Below, in pieces: positions 1-56,082 of a DNA stretch of 56,082 bases. The DNA is from an uncultured Bacteroidota bacterium (lineage in GTDB: Bacteria > Bacteroidota > Bacteroidia > Flavobacteriales > Flavobacteriaceae), in the NCBI GenBank assembly GCA_902550325.1, contig CACCYT010000004.1:1-56082 (forward strand), given 5' to 3'. A program made the position numbers and the translations under genes. The notes below the pieces were generated by a model that worked only from the letters and a program-made list of their open reading frames with translations, was not told where the DNA came from and searched no databases. Each line of letters begins with the position of its first letter. The first letter of the stretch is position 1.

Positions 1-5
1 TTAAA

Positions 6-569
6 ATGAAAAAAAATCAGGCAAGAAAAAAATATAAAGATCTTAGAGACAAATTAAATGATTTGGAGTTAAAAAAATTAAGTAATCAAATCTATCAACA
101 GTCATTAGGATTAAAGATTTGGAATAAAAATATCTTTATGATATACAAATCAATTAAGCATAAAAGAGAAGTTGATACATCTAGATTTTTAGAAATTTTA
201 AATTTAAAGTCAAAAAAAACTTTATATCCCAAAATCAACTTTCAAACCAAAGTTATTGATGCTTTTTTATTTACTGAACAAACTAAATTTCAAATAAATA
301 AATATGGAATCGAAGAACCCTCAGAGAAGGTAATTTTTAATCCTAAATTGATTGAAGTCGTTTTTACACCATTACTTTCATATGACATTGAAGGAAATAG
401 AGTTGGTTATGGTGCTGGATTTTATGATAATTTTTTCAAAAAATGTAATCCCAAAATTTTAAAGATAGGGTTGTCATTTTTTGAACCTGAAATTAGGATT
501 GAAGACACAAACCCTAACGATGTGAAGTTGGACTTTTGTATCACACCAAACAAAATTTTTAGTTTTTAG
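6..569 (+). CDS. 5-formyltetrahydrofolate cyclo-ligase
   Basis: The 187-residue product matches the 5-formyl-THF cyclo-ligase (methenyl-THF synthetase, YgfA/MTHFS) family, which uses ATP to convert 5-formyl-THF to 5,10-methenyl-THF in the cytoplasm. The diagnostic glycine-rich substrate/ATP loop GYGAGFYD lies at residues about 134-141, preceded by the usual TPLLSYD segment, and the basic N-terminus (KKNQARKKYKDLR) is typical. Length is normal for the family. ATG start at base 6; only five bases precede it, so its promoter and upstream neighbour are outside the window. Its stop overlaps the 3' end of convergent lspA by 11 bp. Confidence 0.93.
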   Translation: MKKNQARKKYKDLRDKLNDLELKKLSNQIYQQSLGLKIWNKNIFMIYKSIKHKREVDTSRFLEILNLKSKKTLYPKINFQTKVIDAFLFTEQTKFQINKYGIEEPSEKVIFNPKLIEVVFTPLLSYDIEGNRVGYGAGFYDNFFKKCNPKILKIGLSFFEPEIRIEDTNPNDVKLDFCITPNKIFSF

Positions 570-1200
570 AAAAAAATGTCCTGTAGTTTAGAATAATTAG
601 AAATATTGCAATAGAAATTGATGCATCTGCGATATTAAATACAGGTTCAAAAAACACATAATTTTCACCACCAACCATTGGCAGCCAATCAGGCCAAGTC
701 CACTCAAACATTGGAAATTGAAACATATCCACAACACTTCCATGAAATAAGCTTTCATACCCATTCCCCACAGATAACGTAGCCACTTTAAAGTAACTAT
801 CAGTAAAAATGTACCCATAAAAAATGGAATCAATAGCATTCCCAATAGCTCCAGCAAGAATCAATGATAATACAATGGAATTAATATTCTTTAAACCATT
901 TTTTATTGATTGTTTGAGCCAAAAGAAAATAAAACCAATTGCAACAATTCTAAATAATGTTAACATAAGCTTTGCACTTCTCTCATCAATAAATGGCAAA
1001 AAATCATTAATGGATGCTCCCCAAGCCATGCCTTTATTTTCAACAAATAATAGTTTAAACCAGTTGTAATCAAAAATAATCTGATCACTATATATGGTTA
1101 AGGGAAAATTCAGTTTTATGTAAACTTTTAAAAATTGATCAAGAATTAAAATCCCTACAATTAGTATTATGCAATGATAAAATTCAAGCTTTTTTTTCAT
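559..1200 (-). CDS. lspA: Lipoprotein signal peptidase (signal peptidase II)
   Basis: Inner-membrane aspartic protease that removes the signal peptide of prolipoproteins below the lipobox Cys. Four hydrophobic segments are visible, with the catalytic Asp pair in GNAIDSI and FNIADASISIAI near the C-terminus. At about 213 residues it is longer than the E. coli enzyme (164) because of an extracytoplasmic loop between the two motifs (FHGSVVDMFQFPMFEWTWPD), a feature usual in Bacteroidota. I chose the ATG at 1200; an in-frame TTG at 1212 is possible. The gene overlaps the upstream DUF1338-like gene by 17 bp, so it is probably translated from the ileS-dksA-lspA transcript. Substrates in this window include the azurin-like protein and the 43.3 kb surface lipoprotein. 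Confidence 0.95.
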   Translation of the reverse strand: MKKKLEFYHCIILIVGILILDQFLKVYIKLNFPLTIYSDQIIFDYNWFKLLFVENKGMAWGASINDFLPFIDERSAKLMLTLFRIVAIGFIFFWLKQSIKNGLKNINSIVLSLILAGAIGNAIDSIFYGYIFTDSYFKVATLSVGNGYESLFHGSVVDMFQFPMFEWTWPDWLPMVGGENYVFFEPVFNIADASISIAIFLIILNYRTFFSKN

Positions 1201-1975
1201 TGGTACTTTCAAAGATATGATTTGCAGAACTGGTTATAAATCCATCGAAACCATTATACCTAAACGCAAACTCATAATAACATCCTGGAATGTCGTAAAT
1301 ACCATCTGAAAATGCTACACTGATTTTTTTTGCCATTATTGAGGACTGTTCCAAACCAATTTTTGGAGAACCTTTTATTTCACCACCAGATGAATTAATT
1401 TCAAAACCATTTTGTTTTAAAAAAAGATTTATTTGCTGGAGATTTTTAAAAAAAGTACAATCGGTTACGCTAACAGTAAAATGATTTGCAATATAGCCAT
1501 GTGATAAAACCCAAGCCGCATAATCAGATTCCTTTTGAACCATTTTATAATCTAAATAAGATATTTTTTCCCAGGGCGTACCATTTGTCAAAAATAAAGG
1601 ACTATTAAATTTATTTTTGTCAATGCCATCAACGATATCATTTATTTTATTTTGAAATTCAGTTGAAAAATCTTGTATCCTTAATTCACTTATGAATATT
1701 CTTGGAAGCTTATTGTTGGGGTGAATGTAATAGGATGCATCAAGTCTTTTCTGATCGAAATGTAGGTTTTCAACAAACTTATATCCTGAACCTAGAAAAA
1801 AATCAGCCAACTTATTTTTATTAATCCTCTCGTGATTAAAGGTTCTTAGAGCAATATGATCATTAAGGATTTCTGTATTTTCTTTTGACTTAATTAAATC
1901 AAGGACCTCTTTAATATGTGGATTTAAACTTGTGTAAGTTTTCCACATATGATTTAAAAGATCATCAATCTTCAT
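1184..1975 (-). CDS. DUF1338 family protein (2-oxoadipate dioxygenase/decarboxylase-like)
   Basis: A 263-residue protein of the DUF1338 / HglS (YdcJ) family, Fe(II)-dependent enzymes with a vicinal-oxygen-chelate-like fold; the characterised member converts 2-oxoadipate to 2-hydroxyglutarate in lysine breakdown. Candidate metal ligands fit the family pattern: His40 in NDHIALRTF, His165 in NHFTVSV and Glu235 in YYEFAFRY. It is shorter than HglS (about 460 residues) and so belongs to the short bacterial subgroup, whose substrate is not established. It lies between the DksA-like gene (7 bp upstream) and lspA (overlapping), so it appears to be in the ileS operon. The family is secure; the exact reaction is inference. 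Confidence 0.8.
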   Translation of the reverse strand: MKIDDLLNHMWKTYTSLNPHIKEVLDLIKSKENTEILNDHIALRTFNHERINKNKLADFFLGSGYKFVENLHFDQKRLDASYYIHPNNKLPRIFISELRIQDFSTEFQNKINDIVDGIDKNKFNSPLFLTNGTPWEKISYLDYKMVQKESDYAAWVLSHGYIANHFTVSVTDCTFFKNLQQINLFLKQNGFEINSSGGEIKGSPKIGLEQSSIMAKKISVAFSDGIYDIPGCYYEFAFRYNGFDGFITSSANHIFESTNEKKA

Positions 1976-1981
1976 AAAAAG

Positions 1982-2368
1982 TTATGACATTCTATTTTTA
2001 GCCTCAATGCTTAGTGTTGCGTGAGGAACAAGCTCTAGTCTTTTTTTTGTAATTAGTTTACCAGTAACTCTGCAAATACCATAAGTTTTATTCTCAATTC
2101 TAATCAAAGCATTTTTAAGATCTCTGATGAACTTTTCTTGTCTAATTGCCAATTGTGTATTTGCCTCTTTAGACATTGTCTGTGAACCTTCTTCAAATGC
2201 TTTGAAGGTAGGCGAAGTGTCTTCTGTTCCATTGTCTCCATCATTCATATACGCACTTCTAATTAGCTCCAGGTCATGCTGAGCTTTATTAATTTTTTCT
2301 TCAATAATTTTTTTAAACTTGGCAAGGTCCTTATCGGAATACCTTACAATAATATTATCCTTATCCAT
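1982..2368 (-). CDS. DksA/TraR-family transcription factor-like protein
   Basis: A 128-residue protein with the DksA/TraR architecture: an N-terminal helical (coiled-coil) part rich in K/E, then a compact C-terminal motif YGICRVTGKLITKKRLELVP followed by HATLSIEAK. In DksA this C-terminal part is a C4 zinc finger, but here only one Cys (in GICRVTG) remains, as is common in Bacteroidota homologues, so zinc binding is doubtful. DksA-type proteins bind RNA polymerase through its secondary channel and tune stringent-response transcription. The gene sits 2 bp downstream of ileS and 6 bp upstream of the DUF1338 gene, a conserved flavobacterial order (ileS-dksA-lspA). Confidence 0.88.
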   Translation of the reverse strand: MDKDNIIVRYSDKDLAKFKKIIEEKINKAQHDLELIRSAYMNDGDNGTEDTSPTFKAFEEGSQTMSKEANTQLAIRQEKFIRDLKNALIRIENKTYGICRVTGKLITKKRLELVPHATLSIEAKNRMS

Positions 2369-2370
2369 AA

Positions 2371-5300
2371 TTAAATTACTTTATTAATCTCTAATTCTAA
2401 TTTTATGTCATCAAACTCAAATTCATTTGGGGAATTAAGCTTTTCTACAAAATTTATTTCAATGGCTAGAGTTTCATTTTTGATATACTCTAAATTATCC
2501 TTTAACGCTTTATCTGTTAAATTACTATTGACAATATTAATAATAATTTTATCACTAACATTAAAGTTGGAGTCTTTTCTTAAGTTCTGAATTTTATTTA
2601 CAACCTCTCTACTGATTCCTTCATTTTTAAGTTTATCAGATATATTTATATCAAGTGCGATGGTGTATCCATTTTCTGATCCAACTTGCCAACCCTCAAT
2701 ATCCTCATAAAAAACTTCAATATCCTCTAATGATAAATCAAATGTGAAATTTTCCAATTTTATATTAAGAATCTCACCATTTTCTAAAAAATTAATTTGC
2801 TCACTACCAAGGTTAAAAATTGATCCTGAAACAGTCTTCATGTTTTTGCCAAATTTTGGACCCAATGATTTAAAGTTAGGTTTTGCTTTTTTTACAAGAA
2901 TTTTGGAAGAATCACTTATTAATTCTACTTTTTTTACATTGATTTCGGATTTAATAAAATCCTCAATTTCTAAAATTTCATTTTTTTCATCAAGCCCTTT
3001 AAATGGAATTAAAATTTTGTTAAGTGGTTGTCTCACTTTTATCTTTTCTCTTTTTCTGATCGAAAGAGCAACAGAACAAATTATTTGAGATTTTTTTATC
3101 TTATTTTCTAGTCCGGAGTCAATATTGTGACTATCAACTTTTGGAAAGTTTGCCAAATGAACAGATTTAATGTCATTGGTTAAATCATGAAATAGTTGGT
3201 CCATGTAAAATGGGCTTATTGGAGATGAAATGATGGCAACTTTTGTTAAACATTCATGTAATGTTTGAAATGCCGATATTTTTTCAAGATTATATTCTCC
3301 TTTCCAAAACACTCTACGTGACAACCTCACATACCAGTTACTAAGGTCATCCTGCACAAAGTGTGAAATTAATCTTGATGCCTTTGTTGGATCATAATCT
3401 GAATATGCAGATTCAACTTTTTGAATTAATGAATTTAAACTAGAAATGATCCAGCGATCAAGCTCTCTCCTAGACTCATAAGGAATCATTACTTCATCTT
3501 TATTATATCCATCAATATTTGAATACAAGCTGAAGAAAGCATAGATATTATGGAGAGTACCAAAAAATTTCCTTCTAATTTCATCAATTCCATTCAAATC
3601 AAACTTTAAATTTTCCCACGGGTTGGCATTTGAAATCATATACCATCTTGTTGCATCTGGACCGAATTTGTTTAAGGTTTCAAATGGATCGATTGAGTTA
3701 CCAAGTCGTTTAGACATTTTTTGTCCACTTTTATCTAGAACCAAACCATTTGATATTACATTTTTATATGAGATTGAATTAAAAATCAGTGTACTTATCA
3801 CATGTAGAGTATAAAACCAACCTCTTGTTTGATCTACACCTTCTGCAATGTAATCAGCAGGAAAATGTGAGTTTTTTTCAATCATTTCTCTATTCTCAAA
3901 TGGATAGTGCCACTGTGCATATGGCATAGATCCAGAATCAAACCATACATCTATCAAGTCTGATTCTCTGTAAAGAGGATTATTATTTTTAGAGACAAGT
4001 ACAATTTCATCTACAATATGCTTATGAAGATCAATCTTCTCGTAATTAGATTCTGAAAAATTATCTACTTCGAAATCTGAAAAAGGATTTTGTTTCATGA
4101 ATCCAGATTTAACTGATTTTTCTACTTCATTATAAAGTTCTTTCACAGATCCTATAACCTTAGTTTCCTTACCATCCTCAGAGCACCATATGGGCAGTGG
4201 GATTCCCCAATATCTAGATCTTGATAAATTCCAATCATTTGCATTTTCAAGCCAATTTCCAAATCTTCCAGTACCGGTTGACTCAGGTTTCCAATTGATT
4301 TTAGCATTATTCTTTATTAAATCTTCCTTTTTTTTGGTTACCGCAACAAACCAAGAATTAAGCGGATAGTACAATATAGGTTTATCAGTTCTCCAACAAT
4401 TTGGATAACTATGAGTATACTTTTCTACTCTAAAAGCTTTATTTTCTTGTTTTAGTTTTATTGCAATTTCAACATCTGCTGATTTATCGGGCCTGTTCTT
4501 ATAAGTGTAATATTCATTTTTTACATATTTTCCAGAAATTGATCCTAAACCATCAATAAATTTCCCTTGTAAGTTTACTAGTGGAACTAAATCACCATTT
4601 TTGTCCAATACAAGCATTGGAGGAACTTCTGGTTTCGCATTTTGTGCAGCCACCATATCATCAGCGCCAAATGTTGGAGCTGTATGAACAATTCCAGTTC
4701 CTTCATCTGTTGTAACAAAATCTCCTGATATTATTCTGTAGGCATTTCCAGGATTTTTATATGGCAAAGGTGAGTCTGTCCATAGCTTTTCGTATCTAAT
4801 ATTTATTAAATCATTTCCTTTAAACTTCTCACAAACAAAATATGGAATATCGTTATTTTTTGAAAATATTAACTCCTTCTCAGACTCGACTTTTTTAAAA
4901 TTGTTTTTAAAAACCTTTTCAATTAGATTTTTAGCCAAAACTACACTCACCTCAGACTTGGTATATTGATTAAAAGTTTTGACAATGACGTAATCAATAT
5001 TAGCACCAACGGTAAGTGCTGTGTTTGATGGAAGAGTCCAAGGAGTTGTTGTCCAGGCTAAAATATAAACTGAATTATATTTTTTTAAAAAATCAGGTAA
5101 TGAATTTTTTGTGCATTTAAACTGGGCAGTAACAGTAGTATCAGTTATATTTTGATAAGTACCTGGCTGGTTTAGTTCATGTGAACTCAATCCTGTTCCA
5201 GCTTTTGGGGAGTATGGCTGTACACTATATCCTTTGTAAATCAAACCTTTTTCATAAAGTTCTTTTAAAAGCCACCAAACAGACTCAATGTACTTTGATT

Positions 5301-5754
5301 TATAGGTTACATAAGGATTATCCATATCAACCCAATAGCCAATTTTTCTTGTCAACTCGTTCCAGATATCGGTATATTTCATAACTGCAGCTTTACAACT
5401 TTGGTTATAATCTTCAACACTAATTTTATTACCAATATCTTCTTTACTGATACCTAACTCTTTCTCTACCCCTAATTCAATAGGAAGTCCGTGCGTATCC
5501 CAACCTGCCTTTCTCTCAACTTTGAAACCTTTTAGCGTTTTATAGCGACAAAAAATATCCTTCAATGTTCTAGCCATCACATGATGAATGCCTGGCTTTC
5601 CGTTAGCGGATGGTGGCCCCTCAAAAAACACAAAACGTTTAGATTTTTCCCTTGAGGATATGCTTTTTTCAAAGGTTTTATCCTTATCCCAAAAACTTAA
5701 AATATCATCACTGATTTTAATTAAATCTAAACTCTTGTACTCTTTAAATTGCAT
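2371..5754 (-). CDS. ileS: Isoleucyl-tRNA synthetase
   Basis: Class I aminoacyl-tRNA synthetase charging tRNA-Ile. The 1127-residue length fits the long (IleS2-like) form found in Bacteroidota. The HIGH-box equivalent is GIHH at residues 55-58 (within GPPSANGKPGIHH), the CP1 editing domain follows, and KMSKR is at about residue 679 (SGQKMSKRLGN). The anticodon-binding helical domain and a C-terminal extension complete it. The ATG at 5754 is preceded by a perfect TAnnTTTG element 34 bp upstream. It is the first gene of an apparent ileS-dksA-DUF1338-lspA operon with 2-7 bp gaps. Long-form IleS enzymes are generally less sensitive to mupirocin; that is family knowledge, not seen here. Confidence 0.97.
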   Translation of the reverse strand: MQFKEYKSLDLIKISDDILSFWDKDKTFEKSISSREKSKRFVFFEGPPSANGKPGIHHVMARTLKDIFCRYKTLKGFKVERKAGWDTHGLPIELGVEKELGISKEDIGNKISVEDYNQSCKAAVMKYTDIWNELTRKIGYWVDMDNPYVTYKSKYIESVWWLLKELYEKGLIYKGYSVQPYSPKAGTGLSSHELNQPGTYQNITDTTVTAQFKCTKNSLPDFLKKYNSVYILAWTTTPWTLPSNTALTVGANIDYVIVKTFNQYTKSEVSVVLAKNLIEKVFKNNFKKVESEKELIFSKNNDIPYFVCEKFKGNDLINIRYEKLWTDSPLPYKNPGNAYRIISGDFVTTDEGTGIVHTAPTFGADDMVAAQNAKPEVPPMLVLDKNGDLVPLVNLQGKFIDGLGSISGKYVKNEYYTYKNRPDKSADVEIAIKLKQENKAFRVEKYTHSYPNCWRTDKPILYYPLNSWFVAVTKKKEDLIKNNAKINWKPESTGTGRFGNWLENANDWNLSRSRYWGIPLPIWCSEDGKETKVIGSVKELYNEVEKSVKSGFMKQNPFSDFEVDNFSESNYEKIDLHKHIVDEIVLVSKNNNPLYRESDLIDVWFDSGSMPYAQWHYPFENREMIEKNSHFPADYIAEGVDQTRGWFYTLHVISTLIFNSISYKNVISNGLVLDKSGQKMSKRLGNSIDPFETLNKFGPDATRWYMISNANPWENLKFDLNGIDEIRRKFFGTLHNIYAFFSLYSNIDGYNKDEVMIPYESRRELDRWIISSLNSLIQKVESAYSDYDPTKASRLISHFVQDDLSNWYVRLSRRVFWKGEYNLEKISAFQTLHECLTKVAIISSPISPFYMDQLFHDLTNDIKSVHLANFPKVDSHNIDSGLENKIKKSQIICSVALSIRKREKIKVRQPLNKILIPFKGLDEKNEILEIEDFIKSEINVKKVELISDSSKILVKKAKPNFKSLGPKFGKNMKTVSGSIFNLGSEQINFLENGEILNIKLENFTFDLSLEDIEVFYEDIEGWQVGSENGYTIALDINISDKLKNEGISREVVNKIQNLRKDSNFNVSDKIIINIVNSNLTDKALKDNLEYIKNETLAIEINFVEKLNSPNEFEFDDIKLELEINKVI

Positions 5755-5787
5755 TTTCTAAAAAAAACGAATGTAATTAATTTAACC

Positions 5788-5795
5788 CAAATTTA
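5788..5795 (-). promoter_or_regulatory. Bacteroidota -7 promoter element for ileS
   Basis: On the minus strand this reads TAAATTTG, an exact match to the Bacteroidota -7 consensus TAnnTTTG, 34 bp before the ileS ATG. No convincing -33 TTG is present at the usual distance. Confidence 0.6.
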
Positions 5796-5809
5796 AGACT
5801 TATTAATAC

Positions 5810-8317
5810 TTAATTAAAAAAAGCAGAAATATTAAAGTTTCTTCCATGTGAACTAATGCCAGATGCAAACTGTTTGTAGTGTAGATCGAATATATTTTCA
5901 ACAGAAAAGTTTAAGTCAATAAGCTTGTTAAATATCTTGATTTTGTGAGTTGAAGTTAGATTAAAAATAGCCCACTTTGGCATTCCTAAATATTCAATAT
6001 TTCCCTCACTATTAATAAAATAAGGAGTTTCTTCTAATCCATCTTCACCCCCAATGCTGTATGTATCTGGTGATTTATTTTTTGAAAACTTATAGGCTAG
6101 CATCAATTTATTATTGGAGTAATTCCAAGTTAATTTAAAATCCCCAAAAATAGGAGGGATAGATGGCATTGGATTTTTAGAATTTAATTTTGTGCCTTTG
6201 GTGTATGTCAAATTCCCAGTAAAATCAACATTTTTAAAAAAATTGAGATATAGTTTGTAATTAAAACCATAAACTTTTGATTGGCCTAAATTGAAATTAG
6301 ACATCGTATAAACTTCTTCATTTTGGTAAATAATTGTTGACATGTCATTTGTAGTTGTATCAGTACTGTCGTAATAAAAATCTCTACCTATTGTTTCATC
6401 TAAGACACTGTAATAAATATTTAGAGCTGAATTAAATCTCTCTGAAAAATTTGTCCAACCAAAGTCAATGGTATATGCTTTTTCAGGCTTCACTGTTGTG
6501 TTTGGAACTAATAAAATACCTGCATTTTCTCTAATTTTTCCAATATCATCAATATTAGGAGATCTAAAACCGCTTGATAAATTAATTGAAACCTTATTAT
6601 TTTTAAAAATTCTTGTAACGTATCCAAAACTTCCAGTCAACGACAAATTTTTTAATGACAATGATTCAAATTGATCTAAAAAACCAGAACTAAAGTCATC
6701 ATTCAAGAACTCTTCTGAATCAAAATCCCAACCTACATTTACTTTATTATGTGAGAGTCTTAATCCAAAATTTAAATTTGAATAATTATTTATTTTTTTT
6801 AAGTATTTAAAATATCCAGCTATTGCTGAGTGAGTAGCTTTATCGTTAGGATATCTTGAAAATGACGGGGTTTCACTCAGAAAAACACTCGGGTTAGCTG
6901 TATCAATTATAGCTGAATAAGAATCAGAAAAAAGCAGGTTATTTGTATATTCAAAACCGTATAATATTTCCAGTTTCTCAAATATATTTTTGGAAAAGTC
7001 ACCATTAATAGAGTAGACGTCCAGTTTTTCATTTTGATTGTATAAAATTTCAGATCCAAATTTTCTTTTATGTCGAGATTCACCAATAGCTTGATAGGAT
7101 GCAATAAATCGTCCTTTATCAAAAATATTTGATGGACTTAAATTCAAAATTGAAGAGGCTAAAATTCTTTTTTGTGGTCCGTAATACCATTCGGCAAATT
7201 TTAAATTTTGGGTTGAATCTAACTCTGATAATTTATCAAACCTATTAATTTTTGATGACTTTGAGATTTGAAAATTTAAAATCAAATTTGATTGATTTTT
7301 TAGCTTCAAATTGATTTTTGTAATGAAATCTTTTTGATCATAGGCTGTATTTCTTTGAACATTTGGGTCAGTATTTTGACTTGGGTTTTCAAAATAATTT
7401 TCTCTGTTATTTTCAGAAAATTGATTGACCAGTCCCCAATTATCATATCCGTGTTTTCTGTTTTTACCCATAATTATATCACCATAGTCAGAAATTGATA
7501 GGCTTGAAAATAATCCCCAGTTCTTATTGTTTGTTGTCAGTTGGTAGTTTCTGATTTTTGATTTATTTGTAAGATTGTAAGATCTCCTCTTTTTAAATTC
7601 AAGGTTTTTTTCATTTGAAAATTTTGGAATTTTTGTAAAGTAATGTACGACTCCACCAATTGCATCTGATCCGTAACTCACAGATGATGGACCATATAAA
7701 ACTTCAATTCTTTCTAGATAATTTGGATCAACAGTAATTGAGTTTTGTAAATGACCAGATCTGTATATCGTATTATTCATTCGAACACCGTCTATTACAA
7801 GCAAAACTCTGTTAGCTTCAAATCCCCTAATAACTGGACTTCCACCACCAGATTGAGATTTTTGAATGTGGATACCTCCTGCTTCATATAATATATCTGC
7901 ACCAGTCTTATTTACATTTGATAAAAGTTCTTTTGAACTTATAAGCGATACTTTTCTGGAAATATATTTTAAGCTTTGTTTTTTCCTACCAACAGACAAT
8001 ACAACCTCATCAAGACCCATCATCTTCGGTTTAAGATAAAAAACAACTTTATCGTCTAAATCTTTAAATAAAACTGATTTTGGTTCATATGAAACATGTG
8101 AGAAAAAAATAGAATCATTTTTTCCAAAAATATCCAAATCGAATTTACCTAAGTTATCGGTTAAAATAGTTTCCGTTTGACTTTTATTAAAAATCAACAC
8201 TGACGAAATCGCCTCCCCACTTGAACTATCCATTACAGAAATTTCAGTCTGAGAATAATTGAAATTTATGACTATAAAACTAAGTAGAAATAATATGATT
8301 TTATGAAAATAGACCAT
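5810..8317 (-). CDS. TonB-dependent outer-membrane receptor (BtuB/heme-receptor-like)
   Basis: An 835-residue outer-membrane receptor with an N-terminal signal peptide (about 1-22, ending NYSQ). A carboxypeptidase-regulatory-like beta-sandwich follows at about 25-100, then the plug domain (about 110-230) with GGGSPVIRGFEANRVLLVID and the GPSSVSYGSDAIGGVVHYFT segment. The rest is a 22-strand beta-barrel ending in the aromatic residues RNFNISAFFN. Such receptors import large substrates using TonB energy. The plug resembles the BtuB/heme/siderophore class, but the ligand cannot be read from sequence. Its start overlaps the recO stop by 17 bp, so it is likely co-transcribed downstream of gdhA-recO; a 55-bp gap separates it from ileS. 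No SusD partner is present. Confidence 0.9.
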   Translation of the reverse strand: MVYFHKIILFLLSFIVINFNYSQTEISVMDSSSGEAISSVLIFNKSQTETILTDNLGKFDLDIFGKNDSIFFSHVSYEPKSVLFKDLDDKVVFYLKPKMMGLDEVVLSVGRKKQSLKYISRKVSLISSKELLSNVNKTGADILYEAGGIHIQKSQSGGGSPVIRGFEANRVLLVIDGVRMNNTIYRSGHLQNSITVDPNYLERIEVLYGPSSVSYGSDAIGGVVHYFTKIPKFSNEKNLEFKKRRSYNLTNKSKIRNYQLTTNNKNWGLFSSLSISDYGDIIMGKNRKHGYDNWGLVNQFSENNRENYFENPSQNTDPNVQRNTAYDQKDFITKINLKLKNQSNLILNFQISKSSKINRFDKLSELDSTQNLKFAEWYYGPQKRILASSILNLSPSNIFDKGRFIASYQAIGESRHKRKFGSEILYNQNEKLDVYSINGDFSKNIFEKLEILYGFEYTNNLLFSDSYSAIIDTANPSVFLSETPSFSRYPNDKATHSAIAGYFKYLKKINNYSNLNFGLRLSHNKVNVGWDFDSEEFLNDDFSSGFLDQFESLSLKNLSLTGSFGYVTRIFKNNKVSINLSSGFRSPNIDDIGKIRENAGILLVPNTTVKPEKAYTIDFGWTNFSERFNSALNIYYSVLDETIGRDFYYDSTDTTTNDMSTIIYQNEEVYTMSNFNLGQSKVYGFNYKLYLNFFKNVDFTGNLTYTKGTKLNSKNPMPSIPPIFGDFKLTWNYSNNKLMLAYKFSKNKSPDTYSIGGEDGLEETPYFINSEGNIEYLGMPKWAIFNLTSTHKIKIFNKLIDLNFSVENIFDLHYKQFASGISSHGRNFNISAFFN

Positions 8318-9020
8318 TTAGTATCTCTAAAGAATTTGGTCTTTTAAAACCTGAAATATGAAATTCAAAGTAATTCATTAGAAAGTTTGTCATATTTCTT
8401 CTTTGGTTGGTTGTTTTAAGTATTTCGTAATACTGATCAAAATTTATGCCCAAAAGTTTTTTAAATTCATTCACTAATTCTCCTCCAACACAATAATTTG
8501 AATCATGAATGTTTTTAAAAATACCATTTTCAATATCAAAAAATTTATGATTTTCATTATTAATTTCTGGCTTGATACCTAAAAATTCTAAAAGATTAAT
8601 TAAAAAATTTATATGAAAGTTTTCATATTTTGAGATTTTATCTAAATGAATAAGAGAGTCTTTTATATACACATACATTCTAATATTTTCCTCCTCAAAT
8701 CTTAAAATATTACTTAAAAATTCTGAAAGAAATAAAGCAATATTAGATTTTATAATATTAAAACGTAAATCATCGTAAATGACGACACTTTTGATATTTT
8801 TTAAATTAGAAAGCTCTCCTTTTTTTAACTTATTAAATTCAATTTCAACAATACTAAGAGGCTCTATACTACTCAAAGAGAATTTCGTTCTTTTTTTACT
8901 TCTAATACCTTTAATTATGAAGGATAAAACCCCATAATCTCCAGAATAACATTTCATGATTACACTAGTCTCAGAGTATTTTATTGAACTTAAAATAATT
9001 GCTTCAGTAACGTTGGCCAT
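8301..9020 (-). CDS. recO: DNA repair protein RecO
   Basis: A 239-residue RecO homologue. RecO acts with RecF and RecR to load RecA on SSB-coated single-stranded DNA during gap repair. The N-terminal OB-fold is visible (TEAIILSSIKYSETSVIMKC, then a GVLSFIIKGIRSKK strand-loop), followed by the helical C-terminal domain. The zinc-site cysteines of some RecO proteins are not retained; only scattered single Cys are present. The ATG at 9020 lies 5 bp after the gdhA stop, and the 3' end overlaps the TonB receptor start by 17 bp, indicating translational coupling. recO next to a TonB receptor and ileS is a familiar flavobacterial arrangement. Confidence 0.93.
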   Translation of the reverse strand: MANVTEAIILSSIKYSETSVIMKCYSGDYGVLSFIIKGIRSKKRTKFSLSSIEPLSIVEIEFNKLKKGELSNLKNIKSVVIYDDLRFNIIKSNIALFLSEFLSNILRFEEENIRMYVYIKDSLIHLDKISKYENFHINFLINLLEFLGIKPEINNENHKFFDIENGIFKNIHDSNYCVGGELVNEFKKLLGINFDQYYEILKTTNQRRNMTNFLMNYFEFHISGFKRPNSLEILNGLFS

Positions 9021-9025
9021 TGGTA

Positions 9026-10366
<1,341 letters not shown>

Positions 10367-10370
10367 TTAG

Positions 10371-10397
10371 ATTGATTATTATCTAAATGTAATCAAT
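10371..10397. promoter_or_regulatory. Inverted repeat upstream of gdhA (possible operator)
   Basis: The arms ATTGATTA (10371-10378) and TAATCAAT (10390-10397) are perfect reverse complements separated by 11 bases. The repeat fills nearly the whole 32-bp gap before the gdhA ATG. A dimeric regulator could bind it; a chance AT-rich palindrome is possible. Confidence 0.35.
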
Positions 10398-10398
10398 A

Positions 10399-11538
10399 TT
10401 AATTAATTGCTTTGTCAAGGTCATTTACTAGATCAATTGAATCTTCTATACCCACACTTAATCTTATTAGAGACTCTGTAATACCATTTCTTTCTCTGTC
10501 CTTTTTTGGCATTGAGGCATGAGTCATAGTTGCAGGATGATTGACTAAACTTTCAACACCACCAAGGGATTCAGCAAGAGTAAAAACTTTAAGTTTTTTT
10601 GTAAAGTTTACAACATCACTGTACATATTGTTAACAAAAGTGAAGGATATCATGCCTCCAAACTTTTTCATTTGTCTTTTTGCTACTAAATGATTTGGAT
10701 GAGATTCTAAACCAGGCCAATATATTTTATCAACTTTTTTGCATTGGTTTAAAAACTCAAAAACTTTTTCTCCGTTTGAGCAGTGTCTATCCATTCTTAC
10801 ATGAAGTGTTTTTATTCCTCTTAGAGTGAGGAAAGCATCCATTGGTCCACATATTGCACCACTAGAATTTTGTATAAAAAAGAGATTCTCAGCTATTTTT
10901 TCGTCGTTTAGTGCAATTAGACCAATAATAACATCACTATGGCCAGCTAAATACTTTGTTCCAGAGTGCATGACAATATCAGCACCTAAATCCAAAGGTC
11001 TTTGTAGGTAAGGAGTAGAAAATGTATTGTCAACACCAAGTAATATTTTATTTTTTTTACATATTTCAGAAATTGCAGCAATATCAATAACATTAATCAT
11101 TGGGTTTGTAGGAGTTTCAACCCATACTAATTTTGTTTTGGAGGTAATTAATTTTTCAACTTTTTCTAAATTTTTTAGGTCCTCAAAAATAAATTTAAGC
11201 CCATATTTCTTATATATTTTATTAAATAATCTGTAAGAACCACCATACAGGTCGTGTGTACTAATTATTTCATCACCAGGCTTGAATAGTTTTAAAATTG
11301 CATCGATTGCGCTTAATCCAGAGCTGAATGCAAGACCATATTTCGCATTCTCTAAACTTGCAATGGAGTTTTCAAGTGCATGCCTTGTTGGATTTTGCGT
11401 TCTGCTATACTCATAACCTTCATGAACACCAGGCTCAGATTGAGCATACGTAGAGGTTTGGTATATGGGTGGCATTACTGCACCATATCCTTTTTCTTTT
11501 ATTTGTCCACCGTGAATAACCTTTGTATTAAATTTCAT
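10399..11538 (-). CDS. Cystathionine gamma-synthase / gamma-lyase family PLP enzyme
   Basis: A 379-residue Cys/Met-metabolism PLP-dependent enzyme. It shows the N-terminal TKVIHGG segment, the YSRTQNPTRHALENSIASLE substrate region, the cofactor site GVDNTFSTPY (Asp170) and the Schiff-base lysine in MHSGTKYLAGHSD (Lys195). These enzymes either join O-acyl-homoserine to cysteine (MetB) or cleave cystathionine (MetC/CGL); sequence alone does not separate the two. I start it at the ATG 11538 because MKFNTKVIHGG is the family N-terminus and this ATG overlaps the upstream stop as TAATG; a longer in-frame reading to 11592 would run into the azurin gene. It is probably translated by coupling from the azurin transcript. 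Confidence 0.92.
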   Translation of the reverse strand: MKFNTKVIHGGQIKEKGYGAVMPPIYQTSTYAQSEPGVHEGYEYSRTQNPTRHALENSIASLENAKYGLAFSSGLSAIDAILKLFKPGDEIISTHDLYGGSYRLFNKIYKKYGLKFIFEDLKNLEKVEKLITSKTKLVWVETPTNPMINVIDIAAISEICKKNKILLGVDNTFSTPYLQRPLDLGADIVMHSGTKYLAGHSDVIIGLIALNDEKIAENLFFIQNSSGAICGPMDAFLTLRGIKTLHVRMDRHCSNGEKVFEFLNQCKKVDKIYWPGLESHPNHLVAKRQMKKFGGMISFTFVNNMYSDVVNFTKKLKVFTLAESLGGVESLVNHPATMTHASMPKKDRERNGITESLIRLSVGIEDSIDLVNDLDKAIN

Positions 11539-12032
11539 TATTCTATTGTTAATTCCCCTTGCATGATTTGATAATGTCCCGGAAATGTACATACATATGT
11601 GTAATTACCTGGCTCTTCAATTGTGAAATTTATTGTATCACTTTCACCACCACCAAGCATTCTAGTATGAACTATAAAGTCATTATTTTTCGGAATATAT
11701 TCATTTTCCTTAAAATCAAGTGCAAGCATTGCAAAATCATCAACGTCAACATCTTTTTTCAGTAAAACAAAATTATGTCCCATAAATTCTTTTCCAATTT
11801 TTCCTGTATGATTTAAAGTAAGCCTTATATTTTTCCCAGCCTTTGCCAACAATGATGTTTTGTCAAAAAGCATTAGGTCATTTGAATTTAAAACAATAAT
11901 TGTTTGTTCATCACTTTCAATTTTTTCCACATCTTCCTGAACCCTTTCGTAACTAAATTTTTCCTTAGGAGGTTCATTTTTACACGATACTATAAATAGC
12001 ATTAATAGAAGAGGGATAATTTTAATTTTCAT
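11538..12032 (-). CDS. Azurin-like blue copper lipoprotein
   Basis: A 164-residue exported lipoprotein: signal peptide MKIKIIPLLLMLFIVS with the lipobox Cys17, a linker, then a cupredoxin domain. All four type-1 copper ligands are present with azurin spacing: His86 in FMGHNFVLL, Cys148, His153 and Met157 in VCTFPGHYQIM. It should carry single electrons in the periplasm or at a membrane, for example to a cytochrome c oxidase or peroxidase. An in-frame extension to 12197 exists, but the lipoprotein signal fixes the start at the ATG 12032. It is divergent from the TIM-barrel gene at 12106 with 73 bp between them. A methionine enzyme gene follows with a TAATG overlap; no functional link between the two is evident. 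Confidence 0.9.
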   Translation of the reverse strand: MKIKIIPLLLMLFIVSCKNEPPKEKFSYERVQEDVEKIESDEQTIIVLNSNDLMLFDKTSLLAKAGKNIRLTLNHTGKIGKEFMGHNFVLLKKDVDVDDFAMLALDFKENEYIPKNNDFIVHTRMLGGGESDTINFTIEEPGNYTYVCTFPGHYQIMQGELTIE

Positions 12033-12105
12033 CAAAGGATTTATTTTTATAAAGTTACAATTCATAATTAAATTTTTATATTTAGTAGAACTTAAAATAT
12101 TTATT

Positions 12106-13041
12106 TTGAATAGAAGAAATTTTTCAAGTTTGTTATCATCATCATTATTAGGATTGGCTTCTTTAGATGCAATTAAAACAAACAATTTTAATGCCAAAAA
12201 ATATAAAATTTCATTGGCTCAGTGGTCAATTAATGGTTCCATATCTAGGGGTAAAATTTCTCCAGTAGATTTTGCAAAAAAAGCAAGAGAGTTGGAAATT
12301 GATGCTATTGAGCATGTAAACACATTGTATTCGGTAAATTCAGATTATTTATCAAAAAACTCAATGAAAACCCTTATCAAAGATTTAAATTCAAGGGCTG
12401 ATGATAATGGAGTTAAAAATTTATTGATAATGATTTCTCAAGAGGGTGAATTAGCATCAAACAATAAAAAATCTAGAGCAAAAGCTATTGATAAACACAA
12501 GGCCTGGATTGATGTTGCTAATGAAATTGGTTGTGAGTCTGTAAGGGTAGATCTTAGAGGAGGTAATAGTTTTAATCGGTGGAAACAAAACTCAATTATT
12601 TCATTAAATACTTTGTGTGAGTATTCACCTAATTTAAATATTACCGTAGAGAATCATGGTGGTTTTTCATCAAACGGTAAGTATTTGACGGAGGTCATGA
12701 AATCAATTACATTGGACAACTGCGGAACTTTACCTGATTTTGGTAACTTTTGCATTAAGGGTTCACCGAACCCCTCTAACTTAAATGTTTGTAAAAAATG
12801 GTATGATAGATATGAGGGAATTAATGATTTAATGCCATATGCAAAAGCTTTAAGTGCAAAATCTTATGATTTTAATGAAAACGGTGATGAAAAATATATT
12901 GATTACTATAAAATGATGAAAATAGTTAACAATCATCCATATGAGGGCTATATTGGAATCGAATATGAAGGAAATAGATTGAGTGAGGACGAAGGAATTA
13001 TTGCAACAAAAAAGTTATTGAAAAAAATTATAAACTCATGA
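12106..13041 (+). CDS. Tat-exported sugar phosphate isomerase/epimerase-like TIM barrel
   Basis: A 311-residue protein of the xylose isomerase-like / AP-endonuclease-2 TIM-barrel superfamily. The N-terminus has a twin-arginine signal (MNRRNFSSLLSSSLLGLASL), so it is predicted to be exported folded. Metal-site candidates are Glu in ITVENHGG, Asp in TLPDFGNF and Glu in GYIGIEYEG. The start codon is TTG at 12106, which is required to include the Tat signal. The next TIM-barrel gene overlaps by 4 bp (ATGA). With the following DUF1080 gene this forms a set often seen in Bacteroidota and Planctomycetes for sugar or 3-keto-glycoside metabolism. The exact substrate is unknown. Confidence 0.82.
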   Translation: MNRRNFSSLLSSSLLGLASLDAIKTNNFNAKKYKISLAQWSINGSISRGKISPVDFAKKARELEIDAIEHVNTLYSVNSDYLSKNSMKTLIKDLNSRADDNGVKNLLIMISQEGELASNNKKSRAKAIDKHKAWIDVANEIGCESVRVDLRGGNSFNRWKQNSIISLNTLCEYSPNLNITVENHGGFSSNGKYLTEVMKSITLDNCGTLPDFGNFCIKGSPNPSNLNVCKKWYDRYEGINDLMPYAKALSAKSYDFNENGDEKYIDYYKMMKIVNNHPYEGYIGIEYEGNRLSEDEGIIATKKLLKKIINS

Positions 13042-14087
13042 AAACCATTAAAGGTCCTGCAATTTTTTTGGCTCAGTTTTTAGGAGATGATAAGCCGTTT
13101 AATAATCTAGATAGTATTTCAAAATGGGCAAAAAATCTTGGTTACAAGGCCATACAAATTCCTACTTGGGATAGTAGAGTTTTTGACTTAGAAACTGCGG
13201 GAAAAAGTAAAACCTATTGTGACGAAATAAAAGGGATTGTCTCAGATAACGGTCTTGAAGTTAGTGAACTTTCAACTCATTTACAGGGTCAATTGATAGC
13301 TACACACCCCAGTTATGATATTATGTTTGACTCATTTGCCCCAAAAAATTTACATGGAAAAGTTGGTGAAAGAACAATGTGGGCAAAAAGTCAAATCATT
13401 AGTGCAATAAATGCGAGCAGTTTTTTAGAAATAAAACCAATGGCTTCTTTTTCAGGTTCACTCATGTTTCATACTATGTATCCTTGGCCACAAAGACCCT
13501 CAGGATTAGTCGATTCAGGTTTTAAGGAACTTGCAAAAAGATGGGTTCCTATCCTAGATCATGCAAAGGACAAAGGTGTACAAATTTGTTATGAAATTCA
13601 CCCTGGGGAGGACCTACACGACGGCATCACATTTGAAAGATTTTTAGCCGCAACAAAAAATCATCCGTCTGTAAAAATGTTATATGATCCCAGCCATTTT
13701 ATTTTGCAACAATTGGATTATTTACAATACATTGATTTTTATCATGATTACATAAAAATGTTTCATGTAAAAGATGCAGAATTCAACCCAACAGGAAAGT
13801 CTGGTGTTTATGGCGGATATCAAGACTGGATTGATAGACCTGGACGATTTAGATCATTGGGTGATGGTCAAATTGATTTTAAAACAATTTTCTCAAAGTT
13901 AAGTCAATATGGATTTGATGGTTGGGCTGTTTTAGAATGGGAATGTTGTATCAAAAGTCCCGAACAGGGAGCTAAGGAAGGTTCAAAATTTATTGATAAT
14001 CACATTATTCAAGTTACATCTAAGACTTTTGATGATTTTGCTGGTGGAGATAATGATAACATTAATAAAATTTTGGGTATTGATTAG
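13038..14087 (+). CDS. Sugar phosphate isomerase/epimerase (xylose isomerase-like TIM barrel)
   Basis: A 349-residue cytoplasmic TIM barrel of the IolE/xylose isomerase-like superfamily. Likely divalent-metal ligands sit on successive strands: ICYEIHPGED, MLYDPSHF, MFHVKDAEF and the terminal AVLEWECC. There is no signal peptide, unlike the preceding paralogue, so the pair could act on either side of the inner membrane. The ATG overlaps the upstream stop (ATGA), and the next gene begins at or inside this gene's end. Homologues annotated in sugar or inositol catabolism suggest an isomerase or epimerase; the substrate is not determinable here. Confidence 0.85.
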   Translation: MKTIKGPAIFLAQFLGDDKPFNNLDSISKWAKNLGYKAIQIPTWDSRVFDLETAGKSKTYCDEIKGIVSDNGLEVSELSTHLQGQLIATHPSYDIMFDSFAPKNLHGKVGERTMWAKSQIISAINASSFLEIKPMASFSGSLMFHTMYPWPQRPSGLVDSGFKELAKRWVPILDHAKDKGVQICYEIHPGEDLHDGITFERFLAATKNHPSVKMLYDPSHFILQQLDYLQYIDFYHDYIKMFHVKDAEFNPTGKSGVYGGYQDWIDRPGRFRSLGDGQIDFKTIFSKLSQYGFDGWAVLEWECCIKSPEQGAKEGSKFIDNHIIQVTSKTFDDFAGGDNDNINKILGID

Positions 14088-14913
14088 AAAATTCATTTAC
14101 TCTTTTTTTATCCCTTGTATTTTATTTTCACAAACTCCACAAGATACTGAACTGTGGGGGCCAGTTCCTAAAAAAATCAATTCTGTCAATTTTACTACGC
14201 CACCTAGCGATGCAATAATTCTATTTGATGGTAAAGATCTTAAGAACTGGTCACAAAGATGGTCAAACGAAAAACCCAATTGGAATATCGCTGATGATGG
14301 TTCAATGTTTTCTGAAAATCCTGGTGAGGGAATTCAAACAATTGAAAATTTTGGTTCTGTTCAATTTCATATTGAGTGGAAAACATCATCCGAAATTGAT
14401 ATGGAATCTGATAGAGATGAAGATGGTATTTTAGACTTTGAGGATTTGTGTCCTGATGAGTTCGGTTTAAAAAGATTTTTGGGATGTAGTGAGTTAAAAT
14501 ACAAGGACAGATCACAATATCAATCAAACAGTGGTGTCTTTTTCCATAACTTATATGAGGTCCAAATTTTGAATAGTTTCGATAATCAAACCTACGTTAA
14601 TGGGATGGCAGGATCAATTTATAAACAATATATACCACTTGTTAATGCATCAAGGGCTAATAACCAATGGCAATCATATGATATAGTTTTCGTATCCCCG
14701 AAGTTTGATGAGTATGGTAAAAAATTTAGAGAGGGATCAATTACAGTCTTTCATAATGGAATATTGATTCATAATAATGTCAAAATTTTAGGTTCGACAG
14801 AAAACGTAGGGCCTCCAAAAAACATAGTCCACGGAGATGGTCCCATTGCTATTCAAGAACATTGTTGCACTAAAGTAAGCTTCAGAAATATTTGGGTCAG
14901 AGAAATTGAGTAA
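14080..14913 (+). CDS. DUF1080 (3-keto-disaccharide hydrolase type) protein with TSP3-like insert
   Basis: An exported beta-sandwich protein of the DUF1080 family, related to concanavalin-like lectins/glucanases and now linked to 3-keto-glycoside hydrolysis. After a signal peptide (RKFIYSFFIPCILFSQ) come the family hallmarks ILFDGKDLKNW, FHIEWKTS, SNSGVFFHNLYEVQILNSF and the C-terminal IAIQEHCCTKVSFRNIWVREIE. Between FHIEWKTS and SNSGVFF lies an Asp-rich segment (DRDEDGILDFEDLCPDEFG, then GC) that matches the calcium-binding thrombospondin type 3 repeat. Start choice: TTG at 14080 gives a compact signal peptide; ATG at 14053 is the alternative, and either overlaps the previous gene. It probably works with the two upstream TIM barrels. 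Confidence 0.85.
   Translation: MIRKFIYSFFIPCILFSQTPQDTELWGPVPKKINSVNFTTPPSDAIILFDGKDLKNWSQRWSNEKPNWNIADDGSMFSENPGEGIQTIENFGSVQFHIEWKTSSEIDMESDRDEDGILDFEDLCPDEFGLKRFLGCSELKYKDRSQYQSNSGVFFHNLYEVQILNSFDNQTYVNGMAGSIYKQYIPLVNASRANNQWQSYDIVFVSPKFDEYGKKFREGSITVFHNGILIHNNVKILGSTENVGPPKNIVHGDGPIAIQEHCCTKVSFRNIWVREIE
14401..14490 (+). other. Thrombospondin type 3-like calcium-binding segment inside DUF1080 domain
   Basis: The encoded segment has the D-x-D-x-D-G-I-x-D-x-x-D-x-C-P pattern ending in a second Cys (LGC), as in TSP3 units of OmpA-like proteins. It occupies the loop where other DUF1080 proteins have a short glycine-rich turn before NSGV. Confidence 0.65.
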
Positions 14914-14922
14914 AATACTCAA
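14906..14922 (+). terminator. Weak hairpin over the DUF1080 stop codon
   Basis: Arms TTGAGTA and TACTCAA are separated by AAA and span the TAA stop. The hairpin could terminate the sugar cluster, but there is no U-tract directly after it. Confidence 0.25.
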
Positions 14923-14932
14923 AAAGATTTTC

Positions 14933-14940
14933 TAATTTTG
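14933..14940 (+). promoter_or_regulatory. -7 promoter element for yicC-gmk-nadD
   Basis: TAATTTTG is an exact TAnnTTTG match, ending 3 bp before the ATG at 14944. It implies an almost leaderless transcript and argues that the TTG at 14938, which is part of the element, is not the start codon. Confidence 0.55.
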
Positions 14941-14943
14941 TAC

Positions 14944-15801
14944 ATGCTTCAGTCAATGACCGGATACGGGTCAAAGTCTTTTAAAATTGATGATTTCGAA
15001 ATTAATATCGAATTAAGAACTTTGAATAGCCGATATTTTGATTCAAAAATATCGTTACCACCCACTTTGCATAAACACGAGTTAGAAATTAATAATCTTC
15101 TAAAAAAGTTTTTGTTGAGAGGTAAAGTTGAATTAAATATTAAGTTGCTAGGAATTTCAGATGACTCATTTAGTTTCAATAAAAATGTTATCAAAAACTA
15201 TTTTAAGGATCTAAATGATATTTCAAAATTCGACAAATCACAGCTGTTAAATTCAATTTTAAATCTTCCAAATACTATTAGTAAAAGTGAAAACAAGATG
15301 CCTGAAAAAGTATCAAAAAAGATAACAGTCATTCTTAACTCAGTTATCAAACAATTGATTTCATTTAGAATCAAAGAGGGCCAAAACACAAAAAAAGATT
15401 TGGCAGAAAATATCAAAATGATAAATACTTACTCCCAAAAAATAAAAAAAGAGAGTAAGTATCATAAAAAATCCATTGAGGAAAATTTGGAAAAGAAAGT
15501 TAGAAATTTAAATGTTGAATATGACCACGGAAAATTTGAACAAGAGATGTTTTATTACTTAGAAAAAATAGATATAAATGAGGAGTTAGTTAGGTTAGGC
15601 AGTCATATTAATTTTTTTAATGATACTTTAAAAAACAAGTCAGTTGAAAAAGGAAAGAAACTTGGATTTATATGTCAAGAAATGGGTAGAGAGATAAATA
15701 CAATTGGATCAAAATCCAACAATGCATTGATTCAAAATCATGTTGTTGAGATGAAGTCAAGTGTAGAAAAAATTAGAGAACAATTATTAAATATTCTATA
15801 A
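14944..15801 (+). CDS. YicC family endoribonuclease-like protein
   Basis: A 285-residue YicC/YloC family protein. The N-terminal domain begins with the hallmark LQSMTGYGSKSF and includes ELRTLNSRYFDSKISLP. The C-terminal DUF1732 part ends with LGFICQEMGREINTIGSKSNN and VVEMKSSVEKIREQLLNIL. YicC has been described as an RNase involved in small-RNA turnover in E. coli and is otherwise a conserved stress gene. The stop codon overlaps the gmk start (TAATG), the usual yicC-gmk pairing. The ATG at 14944 is preferred over the TTG at 14938 because the latter falls in the promoter element. Confidence 0.92.
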   Translation: MLQSMTGYGSKSFKIDDFEINIELRTLNSRYFDSKISLPPTLHKHELEINNLLKKFLLRGKVELNIKLLGISDDSFSFNKNVIKNYFKDLNDISKFDKSQLLNSILNLPNTISKSENKMPEKVSKKITVILNSVIKQLISFRIKEGQNTKKDLAENIKMINTYSQKIKKESKYHKKSIEENLEKKVRNLNVEYDHGKFEQEMFYYLEKIDINEELVRLGSHINFFNDTLKNKSVEKGKKLGFICQEMGREINTIGSKSNNALIQNHVVEMKSSVEKIREQLLNIL

Positions 15802-16364
15802 TGGCAGGTAAGGTAGTTATATTGAGTGCACCCTCAGGAAGTGGAAAAACCACTCTCGCCCGACACCTAATTTCTGTTCAAAAACTAAACTTTAAATTTT
15901 CTGTTTCTGCAACAACAAGAAAAAAAAGAGATCATGAAATTAATGGTAAGGATTATTTCTTTTTTTCAACAGAAGAATTTAAAAATAGTATTGAAAACCA
16001 AGACTTTATTGAATACGAAAAAGTTTATGAAAATATGTATTACGGGACTCTAAAGTCAGAAGTAAATAATCTGATTGTCAATCACAATATAGTTTTTGAT
16101 GTTGATGTATTAGGTGCAATATCATTAAAAAATTACTTTAAAAGTCTTGCGATTTCAATTTTTATTAAACCTCCCAGTATTGATATTTTAGAGAAAAGAT
16201 TAATTGATAGAAAAAAGAATGACCCCAGTGAAATAAAAGAAAGAGTGAGAAAAGCAGAAATTGAAATGAAAAAAGAAACTGATTTTGATGCAGTAATTAT
16301 TAATGAAGATTTGGATGTTGCAAAACAAGAATTAATAGATAAAGTTGAAAATTTCCTGAAATGA
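15801..16364 (+). CDS. gmk: Guanylate kinase
   Basis: A 187-residue GMP kinase (ATP + GMP to ADP + GDP). The P-loop APSGSGKTTLA lies near residue 10; the GMP-binding region shows SVSATTRKKRDHEINGKDYFF and FIEYEKVYENMYYGT; the lid/arginine region is RLIDRKKNDPSEIKERVRKA. Length and order are standard. It is coupled to yicC by a TAATG overlap and to nadD by an ATGA overlap, so yicC-gmk-nadD form one operon. Confidence 0.97.
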   Translation: MAGKVVILSAPSGSGKTTLARHLISVQKLNFKFSVSATTRKKRDHEINGKDYFFFSTEEFKNSIENQDFIEYEKVYENMYYGTLKSEVNNLIVNHNIVFDVDVLGAISLKNYFKSLAISIFIKPPSIDILEKRLIDRKKNDPSEIKERVRKAEIEMKKETDFDAVIINEDLDVAKQELIDKVENFLK

Positions 16365-16936
16365 AAGTTGGCTTATTCTTTGGAACATTCGATCCTCTTC
16401 ATATTGGGCACGACCAAATTGCATCATATTTTTTAGAAAATTACTTTGATCAAATTTGGTTTGTTGTCACACCACACAACCCACATAAAGAAAAACTAGT
16501 TTTAACCGATGAAAAAATTAGGCTTGAAATGGTCAAAAAGTTTTGTGATAGTAATGTAAATTTTGTTTGTTCGGACGTTGAGTTTTCTTTGAAGCAACCT
16601 AACCATACATCCGATACAATTTCAAAACTTTATGAGTTTTACCCTAAAATTAATTTTTCCGTAATTATTGGTCAAGATAACTTGATGCATCTAGACCAAT
16701 GGAAAAATTATGAAACAATTTTAGATACTGGGGTTTATGTATATCCAAGAGAAATTGAATCCAATTCAAATATTATTTTAAAGGATCATCCAAAAGTAAA
16801 AATCTGTGATTGTAAATTAATGGAAATTTCCTCCTCTGATATAAGAGTTAATATTAGTAATGGATTAAACATTGACCACCTGGTTCCAGACAAAGTCATC
16901 GAGCTTATTAATAAAAATAAACTCTATACACCTTAA
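16361..16936 (+). CDS. nadD: Nicotinate-nucleotide adenylyltransferase
   Basis: A 191-residue NadD, transferring AMP from ATP to nicotinate mononucleotide in NAD synthesis. The nucleotidyltransferase motif FFGTFDPLHIGHDQIA is at the N-terminus, followed by VVTPHNPHKEK, and the C-terminal ISSSDIRVNI binds the ATP phosphates. ATG overlaps the gmk stop (ATGA). It is followed directly, with no gap, by a small membrane-peptide frame at 16937. Confidence 0.95.
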   Translation: MKVGLFFGTFDPLHIGHDQIASYFLENYFDQIWFVVTPHNPHKEKLVLTDEKIRLEMVKKFCDSNVNFVCSDVEFSLKQPNHTSDTISKLYEFYPKINFSVIIGQDNLMHLDQWKNYETILDTGVYVYPREIESNSNIILKDHPKVKICDCKLMEISSSDIRVNISNGLNIDHLVPDKVIELINKNKLYTP

Positions 16937-17083
16937 TTGAATATTGTCAAAAACATATTGTGGGTTCTACTAATCATAATCTTTCTCTATTCTCTAACAA
17001 GTCAAGAGCATGTATACGCTTTAATCGTTTCCATAGTTTGTATGATTCTATACCAATTGGAAAAGAAGTCTAAAAAGGATTAA
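16937..17083 (+). CDS. Small two-helix membrane peptide (48 aa)
   Basis: A 48-codon frame begins with TTG directly after the nadD stop (TAATTG). It encodes a Lys-containing N-terminus (MNIVKN), a hydrophobic helix ILWVLLIIIFLYSL, a short polar loop TSQEHVY, a second helix ALIVSIVCMILYQL and the basic tail EKKSKKD. This is a classic small hairpin membrane protein with positive-inside ends. I do not recognise the family. The coupling position makes translation plausible; chance is the alternative because no conservation can be tested here. Confidence 0.55.
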   Translation: MNIVKNILWVLLIIIFLYSLTSQEHVYALIVSIVCMILYQLEKKSKKD

Positions 17084-17183
17084 TAACAACTTCTATTTAA
17101 TTTCCTTGTTATAAATCTTTAACCATTATTTAACACTTTACCTTAACATTTTTTAATAAAATTGCTTACCCGAAATATATCTT
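17084..17183 (+). promoter_or_regulatory. Promoter region of the moxR-bat operon
   Basis: This 100-bp gap precedes moxR. It contains TTAAC at 17119, 17130 and 17143, the first two exactly 11 bp apart. No exact TAnnTTTG element is visible. Promoter location is inferred from position only. Confidence 0.35.
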
Positions 17184-18182
17184 ATGGAAAATAATAATAT
17201 TGACATTAATAAAATTAATGCTCAAATAAAAAAAGACAGCGAATTTATTGATCTGCTACTTATTGAAATTAATAAAGTAATTGTTGGTCAAAAATACATG
17301 CTTGAAAGGCTATTAATTGGATTGCTTGGAAAAGGTCACATTCTTCTCGAGGGTGTACCTGGCCTTGCAAAAACACTTGCCATTAATACACTTAGTCAAG
17401 CTGTTAAAGGAACATTTAGCAGAATTCAATTTACACCTGACTTGTTGCCAGCCGATGTTGTTGGCACAATGATATACAATATTAAGCAGAACGATTTCTC
17501 GATCAAGAAAGGACCAATCTTTGCAAATTTTGTATTGGCAGATGAAATAAACCGAGCTCCTGCAAAAGTCCAATCAGCTTTACTTGAATCAATGCAAGAA
17601 AAGCAAGTAACAATTGGTGACAATACATTTAAACTACAATTACCTTTCTTAGTAATGGCAACTCAGAACCCCATTGAGCAAGAGGGAACTTATCCGCTTC
17701 CTGAAGCTCAAATGGACAGGTTTATGTTAAAGTGTGTGATATCTTATCCTGAGTTTGAGGATGAGCAATTGATTGTCAGATCAAATATTAACGAATCATT
17801 TAGTAAAGTAAAACCTGTTGTTTCAATCAAAGACATTCTAAAGGCACAAGAATCCGTAAAGCAAGTTTATATGGATGAAAAAATTGAAAAATATATCCTA
17901 AAGTTAATTTTTGCAACTCGTTACCCGGAACAAAATAAGTTAGAAGACTTAAAACCCCTAATTGGTTTTGGCTCATCACCAAGAGGAAGTATTAATTTGG
18001 CTCAAGCAGCGAAATGTCATGCTTTTATTCAAAGAAGAGGTTATGTAATACCAGAGGATATCAAAGCTGTTATTCATGATGTGTTAAGACATAGAATAGG
18101 ATTGACTTATGAAGCTGAGGCAGAAAATATAAGTTCTACAGATATCATAGAGAAAATTGTTAATTCAATTGAGGTTCCCTAG
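17184..18182 (+). CDS. MoxR family AAA+ ATPase of the Bat operon
   Basis: A 332-residue MoxR AAA+ ATPase, a chaperone-like protein that works with von Willebrand A (vWA) proteins. Walker A is GVPGLAKT (residues 57-64), Walker B/sensor region FVLADEINRAPAKVQSALLE, and the family signature ATQNPIEQEGTYPLPEAQMDRF follows; the C-terminal lid domain contains IQRRGYVIPEDIKAVIHDVLRHR. It is the first gene of an eight-gene run (moxR, DUF58, a BatD-like gene, batA, batB, batC-like, batD, batE-like) with 7-bp or negative spacing. Bat operons have been linked to oxygen and stress tolerance in Bacteroides and Leptospira; the mechanism remains unsettled. Confidence 0.94.
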   Translation: MENNNIDINKINAQIKKDSEFIDLLLIEINKVIVGQKYMLERLLIGLLGKGHILLEGVPGLAKTLAINTLSQAVKGTFSRIQFTPDLLPADVVGTMIYNIKQNDFSIKKGPIFANFVLADEINRAPAKVQSALLESMQEKQVTIGDNTFKLQLPFLVMATQNPIEQEGTYPLPEAQMDRFMLKCVISYPEFEDEQLIVRSNINESFSKVKPVVSIKDILKAQESVKQVYMDEKIEKYILKLIFATRYPEQNKLEDLKPLIGFGSSPRGSINLAQAAKCHAFIQRRGYVIPEDIKAVIHDVLRHRIGLTYEAEAENISSTDIIEKIVNSIEVP

Positions 18183-18189
18183 TCAATAG

Positions 18190-19056
18190 ATGGATACAAA
18201 AGAGATCATAAAAAAGGTAAGAAAGGTTGAAATAAAAACTAAAAAGCTTACCAACAATGTATTTGGAGGAGAGTACCAAAGCACTTTCAAAGGAAGGGGT
18301 ATGACTTTTAGTGAAGTTAGATCTTACGAGTTTGGAGATGATGTGAGAACCATAGATTGGAATGTAACAGCGAGGTACAATGAACCTTTTGTAAAAGTTT
18401 TTGAGGAGGAAAGAGAACTTACATTAATGCTTATGGTTGATATTAGTGGTTCAAAACTTTTTGGTTCTGAAGATCAGATTAAAAAAAGTATTGTCACTGA
18501 GATTTCAGCTACCTTGGCTTTTTCTGCTATCCAGAACAATGATAAAGTAGGTTTAATTCTTTTTACTGATCAAATTGAGTTATTTATCCCACCTAGCAAA
18601 GGAAGATCACATATTTTAAGAATTATCAGAGAGCTTATTGAGTTTAAACCTAAAAACTCAAAAACTGATATTTCAGTTGCATTAGAGTTTTTTTCAAGTA
18701 TAATAAAAAAGAAATCAATTGCTTTTCTAATATCTGATTTTAATTCTGAGGATTATGAAAAACCTTTGTCTATTGTTGCCAAGAAGCATGACTTAACAGG
18801 CATAAGAATCTTTGATAAGTTTGAGGAAGAATTTCCAGAAATCGGTTTTGTCTCAATGTATGATCAGGAATCAAAAAATTACAAGCTGGTGGATACTTCA
18901 TCAAAAAAAATTAGAAACTTTTTCAAGTCAGAGTATTTAAAAAAGAGAGATTTTTTTGAAAAGCTATTTAAAAAGTCAGGAGCTGGCGTAATTAGCTGTA
19001 GAACAGATCAAGACTATGTCAAGTTATTATTAGGTTATTTTAAAAATCGTGGTTAA
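18190..19056 (+). CDS. DUF58 vWA-like protein of the Bat operon
   Basis: A 288-residue DUF58 protein, the regular partner encoded after MoxR. The N-terminal RGMTFSEVRSYEFGDDVRTIDWNVTARYNEPFVKVFEEER is split here as the DUF58 signature (residues about 35-75). It is followed by a vWA-like fold with a partial MIDAS, MLMVDISGSKLFG. There is no signal peptide, so it is cytoplasmic or membrane-associated. Start ATG at 18190, 7 bp after moxR. The next gene begins 8 bp before this stop codon. Confidence 0.92.
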   Translation: MDTKEIIKKVRKVEIKTKKLTNNVFGGEYQSTFKGRGMTFSEVRSYEFGDDVRTIDWNVTARYNEPFVKVFEEERELTLMLMVDISGSKLFGSEDQIKKSIVTEISATLAFSAIQNNDKVGLILFTDQIELFIPPSKGRSHILRIIRELIEFKPKNSKTDISVALEFFSSIIKKKSIAFLISDFNSEDYEKPLSIVAKKHDLTGIRIFDKFEEEFPEIGFVSMYDQESKNYKLVDTSSKKIRNFFKSEYLKKRDFFEKLFKKSGAGVISCRTDQDYVKLLLGYFKNRG

Positions 19057-20593
19057 TTTTTATCTAAAGATTGTAATCTGCTTATTTGCTTTTCACCTGA
19101 GTTATTCTCAGGACAGTATAGTCGTTAAATCAATAGTTGACACGACTTCAATTAAGGTGGGTGAACAGTTTTCTTATAACATAATTATAGAAAGCAACAG
19201 CTTTCAAGAAATCAATTTTCCAGAAAATTTTAATTTTAGTCCTTTTACAATTGCCGATCAATTTCCTGTAGACACCAACTATTTAAAGAGTAAAAAAATT
19301 ATAAGTAAAAAATTTAATTTAACTCATTTTGATGAAGGATCTTTTTTAATAAATCCACAAAAATTATCAATTGGAAAGAAGATATATTTGACAGAAAAAA
19401 TAGATATTGATGTTATAACAATAAAGGTTGATACTGTATCAAAAAAGTTTTTTGATATTAAGGAAATAAAATTTGCTGATAACCCTAATAGCTCAATATT
19501 TAAAATCATAGTATCCCTTTTATTTTTTCTTTTGGGGTGCTTAGTTTTATTTTTGATTTATAGATCATATAAAAAGTTAAAAACCGTAGAATTTATATTT
19601 CAGACACCCTTTGAAAAAGCAGTTTTAAGTTTACAAGAAATCGAGAAATCAAAACTTGATAATCAAAAAGGTTTAAAAGAATTCTACTCCAGATTAATTG
19701 AAATTGTTAAAAGATATTTTGAAGATGATCATATTGATCCAAATGCAATGGAAAGCACATCCAATCAACTTATAAATAAGTTAAAACTTTTAAAACTATC
19801 AGAAAAAATAAATCTATCAGATAACACCATTAATTCATTGGACGAAGTATTAAAAAACTCTGATCTTGTGAAGTTCGCAAGGTTAAAAATGGACCAAAAC
19901 ACCATTAATAGCGATCAAATTAAAATTAAGGAGATAATTTCTTCAGCAAAAAAATCAATACCTAATAATGAGCAAAAGGATAATGAAAAAAGAAAACAAG
20001 AAGAGATCAAGTTTCTAAAAAAACTTAAAAATAAAAAGATAAAATATATTTTGTCATCAGTGCTAACAGCTATTCTGACTATATTATCTATTGTTATCTT
20101 TTTATTTGGCACACCAAAATCAATAACATTTAATTCGGATAAAAAATTACTAAATCAAGATTGGATTGAAAGTGTTTACACAGAATTCAATCTTAGATTA
20201 CAATCACCTGATGCATTTGTAAGATCATCAGATTCCCTATCAAATAATTTAAATTATATTTCGAGAGATGGATCAATTAGTTTAAGCCTTTATGTAAAAA
20301 CTAAAACTGAAAATCAAGATGTTTTAAATGAGTTGTTGGAGGACTTTAAAAAAAGGGATTTTAAAAATATTATAACCAAAGAGGACCAACTTGACATTGG
20401 TAATGGCAATAAGGCAAATAAAGTATTTGGGTCATTTGATGACAATAACATTAAAATCAAAAAAAATTATAATATTATAATTTTTGATTTTAGTAATAAG
20501 CTTCTTCTTTTGGAAATGATATATGAAATTGATAATAACATACAAAGTAAAATTATAGACAGGATTCTAACCTCTTTAAAATTTGAAAAATGA
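19049..20593 (+). CDS. Bat-operon membrane protein with an unusual C-terminal periplasmic domain
   Basis: This 514-residue protein occupies the place of the small BatD-like/DUF4381-like gene between DUF58 and batA. It has a signal peptide (to LSYSQ), an N-terminal extracytoplasmic beta domain (about 22-150), a first membrane helix (about 151-175), a charged cytosolic helical part (about 180-330), a second membrane helix (ILSSVLTAILTILSIVIFLF, about 332-352) and a C-terminal periplasmic alpha/beta domain of about 160 residues. The first part resembles the usual gene product of about 300 residues; the second helix and last domain are extra. Start is GTG at 19049, overlapping DUF58. The function of the C-terminal domain is unknown. 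Confidence 0.75.
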   Translation: MVNFYLKIVICLFAFHLSYSQDSIVVKSIVDTTSIKVGEQFSYNIIIESNSFQEINFPENFNFSPFTIADQFPVDTNYLKSKKIISKKFNLTHFDEGSFLINPQKLSIGKKIYLTEKIDIDVITIKVDTVSKKFFDIKEIKFADNPNSSIFKIIVSLLFFLLGCLVLFLIYRSYKKLKTVEFIFQTPFEKAVLSLQEIEKSKLDNQKGLKEFYSRLIEIVKRYFEDDHIDPNAMESTSNQLINKLKLLKLSEKINLSDNTINSLDEVLKNSDLVKFARLKMDQNTINSDQIKIKEIISSAKKSIPNNEQKDNEKRKQEEIKFLKKLKNKKIKYILSSVLTAILTILSIVIFLFGTPKSITFNSDKKLLNQDWIESVYTEFNLRLQSPDAFVRSSDSLSNNLNYISRDGSISLSLYVKTKTENQDVLNELLEDFKKRDFKNIITKEDQLDIGNGNKANKVFGSFDDNNIKIKKNYNIIIFDFSNKLLLLEMIYEIDNNIQSKIIDRILTSLKFEK

Positions 20594-21585
20594 CAGATTT
20601 AAAATTTCAAAATCCTGAATTTCTATGGTTAATGGTTTTAATTCCGGTCATTGCTTACTTTTTTTATTTAACCAACAAAAAAAGGAAAAGTTTTATGAAG
20701 TTTTCATCAATCACTGATTTTAAACCAAGTCTAAAATCAAAACTTTATCCTTTTTTGGATTTTACACGTTTGCTTTCAATTTTTTTAATTATTGTTTCTA
20801 TTGCTCGTCCTCAGGAGGTGAGTAACTCAACTAGATCCAAATCAAGCAGCGGAATTGATATTGTTATAGCTGTTGATATATCATCAAGTATGTTGGCAAG
20901 AGATCTAAAGCCAAATAGATTGGATGCATTAAAAAATGTAGCATCAGAATTTGTTAAGGGCAGATTAAATGACCGAATAGGAATTGTAATATATGCAGGT
21001 GAAAGTTATACCAAAACGCCTGTAACGTCGGATGAAAAATTAATTCTCTCATCTTTACAAGATATTGTATTTGATGGCGTTATTCAGGACGGAACTGCTA
21101 TTGGAATGGGTTTAGCAACATCCGTAAACAGATTGAAGGATAGTGAAGCAAAAAGTAAAGTAATTATCCTTTTTACCGATGGTGTTAATAATACAGGAGT
21201 TATAGATCCAGAAACAGCCTCAGATTTAGCCTTAAATTATGGAATCAAAACTTACACAATTGGTCTTGGAACAAATGGTAATGCTTTGGCACCTGTTGCT
21301 ATAAATAGAGATGGATCATTTAGATTTGGAATGACTAAAGTTGAAATTGATGAGGAATTACTTAGTGGAATTGCAGAAAAAACAGGTGGACTTTACTTTA
21401 GAGCTACTGATAATAAAAGCTTAGAGAGCATTTACAAGGAAATAGATAAACTTGAGAAGACAGAAATCGAGGAGATTAGGTATTCAGAAAAAGATGAAAA
21501 ATATCGCTTCTTAATCATTCTAGCTCTTTCTCTTTTTATAACTGAGTACTTAACTAGAAAATTAATTTATAAAAGCGCTTTTTAA
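20590..21585 (+). CDS. batA: von Willebrand factor A membrane protein BatA
   Basis: A 331-residue membrane-anchored vWA protein. An N-terminal helix pair (FLWLMVLIPVIAYFFYL and LLSIFLIIVSIA) is followed by the vWA domain with a complete MIDAS metal site: D96-I-S-S-S in AVDISSSMLARDLKP, Thr in the GTAIGMGLATS loop and FTDGVNNTG. A C-terminal membrane helix (FLIILALSLFITEYL) ends the protein. The pattern matches BatA. It starts at an ATGA overlap with the preceding gene and ends in a TAATG overlap with batB. It probably interacts with BatB and MoxR. Confidence 0.93.
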   Translation: MTDLKFQNPEFLWLMVLIPVIAYFFYLTNKKRKSFMKFSSITDFKPSLKSKLYPFLDFTRLLSIFLIIVSIARPQEVSNSTRSKSSSGIDIVIAVDISSSMLARDLKPNRLDALKNVASEFVKGRLNDRIGIVIYAGESYTKTPVTSDEKLILSSLQDIVFDGVIQDGTAIGMGLATSVNRLKDSEAKSKVIILFTDGVNNTGVIDPETASDLALNYGIKTYTIGLGTNGNALAPVAINRDGSFRFGMTKVEIDEELLSGIAEKTGGLYFRATDNKSLESIYKEIDKLEKTEIEEIRYSEKDEKYRFLIILALSLFITEYLTRKLIYKSAF

Positions 21586-22622
21586 TGTATCAACTGGATG
21601 AAATAAAATTTTTCTATCTACTGTTAATTATACCGATAATTATAATGGTTTTCATTTACAATAAATATTGGAAAAGTAAGGTTATTAAAAACAATTTTTC
21701 AATTGATAGCCTGAATTATTTAGTTCCTGAATTCTCTAAGAGTAAAGATTCTTTAAAATTAGCAGTTCAAATATTAGCAATTATTTTCTTAATAATTGGA
21801 CTTGTTAATCCCAAAATTGGAACAGAGTTAAAGACGGTTACAAGAGAAGGAGTTGATATTGTTTTTGCTGTTGATGTATCAAAAAGTATGTTGGCAGAGG
21901 ATATTGCACCTAATAGGATTGAAAAGTCCAAAAGAATAGTATCCCAATTAATAAATCAACTTGGATCTGATAGAGTTGGATTGGTTGCTTACGCTTCTTC
22001 AGCAATCCCAGTATTACCGATCACCTCTGATTTCTCATCTGCAAGAATGTTTTTAGAGAGTTTAGATACTGATATGATTTCTTCCCAAGGAACTTCAATA
22101 GTTGAAGCAATTCAGCTTTCAAGTACATATTTTGATGATGAAGATCAAACTAACAGAATAGTTTGTATACTTTCTGATGGTGAGGATCATGAGTATCAGG
22201 AAAATCTAATAAATACGACAATTCAAGATTCAGGTATTATTATTTTTTCAATTGGTGTTGGAAGTGAAAAAGGATCGCCCATACCAATTAGAGAAAAAAA
22301 TATTGTAAAGTCTTATAAAAAAGATGAAAAGGGTGAGGTTGTTATTACAAAACTTAATTCAGATCTTCTAAAAAAATTGGCTGATCAATCTAAAGGAAAA
22401 TATATTGAAGGGGAGATAACCAATGATGTGGTTGATGAAATAATTTCACAGCTGAAAGAAATGGACAAAAAAGAATTTGAGGCTAAGGAATTCACAAGTT
22501 TCAAAGATCAATTTCAATGGTTTTTGGCTATTTCATTATTTTTAATTTTGATTGATAGTTTCTTATTTGAGAAAAAAACAAAATGGATTGAAAAACTTAA
22601 TTTATTTAATGATGATAAATAA
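21585..22622 (+). CDS. batB: von Willebrand factor A membrane protein BatB
   Basis: A 345-residue paralogue of BatA. Two N-terminal membrane helices precede a vWA domain with an intact MIDAS (AVDVSKSMLAEDIAPNR, Asp97; SSQGTSIVEAIQ; LSDGEDHEYQ). A C-terminal membrane helix (WFLAISLFLILIDSFLF) follows. Starts in a TAATG overlap with batA; the following TPR gene begins about 11 bp before this stop. BatA and BatB are predicted to form a membrane complex facing the periplasm. Confidence 0.93.
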   Translation: MYQLDEIKFFYLLLIIPIIIMVFIYNKYWKSKVIKNNFSIDSLNYLVPEFSKSKDSLKLAVQILAIIFLIIGLVNPKIGTELKTVTREGVDIVFAVDVSKSMLAEDIAPNRIEKSKRIVSQLINQLGSDRVGLVAYASSAIPVLPITSDFSSARMFLESLDTDMISSQGTSIVEAIQLSSTYFDDEDQTNRIVCILSDGEDHEYQENLINTTIQDSGIIIFSIGVGSEKGSPIPIREKNIVKSYKKDEKGEVVITKLNSDLLKKLADQSKGKYIEGEITNDVVDEIISQLKEMDKKEFEAKEFTSFKDQFQWFLAISLFLILIDSFLFEKKTKWIEKLNLFNDDK

Positions 22623-23334
22623 AACTATTTTTTTATTACTGCCCTTTTTTATTTTTTCACAAAATGTGAAAGAAAATATTGATTCAAAAAAGTTTCTTTT
22701 TGATGGTAACACTTATTTTGAAAATCAACAATTTAACACAGCTGAGTATAATTATAGGAAATCATATTCCAAGGATTCATTAAATCCAACGGCAGCTTAC
22801 AACTTAGGCAATTCATTGTATAAAAATAATCTCAGCCCAGAAGCAAGGTTTAATTACACTCAATCAATAAAAAAATTGAGTGACAAAGAAAGCTTACATA
22901 GAGCATACCATAATTTAGGTAATACCTACATGCAGGAAGAAAATTATCAGGGGGCTGTTGATGCATTTAAAAGATCTTTAATTAATAATCCTAACGATGA
23001 AGAAACTAGGTACAATTATGTATTGGCTAAAGAATTGTTAAAGAATCAAAACAACAATCAAAACCAAAACGATAAAAAAGACAACAAGGATAACAAGGAT
23101 AACAAGGATGATCAACAAAAAAAAGATGATAAATCAGATCCGCAGAATAAAAAAAATGACGATCAAAAAAATAAAGCTGACTCAAAAGAAAAGCAAAAAA
23201 AACCTGAAATATCACCACAACAATTGAAAAATATTTTGGAAGCTATGAATAAGGAGGAAAAAAAGGTACAAGAAAAAGTTAATAAGAAAAAAATGAAAGG
23301 ATCACCCAAAAAATCCAATAAAAAAGATTGGTAA
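22612..23334 (+). CDS. BatC-like TPR protein with Lys/Asn/Asp-rich linker
   Basis: An exported protein of 240 residues: signal peptide MINKTIFLLLPFFIFSQ, then three to four TPR units (KFLFDGNTYFENQQFNTAEY; PTAAYNLGNSLYKNNL; HRAYHNLGNTYMQEENYQGAVDAF). A long low-complexity linker rich in K, N, D and Q (about 150-205) follows, then a basic C-terminus. The ATG at 22612 (or 22609) is chosen because it begins the signal peptide; a longer in-frame reading lies inside batB. The linker contains three perfect copies of a 9-bp DNA unit. TPR proteins at this place are called BatC or BatE in different genomes and probably scaffold BatA/BatB. Confidence 0.85.
   Translation: MINKTIFLLLPFFIFSQNVKENIDSKKFLFDGNTYFENQQFNTAEYNYRKSYSKDSLNPTAAYNLGNSLYKNNLSPEARFNYTQSIKKLSDKESLHRAYHNLGNTYMQEENYQGAVDAFKRSLINNPNDEETRYNYVLAKELLKNQNNNQNQNDKKDNKDNKDNKDDQQKKDDKSDPQNKKNDDQKNKADSKEKQKKPEISPQQLKNILEAMNKEEKKVQEKVNKKKMKGSPKKSNKKDW
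23083..23109 (+). repeat. Three perfect tandem copies of AACAAGGAT
   Basis: An in-frame 9-bp unit coding for N-K-D is repeated three times without change in the TPR protein linker. Replication slippage could change linker length by three residues without a frameshift. Confidence 0.9.
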
Positions 23335-25091
23335 TGAAAAAAGCAATTATAATTTTTTCTATTCTTTTTACAAATTTTATTATATCTCAAGTAAAATTTG
23401 AAGCAAACGTAAGTAAGGAAACTTTGGGTATCAATGAAAATTTGAGAGTTGATTTTAAAATGAATAAGGACGGAGATAACTTTACTCCACCTAATTTTTC
23501 AGGATTTGAAGTTGTTGGAGGACCCAATCAATCTGTAAGTAATAGTTGGATCAATGGTGTTAGGAGTTTCTCCAAAACTTACACATATTTTCTAACTCCA
23601 ATCAAAAGAGGAAGATTTAAAATAGGTCAGGCTTCAATTGAAATAGAAGGCGATATTTACAAGACCAGTACCGTTGATGTTTTAGTAACGGAAGCTGTTA
23701 GCTCTTCACTTTCTCCAAACAATCCTGATAGTATAGTTAGTGATGATTTAGAATTAATTGCTGAAGTTTCAAATCGCTCACCATATTTAAATGAACCAGT
23801 TTCTGTTGTTTACAAATTACTATTTAGTCCAAAAATAAATGTCACAAATTTAAGTGAAGTTGATGCCCCAGATTTTAAAAACTTCTGGTCTCAGAATATA
23901 AAAATTCCAAGGATTGAAATAAATAGAACTTCCCATAATGGAAAGAGTTATAATTACGTCACATGGAAAAAAATGCTATTATACCCACAAAAAGAAGGTG
24001 ACATTGATATTAACCCATTAACACTTGAAGTTACAATTGATGTTCCAACTAGTAGAAGAGATTTCTTTGGAAACGTAATTTATTCACAGACTTCAAACAA
24101 GGTATCATCCAAAAAAGTAAAAATTATTACCAAACCTTTTCCTGAAAAAAATAAACCTGTTGAGTTTAATGGAGCTGTTGGAGATTTTAAAATATTTGCA
24201 GAATCTAATAGAAGTGAGTTATCAGCAAATGAATCATTTCAAGTAGAGTTAAAAATTTCTGGTAGCGGAAACCTTAAGTTGTTTTCGATCCCTGATCTTG
24301 TTGTTCCTTCTTCTTTAGAAAAATATGATCCAGAATTTAATGAAAACGTAAAAGTCGGTCTTTCTGGAATGAATGGTTCAATTTCAAATACTTATACTAT
24401 TGTTCCGCAGTTTCAAGGAAAGTATCCTATACCATCAACTAGATTTGTTTATTTCAATCCACTTGAAAAAAAATATGTAAAAATTTCGACAGAAGAATTA
24501 ATCATAAACATTTTGGATGGCCCAACATCATCCGTTGTCACAAATAATGATGACTCTAATTTATCTAGTAAAAATATTCTAAGCTCAAAAGGCCAGTTTA
24601 ATTTTATCGAACTTGAAACTACTCTTTTTAAAATAATAAAAAAACAGTCAGTAATTGATCAGTATTTTCAATATATAATAATCTTTATTTTCTTCTCTCT
24701 CATCTTTGTGGTTTTGGCTTTAAGATTCTTTTTCTTAAAAGATTCCAAATCTATCGATAATAATAAGGTTGCTAATAAAGTAGCTATTAGGTCTTTAGAA
24801 AATGCAAAAAAACACCTCGACGAAAAAGAACTTTTTTACGAGACATTGGAAACATGTATTACGGGTTTTTTAACAACAAAATTTAATTTTAAAAACACTG
24901 ATCTCGTTACTGAAAGTATAAAGCAAAAATTAATAAAAATTGGAGTTGACAAAAACACAATTCAGGATTTACTAAAAATAATAAATACATGTCAGTATTT
25001 TAAATTCACACCCAATTTAGAATTTGATACAAGTAATGATTATAAGAAATCTGTTGAATTAATTATGAAACTTCAAAATTTTAAATTATGA
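23334..25091 (+). CDS. batD: BatD-like oxygen tolerance protein
   Basis: A 585-residue BatD-family protein. A signal peptide (MKKAIIIFSILFTNFIIS) is followed by several Ig-like beta domains containing the family elements SVVYKLLF, YNYVTWKKMLLYPQKEG and FQVELKISGSGNLKLFSIPDL. A membrane helix at about 440-463 (YIIIFIFFSLIFVVLALRFFF) and a cytosolic helical tail complete it. ATG at 23334 overlaps the previous stop (TAATG), which decides the start over an in-frame TTG 6 bp upstream. The large periplasmic part and vWA partners suggest a peripheral assembly, but the molecular role is not known. Confidence 0.9.
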   Translation: MKKAIIIFSILFTNFIISQVKFEANVSKETLGINENLRVDFKMNKDGDNFTPPNFSGFEVVGGPNQSVSNSWINGVRSFSKTYTYFLTPIKRGRFKIGQASIEIEGDIYKTSTVDVLVTEAVSSSLSPNNPDSIVSDDLELIAEVSNRSPYLNEPVSVVYKLLFSPKINVTNLSEVDAPDFKNFWSQNIKIPRIEINRTSHNGKSYNYVTWKKMLLYPQKEGDIDINPLTLEVTIDVPTSRRDFFGNVIYSQTSNKVSSKKVKIITKPFPEKNKPVEFNGAVGDFKIFAESNRSELSANESFQVELKISGSGNLKLFSIPDLVVPSSLEKYDPEFNENVKVGLSGMNGSISNTYTIVPQFQGKYPIPSTRFVYFNPLEKKYVKISTEELIINILDGPTSSVVTNNDDSNLSSKNILSSKGQFNFIELETTLFKIIKKQSVIDQYFQYIIIFIFFSLIFVVLALRFFFLKDSKSIDNNKVANKVAIRSLENAKKHLDEKELFYETLETCITGFLTTKFNFKNTDLVTESIKQKLIKIGVDKNTIQDLLKIINTCQYFKFTPNLEFDTSNDYKKSVELIMKLQNFKL

Positions 25092-25828
25092 GGCTGCTTT
25101 TTTTTATTTTATTAATAAACTACTCATTTTCACAAAACAGTGATTTTGATGAAGCAAATTTACTGTACAATGAGGGTGAGTATATGGATGCTATTGAGGT
25201 TTATTCAGGGATAATTGACGACGGATTACATTCTGCTGATCTATATTTCAATATTGGAAATTCTTATTATAAAATTAACGACACTCCTAACTCTATTTTT
25301 TATTACGAAAAAGCATTATTGCTTGATCCTGATAATGAAAGCGTAAAAAATAATCTAGCATATGCTCAAAATATGTTAATTGATAAAATTGAAACCTTGC
25401 CTAAAAATCAAATAACTGTTTTATTTGATTCTATTTTATCAGTTTTTAGTTATGAGTATTGGCAATTTTTTACAATATTATCTCAGTTGCTATTCGTTAT
25501 TTTTTTCATATTATTTTTTATTTCAAAAAACTCAGTTTTCAAAAGAAAGTATTTCACATATTCAAGTACTAGTCTTCTCATTTTTATAATCACATTGATT
25601 ATTTCAATTAATTCCAAAAACAACTATCTTAAGACTGATCCTGCAATTTTATTTGATAAAGAGGTTTCATTTAGAAGTGAACCTAACTTAAGGTCTGAAG
25701 AGATATTTAAATTACATGAAGGATTGAAGATAAATATTAAAGAAACTATAAATGATTGGACTTTAATTGAACTTTCAAATGGTAGTGAGGGTTGGATCCC
25801 AACAGTATCGTTCAGAAAGATTAAATAA
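25088..25828 (+). CDS. batE: BatE-like TPR and SH3-domain protein
   Basis: A 246-residue protein: short signal peptide (MRLLFFILLINYSFSQ), TPR repeats (FDEANLLYNEGEYMDAIEVY; ADLYFNIGNSYYKIN; NSIFYYEKALLLDPDNESVK), two membrane helices (about 120-142 and 160-178) and a C-terminal bacterial SH3-like domain with EVSFRSEPNLRSEEIFKLHEG and GWIPTVSF. This TPR-TM-SH3 order is the BatE layout that ends Bat operons in Bacteroidota. ATG overlaps the batD stop (ATGA). Its 3' end overlaps convergent cvpA by 8 bp. Confidence 0.9.
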   Translation: MRLLFFILLINYSFSQNSDFDEANLLYNEGEYMDAIEVYSGIIDDGLHSADLYFNIGNSYYKINDTPNSIFYYEKALLLDPDNESVKNNLAYAQNMLIDKIETLPKNQITVLFDSILSVFSYEYWQFFTILSQLLFVIFFILFFISKNSVFKRKYFTYSSTSLLIFIITLIISINSKNNYLKTDPAILFDKEVSFRSEPNLRSEEIFKLHEGLKINIKETINDWTLIELSNGSEGWIPTVSFRKIK

Positions 25829-26315
25829 AATAAGCAGCATTAAAATTTTCCATTATATACTCCCCCAATCTAATCATTAATTGAAATGAATTAGAGCTTT
25901 CAACATAATTATTTGATAATAATTCAGGATATATCTGAACAAAGTTTTTATAAATAATTGAAATTGTTGTAAAAAGAATAATGTATTTCACTGCACTAAA
26001 AATCCCACCCATTAATCTATTTAAAACACCTAAAGAAATAAACTTAATCAACTTAGTAAATCCTTTTCCAAATATTTTAAATATGAGCGCAGTAGCTATA
26101 AAGAGTATTATTAAGCATATGGCATTTAGAATTTTTTTATCGATCTCAATAAAATCTATTAATAAACTGGCTACAGGTTCGGAAAAGTTATATGAAACCA
26201 AACCTGCTATTAGAAAACCTATAAATGAAGAAATTTCATTTATAAAACCATTGAAAAAGCCTTTTAAAAATGCATAAATGAGTACAATAATGATTGCAAT
26301 ATCAATTATATTCAA
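25821..26315 (-). CDS. CvpA family membrane protein
   Basis: A 164-residue CvpA/colicin V production-like inner-membrane protein with four predicted helices. The N-terminus MNIIDIAIIIVLIYAFLKGF, then GFINEISSFIGFLIAG, is the family signature. The start codon must be TTG at 26315, because no ATG gives the conserved N-terminus. CvpA proteins have been linked to envelope homeostasis; a specific role is not known. It is divergent from pheS with an exact TAnnTTTG element on its strand at 26371-26378. Confidence 0.88.
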   Translation of the reverse strand: MNIIDIAIIIVLIYAFLKGFFNGFINEISSFIGFLIAGLVSYNFSEPVASLLIDFIEIDKKILNAICLIILFIATALIFKIFGKGFTKLIKFISLGVLNRLMGGIFSAVKYIILFTTISIIYKNFVQIYPELLSNNYVESSNSFQLMIRLGEYIMENFNAAYFI

Positions 26316-26370
26316 AACGAAGATTTTATGTTTACAGTTTTAAAATTAAATTTAATTAGAATATTTTAGC

Positions 26371-26378
26371 CAAAGTTA
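26371..26378 (-). promoter_or_regulatory. -7 promoter element for cvpA
   Basis: On the minus strand TAACTTTG matches TAnnTTTG exactly. It reaches the A of the pheS ATG, 55 bp before the cvpA start. Confidence 0.45.
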
Positions 26379-27394
26379 TGTTAAAAGAAATTGATAATCA
26401 TTTATCTGATTTAAAAAATATCTCAATAAAAAGTTTGGATGAACTAGAACAATTTAGAATAAAATTCTTTTCAAAAAAGGGAATTATACCTGGTCTGTTC
26501 GCGAAGCTTAAGGATATAGATGCTGATAAACGAAAAAAGTTTGGCGCTAAAATTAATGACCTAAAAATAAAGATTGGTGAAATCATTGATAAATCAAAAG
26601 CTGAGCTTTCAGTTGTTTCAAATAATAAAAATGAAGTAGACTATACACTGCCTGCAGATTTTTTAAAAATAGGGTCAAGACATCCAATTTCAATTGTAAA
26701 AAATAAGATTATAGATATATTTTCAAAAATTGGTTTTGATATTTCAGAGGGCCCTGAGATAGAGGATGATTGGCATAATTTTACTGCCCTTAACCTACCA
26801 GAGTATCACCCGGCAAGAGACATGCAAGATACATTTTATGTATCCAAGAATCCAGATTACTTGTTAAGAACTCATACTTCATCAGTGCAGATTAGACATA
26901 TGGAAAATAATGAACCTCCAATCAGAACAATATCACCAGGAAGAGTTTACAGAAATGAAGATATTTCAGCAAGATCTCACTGTTTCTTCCATCAAATTGA
27001 AGGGTTATACATTGACGAAAATGTTTCTTTTGTTGATTTGAAGCAAACCTTACTACATTTTACTAAGCAACTATTTGGTAAAAGTAAAATAAGACTTAGA
27101 CCCTCATATTTTCCTTTTACTGAACCTAGTGCTGAGCTTGATATTTATTGGGGTCTGAACTCTGAGGCTGATCATAGAATCACAAAAGGAACAGGGTGGT
27201 TAGAGATTCTGGGTTGTGGTATGGTTGATCCAAATGTTTTAGAAAACTGTAAGATTGATCCTAATAAGTTTTCTGGTTATGCATTTGGGATGGGAATAGA
27301 GAGGATAACAATGTTATTGTATCAAATCGAAGATATAAGAACATTTTATGAAAATGATGTAAGATTCTTACAGCAATTTAAATCCTCAATATAG
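26378..27394 (+). CDS. pheS: Phenylalanyl-tRNA synthetase alpha subunit
   Basis: A 338-residue catalytic subunit of the (alpha-beta)2 PheRS. An N-terminal coiled coil precedes the class II core: motif 1 region [15 protein letters not shown], motif 2 [18 protein letters not shown] and motif 3 [16 protein letters not shown]. The substrate segment [11 protein letters not shown] shows mild divergence from the usual EPSxEVD. pheT is not in the window, a common separation in Bacteroidota. Its end overlaps gpsA convergently by 9 bp. Confidence 0.97.
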
Positions 27395-28378
27395 CCCTTT
27401 TGACAACTCTCTCATTTGCCTATTAGCGCTTCTATTCTCGAACAATATTTTATAGCAAACATCAATAATTAAAAATTTCTTCGATAACTTTTTTGAAATT
27501 AGTGAGGCGTTTTTGGTAGCATAATAACCTTCAACAATCATATTCATTTCTGCTTTTGCTGAATTAATGGAATAACCTTTTCCAATCATATTACCAAAAG
27601 TTCTGTTTCTACTAAAAGAGGAATATGTTGTAACTAACAAATCACCAAGATATGCAGAGTGATTAATTTTTCTTTTGGCTTTATGAAATGCCTCTATAAA
27701 ATCGCTCATTTCTTTTGTGCTGTGACTTATCAATACACTAATAAAATTGTCTCCATATCCTAACCCATGCGCAATTCCTACCATTATCGAATAAATATTT
27801 TTTAGACTTGAGCTTATTTCAATTCCAGTCATATCTCTAGATACCGTGGAAATGATGTATTTTGTGTTTAATAAGCTAGAAATATGTTCTCCAAGCTTTA
27901 AATTATTTGTACCAACAGTTAAATAAGTTAATTTCTCTTGGGCTACCTCCTCAGCATGACTTGGCCCACTAATTATGGCTAAGTTTTTTTTTGGGATATT
28001 ATATTCTCGATTTAAATGTTCACTAATAGTTAAAAATGATTCGGGTATGATACCTTTTGATGCTGATACTAAGATTTTTTTTGAAAGTAATTTTTTTGAT
28101 GAAATGAGCGATGATTCAATGAAAGGAGATGGGATTGCTACTATTAGTATATCACTATCATAAATAACTTTATTAATATCTGAAGATATCTTAAGCTTAT
28201 CTAGATTTAGATCTACATAACTTAAGTATTTAGGGTTTCTGCCGACTGATTTGATTTGTTCAATTGATTCAGGATTTCTTATGAACCAGTTTAAATTTAA
28301 AGTATTTTCTGATAGTATTTTTACTAGAGCTGTTGCCCAGCTACCTGAACCCAAAATACCAATGCATTTCTTTTTCAT
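27386..28378 (-). CDS. gpsA: Glycerol-3-phosphate dehydrogenase [NAD(P)+]
   Basis: A 330-residue GpsA, reducing dihydroxyacetone phosphate to sn-glycerol-3-phosphate for phospholipid synthesis. The dinucleotide motif [16 protein letters not shown] is at residues 7-22; [11 protein letters not shown] and the helical C-terminal domain with [22 protein letters not shown] carry the catalytic-lysine region. Length is standard. ATG at 28378, with TAnnTTTG 29 bp upstream. The stop lies inside the end of pheS. Confidence 0.95.
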
Positions 28379-28406
28379 TTTAACAGATTTTTAATAAATC
28401 AGCCCT

Positions 28407-28414
28407 CAAAAATA
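28407..28414 (-). promoter_or_regulatory. -7 promoter element for gpsA
   Basis: TATTTTTG on the minus strand is an exact TAnnTTTG match 29 bp before the gpsA ATG. Confidence 0.55.
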
Positions 28415-28451
28415 AGTTAATTTTAAATATTAATTTTTTCATAATTGTAAT

Positions 28452-28477
28452 AAAAGCATTCACCTCTGAATGCTTTT
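28452..28477 (-). terminator. Intrinsic terminator after the 28.5 kb membrane gene
   Basis: A perfect 11-bp stem (AAAAGCATTCA / TGAATGCTTTT) with a 4-base loop lies 3 bp past the stop of the minus-strand gene at 28481. Its T-rich arm follows on the minus strand. It should end the ABC-ATPase/membrane-protein transcript before gpsA. Confidence 0.8.
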
Positions 28478-28480
28478 GTT

Positions 28481-28822
28481 TTATAAAGCACTTACTAAAG
28501 AGCAAAAAAGAGCAAGACCAAAAAATATGAAAAGTCTCAAAAACTTTTTCTCTTTTTTTACTTGTTCATTATGAATTATTAAACCAAATACACAAAAAAC
28601 CAAACCTACGGTTAGAGCAGTAGAAAACACTTCTTCTTTTATCGTATTTAAGATCAAATCAATGGTATAAAAAATTGTACAAAAAACACTGACCCTAAAA
28701 TCAAACCAACTATAATCTCTTTTCTTAGTGTATTTAAATAATGATGAAAAAGTTAGGTATATCAAAATCAGAATTGAGAAAAAATGAAAAAAAGGTTCTA
28801 TTGCTGAGAAAGGCAAATTCAT
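28481..28822 (-). CDS. Small polytopic membrane protein of unknown function
   Basis: A 113-residue hydrophobic protein with about four membrane helices (FFHFFSILILIYLTF; VSVFCTIFYTIDLIL; FSTALTVGLVFCVFGLII; LRLFIFFGLALFCSLVSAL) and short Lys-rich loops (KYTKKRDY; EQVKKEKK). I do not recognise a family. Its ATG overlaps the stop of the ABC ATPase gene (TAATG), so it is translated from the same message. It does not look like an ABC permease: too short and without an EAA loop. Confidence 0.75.
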   Translation of the reverse strand: MNLPFSAIEPFFHFFSILILIYLTFSSLFKYTKKRDYSWFDFRVSVFCTIFYTIDLILNTIKEEVFSTALTVGLVFCVFGLIIHNEQVKKEKKFLRLFIFFGLALFCSLVSAL

Positions 28823-30339
28823 TAAAATGATGATTTAAGCAGTTTTTTAACATATTCATTTTTCGACTTAATTAGATTTGAATTTAATTTGTTTTCAATA
28901 ATTTTTCCATTTTTCAATACAATAATTTTATCAGAAATTGATTTAACTACCGGTAAATTGTGTGAAATAAAAATTAAAGAAAAATTCAAATTATTTTTCA
29001 GATCAGTCAGCAAATTTAAAATTGAGAACCTTGTTGAACTATCAAGTGCTGAGACACATTCATCACAAATTAAAATTTTAGGACTTAGTGATATTGCAGC
29101 AGCAATTACTACTCTTTGTCTTTCACCTCCAGAAAGCTGTCTTGGAAATTTATTAAAAAGTTTTTCATCTAAATTCACCAATGATAAGTATTCTTTAGCA
29201 CGCGTTTTAGCTTCATTGTTTGAGTGATTATAGTGAAATTTTAATACTTGTTGAATATGGTTTATAATCCTAATTTTAGGATCAAGAGATGAATATGGAT
29301 CTTGAAAAATTAATTGAACTTCCTTACTTAGTAATCTCCTAGTATAATGCTTTATATTCACTCCCTTATATCGTATTACTCCTCTATAATTTTTATAATA
29401 ACCAATTATACATTTGGAAATTGAGCTTTTTCCAGAACCAGACTCCCCAATTATACCAATTGATTCTTTTTCCTTTAAAACAAAATTAATTTTGTCTAAA
29501 ATATTAGATGAGCCTATATCTAATTGAATATTTTCAACACTTAGAATTTCATTATTTTTTGTACTTGTAGAGCTTGAAAATTTAACTTTAGAATTCTTGA
29601 TTAGTTTTTTACCATACTCTGTCTTTGGGTTTTTAAAAAATGATTTTGTTGAACCTGTTTCACAAATTTTACCCTCCCTTACTAATATAATTCTGTCGGA
29701 AATACTTTTAATAAGATTTAAATTATGTGTTACAATTATTAGACTAGATTCGAGCTCATATTTAAGTTTAATTATAAGATTAATGATTTCTTTTTTAATA
29801 ATTGTGTCAAGTGAAGAGGTTGCTTCATCAGCAATTAAAATTTTTGGTTTTTTTGCTAGTGCCATGGCTATCATTACTCTTTGTTGCTGACCTCCACTTA
29901 GTTCATGAGGATATTTATTTAAACAAGCCATGGGATCGTCTATTACAACCTTTTTCAAAAGATTGGTTGCTTCATTCACTTTATATTTATCTCCAATTAT
30001 ACACTCTATAATTTGATCGCCACATTTCATGGAAGGATTTAGGTAACTCGCTGGGTCTTGAAAAATAATGGCAATTTCATTTTTTTTTGCCTTCCAAGGC
30101 TCATTATTGTCAGTTTTTATTATACTACGATTGAAAATAATTTCACCTTCTTGTTTTAACCCTTTATGCTTGATTAAGTCAATTATGGACAGTGCTGTTA
30201 GTGATTTACCACTTCCTGATTCTCCAACTATTCCTAAAATTTCTTTGTGGTTAACTTTGAAGGAAAGGTCGTGTATCAAATAATTCTTTTTAGAAGATAT
30301 TTTCAAATTTCTTACTTCAAGAATTGTTTTTTTACTCAT
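28822..30339 (-). CDS. ABC transporter ATP-binding protein with two fused ATPase domains (Dpp/Opp/YejF type)
   Basis: A 505-residue tandem ATPase. Domain 1 has Walker A GESGSGKSLTALS, signature LSGGQQQRVMIA and Walker B ILIADEATSSLD. Domain 2 has GESGSGKSSISKC, LSGGERQRVVIA and ILICDECVSALDSS, where Asp-Glu-Cys replaces the usual Asp-Glu-Pro. Tandem ATPases of this type (YejF, GsiA) energise peptide/nickel-family importers. No permease or binding protein lies in the window, so the partner subunits are elsewhere. ATG at 30339, with a -7 element 40 bp upstream; divergent from the NtrY-like kinase. Confidence 0.92.
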   Translation of the reverse strand: MSKKTILEVRNLKISSKKNYLIHDLSFKVNHKEILGIVGESGSGKSLTALSIIDLIKHKGLKQEGEIIFNRSIIKTDNNEPWKAKKNEIAIIFQDPASYLNPSMKCGDQIIECIIGDKYKVNEATNLLKKVVIDDPMACLNKYPHELSGGQQQRVMIAMALAKKPKILIADEATSSLDTIIKKEIINLIIKLKYELESSLIIVTHNLNLIKSISDRIILVREGKICETGSTKSFFKNPKTEYGKKLIKNSKVKFSSSTSTKNNEILSVENIQLDIGSSNILDKINFVLKEKESIGIIGESGSGKSSISKCIIGYYKNYRGVIRYKGVNIKHYTRRLLSKEVQLIFQDPYSSLDPKIRIINHIQQVLKFHYNHSNNEAKTRAKEYLSLVNLDEKLFNKFPRQLSGGERQRVVIAAAISLSPKILICDECVSALDSSTRFSILNLLTDLKNNLNFSLIFISHNLPVVKSISDKIIVLKNGKIIENKLNSNLIKSKNEYVKKLLKSSF

Positions 30340-30378
30340 TTTAAGAGATATTAAAGTATTGAATCTAAACTAAAGTAT

Positions 30379-30386
30379 CAAAAATA
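30379..30386 (-). promoter_or_regulatory. -7 promoter element for the ABC ATPase gene
   Basis: TATTTTTG on the minus strand, exact TAnnTTTG. A TTG lies 16 bp upstream, close to the expected -33 position. This is one of the more complete promoters here. Confidence 0.6.
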
Positions 30387-30418
30387 GAATATTAGAAAGG
30401 AACAATTATTGTTTCTTA

Positions 30419-30426
30419 TAAATTTG
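30419..30426 (+). promoter_or_regulatory. -7 promoter element for the NtrY-like kinase gene
   Basis: TAAATTTG is an exact TAnnTTTG match, ending 11 bp before the ATG at 30438, so the leader would be only a few bases. Confidence 0.55.
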
Positions 30427-30437
30427 AATAAAAAATA

Positions 30438-31937
30438 ATGAAATCACCCAAGTTGTTTTTGAGAACAAGAATTTTTCTTTCAATGATTTTTCTTGTTTTA
30501 ATTTCTTTTTTATTGACAGGTATCGTAACAAATTATCAAATCAGGGAAAGTTCAGATTACTACCATGGTTTAAGATTAGAAAGAAAAGAAGCTCAAATTC
30601 AAAGAGCCCTTAGAAGTTTACTTGAGGAAAGATCACAACTAGAAGATAACCAATTATCTTTTTTATTTAATCAGAGGCCAGAACAGAATATTAGTATTAA
30701 TACAGTTTTAGATTCAATCTTAACAAATGAAATTGTTAAGATTTCTGAAATTCAGAACATAAACTTCACTCTTTATGATATTGATGGCTCCTTGATTGGT
30801 TCAACAGTTAGTGATAATGAAACTGAGACCCTTCCAAGACAGGTTTTAATAGATTTAGAAAACAGTAATGATTCTAAAATTGTAATTACGAAAAATGAAA
30901 ATGAAACACTTTTACGATCCTCTTTTTCTTATATTTTTAACATAAATGAAAAACCAATATGGATTCTTAATTTTCCATATATTGACGATGACAGGTTAAA
31001 TACTTATGAGATTAACTCTTACATACTAAACTTAGTTCAGGTTTATTTTTTACTTTTTGTTTTAGCAATCATGATATCATATTTGGTCTCAAGCTACATC
31101 ACTAATCCAATATCTGCTTTGATTTTCAAAATGAAGCAAATGAGATTGGATAAAATCAATAAAAAAATTGATCTTAACGTCAACAGTAAGGAAATGTATT
31201 CCTTGGTTAATTCTTACAATAATATGGTTAATCAAATTGATAATAACGTTAAAAAATTATCCAAATCCCAAAGGGAACTGGCATGGAGAGAAATGGCCAA
31301 GCAAGTTGCCCACGAAATAAAAAATCCATTAACCCCGATGAAACTCAGTGTTCAGAATTTTAAATTAAAATTTGACCCTAATGACCCGAAAATGATGAAT
31401 AAGGTTAATGAGTTTAGCAAAACAATTATTCAACAAATTGATGTATTAAGTTCCATCTCAACTGCTTTTTCAAATTTTGCTGATTTACCGACTCAAAAAA
31501 ATGAAAAAATTGATTTAATTAAAACAATTAAGTTAGCTCTTGATATTTTCAACGAAAAAGATATTGTTTATGAGCCAAGAGAAAAATCTATTGAGGTTAT
31601 AATTGATAGAACAAGCTTGATAAGAATCATAACAAATCTTGTAAAAAATTCAATTCAAGCAACAAAATCTATTGAAATTCCCAAGATTAATGTTTTGGTA
31701 TATCAAAATGATAAAAATGCAATCATAGATGTTACTGACAATGGAGTAGGTATTCCATTGAAATTAAAAGAAAAAATTTTTGAGCCTCGTTTTACAACGA
31801 AATCAAAAGGAATGGGGCTTGGACTTAGTATAATAAAAAACTTGGTAACGGCTCACTCAGGTAAAATTACATTTACATCAAAAAAGGGGAAAACAACTTT
31901 TAGGGTTACGTTTCCAAAAATTGATAAAAAAATTTAG
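30438..31937 (+). CDS. NtrY-like sensor histidine kinase
   Basis: A 499-residue membrane histidine kinase: helix 1 (IFLSMIFLVLISFLLTGIV), a periplasmic sensor region of about 160 residues, helix 2 (about 197-220), a HAMP linker (TNPISALIFKMKQMRLDKIN), then the kinase core. The H-box MAKQVAHEIKNPLTPMKLS has phospho-acceptor His292. The N-box NLVKNSIQAT, G1 DVTDNGVGIP, F-box EPRFTTKSKG and G2 GMGLGLSIIKNL are all intact. The HEIKNPLTPMKLS form is typical of the NtrY group. No response regulator is adjacent, so it is an orphan kinase in this window. Its signal cannot be predicted. Confidence 0.92.
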   Translation: MKSPKLFLRTRIFLSMIFLVLISFLLTGIVTNYQIRESSDYYHGLRLERKEAQIQRALRSLLEERSQLEDNQLSFLFNQRPEQNISINTVLDSILTNEIVKISEIQNINFTLYDIDGSLIGSTVSDNETETLPRQVLIDLENSNDSKIVITKNENETLLRSSFSYIFNINEKPIWILNFPYIDDDRLNTYEINSYILNLVQVYFLLFVLAIMISYLVSSYITNPISALIFKMKQMRLDKINKKIDLNVNSKEMYSLVNSYNNMVNQIDNNVKKLSKSQRELAWREMAKQVAHEIKNPLTPMKLSVQNFKLKFDPNDPKMMNKVNEFSKTIIQQIDVLSSISTAFSNFADLPTQKNEKIDLIKTIKLALDIFNEKDIVYEPREKSIEVIIDRTSLIRIITNLVKNSIQATKSIEIPKINVLVYQNDKNAIIDVTDNGVGIPLKLKEKIFEPRFTTKSKGMGLGLSIIKNLVTAHSGKITFTSKKGKTTFRVTFPKIDKKI

Positions 31938-32341
31938 CAATATTCGTTGTAGGCTTCTTTGAGATTTTCTGAAATGATCTCAGCATTTCTACCTTCGATA
32001 TGATGCCTTTCAAGCATATGAACAATTTCACCATCCTTGAATATAGCCATACATGGTGAAGATGGAGGGAAGGGGAACATTAACTCTCTAGCGTTATTTG
32101 TAGCAACCTTGTCAACTCCAGCAAATGAGGTAAATAATTGATCGGGTTTCTTTTCATTCTCAAGGGACATGAGAACGCCTGGTCTAGCGTTTGCTGCAGC
32201 ACAGCCACAAATTGAATTTATAACAATTAGAGAAGTGCCTTGTTTGACCAAGTTTTCAATATTATCATCTGAATTCAATTGAACAAAACCTTTTGAGGTT
32301 AGTTCTGACTTCATTGGATTTACAATTTCTGGCGGATACAT
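31934..32341 (-). CDS. BrxA/BrxB family bacilliredoxin
   Basis: A 135-residue YphP/YqiW family protein with the C-G-C active site in VINSICGCAAANARPG. These thioredoxin-fold proteins remove bacillithiol or other low-molecular-weight thiols from oxidised proteins. Start ATG 32341 (MYPPEIVNPM) is the family N-terminus and is preceded by a TATATTTG promoter element; an in-frame reading to 32377 runs through that promoter. Stop-stop overlap with the kinase gene (TTAG). Confidence 0.9.
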   Translation of the reverse strand: MYPPEIVNPMKSELTSKGFVQLNSDDNIENLVKQGTSLIVINSICGCAAANARPGVLMSLENEKKPDQLFTSFAGVDKVATNNARELMFPFPPSSPCMAIFKDGEIVHMLERHHIEGRNAEIISENLKEAYNEYC

Positions 32342-32349
32342 AATTTTTT

Positions 32350-32357
32350 CAAATATA
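32350..32357 (-). promoter_or_regulatory. -7 promoter element for the bacilliredoxin gene
   Basis: TATATTTG on the minus strand, exact TAnnTTTG, 8 bp before the ATG at 32341. It implies a nearly leaderless mRNA and fixes the start. Confidence 0.55.
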
Positions 32358-32382
32358 CTAAACAAGATATATACCACATTTG

Positions 32383-32390
32383 TAAATTTG
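32383..32390 (+). promoter_or_regulatory. -7 promoter element for the TerB/J-domain gene
   Basis: TAAATTTG, exact TAnnTTTG, 11 bp before the ATG at 32402. It forms a divergent promoter pair with the bacilliredoxin element 25 bp away. Confidence 0.55.
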
Positions 32391-32401
32391 ATTTTAATTT
32401 T

Positions 32402-33112
32402 ATGAGATTTCTTGGAGCATTAATTGGAGTGTTTATTATGAAGAGCTGGCTGGGTCTCTTTATAGGATATTTCATTGGTCTTTTTATAGAAAAGAATTTT
32501 AATTTTTCTAATAAAAATTTATCGACTAGTTCAGGAAAATTTGAATTGAATTTACTTGGTTTGGCGGCTATTTTAATCAAATCAGATGGACAAGTTTCTC
32601 AAAATGAGTTGGATTATGTGAGAAAATATTTTGTTTCGGTTTTTGGAAAAAATAGAGCAAATACAATTTTTAAAATTTTCAATGAAAATGTCAATAAACA
32701 AAAGATTTCATACTTGGAGATTTGTAATTTTTTTCTGACAAGTTCGAATTACGCTACAAGACTTCAGTTAATACATTTTTTATTTTCAGTAGCCAAAGCA
32801 GATGGAATGGTTTCTAATAATGAGTTGCTCAAGCTTAAAGAATTTTCTAATTTGTTCAAAATTTCATTAGCAGACTTTGACAGTATTAAGGCAATGTTTG
32901 TTGATCAAATTGGCTCAGCATATAAAATATTGGAAGTTACTAGTGATGCAACAAATGATGAAATAAAAAAGTCATACAGACGACTAGTAAAAATTCATCA
33001 CCCCGACAAAATTCAAAATCTTAACGATGGATATAAAAAGATTGCAAAAGAGAAATTTCAAAAAATTCAAGATGCTTATGAAAAAATTAAAAAGGAAAGA
33101 TCAATAAAATAA
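32402..33112 (+). CDS. Membrane-anchored TerB/DnaJ-domain protein (DjlA-like)
   Basis: A 236-residue protein with a Gly-rich membrane anchor at residues 1-30 (GALIGVFIMKSWLGLFIGYF), a TerB-like helical domain (about 50-160, with GLAAILIKSDGQVSQNELDY and VAKADGMVSNNELLKLKEF) and a C-terminal J domain with the HPD tripeptide at 200-202. The layout is that of DjlA, a type III J protein that stimulates DnaK at the inner membrane. It overlaps the HupE-like gene as TAATG. Confidence 0.9.
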   Translation: MRFLGALIGVFIMKSWLGLFIGYFIGLFIEKNFNFSNKNLSTSSGKFELNLLGLAAILIKSDGQVSQNELDYVRKYFVSVFGKNRANTIFKIFNENVNKQKISYLEICNFFLTSSNYATRLQLIHFLFSVAKADGMVSNNELLKLKEFSNLFKISLADFDSIKAMFVDQIGSAYKILEVTSDATNDEIKKSYRRLVKIHHPDKIQNLNDGYKKIAKEKFQKIQDAYEKIKKERSIK

Positions 33113-33672
33113 TGGATACATTTTTATTCTATTTAAAAGTTGGTATAAATCATATTATTGATTTGAACGCTTACGATCATTTACTATTCTTGAGTTCTAT
33201 AAGTCTTCCTTATACATTTAAAAGATATTACAGTTTATTTTGGATAGTTACTTTTTTTACGATTGGTCATACAGTTTCATTATTCATATCAACTTACAAT
33301 ATATACAACCCAAATCTTGATGTTATTGAATTCTTAATTCCACTTACAATTTTGTTTTCGGCAGTTAGTAATCTGATTCCTAAAATGGAAATTAAAAAAA
33401 CATCTTTTAGCCATTTCATCTCACTAATATTTGGTTTAATCCATGGGTTTGGATTTGCGGGTTTTTATGATCAAATTACTTTTTCTGATCAGATTGAATT
33501 TACTCCACTGATAGGGTTTACAATTGGTGTAGAAATTGCTCAAATCATAATTGTTGTTTTTGTTTTATTTTTTTCATCAATGTTTCAATCCAAGCGCAAT
33601 TTTTTCACAAAAAACTTTACAAAAATTATGTCAATTCTAATTTGTTTACTAACTATACTAATATTTTTTTAA
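33112..33672 (+). CDS. HupE/UreJ family membrane protein
   Basis: A 186-residue protein with six to seven predicted membrane helices and the family His motifs: NHIIDLNAYDHLLFL near the N-terminus, TIGHTVSLFIS in the middle and GLIHGFGFAGFYDQI in the C-terminal half. HupE/UreJ proteins are thought to move nickel or similar ions, but here there is no hydrogenase or urease, and Bacteroidota copies are common without them. It is coupled to the TerB/J gene (TAATG). dCMP deaminase starts directly at its stop. Confidence 0.85.
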   Translation: MDTFLFYLKVGINHIIDLNAYDHLLFLSSISLPYTFKRYYSLFWIVTFFTIGHTVSLFISTYNIYNPNLDVIEFLIPLTILFSAVSNLIPKMEIKKTSFSHFISLIFGLIHGFGFAGFYDQITFSDQIEFTPLIGFTIGVEIAQIIIVVFVLFFSSMFQSKRNFFTKNFTKIMSILICLLTILIFF

Positions 33673-34098
33673 GTGAAAAATAAAGAAAATAAATACGATA
33701 AAACTTACCTAAGAATGGCAAGGGAGTGGGGCAACCTTTCCTACTGCAAAAGAAGAAAAGTTGGTGCCCTAATCGTTAAAGACAGAATGATAATTTCAGA
33801 TGGTTACAACGGAACTCCAACTGGAATGGAAAATATCTGTGAGGATGATGAAAATTATACAAAGTGGTATGTCCTTCACGCGGAGGCCAATGCCATAATG
33901 AAAGTTGCATCTTCCACACAATCATGTGCTGGAGCAACTCTATATGTGACTCTTTCACCCTGCACAGATTGTAGCAAATTGATCTACCAAGCTGGTATAG
34001 TTAGGGTGGTATACATAGATCAATACAAAGACACGACTGGAATTCAATTTCTAAAAGACGCAGGAGTTGAAGTGGTTCAAATTGCTAATCCTTATTAA
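33673..34098 (+). CDS. dCMP deaminase (ComEB-like)
   Basis: A 141-residue zinc-dependent deoxycytidylate deaminase, producing dUMP for thymidylate synthesis. Zinc and catalytic residues are His69-Ala-Glu71 in LHAEANAIM and Cys97/Cys100 in SPCTDCSKL. The N-terminal LRMAREWGNLSYCKRRKVGA and DGYNGTPTGMENIC are family features. The start is GTG at 33673, immediately after the HupE stop. It lies near nrdAB and upstream of dgt, all dNTP-pool enzymes. Its end overlaps a small convergent membrane gene by 14 bp. Confidence 0.93.
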   Translation: MKNKENKYDKTYLRMAREWGNLSYCKRRKVGALIVKDRMIISDGYNGTPTGMENICEDDENYTKWYVLHAEANAIMKVASSTQSCAGATLYVTLSPCTDCSKLIYQAGIVRVVYIDQYKDTTGIQFLKDAGVEVVQIANPY

Positions 34099-34279
34099 TT
34101 TTATCAACTCTCTCAGAGAAGAGAAAGATTATGATTAATAGTGCAGCACAAGACGTTGCCAATAATCCTATCAACGAAATTCTATTTTCATTTGATAAAA
34201 TTCCAAAATCAAAATCAAAATAAAAAATATTAATACCCATCAAAACAAAACAAAGAATTAGAGCTATGTATTTAATCAT
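34085..34279 (-). CDS. Small two-helix membrane protein (64 aa)
   Basis: A 64-residue protein with two hydrophobic helices (KYIALILCFVLMGINIFYF and SLIGLLATSCAALLIIIFLF) joined by an acidic loop and ending in a charged tail (SERVDKINKD). This arrangement resembles short unnamed flavobacterial membrane proteins. It lies downstream of nrdA on the same strand (45-bp gap) and may share its transcript. Function unknown. Confidence 0.65.
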   Translation of the reverse strand: MIKYIALILCFVLMGINIFYFDFDFGILSNENRISLIGLLATSCAALLIIIFLFSERVDKINKD

Positions 34280-34323
34280 TGATGTTAATTGTGTTTTTTT
34301 AAAATAAATAATGCTGTGATGAA

Positions 34324-36027
34324 TTAACCTTCGCAGCTTTCACACTCCTTTTTTTGCTTGAACTTTTGTGCTGCATTCATGCTGTGTTGATAATACAGAG
34401 ATTTAAGTCCGAGTTTCCATGCCGTAACATGAATTTTATTTACTTCTTTGGTGGGAGTATCTGGGTGAATAATTATATTGAGTGATTGACCTTGATCTAT
34501 GTAGTTTTGCCTATTGGCTGCCTGATAAATAATAGTCAGTTGATCAATCTCGGAATAGGTTTTAAATACTTCTTTTTCATTTTCAGACAAGAAATCCAGT
34601 TCTTGAACAGATCCATCCTTATCTCTGATTGCTCTCCAAACTTCAGGTGTATTCATGCCTTTGTCTTCAAGAAGTTTAACTAAAAAAGGATTTTTGATGG
34701 TCGTTTTTATTTTTGCAATATCCTTAACATAAATGTTTGACCAAATGGGTTCTATGCCTTGCGAGACTTGGCCAAGTATGAAAGCTGATGATGTAGTTGG
34801 CGCTATTGCATTCAGTGTTGTATTCCTTCTCCCATAACCTTTCAGTAGTTCAGGTTCACCAAATTTTTCTGCCAGGTTTTCAGAAGCAACGTGAGAGCGC
34901 GCCTGAATGTATTTAAATACTTCACTATTTAAATCGTAAGCTTCTTGACTGTCGAATGGCAACATTTTGGATTGCAACAATGAGTGCCAACCTAAAACAC
35001 CCATCCCAAGTGCTCTGTTTTCTTTTGAGAAGTTATATGCTCTTTCCATAAATAGAAATGTTTGTTGATCATCTCTATTCTCGGAGTTTTTATATTTTTC
35101 AAGCTTTTCAAGAAATTCTGTAATCACTGCGTCTAAAAAATAAATCATTGTTTCAACAGCATCTGTGTCTTTCCACTTATCATAATGTAAAACATTGATG
35201 CTAGATAAAACGCAAACAAAAGACCAGTTGTGATCTGAAGGTAGCATGATTTCTGTACATAAATTACTGGCATAGATTGGCAACTTTTTATCCTTGTAAA
35301 CATCTGCAGCGTTGTTGTTGGCATTATCAGTAAAGAAAATATATGGATAACCCATCTCTCCTCGGCTTTGTAATACCTTAGCCCAAACAGTTCTTTTTTC
35401 ATTATCCCCGTCAATCATCGCTTGCATCCAATCATTGGTTACAGTCACTCCGTGCGTTAGTTCTTGGATGGGGTTTCCTTCAGAACCTATTTCTAAAAAC
35501 TCCATGATATCGGGGTGATCAATTGGTAGGTATGGAGAAAAACGCCCTCTTCTCACCGAACCTTGACTCACAACATCAACCATGGATTCAAATAATCTCA
35601 TAACGTGAACAGCTCCTGATGCTTGACCGTTGTCTTTTATTTCAGCCCCACGGTGTCTTATTTTACCAAAGTATCCAGATGTACCACCACCTAATTTAGA
35701 CATCATTCCAACCTCAGATTGAGAATATAAAATATTACCGATATCATCATCAATGTGAGAGCCAAAGCAACTAATTGGTAATCCACGTTCTTTCCCAAAG
35801 TTTGACCAGACAGGCGAAGCTAGGGAATAGAACCCTTGTGACATGTAATGATAAAATTTATCTGCGTAACCTGGCATTTGAAGTATCTTCTCGGCTCTTT
35901 TAGCAATGTTTAAAATACGTTCCTCAGCCGTAATACCTTCTCCTAGGTATCCAGCAGCAAGAAATTTTCTACTATTCTCATTAAGCCACTCAAATGTTTT
36001 TTCGGTTGTTAGGTTGTCAGTTTGCAT
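34324..36027 (-). CDS. nrdA: Ribonucleoside-diphosphate reductase class I, alpha subunit (lacks N-terminal ATP cone)
   Basis: A 567-residue catalytic subunit reducing ribonucleoside diphosphates. Active-site residues are visible: redox Cys87 (LPISCFGSHID), Asn255/Cys257/Glu259 in SNLCTEIMLP with Cys257 as thiyl radical site, the partner Cys272 in FVCVLSS, and the C-terminal thiol pair C562-E-S-C565. E. coli NrdA has about 761 residues; here the N-terminal ATP cone is absent and the protein starts close to the catalytic ten-stranded barrel. The cone is instead on the adjacent NrdB. Gap to nrdB is 3 bp, so nrdB-nrdA are one operon. GC content looks higher than in neighbours, in keeping with strong expression. 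Confidence 0.95.
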   Translation of the reverse strand: MQTDNLTTEKTFEWLNENSRKFLAAGYLGEGITAEERILNIAKRAEKILQMPGYADKFYHYMSQGFYSLASPVWSNFGKERGLPISCFGSHIDDDIGNILYSQSEVGMMSKLGGGTSGYFGKIRHRGAEIKDNGQASGAVHVMRLFESMVDVVSQGSVRRGRFSPYLPIDHPDIMEFLEIGSEGNPIQELTHGVTVTNDWMQAMIDGDNEKRTVWAKVLQSRGEMGYPYIFFTDNANNNAADVYKDKKLPIYASNLCTEIMLPSDHNWSFVCVLSSINVLHYDKWKDTDAVETMIYFLDAVITEFLEKLEKYKNSENRDDQQTFLFMERAYNFSKENRALGMGVLGWHSLLQSKMLPFDSQEAYDLNSEVFKYIQARSHVASENLAEKFGEPELLKGYGRRNTTLNAIAPTTSSAFILGQVSQGIEPIWSNIYVKDIAKIKTTIKNPFLVKLLEDKGMNTPEVWRAIRDKDGSVQELDFLSENEKEVFKTYSEIDQLTIIYQAANRQNYIDQGQSLNIIIHPDTPTKEVNKIHVTAWKLGLKSLYYQHSMNAAQKFKQKKECESCEG

Positions 36028-36030
36028 GCT

Positions 36031-37305
36031 TTAAAATAGGTCGTCGCTTGTTATGCTTTGAGTTTTCTTACTATAGTTGATCGATCTTTTCACAAAGAAG
36101 TCTCCATGTTTCGTTCCGATGATTTCATCATCAAACCATTCGGTTTCTGAGACCAGGCTTTGATCAACGTCAAATATTTTATCAACACCAATACTCTTTA
36201 AGGAATTATTGAATCTATTTTTCAAAAATTCGTTGACAACTGCCTTTGGCAAAAAATCTAGTTCTCCGTTCTCAAAAATCCAGTCAACAACCTCGCTCTC
36301 GGCTTCAAAAGCCTCTTTGCACATTTTCTGTATGCTTTGATGATAATTTTTTGTAAACCACTCTGGGTTTTCCTTTTGTAAAATTTTAATTAAATCAATA
36401 CCAAAGTCTCCATGAATTTGCTCCTCTTTTGAGGTTGCTTCAACGACATTGGAGATTCCCTTTAGCATATTTTTGTGTTTGTTGAACGCCATTATAATCA
36501 GAAACTGAGAGAATAAGGAAACATGTTCAATGAACAATGAAAACAGTAGAATTGATTCTGCATACTCTCTGTTGTCATCACTTTTTGAGTTTTTGAGTGC
36601 TGTTTCTAGGTATCGCACTCTTTTCATAATAGCAGGTTTTTTCTTAAGCTCTTTAAACTCTGAATTCAGCCCAAGTATTTCAAGCAAGTGGGAGTAGGCA
36701 TCCGCATGGCGAACTTCACTCTCAGCGAAGGTTGACCCGACAGATCCAATCTCAGGCTTTGGAATTCTGTGATAAATATCACCCCAGAATGATTTTACAG
36801 CAACCTCTATTTGCGAAATCGCAAGCATTGTATTTTTAATCGCGCTTCGTTCTGAATCTGTCAGTTGGATTTTAAAGTCTTGTATGTCACTGGTGAAATT
36901 AAATTCTGAGTGAATCCAATATGAATGTCTAATTGCTGGGACATATTCATACAAGTGTGGATATTCGTATGGTTTTAGATTGATTCTTTTTTCAAATATA
37001 TCAGATTCTCTTTGCTGACTTCGCTTGTTTCTATATAGTATGTATGCTTTTGCAACTTCCTTAAACTTGCTTTCCATTAATTGCGTCTCCACAATATCTT
37101 GAACCTCTTCAATTGTTGGAACATATGTCAAGTCATTATTTTTTCGACCAATTAGTGATTGGTAAACTGACAGAGCAACATCTTGCGCATTTTCTTTACT
37201 ACCATTTCCAACAGCATTCATAGCCTTGTGAATAGCTCCTGTGATCTTATCCAAACTGAAAGGTTTGGTGCTGAAGTCTCTCTTGATAATATATTCTATC
37301 TCCAT
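36031..37305 (-). CDS. nrdB: Ribonucleoside-diphosphate reductase class I, beta subunit with N-terminal ATP cone
   Basis: A 424-residue radical-generating subunit. Residues 1-100 form an ATP-cone domain (IIKRDFSTKPFSLDKITGAI; VPTIEEVQDIVETQLME; AYILYRNKRSQQRESD), normally found on NrdA. The ferritin-like domain keeps metal ligands Glu167, Glu197, His200, Glu260, Glu295 and His298, and Tyr204 at the position of the classic radical tyrosine. Allosteric control through a cone on the beta subunit is known from the NrdAi/NrdBi type of Leeuwenhoekiella, where the cofactor is dimanganese. Whether Tyr204 carries a radical here is uncertain. It is the first gene of nrdBA, with a long upstream region. 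Confidence 0.95.
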   Translation of the reverse strand: MEIEYIIKRDFSTKPFSLDKITGAIHKAMNAVGNGSKENAQDVALSVYQSLIGRKNNDLTYVPTIEEVQDIVETQLMESKFKEVAKAYILYRNKRSQQRESDIFEKRINLKPYEYPHLYEYVPAIRHSYWIHSEFNFTSDIQDFKIQLTDSERSAIKNTMLAISQIEVAVKSFWGDIYHRIPKPEIGSVGSTFAESEVRHADAYSHLLEILGLNSEFKELKKKPAIMKRVRYLETALKNSKSDDNREYAESILLFSLFIEHVSLFSQFLIIMAFNKHKNMLKGISNVVEATSKEEQIHGDFGIDLIKILQKENPEWFTKNYHQSIQKMCKEAFEAESEVVDWIFENGELDFLPKAVVNEFLKNRFNNSLKSIGVDKIFDVDQSLVSETEWFDDEIIGTKHGDFFVKRSINYSKKTQSITSDDLF

Positions 37306-37622
37306 ATGTATAATAATAATTTAAAAGGTAATTGGTAAATTCTAAACTTTTACCACAAGTGAAGTTCTAACTTATTTTACCTGCTTCAAAAGGCGGTCTG
37401 GTAACTTTTTCAACAAAGTTTTCAACATTAATTTTTAAAATAAAAATCAATGTAATGTACAAAGTAATACACTTAAAAAGCAACTACATATCTTCTGAAA
37501 AACTATTAAAACTCTAATAGTTTATTCATTTAATGAAATATACATTTTTTTTTCGCACCGAAAATTAATTTTTATAAGTATTGGCTTTATCCAAAAAAAA
37601 TAAAATTCTTTTTTAAAGTATT
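37306..37622. promoter_or_regulatory. Long intergenic region upstream of nrdBA (possible structured leader)
   Basis: This 317-bp non-coding stretch lies between arsC and nrdB, unusually long for this window. It contains an inverted repeat TGGTAAA (37333-37339) / TTTACCA (37349-37355), a second pair TTACC (37377-37381) / GGTAA (37400-37404) flanking a relatively GC-rich stretch, and an arsC-side hairpin. I see no reading frame, tRNA, exact TAnnTTTG element or NrdR box. It must hold the nrdBA promoter and may hold a structured leader or small RNA. Confidence 0.4.
37500..37523 (-). terminator. Hairpin downstream of arsC (possible terminator)
   Basis: A perfect 9-bp stem (AAACTATTA / TAATAGTTT) with a 6-base loop is followed on the minus strand by a T run. 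It lies about 100 bp past the arsC stop and could end the TonB-receptor/pit/arsC transcript. Confidence 0.5.
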
Positions 37623-38036
37623 TTAAAAATACTCTAAGCTAAATTCTTGGCAGAATTTTTTAATTTCATTTCTGCACTTTTCAAACTCAAAAATTAATTT
37701 CTCTTTGTCTTTTATTGTTGACGGATCAAAGAAATTTTTATGAATTCTTACAGCTTCATTTGAAAAAAAACTAGGACATGTTTCGTGTGCATGATCACAA
37801 ACCGTGATAATAAAATCAAAATCAATTTGTTCAAACTCCGATACATGATTGCTTTCATTTTGGGAAATATCAATACCATCACCTTTCATAATCTTTATTG
37901 CGTTCTCATTAATCGCATGGTTTTCTACACCCGCACTGTGAACCTCTGCCTTACCACTCAGAAACGCTTTTAAGTATCCCTCTGCCATTTGACTTCGGCA
38001 AGAATTGCCAGTACATAACACTAATACTCTTTTCAC
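37623..38036 (-). CDS. arsC: Thioredoxin-coupled arsenate reductase (LMW phosphatase fold)
   Basis: A 137-residue protein with the phosphatase-type P-loop CTGNSCRS (Cys8, C-X5-R) and the redox pair Cys80/Cys87 in TVCDHAHETCPSF. The seven-residue spacing equals that of Cys82/Cys89 in the S. aureus pI258 arsenate reductase, separating it from plain tyrosine phosphatases. It reduces arsenate to arsenite in the cytoplasm. The GTG start at 38036 lies 18 bp after the phosphate transporter stop, so the two are almost certainly co-transcribed; this fits detoxification of arsenate taken up with phosphate. No arsB/acr3 efflux gene is in the window. Confidence 0.92.
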   Translation of the reverse strand: MKRVLVLCTGNSCRSQMAEGYLKAFLSGKAEVHSAGVENHAINENAIKIMKGDGIDISQNESNHVSEFEQIDFDFIITVCDHAHETCPSFFSNEAVRIHKNFFDPSTIKDKEKLIFEFEKCRNEIKKFCQEFSLEYF

Positions 38037-38054
38037 AATGTGATTCCTGAATTA

Positions 38055-40331
38055 CTATTCCTTTATTTTTTTGTCGTATTTGTCTGAGTACAATTCCAAA
38101 ATTTTTAAGTATTCACTTACTATGCTTTTGGTCTTATTTAAAAATTCAAAATATAATCGCGTATTTCTTGGACCAGAATCTTTGTCTTTGGTTCGTGATA
38201 CTTGAGATTTAATTTTATTTTCCAGTGATCTTATAACAGATTCTTTTACTGAGAAAATAGTTTTAATTTCCTCATAATTTTGATTTTCAAATATTTGAAT
38301 TATTTGTCTAAAAAAATCATTCATATCATCTTCTAATTCTTTTATTTCCCTCAACTGATTGAAGGTAAGTCCTCTGTGATTATTGTTAAAGTGTTTATAA
38401 ATGGCTTTAGAAATAGTTTGCATAGATAAGGTGATATTTTCTAGACCACCTAGAATTTTCATATGAAAATCAGATGCTGATTCTTTAGACGCTTCATCTA
38501 AATTTTTAATAAAATAGAATACATTGTTTGCAATCAGGTCAACATCTTTGTCTAGTTTTGATACTGTTGACTGATTGTCTTTTAGTGTTGAAATATCTTT
38601 TGAAGCTAGACCCTCAAATGTTTTGTAAAATATTTTATTTACCCTTTTTGAAAATTTTGTGATATTTTTTGAGCTTTCAAAGATTACTCCTTTGATAGAT
38701 TTACTTTCAATCATTTCAAGCTCTTCTTCCTCTACTTCCTTTATTCTTCTTTCTTTATGTAAAAAATAATTCTTAGTTAAGACATAACCCACTAAAATTA
38801 CCAATACGATTAAGCCAATTTCTTCAAAGTAGTAGAGTATGGATACGATTATTCCAGAAGCAGTGAAGGCGATTAGAGCTGTCATTAACCATCCACCGAT
38901 TACATTTATAACACCTGCAACCCTGTAAACAGCACTCTCACTTCCCCATGCTTTATCTGCGAGGGAAGTTCCCATTGCCACCATGAATGTTACATATGTT
39001 GTGGATAGTGGAAGTTTATAAGAGGTAGCAACAGAAATTAAAATTGCAGCGACTACTAAATTCACTGAAGCTCTTATCTTATCAAAAGCTGGTCTGTCTT
39101 TTCTAAGTATTAGTGTATTGACTTTAGGTTTTATGTATTGACTATCTACAAAATCAATTATTGGTTTGGGTGTAATTTTTGAAAAATTTTCCACAAATGA
39201 TGATCCAGCTCTAACAAAAAACCTTGAAAGAAAATTTGGTTCAAATCTTTCAATTGTTTCTTCTTGTCTTGAAAGATCAATAGATGTTTTAATTACAGAT
39301 TTTGCTTTTGATGACGTCCATAAAGTAAGTACCATGATTACTCCTGCACCTAATAATATAAATGTTGGAGCAGAAACTTTTTCGCTCAAAATTTCCATTG
39401 TAAAACTCTCAGCTGAGACTCCACTTGAAGACCACGCCAAGAAGGATTCATAACCAGCAATCGGAACACCTATGAAATTTACCAAATCATTTCCTGCAAA
39501 TGCTAATGCAAGTGCAAAGGTTCCAACACAAATAATTAGTGTATAAATATTTAATTTAAAAACAGAGTTGAATAAATAGGACAGAATTGTTAAAATTAGC
39601 AGCGATAATAAGACAATCATAGTCAGGTTAATATCAATGAAGTTGGAGATGGATAAGCCACCTAAGATATCATATTGATTCTCAGAATATGGTGTCCCTT
39701 TAAGACCTTTGATAACAATAAAATAAAATATGGATGTTAATGCTATTCCACCAAACAAAGAACCCATCCATTTTGCTTTTTCCTCAAATTTGAACGATAA
39801 AATAATTCTTGATATAAATTGAATTAGTGCACCTATTGAAAAAGCAACGATCACAGAGAAGAAAATCCCAAAAATAATTTGAGTTGCTTTTGATGTATTG
39901 ATATAATCACTAAGTTCTACAAGGCTCAAATCCAAAGCTGATAATTTAATTAATGAAATAACAACAGCAGCACCAAGTAATTCAAAAACTATTGAGACTG
40001 TTGTTGAGGTAGGAAGTCCATAAGAATTAAAAACATCCAATAATAATATGTCAGTAATCATTACTGCCATAAAAATTATCATGATCTCCGAAAAAACGAA
40101 CATTTCTGGATTAAAAATTCCTTTCCTTGCAACTTCCATCATCCCACTTGATGATATTGCTCCAAAAGCAACGCCTAATGATGCAATTACCATGAGAGTT
40201 TTGAATGATACAACTTTTGACCCAATTGCTGAGTTTAAAAAATTCACAGCATCATTACTGACACCAACCATTAAGTCGGCAATCGCGAGAAGACCTAATA
40301 TTACGACAAGAATTAAGTAAAAATCTGACAT
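38055..40331 (-). CDS. PiT-family inorganic phosphate transporter with C-terminal PhoU-like domain
   Basis: A 758-residue Na+- or H+-coupled phosphate permease. The two inverted PiT repeats carry the signatures GVSNDAVNFLNSAIG near the N-terminus with GLPTSTTVSIVFEL, and FAGNDLVNFIGVPIAG with KLPLSTTYVTFMVAMG in the second half. About ten membrane helices are visible. After the last helices a charged segment (KERRIKEVEEEELEMIESKS) leads to about 190 residues of PhoU/DUF47-like helices. Start: ATG at 40331 (a TTG directly precedes it). It sits 23 bp after a TonB receptor gene and 18 bp before arsC. The fused PhoU-like part suggests feedback control of uptake. Confidence 0.92.
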   Translation of the reverse strand: MSDFYLILVVILGLLAIADLMVGVSNDAVNFLNSAIGSKVVSFKTLMVIASLGVAFGAISSSGMMEVARKGIFNPEMFVFSEIMIIFMAVMITDILLLDVFNSYGLPTSTTVSIVFELLGAAVVISLIKLSALDLSLVELSDYINTSKATQIIFGIFFSVIVAFSIGALIQFISRIILSFKFEEKAKWMGSLFGGIALTSIFYFIVIKGLKGTPYSENQYDILGGLSISNFIDINLTMIVLLSLLILTILSYLFNSVFKLNIYTLIICVGTFALALAFAGNDLVNFIGVPIAGYESFLAWSSSGVSAESFTMEILSEKVSAPTFILLGAGVIMVLTLWTSSKAKSVIKTSIDLSRQEETIERFEPNFLSRFFVRAGSSFVENFSKITPKPIIDFVDSQYIKPKVNTLILRKDRPAFDKIRASVNLVVAAILISVATSYKLPLSTTYVTFMVAMGTSLADKAWGSESAVYRVAGVINVIGGWLMTALIAFTASGIIVSILYYFEEIGLIVLVILVGYVLTKNYFLHKERRIKEVEEEELEMIESKSIKGVIFESSKNITKFSKRVNKIFYKTFEGLASKDISTLKDNQSTVSKLDKDVDLIANNVFYFIKNLDEASKESASDFHMKILGGLENITLSMQTISKAIYKHFNNNHRGLTFNQLREIKELEDDMNDFFRQIIQIFENQNYEEIKTIFSVKESVIRSLENKIKSQVSRTKDKDSGPRNTRLYFEFLNKTKSIVSEYLKILELYSDKYDKKIKE

Positions 40332-40354
40332 CAAAAGAACTAAGTTAAAAATAA

Positions 40355-43147
40355 TTACAGGTTAATAGAGTAGCCCAAAGAAAATTTTACCCCTGGGTCT
40401 CTAAATGTATAAATTTGATCAATTGATCTGAATGACTCTGCAAAACTCTCTCTTTTGCTGCCCAGTATATTTTCAACTTTTAAATTAATTGATTTTTTAC
40501 TCTCTTGACCAAAGCTTTTTGAAAAAGTGAAGTTCAAACTTTCAAATGGATGAGTATATATATCAGGATTATAACCAGCACCAACGACTTCTAGAGTTTT
40601 ACCTTGCATGTTAAAGTACAGGCCGGCTCTTGTTCCATTTTGATTGTTGAAATCTAAACTAGCGTTAATCAAATATGGTGATTGACCCTGAAGTTGTCTT
40701 GAACCTGTAAGCGTTTCACCATCTCTGAGTGCAAGTGTTCTTAAGTTCGTTTCAACTTGCCCATAAGTTTGTTTGGATTCAATCAATGAAGCATTAATAT
40801 TCGCATTAAAAAAATTGTTCAAATTTTTTCTAAATTCAATTTCAAGCCCATAGACTTTCGCTTCACCTAGATTTCTTGGTTGAAATGTTTCTCGAGCCTG
40901 CTCATAATAACTAAGTTCAATAGGGTCTTTAAATACTTTATAAAAAGCACTTATTGCAAACAATTCATTTCCTTCTCCAAAATTTTCAAATCTTAAATCT
41001 ATATTATCAATATAAGTTGGTTTTAAATTTAAATTTCCAATGAAAGTTATGTTTGAAAGTGGATCAAAAATTTCTGCAATAGAAGCTTCTTTAAAAGAGG
41101 GTCTAGCAGTTGTTTTTGAATAGGATAATCTATAATTGCTGTTCTCTGTGACAGCAAAAATGAAATTTGCAGAAGGAAAAACATCAAACTTATCAATTAC
41201 TTTTTCATCAACTAAGTTTTGAAACCCAGAGCTATCCTGACCTGTGTAAATTGTAAAATAATTTTCAGCTCTGAGCCCTATGATTGATCTAAAACTTGGA
41301 CTTATTTTAAATTCAAGTGAACTGTACCCTGCATAATTATTTTGACTTGCATCAAAAGATTTACCTTGTTGGATAAGGTTATATGTCAAATCAATATGAT
41401 TTCCATTTGTGTTAGTAAGTGACCAAATATTTTCCGGAAAAAGTAATTCATCAGCATTGCCTGTGACCCCAGAATTAACCGTAATCTGTGTACTGTATAT
41501 GTCATAATCTCTTTGCTTATAAGAACCAAATAAACCAAACTTAAAAAGAGCGTCGTTACCAAATAATGACATTTTATTGGTAATATCTATTTTAGAAACA
41601 ACATTAATTTCATTTAAATCACGCCAGATTCTTGTTGGTCGCGTGTTCGTTGGAACTCTATATCCTCCATCATCAGTTAATTGAAAAGATGTGGTTCTTG
41701 CATCCTTGTCTTGTATCGATGATCTTGTTGGTGATAACTTCCATTCAATTTTCCAACCTCCATTATCTAAGCTGTGAGTTCCAGAAAATAAAAGATTTGA
41801 AATTGCCCTTTCAGTATACTCTAAATTATCTTTCTTCAAATTAATAAAATCAGTATCAAATCTTGATTGAAAAAAACTACCTGCCGAAGATTCTCCGTTT
41901 TGAATGTGCAGTAGATTTAACTTTAATTTTGAATTATTAGTCTTATAAGAAACACCACCCATTCCGCTTAAAATAATATTATTAATGCCTAGATCACCGT
42001 TCTGAGTATTTGAAGGATCCAGTTCAAAAATACTTGAGTTAGGGGGCTTGAAATAATTATTGTTTTGAACATTTTCGTAATATTCCGTTTCGTTCTTGTA
42101 TGAAACAGAACCAAAATAACCTATTTTATTTTCACCATCTTTTCCAACATTTTTTTGATTACCACCAGAAATTGAAAAACTATAATCACCCAAACTCGAT
42201 TGACGTAAAGCAGATAGATTGGAAGAGTATTTGTTGGTAATCTCAGTTTGAATCGGCTGATTAAAAACTTCTAAAAAAGTATAGTTCTTTTTTGGATGAA
42301 CCGGAAGAGACCTAGTGCCATCATCAAATCCAAGGAAATCTGTACTTCCACCAGAATATCCAAGGTAATCATTTTTATAATGCATGTCAGGATTGTAAGC
42401 TGTTCCAATGGAAATTGACAATTGTTTACTTGTAGGAAATTCTTTTGTTACTACGTCAACAATACCCCCAGTAAAATCGGCTGGCATTTCAGCAGTAGAA
42501 GATTTTATAACGATAACGTTATCTAAAATATTTGTGGGAAATAAATCCATTTGTACTGTATTTCTATCTGGATCAAGCCCTGGAATATCAATTCCATTTA
42601 AAATAGATTTGGTATAACGATCTCCCAAACCTCTAACGTAAACATACTTTCCGCCTTGTACTGAAACTCCAGGAACAGATTTAACTGCAGATGCGATATC
42701 GGATGCACCTGTACTTTTTATTCTCTGAGAGGAAAGACCATCAACGAGACTAGCAGATTTTTTTTGAAATGATAAAACGGCGGATTCGGTATTTTTTCTA
42801 GCACTGACAGTAACAACAACCTCATCCAACCCTTCCGCTAAAACTTCCATAATGACATTCACCTCTTTTGGGCTTAAACTATTAATTTCTACTTCACTAA
42901 TTTCAATGGTTTTATAACCCAGGTAACTAAATTGAAGAGTGTATATTCCTTCATCTAAAAAAATCTCAAAATTCCCATCAAAATCTGATGTTGTTCCCGT
43001 CCCGGTTTCTTTAACAAGAATATTGGCAAAAGGAACAGGGTCTTGGAAATCAGCATCTGTTATTGTTCCTCTAACAATCCCGCCTTGTGAATAGGATAAA
43101 TAAGAAATAAGAAATGCAATTAATGCATGAATTGTGTATCGCTTCAT
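40355..43147 (-). CDS. TonB-dependent outer-membrane receptor of the phosphorus locus
   Basis: A 930-residue receptor: signal peptide (to about residue 21), carboxypeptidase-regulatory-like domain (GGIVRGTITDADFQDPVPFA to about residue 110), plug (about 125-235; GASDIASAVKSVPGVSVQGG, YVYVRGLGDRYTKSILNG, STAEMPADFTGGIVDVVT) and beta barrel ending in FRDPGVKFSLGYSINL. It has no SusD partner; its partner appears to be the divergent-side lipoprotein encoded upstream on the same strand. Being followed within 23 bp by pit and arsC, it is a candidate receptor for phosphate or a phosphorus compound. Ligand identity is inference from context. Confidence 0.9.
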   Translation of the reverse strand: MKRYTIHALIAFLISYLSYSQGGIVRGTITDADFQDPVPFANILVKETGTGTTSDFDGNFEIFLDEGIYTLQFSYLGYKTIEISEVEINSLSPKEVNVIMEVLAEGLDEVVVTVSARKNTESAVLSFQKKSASLVDGLSSQRIKSTGASDIASAVKSVPGVSVQGGKYVYVRGLGDRYTKSILNGIDIPGLDPDRNTVQMDLFPTNILDNVIVIKSSTAEMPADFTGGIVDVVTKEFPTSKQLSISIGTAYNPDMHYKNDYLGYSGGSTDFLGFDDGTRSLPVHPKKNYTFLEVFNQPIQTEITNKYSSNLSALRQSSLGDYSFSISGGNQKNVGKDGENKIGYFGSVSYKNETEYYENVQNNNYFKPPNSSIFELDPSNTQNGDLGINNIILSGMGGVSYKTNNSKLKLNLLHIQNGESSAGSFFQSRFDTDFINLKKDNLEYTERAISNLLFSGTHSLDNGGWKIEWKLSPTRSSIQDKDARTTSFQLTDDGGYRVPTNTRPTRIWRDLNEINVVSKIDITNKMSLFGNDALFKFGLFGSYKQRDYDIYSTQITVNSGVTGNADELLFPENIWSLTNTNGNHIDLTYNLIQQGKSFDASQNNYAGYSSLEFKISPSFRSIIGLRAENYFTIYTGQDSSGFQNLVDEKVIDKFDVFPSANFIFAVTENSNYRLSYSKTTARPSFKEASIAEIFDPLSNITFIGNLNLKPTYIDNIDLRFENFGEGNELFAISAFYKVFKDPIELSYYEQARETFQPRNLGEAKVYGLEIEFRKNLNNFFNANINASLIESKQTYGQVETNLRTLALRDGETLTGSRQLQGQSPYLINASLDFNNQNGTRAGLYFNMQGKTLEVVGAGYNPDIYTHPFESLNFTFSKSFGQESKKSINLKVENILGSKRESFAESFRSIDQIYTFRDPGVKFSLGYSINL

Positions 43148-43165
43148 GGTAGTTTATTGTTTTAA

Positions 43166-43173
43166 CAAATATC
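43166..43173 (-). promoter_or_regulatory. -7-like element of the 43.1 kb TonB receptor gene
   Basis: GATATTTG on the minus strand differs from TAnnTTTG at the first base and lies 18 bp before the ATG, downstream of a two-copy 11-bp repeat. Confidence 0.35.
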
Positions 43174-43183
43174 CAAGTTCATT

Positions 43184-43210
43184 ATGAATGTCATGTTAAG
43201 AAATGGTTAA
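43184..43210 (-). promoter_or_regulatory. Short 11-bp direct-repeat array before the TonB receptor gene
   Basis: On the minus strand TTAAC occurs at 43210-43206 and again at 43199-43195, exactly 11 bp apart, with a degenerate third unit (TTCAT) 11 bp further on. The orientation is the same relative to its gene as in the stronger arrays at 44.6-44.8 kb. Confidence 0.45.
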
Positions 43211-43212
43211 TA

Positions 43213-43240
43213 AAAAACCCACTCATTGGAGTGGGTTTTT
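43213..43240 (-). terminator. Strong intrinsic terminator after the surface lipoprotein gene
   Basis: A perfect 12-bp stem (AAAAACCCACTC / GAGTGGGTTTTT) with a 4-base loop and a T-run on the minus strand lies 38 bp past the lipoprotein stop. It separates the lipoprotein message from the TonB receptor-pit-arsC unit. Confidence 0.88.
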
Positions 43241-43278
43241 CTACAACTAATAATAATTATTTAACTAAACTCATATTT

Positions 43279-44556
43279 TTATAATCCAGTTGCACCTCTG
43301 GCTGCTGCCAAGGTCCATGAGAATACTGAAGCATCAGCACCAACTGTTTGTGAACCTGCTGCCACGGAACTAGCAAAGCTTGATCCACCAGGATTTTTTC
43401 CATCATTAAAATCTGCGTTCGGTGTAGGTGTACCAGTTGAGGATCCACCTTCTCTTGTCGTGTCATTAAAGATTTGACCGCCAGTTAATGAATCACCTGA
43501 GGGAACAACTACTTGGATGTTTGAAAAGCTTAGCTCGCCAGACAAAAAGTGTGCCTGAACATCTCTTCTGTAATCTAGTTCAAAATCATTTCCAGCAGGG
43601 AAATTAAATGCATATATGTTGTTGTTTGCGCCCATTGCATATGACCTGAAATCGGCGTAATCTCCAACAACACCATCAGCTCCAACCAAAGTAATGTTGT
43701 TGAGCGTATAAGTATCTTCCATTGTACCTTCTGGTCCATCAATTTCTAAAGCATGGTCACTATTTGCACCAAGAATTACCATCGAATTTGAAACTGTACC
43801 GGAATATGATTGATCAATGTCTAGACCATCATCTCCCTGCGCCCAAACTAATAAATTTGAAGCATTTACTGTTCCTCCGAAAAATTCGATACCATCATCA
43901 ACATTAGCCACAACCTCAATGTTGCTAACTGTAGTTCCTGTTCCAACACCACCAAATGTTACACCATTGATTTCATTTCCTTCACCAATTGATGTCCCAC
44001 CATGTCTCACGGAAATATAGTTGTAAGTACCAGAGTTGTCTGAAGCATCAGATCCACCATAAAGGCCATTTGTATCTGAAGCAGGTATACCTTCGATTTG
44101 AGCAGTAGCTCCTCCACTAACAGAAATAGGGGCATTACCAAGTACAATTAAACCTCCCCAAAGACCTTGTTGAAGTGTCAAATTAGATCCAACGAGTTGT
44201 CCAGGTTGAATATCATCAGCAACCGATGTCATTATAATAGGTGCAGAAGCAGTACCATTGGCTATTAACTTACCTCCTTGTGCAACGCAAAGAAAAGAAG
44301 CATTTGTTCCTGTCCCACCCTCAGCTTTAAGGATTGTTCCAGCTGGAATTGTCATTGTGGCTCCACTAGACACATAAACTCTTCCACGAATTGTCCATAT
44401 GTGATTTGCGTCTAAGCTAATATCACTTGTGTACACTCCACTAAGAACGTATTGATCTGGATCAGCTCCATCTCCAGTGGAGTCGTCATCGTCACTACAA
44501 GCCACAAATAAAAACATTGAAGCGAGTAATAATAAATTTAATTTGAAAATTTTCAT
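43279..44556 (-). CDS. Surface-exposed lipoprotein, beta-helix-like, partner of TonB receptor
   Basis: A 425-residue lipoprotein. Its signal peptide ends at the lipobox FVAC (Cys20), followed by SDDDD, a lipoprotein export signal that directs Bacteroidota lipoproteins to the cell surface. The mature part is rich in Gly, Ser, Asn and Asp with repeating short hydrophobic strands (TIPAGTILKAEGG; GKLIANGTASAPIIMTS; LWGGLIVLGNAPIS; GTYNYISVRHGG; TVSNIEVVANVDDGIEFFGG), the look of a right-handed parallel beta-helix. No catalytic motif is evident. GC content is clearly higher than in neighbours. Its promoter region holds a five-copy 11-bp repeat array. I infer binding or processing of a P-containing substrate with the adjacent TonB receptor. 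Confidence 0.85.
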   Translation of the reverse strand: MKIFKLNLLLLASMFLFVACSDDDDSTGDGADPDQYVLSGVYTSDISLDANHIWTIRGRVYVSSGATMTIPAGTILKAEGGTGTNASFLCVAQGGKLIANGTASAPIIMTSVADDIQPGQLVGSNLTLQQGLWGGLIVLGNAPISVSGGATAQIEGIPASDTNGLYGGSDASDNSGTYNYISVRHGGTSIGEGNEINGVTFGGVGTGTTVSNIEVVANVDDGIEFFGGTVNASNLLVWAQGDDGLDIDQSYSGTVSNSMVILGANSDHALEIDGPEGTMEDTYTLNNITLVGADGVVGDYADFRSYAMGANNNIYAFNFPAGNDFELDYRRDVQAHFLSGELSFSNIQVVVPSGDSLTGGQIFNDTTREGGSSTGTPTPNADFNDGKNPGGSSFASSVAAGSQTVGADASVFSWTLAAARGATGL

Positions 44557-44579
44557 ATTGTTTATTTAATTAATTGAAA

Positions 44580-44587
44580 CAAATATG
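44580..44587 (-). promoter_or_regulatory. -7-like element of the surface lipoprotein gene
   Basis: CATATTTG on the minus strand, one mismatch to TAnnTTTG, 23 bp before the lipoprotein ATG and downstream of its repeat array. Confidence 0.4.
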
Positions 44588-44608
44588 GACAAGTCATATT
44601 ATTACAAC

Positions 44609-44663
44609 ATCAACTTAATATTAACTTAGTTTTAACTAAGTGTTAAGCTAATGTTATCTAAAA
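44609..44663 (-). promoter_or_regulatory. Five-unit 11-bp direct-repeat array (Pho-box-like), lipoprotein side
   Basis: Read on the plus strand the units are ATCAACTTAAT, ATTAACTTAGT, TTTAACTAAGT, GTTAAGCTAAT and GTTATCTAAAA, abutting with no gap. On the minus strand each contains a GTTAA/GATAA-type core at the same place in the unit. An 11-bp period places each core on the same DNA face, as in PhoB/PhoP-family operators. It ends 53 bp before the lipoprotein ATG. Confidence 0.65.
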
Positions 44664-44728
44664 AAAGTTATTATTATTAAAAATAATAAATACAATAAAT
44701 AATTGATTTTGAGGTATTTATAGAGTTA

Positions 44729-44772
44729 TTGTTAATTTAAAGTTAATTTAATGTAAATTAATTGTAAACAAA
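44729..44772 (+). promoter_or_regulatory. Four-unit 11-bp direct-repeat array (Pho-box-like), phytase side
   Basis: The abutting units are TTGTTAATTTA, AAGTTAATTTA, ATGTAAATTAA and TTGTAAACAAA. The first 7 bp of each (xxGTTAA or xxGTAAA) followed by 4 bp matches the 7+4 layout of PhoB boxes. It ends 25 bp before the ATG at 44798, directly upstream of a -10-type element. Confidence 0.65.
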
Positions 44773-44776
44773 TATG

Positions 44777-44784
44777 TATATTTA
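44777..44784 (+). promoter_or_regulatory. -7-like element of the MORN-like gene
   Basis: TATATTTA differs from TAnnTTTG only at the last base. It lies 4 bp after the repeat array and 13 bp before the ATG. Confidence 0.4.
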
Positions 44785-44797
44785 AAAAAAATAATTT

Positions 44798-45178
44798 ATG
44801 AAAAAATATATATTATTAGCACTCAGTTTTTTTTCCTTTTCTATGTATTCACAAGTAGAACTAGAGTCGGAAAATATCAATTTAAATGAGTTACAAAGCA
44901 AATCTGCTCAAGTCACAGAAATAAAACTCTATCATGATAATGGTAATATTTATCAAATAGGATCCTTAAAAAATAACAAACTACACGGAAGATGGGAATC
45001 TTATGATGTTAATGGCAACTTATCAGTTGTGGGTGAATTTCTTCGAGGTAAAAAACAAGGTAAGTGGTTTTTTTGGACGACAGATAAATTTATTGAAGTT
45101 AATTTTAAAAATAATAAAATTCAGAATCACTTCGAGTGGGATAAGGCAGTAAATTCAATTGTTTTGAGAACGAATTAG
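44798..45178 (+). CDS. Exported MORN/YwqK-like repeat protein
   Basis: A 126-residue secreted protein: signal peptide MKKYILLALSFFSFSMYSQ, then two MORN/YwqK-type repeats (KLYHDNGNIYQIGSLKNNKL; GRWESYDVNGNLSVVGEFLR; GKKQGKWFFW) with Gly-x-W turns. Such repeats are common in Bacteroidota exported proteins; no enzymatic motif is visible. It is the first gene downstream of the four-unit repeat array and is followed 97 bp later by a TonB receptor. It is probably induced with the phosphorus locus; function unknown. Confidence 0.82.
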   Translation: MKKYILLALSFFSFSMYSQVELESENINLNELQSKSAQVTEIKLYHDNGNIYQIGSLKNNKLHGRWESYDVNGNLSVVGEFLRGKKQGKWFFWTTDKFIEVNFKNNKIQNHFEWDKAVNSIVLRTN

Positions 45179-45200
45179 GTGTTTGTATTTCATATTATTC

Positions 45201-45222
45201 TTAACCTTAACTTAACTTTTGA
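45201..45222 (+). promoter_or_regulatory. Two-unit 11-bp repeat before the 45.3 kb TonB receptor gene
   Basis: TTAACCTTAAC followed directly by TTAACTTTTGA places two TTAAC cores exactly 11 bp apart, 53 bp before the ATG, in the same orientation relative to the gene as the other arrays. Confidence 0.4.
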
Positions 45223-45275
45223 TAATAACAATTAAAATAATTTAGTGGTCATCTAATAAATATGATCATTAAATT

Positions 45276-47990
45276 ATGAAAAATTACTTTTTACTATTTC
45301 TAACTTTACTATTTACAAGTTATTCGTTTGCACAAGTATCTTCCCTGAAAGGTCGTGTGCTTGATTCAAATGGCTTTGCACTTCCTGGTGCAACAATTCA
45401 GGCTGCACCATCTGGAAAAGCTGTTGTAACAGACTTTAACGGATTCTACACCATTGTTGGGATCGAAGGGGATCAAACAATTAAGGTATCTTACATTGGC
45501 TTTGAAACAGTTGAAGAATCAGTTTCTGTTAGCTCAGGAACTACATCTACGTTGGATTTTACTCTTGAAACTGCTATCAGCGAATTGGCTGAGGTCGTCG
45601 TCTCTGGTTTTCAGAGTGGAATCATCAAAGGATTGAATAAACAAAAATCTGACCTTAATGTGACCAATGTTGTTTCTGCTGATCAAATTGGAAAATTTCC
45701 TGATGATAATGTTGGGGATGTAATTAAAAGAATTGCAGGAGTAAGTATGCAAGGAGACCAGGGTGAAGCTAGAAATATTGTAATGAGAGGTCTTGGCCCA
45801 AGTCAAAATTCTGTTACACTTAATGGAGATAGAATTCCTTCTGCAGAAGGTGATAATAGAAACGTACAGTTGGATCTAATACCTTCTGCCATGATTCAAT
45901 CAATTGAGGTAAATAAGACGCTTACTCCTGACATGGAAGCTGACGCAATAGGAGGTTCTGTGAATTTAATTACAAGATCCAACCCGAGTGGTTTTAGAGC
46001 TTCAGCAACACTCGCTGGTGGTGGGCAACCTGTTAGAGAGAATGGTTTTAACTCAAACTTTTCATTTGTTGTAGGAAATGAAGTTTCTGACAAATTTAGC
46101 TACACATTGGCAGGTACTGTCCAAACAAAAGATTATGGTTCAGACAATATTGAATTTGAATGGAATGATCCAGCTGATTGGGCAGAGGACGGTGCTATCG
46201 GAGAAATGGACATTAGAAGATATGATGTAAAAAGAACAAGAAGAAGTCTAAGTTTAAACTTAGATTATAACATTGATGACAACAACCAATTATTCTTAAA
46301 AACTATTTACAATCATAGAGATGATTGGGAAAATAGATTTAGACTAAGAGTTGGATCGATTGATATGGAGGACATGACGGCCAGAATTAGAAAACAAACC
46401 AAAGGTGGTATTTCGGATAGCAACAATAAAGGTACTCGACTTGAGGATCAAAGAACTCAAAAATATTCTATTGGTGGTGATCATCTTTTGGGTGATTTAA
46501 AACTAGATTGGAAAGTTAGTTATTCAGAGGCTAGCGAAGACAGACCTGACGAGAGGTATGTGAGATACGAGCAGCGTGATGTTCCCTTTTCATCTCTCAA
46601 TATTTCAAATCCTGAAAGACCATATTTTGCTTGGACTGGTGATGCATGGAACAATCCAAGTGATTACCGATATAGAAAAACAGAGCAGGCATTTAAAACT
46701 ACTGATGAGACAAACACTTCTTTTTCTATTAATTTGGAAAAACCATATAGTGACAATGATGTTTGGAAAATAGGGTTTAAATTCAAGGATAAGACCAAGA
46801 TGAGAGATGATATTTGGTATGAATACGATAATGATCTTTCCAATATGGATGGCGTAAGCTATTTTGACGCTTCTATTCCTGATTATTTAGCTGGAGATAT
46901 TTATCAAAGTGGATATTTTGTAACCGCAAACACTTTAGGATTGTTATCACTATCCGGTCCTGAAGATCCGAATTTTGATTCGTATGTTATGGACGAATTT
47001 GCTGGAGGAAACTATGATGCTGAAGAACAAATTGCAGCTTTTTATGCCATGATAGTTGATAAGCTGGGTGATGATGTAACTTTAATTGCGGGTGCAAGAT
47101 TTGAATCTACATCAATTAATTATACTGGACAAGTATTTGATGAAGAGGAAGATGAACTTCCCTCAGATATTGGCTCTGTTAGTGGAGGAAATGATTATTA
47201 TAATATTCTTCCTAATTTAACCCTGCAATGGGATGTTAATGATGAATTAAATTTCAATTTTGCCTTTACCCAATCAATTGCTAGACCATCTTATTATGAT
47301 CTAGTTCCTTACGAATATTCCAACTCTGACGATCAAGAATTGGCTTTAGGAAATCCTGATTTGAAATCATCATTATCAACAAATTTTGATTTTATGGGAG
47401 AATGGTATTTTGGTGGTTTAAGTTTACTATCATTTGGATATTTCAGCAAAGACATCAAGGATTGGATTTATCAGTATACAACAAACAACTATACTTATGC
47501 TGGTGTTGACGGATATGAATTATCACAGCTAAGAAATGGAGAAAAAGCAAGCGTAAGCGGATTTGAGCTTGGTTTTCAAACCAAATTCTTGAAAAACTTT
47601 ACTTTTATGGGCAACTACACATCTACTGATTCATCAACAAATAATGTTGAAGGAAGGGATGATGTTCCTCTGACTGGTCAAGTTGATGATATGTATAATT
47701 TGTCATTGGCATTTGAAAATAGTAAGTTTTTTGTCAGAGCATCTATGAACTATGCAAGTGAAGCACTTGATGAGTTGAGTGGTGATGCCTATGAGGATAG
47801 ATATTATGATGAGCAAACATTTGTAGATGTTAATGCGAATTATAAAGTTAATGACAAACTAAGTATATTTGCGGAAGGCAAAAACCTAACGAATCAACCA
47901 CTAAGGTACTACCAAGGTATACAGCAAAGAACTATGCAAATTGAGTATTACAATTTAAGTTGGACATTAGGTTTGAAATATGACTTTTAA
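45276..47990 (+). CDS. TonB-dependent receptor (Xanth-Caul-like) paired with phytase
   Basis: A 904-residue outer-membrane receptor: signal peptide (to YSFAQ), carboxypeptidase-like domain (SSLKGRVLDSNGFALPGATI), plug with FPDDNVGDVIKRIAGVSMQG, RNIVMRGLGPSQNSVTLNGD and TPDMEADAIGGSVNLITRS, then a beta barrel ending LSWTLGLKYDF. The plug motifs are those of the TonB-Xanth-Caul subgroup. Its stop overlaps the phytase ATG (TAATG), so the two are translationally coupled, making inositol phosphates or their hydrolysis products the most likely ligands. Ligand assignment is inferred from that coupling. Confidence 0.92.
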   Translation: MKNYFLLFLTLLFTSYSFAQVSSLKGRVLDSNGFALPGATIQAAPSGKAVVTDFNGFYTIVGIEGDQTIKVSYIGFETVEESVSVSSGTTSTLDFTLETAISELAEVVVSGFQSGIIKGLNKQKSDLNVTNVVSADQIGKFPDDNVGDVIKRIAGVSMQGDQGEARNIVMRGLGPSQNSVTLNGDRIPSAEGDNRNVQLDLIPSAMIQSIEVNKTLTPDMEADAIGGSVNLITRSNPSGFRASATLAGGGQPVRENGFNSNFSFVVGNEVSDKFSYTLAGTVQTKDYGSDNIEFEWNDPADWAEDGAIGEMDIRRYDVKRTRRSLSLNLDYNIDDNNQLFLKTIYNHRDDWENRFRLRVGSIDMEDMTARIRKQTKGGISDSNNKGTRLEDQRTQKYSIGGDHLLGDLKLDWKVSYSEASEDRPDERYVRYEQRDVPFSSLNISNPERPYFAWTGDAWNNPSDYRYRKTEQAFKTTDETNTSFSINLEKPYSDNDVWKIGFKFKDKTKMRDDIWYEYDNDLSNMDGVSYFDASIPDYLAGDIYQSGYFVTANTLGLLSLSGPEDPNFDSYVMDEFAGGNYDAEEQIAAFYAMIVDKLGDDVTLIAGARFESTSINYTGQVFDEEEDELPSDIGSVSGGNDYYNILPNLTLQWDVNDELNFNFAFTQSIARPSYYDLVPYEYSNSDDQELALGNPDLKSSLSTNFDFMGEWYFGGLSLLSFGYFSKDIKDWIYQYTTNNYTYAGVDGYELSQLRNGEKASVSGFELGFQTKFLKNFTFMGNYTSTDSSTNNVEGRDDVPLTGQVDDMYNLSLAFENSKFFVRASMNYASEALDELSGDAYEDRYYDEQTFVDVNANYKVNDKLSIFAEGKNLTNQPLRYYQGIQQRTMQIEYYNLSWTLGLKYDF

Positions 47991-49000
47991 TGCATAAAAA
48001 AATAATCTCTGTTGCTATTTTCTTTTTCAGCGCAGTAGTTTTTTCACAAGAGCCCAATAACTTGGGCTCTTTGTTTTATAAAGAAGTGACGGCTGATATC
48101 GAAACTGAACCTGTATTTGTTGCGGATGATGCTGCTGATGATATGTGTGTTCTTGAGAATAAAACTGACCCAGATAAATCACTCATTATTTCGTCCGATA
48201 AAAAATATGGAATTATCGTTTATAATTTGGATGGAAAAAAATTATATGACTATCCCGTTGGTAGAGTAAATAATGTAGATATTATTGAATCTAAAGGCAG
48301 GTTTTATGTTGCAGGAACAAATCGAACAAAGAACAATATTGAAATTTATGAATTTGGTATTGACGGGCAATTGCAAAGTACTTTAATTTCTGAAAATGTT
48401 CAATCCCTTAAAGATGTATACGGAATTACTTTCTACAACGGCAATCAAGAAAAATATTTATTTGTTAGTGATAAAAAAGGAAATGTTGAACAATGGAGGA
48501 TTGAATTAGACAGACCTGACCCAAAAATTTATTTAACAAGAAAATTAAGATTTTCATCACTAGCTGAAGGAATTGTTTCGGATGAAAAAAACAACGTTGT
48601 TTTTATAGGACAAGAAAAAAAAGGCATATGGAAAATAGATCCAATCAATCCTTATGTTGAAAAAGAGCTTATCTATAAAAAAAATAAATTCATGCGTCCA
48701 GATTTTGAGGGTTTAGCTCTTAGGGAGGATGAAAACAATAATGGATATATCGTTGCATCAGTTCAAGGCTCAAACGGATACTTATTGTTGGACAGATTGG
48801 ATTATACTCCAAAACTTTTCTTTAGAGTTGTTGATTCTGCTGAAATTGATGGCACAACCGAAACGGACGGAATTGAGGTTTCAAACATCAAGACAAAAAA
48901 ATTTCCTAATGGGTTTTTTATTGCTCAAGATGATGATAATGATGGATTGAATCAAAATTTTAAAATAGTAGATTGGAATAAAATAAAACTGAATGAATAA
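47990..49000 (+). CDS. Beta-propeller phytase (3-phytase family)
   Basis: A 336-residue exported phytase. The signal peptide ends at about VVFSQ (residue 20). Propeller signatures are DDAADDMCVLENKTDPDKSL, IISSDKKYGIIVYNLDGK, GRVNNVDI, RPDFEGLALRED, GYIVASVQGSNGYLLLDR and TDGIEVSNIKTKKFPNGFFI with AQDDDNDG. These supply the acidic residues that bind calcium and phosphate in BPP enzymes. It releases phosphate from myo-inositol hexakisphosphate in the periplasm or outside the cell. It is coupled to the upstream TonB receptor, and the next gene starts 8 bp before its stop. Confidence 0.95.
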   Translation: MHKKIISVAIFFFSAVVFSQEPNNLGSLFYKEVTADIETEPVFVADDAADDMCVLENKTDPDKSLIISSDKKYGIIVYNLDGKKLYDYPVGRVNNVDIIESKGRFYVAGTNRTKNNIEIYEFGIDGQLQSTLISENVQSLKDVYGITFYNGNQEKYLFVSDKKGNVEQWRIELDRPDPKIYLTRKLRFSSLAEGIVSDEKNNVVFIGQEKKGIWKIDPINPYVEKELIYKKNKFMRPDFEGLALREDENNNGYIVASVQGSNGYLLLDRLDYTPKLFFRVVDSAEIDGTTETDGIEVSNIKTKKFPNGFFIAQDDDNDGLNQNFKIVDWNKIKLNE

Positions 49001-49817
49001 AATAATCCTTCTCATAATTGTTTTAATATCTTCCAATTGTTTTTCTCAAAAGGTTCAAAAAGATTTCAAATTATCTAAAATATTAGATGAAACATCAGGT
49101 CTAGAAATTGTTGACGACTTATTTATTACACAAAATGATTCAGGAAACGATCCTGTTATATATTACATAGATTTCAAAGGAAAAATTGTCAATCAAAGGA
49201 AAATTACTGGTTTTGAAAATAATGATTGGGAAGATTTAGCTGTAGATGATCAATTTATTTACATAGCGGATATGGGTAACAATTATGATACAAGAAAAAA
49301 TTTATCTATCATAAAGATTCCAAAAAAATTAGACTCAAATGATACTTTTGAAAGTATAAATTTTAAATATCCGGAACAATCAGATTTTAGCTACAAAAGA
49401 CTCTCAGAGTTTGATGCAGAGGCGTTAATATCCATTGAAAACAATCTGTTAATTTTTACAAAAAACAGAGCAAAAAAAATTTCGGACATATATATACTCC
49501 CAAAAACTAAGGGTGAATATGATGCGAAAAAAATTGGTTCCCTAAATACAAAATCAATTGTTACAGGTGGAGATTTTAATTCTGAACTAAACCTTTTAGC
49601 ACTTACATCTACAATCAGTTTTGATGAATATTATTTGCTGATAATCAAGAATTTTTCACTTTCAGTTAAGAATGATTATGAGATTGACATGTATGAAATT
49701 CCAATTGGCAAGACTCAGGTTGAGGCAATAAAAATAATTGATGAAAATACATTTTGGATAACTTCTGAAGATGAGAGCAGCAGCTCAAGCGCTAGGCTCA
49801 TGAAAATTAAGTTATAA
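48993..49817 (+). CDS. Exported beta-propeller-like protein next to phytase
   Basis: A 274-residue secreted protein: signal peptide MNKIILLIIVLISSNCFSQ, then repeated beta-strand blocks (LDETSGLEIVDDLFITQNDS; NDWEDLAVDDQFIYIADMGN; FDAEALISIENNLLIFTKN; VEAIKIIDENTFWITSED) with conserved E-x-L/D-W-E-D turns. This resembles the SdiA-regulated/esterase-like-phytase propeller group rather than the classical phytase. It overlaps the phytase gene by 8 bp, so it is the last member of the TonB receptor-phytase unit. A role in phosphoester handling is plausible but unproven. Confidence 0.78.
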   Translation: MNKIILLIIVLISSNCFSQKVQKDFKLSKILDETSGLEIVDDLFITQNDSGNDPVIYYIDFKGKIVNQRKITGFENNDWEDLAVDDQFIYIADMGNNYDTRKNLSIIKIPKKLDSNDTFESINFKYPEQSDFSYKRLSEFDAEALISIENNLLIFTKNRAKKISDIYILPKTKGEYDAKKIGSLNTKSIVTGGDFNSELNLLALTSTISFDEYYLLIIKNFSLSVKNDYEIDMYEIPIGKTQVEAIKIIDENTFWITSEDESSSSSARLMKIKL

Positions 49818-49867
49818 AACATTCGTTTTTAAATATACCTCTTCCTAAAAATATTTAAATTGCATCA

Positions 49868-51187
49868 ATGAAATGGGAAGACCTACTATCTCTTAAAAGA
49901 CATGGCGATAATGTCAAAAGACTAAGGGCTGAACAGGATGATACAAGAGTTGGATTTGATGTTGATTATGATAGAATCATTTTTTCTTCGTTCTTTAGAA
50001 GCCTACAAGACAAAACACAAGTAGTACCATTTTCTAAAACAAGTTTCGTTCATACTCGCCTAACTCATAGTTTGGAAGTTTCTGTTGTTGGCAGAAGTTT
50101 AGGCAGGATTATCGGCAAGCACATATTAAATAAATATCCTCAACTAGATCATATCCACAAATTTCAGATTAATGATTTTGGAAGCATTGTAGCTGCTGCA
50201 TGTTTGGCTCACGATATAGGCAACCCACCATTTGGTCATAGCGGTGAATCCTCCATTGGTGATTTTTTTAAAATTGGGGATGGAAAAAAATACAAAGATT
50301 TACTGACAGACATTCAGTATAATGATTTGTGTAAGTTTGAGGGAAATGCCAATGGATTTAAAATATTGACAGAATCAAAAATAGGTTCACCAGGTGGTTT
50401 AAGATTAAGTTATGCAACACTGGGAGCTTTTACAAAATACCCAAAACTTTCTCTTCCTGAAGATAAAACAGGAAATATTAAGAATAAAAAATATGGGTTC
50501 TTTTCAAATCAAGCGAAATTCTTCGATGATGTTGCTAGTGAATTGGGGTTGAAAATATCAGAGTCAAATTACATGAGACACCCTTTGGCATTTTTGGTCG
50601 AAGCTGCTGATGATATTTGTTACACCTTAATTGACTTTGAAGATGGAATAAATTTAGGATGGATTCCTGAGGAATATGCTTTGGAATTTTTGGTAAAACT
50701 CGTTGCAGATTCAATTGACAAGGAAAAATACAATAAGATGAATTTAAAGTCTCAAAGAGTTTCTTACTTAAGAGCTTTAGCCATCAATACACTTATCAAA
50801 GAAGCTGTTCAAATTTTTGTTGAAAATGAAGAAGAAATTTTAAATGGAAATTTTGAATCTTCACTATTGTCAAAAAGCAAGTTTAAATCACAAATGAAAA
50901 GCATAATTGAAGTTAGTATTGAAAAAGTATACAAGTCTTCTGAAGTTATTGAAAAAGAGCTCACGGGATACAAGGTTTTAAATTTCCTTTTAAAAACCTT
51001 CACAAATTCTGTGATGAATTGGAGAGATGACAATCTCAACGCCTTTGATGAACTTGCTCTTGAGTGCATTCCAAAAGATTATTTAAATAAAGATGTGGAT
51101 GTATACACCAACCTTTTAGATGTTAGTTGTTTTATTGCTAGTTTAACAGATGGTCTTGCATTGGAATGGTATGAAAAACTGAGCTGA
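49868..51187 (+). CDS. dgt: Deoxyguanosinetriphosphate triphosphohydrolase
   Basis: A 439-residue HD-domain dNTPase releasing triphosphate from dGTP or other dNTPs. HD-motif residues are visible in FVHTRLTHSLEVSVVG and ACLAHDIGNPPFGHSGE, with the third metal ligand region in EAADDICYTLIDFEDG. The N-terminal DTRVGFDVDYDRIIFSSFFR and LQDKTQVVPF are family hallmarks. It is coupled to tadA by a TGATG overlap. With dCMP deaminase and nrdAB in the window it shapes dNTP pools. Confidence 0.94.
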   Translation: MKWEDLLSLKRHGDNVKRLRAEQDDTRVGFDVDYDRIIFSSFFRSLQDKTQVVPFSKTSFVHTRLTHSLEVSVVGRSLGRIIGKHILNKYPQLDHIHKFQINDFGSIVAAACLAHDIGNPPFGHSGESSIGDFFKIGDGKKYKDLLTDIQYNDLCKFEGNANGFKILTESKIGSPGGLRLSYATLGAFTKYPKLSLPEDKTGNIKNKKYGFFSNQAKFFDDVASELGLKISESNYMRHPLAFLVEAADDICYTLIDFEDGINLGWIPEEYALEFLVKLVADSIDKEKYNKMNLKSQRVSYLRALAINTLIKEAVQIFVENEEEILNGNFESSLLSKSKFKSQMKSIIEVSIEKVYKSSEVIEKELTGYKVLNFLLKTFTNSVMNWRDDNLNAFDELALECIPKDYLNKDVDVYTNLLDVSCFIASLTDGLALEWYEKLS

Positions 51188-51639
51188 TGGATCAAAAAGA
51201 AAAAGATATTTTTTTTATGAAAAAGGCAATTCAGGAAGCAAAATTTGCCTTTGAAAAAAATGAGGTTCCTGTAGGGGCAGTGATTGTAGCTCAAGATAAA
51301 ATCATTGCTAGAGCTCATAATTTGACTGAGTTATTAAACGATGTAACTGCTCACGCTGAAATGCAGGCAATAACATCAGCTTCTAGCTATTTGGGCGGTA
51401 AATATTTAAAAGAGTGTACAATTTATGTTTCATTAGAGCCATGTCAAATGTGTGCTGGAGCGCTTGCTTGGGCTCAAATTGGTAGAATTGTTTTTGGAGC
51501 CAGTGACCCACACAGAGGATTTAGAAAATTAAACACTAAACTTCATCCGAAAACAAAAGTCTCTGGCGGCATATTATCAAAAGAATGTAAATTGTTGATA
51601 GATGCCTTTTTTATAAAGCAAAGAAAACTCAAGTCCTAG
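51187..51639 (+). CDS. tadA: tRNA-specific adenosine deaminase
   Basis: A 150-residue zinc deaminase converting A34 to inosine in tRNA-Arg(ACG). Zinc/catalytic residues are His56-Ala-Glu58 in TAHAEMQAI and Cys86/Cys89 in LEPCQMCAGAL. N-terminal EKNEVPVGAVIV and the C-terminal helix with FFIKQRKL complete the TadA pattern. ATG overlaps the dgt stop. Its TAG stop and the TAG of the convergent small gene share the palindrome CTAG. Confidence 0.93.
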   Translation: MDQKEKDIFFMKKAIQEAKFAFEKNEVPVGAVIVAQDKIIARAHNLTELLNDVTAHAEMQAITSASSYLGGKYLKECTIYVSLEPCQMCAGALAWAQIGRIVFGASDPHRGFRKLNTKLHPKTKVSGGILSKECKLLIDAFFIKQRKLKS

Positions 51640-51842
51640 TCCTTATATATATAGTCCTCAATATTTTTATTTCTATATCTGTAGTAAAGAAAAAGCGGTA
51701 AAAAAACAAAACAAAAAAATAAAACCCCGGCTCCAACGATTTTCTCTCCACTTCCATAAACTTGGTTATTTAGGTAAATCCCATAGAATATCATTGAGAG
51801 ATTGGAAATGAAAAGTATGTAAAGTAGAATTTTGTAAAGCAA
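51636..51842 (-). CDS. Small two-helix membrane protein (68 aa)
   Basis: A 68-residue protein with two hydrophobic helices (ILLYILFISNLSMIFYGIYL and KIVGAGVLFFCFVFLPLFLY) and a charged tail (YRNKNIEDYIYKD). It starts with TTG at 51842, 2 bp after the aspS stop, on the same strand and so probably in the aspS transcript. Composition and layout match the small unnamed membrane proteins that often trail aspS in flavobacteria; function unknown. Confidence 0.65.
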   Translation of the reverse strand: MLYKILLYILFISNLSMIFYGIYLNNQVYGSGEKIVGAGVLFFCFVFLPLFLYYRYRNKNIEDYIYKD

Positions 51843-51844
51843 TT

Positions 51845-53584
51845 TTATTTCAACTTTATGTTAAGTTCATCGAGTTGATTATTATCGATTTGAGAGGGAC
51901 TATCAATCATCACATCTCTTCCGCTGTTATTTTTTGGGAAAGCTATATAGTCTCGAATTGAGTTATCTCCATTCATTACTGCAACTAGTCGGTCAAGTCC
52001 AAAAGCAATTCCCCCGTGTGGCGGAGCACCATATTCAAATGCATTCATCAAAAAACCAAATTGATCTTTTGCTTCTTTTGGAGTAAACCCTAAAATTGAA
52101 AAAATTTGATTTTGTAGATCTCTATTATGAATTCTAATAGATCCACCACCAATTTCATTCCCGTTTATCACCAGGTCGTAAGCATCTGCAACAACCCCAG
52201 AAGGTTCTTTTTCTATCGTATCAATATTCTTGTCTTTTGGTGAAGTGAATGGATGATGGATAGAATGGTATTTATTCTCATCCTCATCAAATTCAAATAA
52301 TGGAAAATCATTTACCCAAAGCGGACAGAATTTTTTTTCATCAATCATACCTAAATCATCCGCAATTTTTAATCTAAGCTGTCCAAGCTGAGTCAAAGAT
52401 TTCATTTTATTTCCAGAAATTAAAAATGTAGTGGAGTCTTCTGAAAAATCACCAACAATTGATAATAAATCATCATGATTGTAAAACTTATCAATTGAGG
52501 ATTTAAAACTACCGTCACTATTGTGCTTGATCCATATTAATCCTTTTGCACCAATTTGAGGTTGTTTGACCCAATCCGTGTATTGATCAATTTGTTTTCT
52601 TGTAAAAGGTTCTGTTGTATTTACGGTAATACCACACACATATTCACTGTCATCCAAAATCTTAAATCCTTTTCCTTTGCTACTTTCGGAACAATCAAAA
52701 ATTTTCATTTCAAACCTTGTGTCGGGTTTATCAGAACCATAATTTTCAATTGCTTCCCAGTATGAAATTTTGGGGAAATTATCCAACTCTACACCAATAC
52801 ATTTTTTGAAAGTATTCTTGACAAGGTTTTCAAACAGCATCAAAACATCATCTTGTTCAACAAAAGACATTTCGCAATCAATTTGTGTAAATTCTGGTTG
52901 ACGATCGGATCTTAAATCCTCGTCTCTAAAACATTTTACAATTTGATAATATTTATCCATTCCACCAACCATCAAAAGTTGTTTGAATGTTTGAGGAGAT
53001 TGAGGAAGGGCATAAAATTCACCTTTATTTATTCTTGAGGGAACAACAAAATCTCTCGCTCCTTCTGGTGTTGACTTTATTAAATAAGGTGTTTCTACAT
53101 CTATAAAACCCGACTCGTTCAAGTATTTACGAATTTCAAGCGTTACATTATTTCTAAAAATTAAATTATTCTTTATCAAATTTCTTCTGAGATCGAGGTA
53201 TCGATATTTCATCCTTAACTCTTCCCCACCATCTGTATTATCATCAATTGTAAAAGGAGGAATTTTCGACTCATTGAGAATTTCAACTTCAGACAATGAA
53301 ATCTCTATATCACCAGTTTTTATATTAGGGTTTTTAGATTGCCTTTCTTCAACAATTCCTTTAACAGAAACCACATATTCTCGCCCTATTTTTTTTACTT
53401 GATTTACTAAATCTTTACTTGATTCATTAATATCAATAATGATTTGAGTGATTCCATACCGATCTCTAAGGTCTATCCAAAGAAGTGATCCCTTGTCTCT
53501 TATTTTATGAACCCAGCCCGAGAGCTTAACATCCTGTCCAACATGCTCTATTCTAAGCTCTCCACAATTATGACTTCTGTACAT
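51845..53584 (-). CDS. aspS: Aspartyl-tRNA synthetase
   Basis: A 579-residue class IIb synthetase charging tRNA-Asp. An N-terminal OB anticodon-binding domain (VKLSGWVHKIRDKGSLLWID) precedes the catalytic core with motif 2 FRDEDLRSDRQPEFTQIDCE, the bacterial GAD insertion in between, and motif 3 GGIAFGLDRLVAVM. The length is that of bacterial AspRS with the insertion. ATG at 53584. A two-helix membrane gene follows within 2 bp. Confidence 0.97.
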   Translation of the reverse strand: MYRSHNCGELRIEHVGQDVKLSGWVHKIRDKGSLLWIDLRDRYGITQIIIDINESSKDLVNQVKKIGREYVVSVKGIVEERQSKNPNIKTGDIEISLSEVEILNESKIPPFTIDDNTDGGEELRMKYRYLDLRRNLIKNNLIFRNNVTLEIRKYLNESGFIDVETPYLIKSTPEGARDFVVPSRINKGEFYALPQSPQTFKQLLMVGGMDKYYQIVKCFRDEDLRSDRQPEFTQIDCEMSFVEQDDVLMLFENLVKNTFKKCIGVELDNFPKISYWEAIENYGSDKPDTRFEMKIFDCSESSKGKGFKILDDSEYVCGITVNTTEPFTRKQIDQYTDWVKQPQIGAKGLIWIKHNSDGSFKSSIDKFYNHDDLLSIVGDFSEDSTTFLISGNKMKSLTQLGQLRLKIADDLGMIDEKKFCPLWVNDFPLFEFDEDENKYHSIHHPFTSPKDKNIDTIEKEPSGVVADAYDLVINGNEIGGGSIRIHNRDLQNQIFSILGFTPKEAKDQFGFLMNAFEYGAPPHGGIAFGLDRLVAVMNGDNSIRDYIAFPKNNSGRDVMIDSPSQIDNNQLDELNIKLK

Positions 53585-53650
53585 GGTTACAAATATCTAA
53601 TAAATAAATTAAATAATTTGATCGAATTTTAATCTATACCATTAATGATG

Positions 53651-53658
53651 TATTTTTG
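53651..53658 (+). promoter_or_regulatory. -7 promoter element for the polyprenyl synthase gene
   Basis: TATTTTTG is an exact TAnnTTTG match, 9 bp before the ATG at 53668. The in-frame TTG at 53656 is the end of this element, so it is unlikely to be the start codon. Confidence 0.5.
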
Positions 53659-53667
53659 ATTTCACTA

Positions 53668-54636
53668 ATGGAAAAATTCAAATCTCAGATTAACTTGATT
53701 GAAATTGAAATTGATAAATACATCAATTCACTGGGAGATAATTCAATTTATGATTCAGTAAAGTATTTTTTAAAACTTCCATCAAAAAGAGTCAGACCCT
53801 TATTTACTCTTTTAACAAACGCATTATACAATAACAACCATTCATTTGCAATTCCTGCAGCGCTTTCAAATGAAATGTTTCATAATTTCACCTTGCTTCA
53901 CGATGACATCATGGATTCTTCCAAAAAGAGAAGAGGTTTTGATACAGTCCATGAGAAATGGAATGTTAACCAGGCAATTCTATCAGGAGATTCAATACTC
54001 ATAATGGCTACAAAATTTTTAGATTTTTATGAGTCTAAAATCCAGAAAGATCTTTTAAAACTCTTTAATTCTACAGCTTTGGAGGTTTGTGAAGGTCAGC
54101 AACTGGACATGGAGTTTGAAAATAAAATCAATATTGATTTCGATGATTACATCGATATGATCACAAAAAAAACATCAGTTTTAATTGCATCTTCAATCAA
54201 GATGGGAGGCATTATCAATGAACTCGATAAGGATGAGTTAAATCGTTTATACGATATTGGTTTAAATCTAGGTATCGCATTTCAAATTCAGGACGATTAT
54301 TTAGATCTATTCGGCGATGAGAAAATAATTGGTAAAAAAGTTGGATTAGATGTAATAAATAATAAAAAAACGGCTCTACATCATTTGTTTGTAAATCAAG
54401 CATCAAAAACAGAACTAAGTAAATATCAAGATTATATGCTACTAAAAAATCATGATGAAAAAGTAAGAAAAATCAAGTCTTTATTTTCCGACAATAACAC
54501 AGATAAATCTTTAAAAAACTTAGTTGAGGACTATTCAAATAAGGCAGATTCTATTATTCAAAAATTAACGCCTGAGTTTGATCAAAGACCTAACTTAATT
54601 TTGCTGAGTGATTTTTTATTAAAAAGAAATTATTAG
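53668..54636 (+). CDS. Polyprenyl (trans-prenyl) diphosphate synthase
   Basis: A 322-residue head-to-tail isoprenyl synthase. The first Asp-rich motif is HDDIMD with the flanking RRG (SSKKRRGFDTVHEKWN), the second is FQIQDDYLD, and GDSILIMATKF and LSKRVRPLFT-like elements (PSKRVRPLFTLL) are present. These enzymes extend allylic diphosphates with isopentenyl diphosphate for quinone tails or undecaprenyl-type lipids; the chain length cannot be set with confidence from sequence by eye. Start: ATG 53668. Confidence 0.92.
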   Translation: MEKFKSQINLIEIEIDKYINSLGDNSIYDSVKYFLKLPSKRVRPLFTLLTNALYNNNHSFAIPAALSNEMFHNFTLLHDDIMDSSKKRRGFDTVHEKWNVNQAILSGDSILIMATKFLDFYESKIQKDLLKLFNSTALEVCEGQQLDMEFENKINIDFDDYIDMITKKTSVLIASSIKMGGIINELDKDELNRLYDIGLNLGIAFQIQDDYLDLFGDEKIIGKKVGLDVINNKKTALHHLFVNQASKTELSKYQDYMLLKNHDEKVRKIKSLFSDNNTDKSLKNLVEDYSNKADSIIQKLTPEFDQRPNLILLSDFLLKRNY

Positions 54637-54640
54637 TCAG

Positions 54641-54648
54641 TATATTTG
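54641..54648 (+). promoter_or_regulatory. -7 promoter element for the ZIP transporter gene
   Basis: TATATTTG, exact TAnnTTTG, 4 bp after the prenyl synthase stop and 45 bp before the TTG start at 54694. Confidence 0.5.
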
Positions 54649-54693
54649 ATTAGTGAGCATCTGAAAATATTATTTTCATTATAATTATTACAA

Positions 54694-55554
54694 TTGGAGA
54701 ATTTTTTAAATTCAATTTTAGATTTTTTTAATCAACAAGACAGCCCAATATTGATGGCCTTATATGCAGGGCTTTTTACATGGATTCTAACTGCCCTTGG
54801 AGCAGCCTTAGTTTTTTTCTTTAAATCTACAAACAGGAAGTTTTTGGATATGGCTTTGGGCTTTACGGCAGGAGTTATGATTGCTGCGAGTTTTTGGTCT
54901 TTAATCGCCCCAGCAATTAGTGCTGTGGAGATTCAAAATGAATTAGGGCAATCATCCATGCCTTCATTTTTGCCACCAGCAATTGGGTTTTTTATGGGTG
55001 CTATATTCATGTTTGCTTTAGATAAAGCCATACCTCACCTTCATATTTTTGGAAAGTTGAAAGATGCAGAAGGTCCCAAAACTGACTTAAAAAAAACTTC
55101 ATTACTTGTACTTGCAATAGCAATTCATAATATTCCGGAAGGCTTAGCAGTTGGTGTTGCATTTGGTGCACTTTTCATTCCTGAGTTTGCTGATGTTTAT
55201 ACTTTAGGTGCTGCTGTTGCACTTGGCATTGGAATTGGCCTTCAAAATTTTCCTGAGGGGTTTGCCGTGTCTATGCCTGTTCGAAGAGCTGGATTATCAA
55301 GAAGAAAATCATGGTTTTGGGGTCAACTATCAGCCATTGTAGAACCAATATTTGCTGTAATTGGAGCTGCTCTCGTTATGTTAGTATGGCCTATACTTCC
55401 TTATGCACTATCATTTGCTGCTGGAGCAATGATTTTTATTGTTGTTGAAGAGGTAATTCCCGAAAGTCAAAAAGGTGGAAATACCGATCTAGCTACAATG
55501 GGTCTTATTGCAGGATTTATTGTTATGATGTCCCTAGATGTGGCATTGGGTTAG
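54694..55554 (+). CDS. ZIP family metal ion transporter
   Basis: A 286-residue ZIP (ZupT/GufA-like) permease with eight membrane helices. The metal-site motifs are on helix 4 (VLAIAIHNIPEGLAVGVAFG) and helix 5 (GIGIGLQNFPEGFAVSMPVR), with a third acidic site in MIFIVVEEVIPESQ. It imports Zn2+ and possibly Fe2+ or Mn2+. The start must be TTG at 54694 to keep the usual N-terminal segment; the first ATG (54754) would remove it. It is followed 35 bp later by an ICMT-family gene. Confidence 0.92.
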   Translation: MENFLNSILDFFNQQDSPILMALYAGLFTWILTALGAALVFFFKSTNRKFLDMALGFTAGVMIAASFWSLIAPAISAVEIQNELGQSSMPSFLPPAIGFFMGAIFMFALDKAIPHLHIFGKLKDAEGPKTDLKKTSLLVLAIAIHNIPEGLAVGVAFGALFIPEFADVYTLGAAVALGIGIGLQNFPEGFAVSMPVRRAGLSRRKSWFWGQLSAIVEPIFAVIGAALVMLVWPILPYALSFAAGAMIFIVVEEVIPESQKGGNTDLATMGLIAGFIVMMSLDVALG

Positions 55555-55570
55555 TAAAATAAAAAGTAAT

Positions 55571-55578
55571 TAACTTTG
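55571..55578 (+). promoter_or_regulatory. -7 promoter element for the ICMT-family gene
   Basis: TAACTTTG, exact TAnnTTTG, 11 bp before the ATG at 55590, with a TTG about 22 bp upstream as a possible -33 element. Confidence 0.55.
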
Positions 55579-55589
55579 TATATCTAAAA

Positions 55590-56042
55590 ATGGAAAAGTT
55601 CTCAAAAATTCCTCCCCCGTTAGTAGTTTTAATTTTAGTTATTTCTACTTTTTTTTCATCCAAAAAAATTGATTTAATTCAGATACCGTTCCAATCCTTC
55701 ATATCAATTTTTATACTTTCTATTGGCATACTTATTTTATTAAATCCAGTATTAAAATTTAAGAAATCAAAAACCACGATTAATCCAATCAAGTTCAAGA
55801 AAGTTAATAAACTAGTAACATCAGGAATTTATAAATATTCAAGGAATCCTATGTACTTAGGTTTGCTAATGATAGTTGTTTCTTCGTCAATTTTTTATTT
55901 GAATATTTATTCAATATTAACTCCTCTCTTTTTTTATCTGTGGATAAATAGATTTCAGATAAAAAGAGAAGAAGTTTTTCTTACAGAAAAATTTGGTGAA
56001 GATTACCTATCATACAAGAAAAAAACCAGAAGGTGGATTTAG
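55590..56042 (+). CDS. Isoprenylcysteine carboxyl methyltransferase (ICMT/PEMT) family membrane protein
   Basis: A 150-residue membrane methyltransferase-like protein with four helices and the family C-terminal signature TSGIYKYSRNPMYLGLLMIV followed by REEVFLTEKFGEDYLSYKKKTRRWI. In ICMT/PEMT enzymes this region binds S-adenosylmethionine. Bacterial members methylate unknown lipid or small substrates. The gene has its own -7 element. The last 40 bp of the window after its stop show nothing I can identify. Confidence 0.88.
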   Translation: MEKFSKIPPPLVVLILVISTFFSSKKIDLIQIPFQSFISIFILSIGILILLNPVLKFKKSKTTINPIKFKKVNKLVTSGIYKYSRNPMYLGLLMIVVSSSIFYLNIYSILTPLFFYLWINRFQIKREEVFLTEKFGEDYLSYKKKTRRWI

Positions 56043-56082
56043 CGATATTCTACTTAACTAATCATTCGCTAACTCATTCAAC

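What the first reader, a model, noticed from the sequence alone, without database searches (positions are those of the whole stretch)
44609..44772. Two divergent 11-bp-period direct-repeat arrays in one intergenic region of the phosphorus locus
The 241-bp region between the surface lipoprotein and the MORN-like gene holds five abutting 11-mers (44609-44663) and, 65 bp away, four abutting 11-mers (44729-44772). Each array's TTAA core is in the same orientation relative to its own downstream gene, and each is followed by a -7-like box. PhoB/PhoP operators are direct repeats with an 11-bp period, and the flanking genes are phosphorus genes. Five- and four-unit arrays are longer than the usual two to three units. 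I infer a Bacteroidota-specific Pho box of the form (G)TTAA(C/T)-N6.
Basis: partly seen in the sequence, partly recalled or inferred. Interest (0 to 1): 0.72.

Follow-up and report, generated by a model that had tools for sequence, protein, structure and literature searches.

The report
Bacteroidia Pho-box arrays at phytase locus
Two runs of 11-base repeats between phosphorus-uptake genes of an uncultured bacterium look like landing strips for its PhoB-type phosphate regulator, and the same DNA signal sits in front of the gene for that regulator in many members of the class Bacteroidia.

Summary
The two 11-bp arrays are real and conserved. In 12 promoter regions of five related phosphorus loci, TTAAY pairs at spacing 11 number 23 (both strands); shuffles give 0.7 on average (maximum 5 of 1000) and 28 other intergenic regions give 2. 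The unit is TGTTAA-N5.

A matrix trained only on P-locus sites finds the same pair upstream of the PhoB-like regulator RR1: 27 of 40 Flavobacteriaceae promoters beat their own shuffles at p<=0.05, and 20 of 24 in other Bacteroidia families. It also marks moxR (24 of 30) and other phytase operons (20 of 48). Background is 22 of 111; other OmpR regulators give 0 of 9; PhoX, 4 of 25, is not enriched. In one relative phoB-phoR lies directly behind Pit at this region. The published Riemerella PhoP motif, TTTAACA, agrees (PMC9603813).

Best reading: multi-unit Pho boxes bound by RR1. The orientation claim fails, the -7 boxes are at chance, and similar boxes are known elsewhere. Binding and phosphate response were not testable. 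Pit ends in a PhoU-like fold.

The parts
44619..44657 (+). Array 1: four TGTTAA-type units at 11-bp steps (TATTAA, TTTTAA, TGTTAA, TGTTAT); a looser reading spans 44609-44663. Upstream of the lipoprotein gene on the - strand.
   Evidence: leave-window-out matrix score 17.2 on +
44730..44768 (+). Array 2: four units (TGTTAA, AGTTAA, TGTAAA, TGTAAA), upstream of the MORN gene
   Evidence: leave-window-out score 23.2; conserved in 7 of 7 loci as 3-4 units
43194..43210 (+). Two-unit box between the lipoprotein gene and the first TonB-receptor gene
   Evidence: orthologous pairs in L050, L051, L053, L056
45201..45217 (-). Two-unit box upstream of the second TonB receptor / phytase operon
   Evidence: orthologous pairs in L050-L057, L059, L074
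17119..17135 (-). Two-unit box upstream of moxR, outside the phosphorus locus; rank 4 of 18 window intergenic regions
38055..40334 (-). Pit phosphate transporter (PHO4); its last 219 residues are predicted to fold like PhoU
40355..43147 (-). TonB-dependent receptor 1
43279..44556 (-).
44798..45178 (+). Small MORN_2-like protein (below the Pfam cut-off)
45276..47990 (+). TonB-dependent receptor 2
47990..49000 (+). Phytase (PF02333)
17184..18182 (+). MoxR AAA ATPase; its promoter carries the same box in most of 30 Flavobacteriaceae tested

Best explanation
The arrays are multi-unit Pho-box-type operators. A PhoB/PhoP-like OmpR-family response regulator (RR1; G000 contig C25, not in the window), phosphorylated by its neighbouring PhoR-like kinase at low phosphate, binds head-to-tail to TGTTAA units one per 11 bp. 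In this way it activates the divergent operons for phosphate uptake (lipoprotein, TonB receptor, Pit) and phytate use (MORN protein, TonB receptor, phytase). Shown here: the repeats, their conservation at fixed 11-bp spacing, the same pair upstream of RR1 itself and of moxR, and the RR1-kinase genes lying inside the locus in a relative. Inferred: binding by RR1, head-to-tail occupancy, activation rather than repression, and low phosphate as the signal.
For: Spacing spectrum 23 at 11 bp and 11 at 22 bp, against shuffle mean 0.7 at 11 bp and 2 in control regions. With the window left out of training, its three P-locus regions rank 1-3 of 18 intergenic regions, 0 of 200 shuffles reaching any. A matrix trained only on P-locus sites marks RR1 promoters: 40 of 40 above their shuffle mean, 27 of 40 at p<=0.05, mean score 12.1 at spacing 11 and 6.7-7.6 at 7-10 and 12-15. 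Other Bacteroidia families: 24 of 24 above the mean, 20 of 24 at p<=0.05. moxR promoters: 30 of 30 and 24 of 30. Phytase-operon promoters outside training: 20 of 48. Controls: 22 of 111 neighbouring promoters, other OmpR regulators 0 of 9, downstream flanks no higher than shuffles. In L055 the order is phytase operon <- arrays -> Pit-phoB-phoR. Nine relatives have 1-3 OmpR-domain hits each; the two of this genome are RR1 and an RprY-like regulator. Published: F. johnsoniae TBDT-phytase and phoB are induced at low Pi (PMC8115612); Riemerella PhoP motif TTTAACA, binds its own and the moxR promoter (PMC9603813).
Against: No binding or expression data for this organism. RR1 scores below the curated cut-offs of both PhoB families (200.8 vs 270 and 199.7 vs 296.2 bits). 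PhoX promoters lie above their shuffles (Wilcoxon p=0.0015) but not above the background rate (4 of 25 vs 22 of 111). That background is itself four times the nominal 5%, so p values against shuffles are generous. 28 of 48 phytase promoters fail. Riemerella PhoP acts on the bat operon and oxidative stress, binds DNA without phosphorylation, and pstS rose 8-fold in the phoPR mutant (PMC9603813, PMC5399024), so the signal may not be phosphate alone. Whether RR1 is the orthologue of Riemerella PhoP or of Fjoh_0544 was not tested.
Confidence: 0.82

Rival explanations
1. The boxes are RR1 operators, but RR1 is a general envelope/redox regulator rather than a phosphate regulator; the phosphorus locus is one of many targets.
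For: The moxR box is very uniform (30 of 30 above shuffle). In Riemerella the regulator affects bat, TBDR and many other genes, and its motif is likened to ArcA (PMC9603813). RR1 is below the PhoB cut-offs.
Against: In this clade the model's best hits lie in the phosphorus locus in 7 of 7 genomes (five of the seven contributed training sites and the other two are close relatives of the window). phoB-phoR sits behind Pit in L055. F. johnsoniae phoB and TBDT-phytase respond to low Pi (PMC8115612).
Confidence: 0.25
2. Another DNA-binding protein (RprY-like regulator, or a dimer on the 8-bp inverted repeat ACTTAGTT-TT-AACTAAGT inside array 1) uses the repeats.
For: The inverted repeat is seen by eye in array 1. 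RprY-like is the other OmpR-type regulator of this genome.
Against: Promoters of other OmpR regulators lack the box (0 of 9), whereas RR1 promoters have it. In the alignment the inverted repeat is broken by one base in L050 and L051 and absent in L053, L055 and L056, whereas the 11-bp units of array 2 are kept.
Confidence: 0.08
3. Chance: AT-rich intergenic DNA gives TTAA at many spacings.
For: The 241-bp region alone is only modestly unusual when any lag is allowed (p=0.08 by base identity, 0.07 by TTAAY).
Against: Conserved spectrum with a peak at 11 and its multiple 22, and transfer to independent promoters.
Confidence: 0.02

Closest known systems
E. coli PhoB Pho box (PMC4415409, passages seen; the longer consensus with TGTCA-N6-TGTCA and the box at phoB itself are recalled)
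   Same: Head-to-tail units of 11 nt, upstream of phosphate-scavenging genes
   Different: Core CTGTCAT there, TGTTAA here; four units in one promoter here
Riemerella anatipestifer PhoP motif (PMC9603813, passages seen)
   Same: Most conserved bases TTTAACA, the reverse complement of TGTTAAA; PhoP binds upstream of phoPR and moxR, where the box is found here
   Different: The passages seen describe no 11-bp tandem arrangement and no phytase locus; the authors stress the bat operon and ArcA likeness
Cyanobacterial SphR Pho box (PMC1906773, passages seen)
   Same: At least three tandem 8-mers CTTAACCT; the predicted sites have 3-bp linkers, i.e. period 11 and a TTAAC core
   Different: Different phylum; targets in the passages are pst, phoA and sphX rather than TBDR-phytase
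ArcA box of E. coli (consensus recalled: GTTAATTAAATGTTA)
   Same: Nearly the same letters and spacing as array 2
   Different: RR1 is closer to the PhoB families than to ArcA (200 vs 106 bits)

Membership tests
Pho-box (PhoB/PhoP direct-repeat operator) | at least two direct repeats with an 11-bp period | tested here: met
Pho-box (PhoB/PhoP direct-repeat operator) | lies upstream of phosphate-acquisition genes, conserved in relatives | tested here: met
Pho-box (PhoB/PhoP direct-repeat operator) | also present in the promoter of the regulator (sequence sign of autoregulation) | tested here: met
   27 of 40 and 20 of 24 promoters at p<=0.05
Pho-box (PhoB/PhoP direct-repeat operator) | E. coli core CTGTCAT | tested here: not met
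   core is TGTTAA; the consensus varies from species to species (PMC4415409)
Pho-box (PhoB/PhoP direct-repeat operator) | bound by the phosphorylated regulator; expression rises at low phosphate | not testable with these tools
   needs footprint and expression data
Pho-box (PhoB/PhoP direct-repeat operator) | found at other classical Pho genes (PhoX) | tested here: inconclusive
   4 of 25, no more than background, though above shuffles; most of the 25 are partial PF05787 matches
PhoB (TIGR02154 / NF053854) for RR1 | score over the curated cut-off | tested here: not met
   199.7 of 296.2 and 200.8 of 270 bits, though these are its two best families
PhoB (TIGR02154 / NF053854) for RR1 | receiver plus winged-helix (Trans_reg_C) domains, next to a PhoR-like kinase | tested here: met
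   winged helix in RR1, kinase gene adjacent; both domains in its orthologues L238 and L055
PhoU (Pit C-terminal part) | Pfam PF01895 over its cut-off | tested here: not met
   18.1 of 23.5 bits, E=0.0034; the L055 protein gives no such hit
PhoU (Pit C-terminal part) | PhoU fold | tested here: met
   model pLDDT 78.5, 3 sequences; the first 11 Foldseek rows are PhoU or PhoU-like (rank 5 is filed as a hypothetical protein), best E 0.0017, prob 1.00, TM to 0.73 by query length; VIA Z 17.9, rmsd 3.7, 208 aligned. Caution: plant ALMT channels, unrelated helical bundles, reach Z 15.4

The most novel reading that the evidence does not exclude
A class-wide Bacteroidia Pho box (TGTTAA every 11 bp, mostly two units at phoB and moxR but three to four at the phosphorus locus) works with a rewired phosphate sensor. 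In this clade no PhoU gene was found; instead a PhoU-fold domain is fused to the Pit transporter, whose operon starts at the array region and whose gene in one relative is followed directly by phoB-phoR. Transport through the Pit-PhoU fusion would set the PhoR kinase, and array length would set the phosphate threshold of each promoter.
Probability: 0.3. Interest if true: 0.75.

Novelty: new variant of a known kind. Interest (0 to 1): 0.6.

Why it matters
Bacteroidetes mobilise organic phosphorus, and the low-phosphate genes of Flavobacterium (TonB receptors, phytase, lipoproteins) are known from omics (PMC8115612, passages). In my ten paper searches I met no description of an 11-bp tandem Pho box for this group; only listings and passages were seen, and most subscription journals are not in that library. 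A box that can be scanned for would make the regulon of uncultured Flavobacteriia predictable from sequence. It also connects the Riemerella PhoP motif, which its authors read as ArcA-like and redox-linked, with phosphorus genes.

Tried and rejected
Orientation relative to the gene as a rule: rejected. Among boxes scoring 9 or more, RR1 boxes are mostly sense in Flavobacteriaceae (25 of 31) and mostly antisense in other families (10 of 14), and moxR boxes are antisense in 26 of 26. -7 boxes as evidence: at chance level. Exact TTAAY triplets with up to one mismatch in the own genome: 14 hits against 13 for the reversed pattern; not specific alone, though 5 of the 14 fall in this one intergenic region. 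EM motif finding gave only a near-palindromic TTAA period, strand undecided. PhoX as a positive control failed. A first test of RR1 promoters, the regulator part and the PhoX part read loci with the gene on the minus strand from the wrong side; these are withdrawn and replaced.

Rows dropped: L323 (too near a contig edge), four Flavobacteriaceae loci and L216; five PhoX loci at an edge (L184, L185, L187, L193, L194); L062 and L063 (near copies of L061). L069 and L134 are the same contig from two collections (both fail), so the 48 hold 47 distinct loci. The loci tested are mostly the best-scoring ones handed out: 40 RR1 loci from two searches, 24 from 30 loci of 137 matching genomes and 30 of 80 moxR genomes, so they lean to closer relatives.

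Full report
OBSERVATION. The region between the lipoprotein gene (43279-44556, minus) and the MORN-like gene (44798-45178, plus) is 241 bp and holds the two arrays at the stated places. Neighbouring genes are a Pit transporter, two TonB receptors and a phytase. Taken alone the region is only modestly unusual: TTAAY pairs at 11 bp p=0.0015, but 0.07 if any spacing from 8 to 40 is allowed; plain TTAA pairs 0.0005 and 0.01.

CONSERVATION. A scan with the phytase fetched 79 loci. Ten records of the same clade (L050-L057, L059, L074; uncultured Bacteroidetes or Flavobacteriales) keep TTAAY-N6-TTAAY pairs in the same intergenic regions, as far as each record reaches, while the letters between differ. 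Exceptions: L056, L057 and L074 have no exact pair in the divergent region; L058 is cut before the region; L060 lacks the exact pair, though the matrix finds another site there (p=0.02). In 12 regions of five loci the distance spectrum peaks with 23 pairs at 11 bp and 11 at 22 bp; 1000 shuffles give a mean of 0.7 and a maximum of 5 at 11 bp, and 28 other intergenic regions give 2. The next highest distance in the P regions is 5 bp, with 10. The alignment shows a footprint of TGTTA and GTAAA steps every 11 bp in array 2. Array 1 is less conserved.

UNIT. From 17 sites the unit is TGTTAA followed by 5 bases. With the window's four sites left out, its three P-locus regions rank 1 to 3 of 18 intergenic regions, and the fourth (p=0.02) is the promoter of moxR.

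REGULATOR. The genome (58% complete) has two OmpR-type regulators: RR1, whose two best NCBIfam matches are the PhoB families though below their cut-offs, and an RprY-like one, also below its cut-off. Nine relatives have 1 to 3 hits each. RR1 occurs in 146 of 149 family genomes at E<=1e-65 and 137 of 148 class genomes at E<=1e-45. Without retraining, the P-locus matrix marks RR1 promoters: 40 of 40 above their shuffle mean and 27 of 40 at p<=0.05 in Flavobacteriaceae, with a score peak only at spacing 11 (12.1 against 6.7-7.6), and 24 of 24 and 20 of 24 in other Bacteroidia families (12.5 against 5.1-6.7). Nine promoters of other OmpR regulators (33-36% identical to RR1) give 0 of 9, and downstream flanks score no higher than their shuffles. 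A sequence model searched over seven clade genomes puts its best hit in the phosphorus locus in each; five of them gave training sites. In one genome a further hit (E=0.044) lies upstream of RR1, and in the own genome a weak one (E=2.6) does. In L055 the genes run phytase operon, arrays, Pit, RR1 (71% identical), kinase.

OTHER TARGETS. moxR promoters: 30 of 30 above their mean, 24 of 30 at p<=0.05, mostly TGTTAAtAATTGGTTAAAA near -105. PhoX: 4 of 25. Neighbouring promoters as background: 22 of 111, well above the nominal 5%, so the comparison with this background matters more than the shuffle p values. Against it (Fisher, one-sided): RR1 family p=9e-8, RR1 class 6e-9, moxR 2e-9, phytase 0.004, PhoX 0.76, other regulators 1.0. 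Loci in each set share ancestry and are not independent trials, so these p values are optimistic.

PAPERS (passages seen in each, not whole texts). PMC9603813: Riemerella PhoP DAP-seq motif with TTTAACA most conserved, likened to ArcA; PhoP binds its own and the moxR promoter; moxR falls in the phoP mutant. PMC5399024: pstS rises 8-fold in the phoPR mutant, which argues against a simple Pho activator. PMC8115612: F. johnsoniae TBDT-phytase and PhoB rise at low phosphate, and plant-associated Bacteroidetes lack PstSABC. PMC3547664: B. fragilis PhoB binds the pst promoter; no box sequence is given in the passages seen. PMC4415409 and PMC1906773: known Pho boxes.

SENSOR. No PhoU domain was found in 10 genomes of the clade and near relatives, while 13 of 14 control genomes ring. 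Completeness is known for five of the ten (58, 82, 87, 87 and 99%), so absence is not proven. The last 219 residues of the Pit protein fold like PhoU in the model, with a sub-threshold Pfam hit. A link between this domain and PhoR is inference.

VERDICT. The arrays are most likely Pho-type operators of RR1. The kind is known; the letters, the class-wide reach, the target set and the possible Pit-PhoU sensor make it a variant worth testing.

Noticed in passing
window 38055-40334 (-): The Pit transporter carries a C-terminal domain predicted to fold like PhoU, in a clade where no separate PhoU was found.
   Followed up: partly
window 16937-17183: The moxR promoter has the same 11-bp box, found near -105 in most of 30 Flavobacteriaceae tested.
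   Followed up: yes
L055:2587-3607 (-): The PhoR-like kinase is split into two overlapping ORFs (HisKA and HATPase parts), perhaps a frameshift or an assembly error.
   Followed up: no
L055:2587-6835: Here no lipoprotein or first TonB receptor lies between the divergent region and Pit; Pit faces the region directly and is followed by phoB-phoR and a DUF481 gene.
   Followed up: partly
L142, L143, L144, L147 (and L137, L139), upstream of the TBDR-phytase operon: The first four share a GTTAAtgttgct element; L137 and L139 share only aatgttgct. It does not look like the 11-bp box alone.
   Followed up: no
L061-L063 and L068, upstream of the TBDR-phytase operon: Tenacibaculum loci carry a TTAAC-N6-TTAAT pair upstream of the TonB receptor; by matrix only L068 reaches p<=0.05, and L061 does not.
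   Followed up: partly
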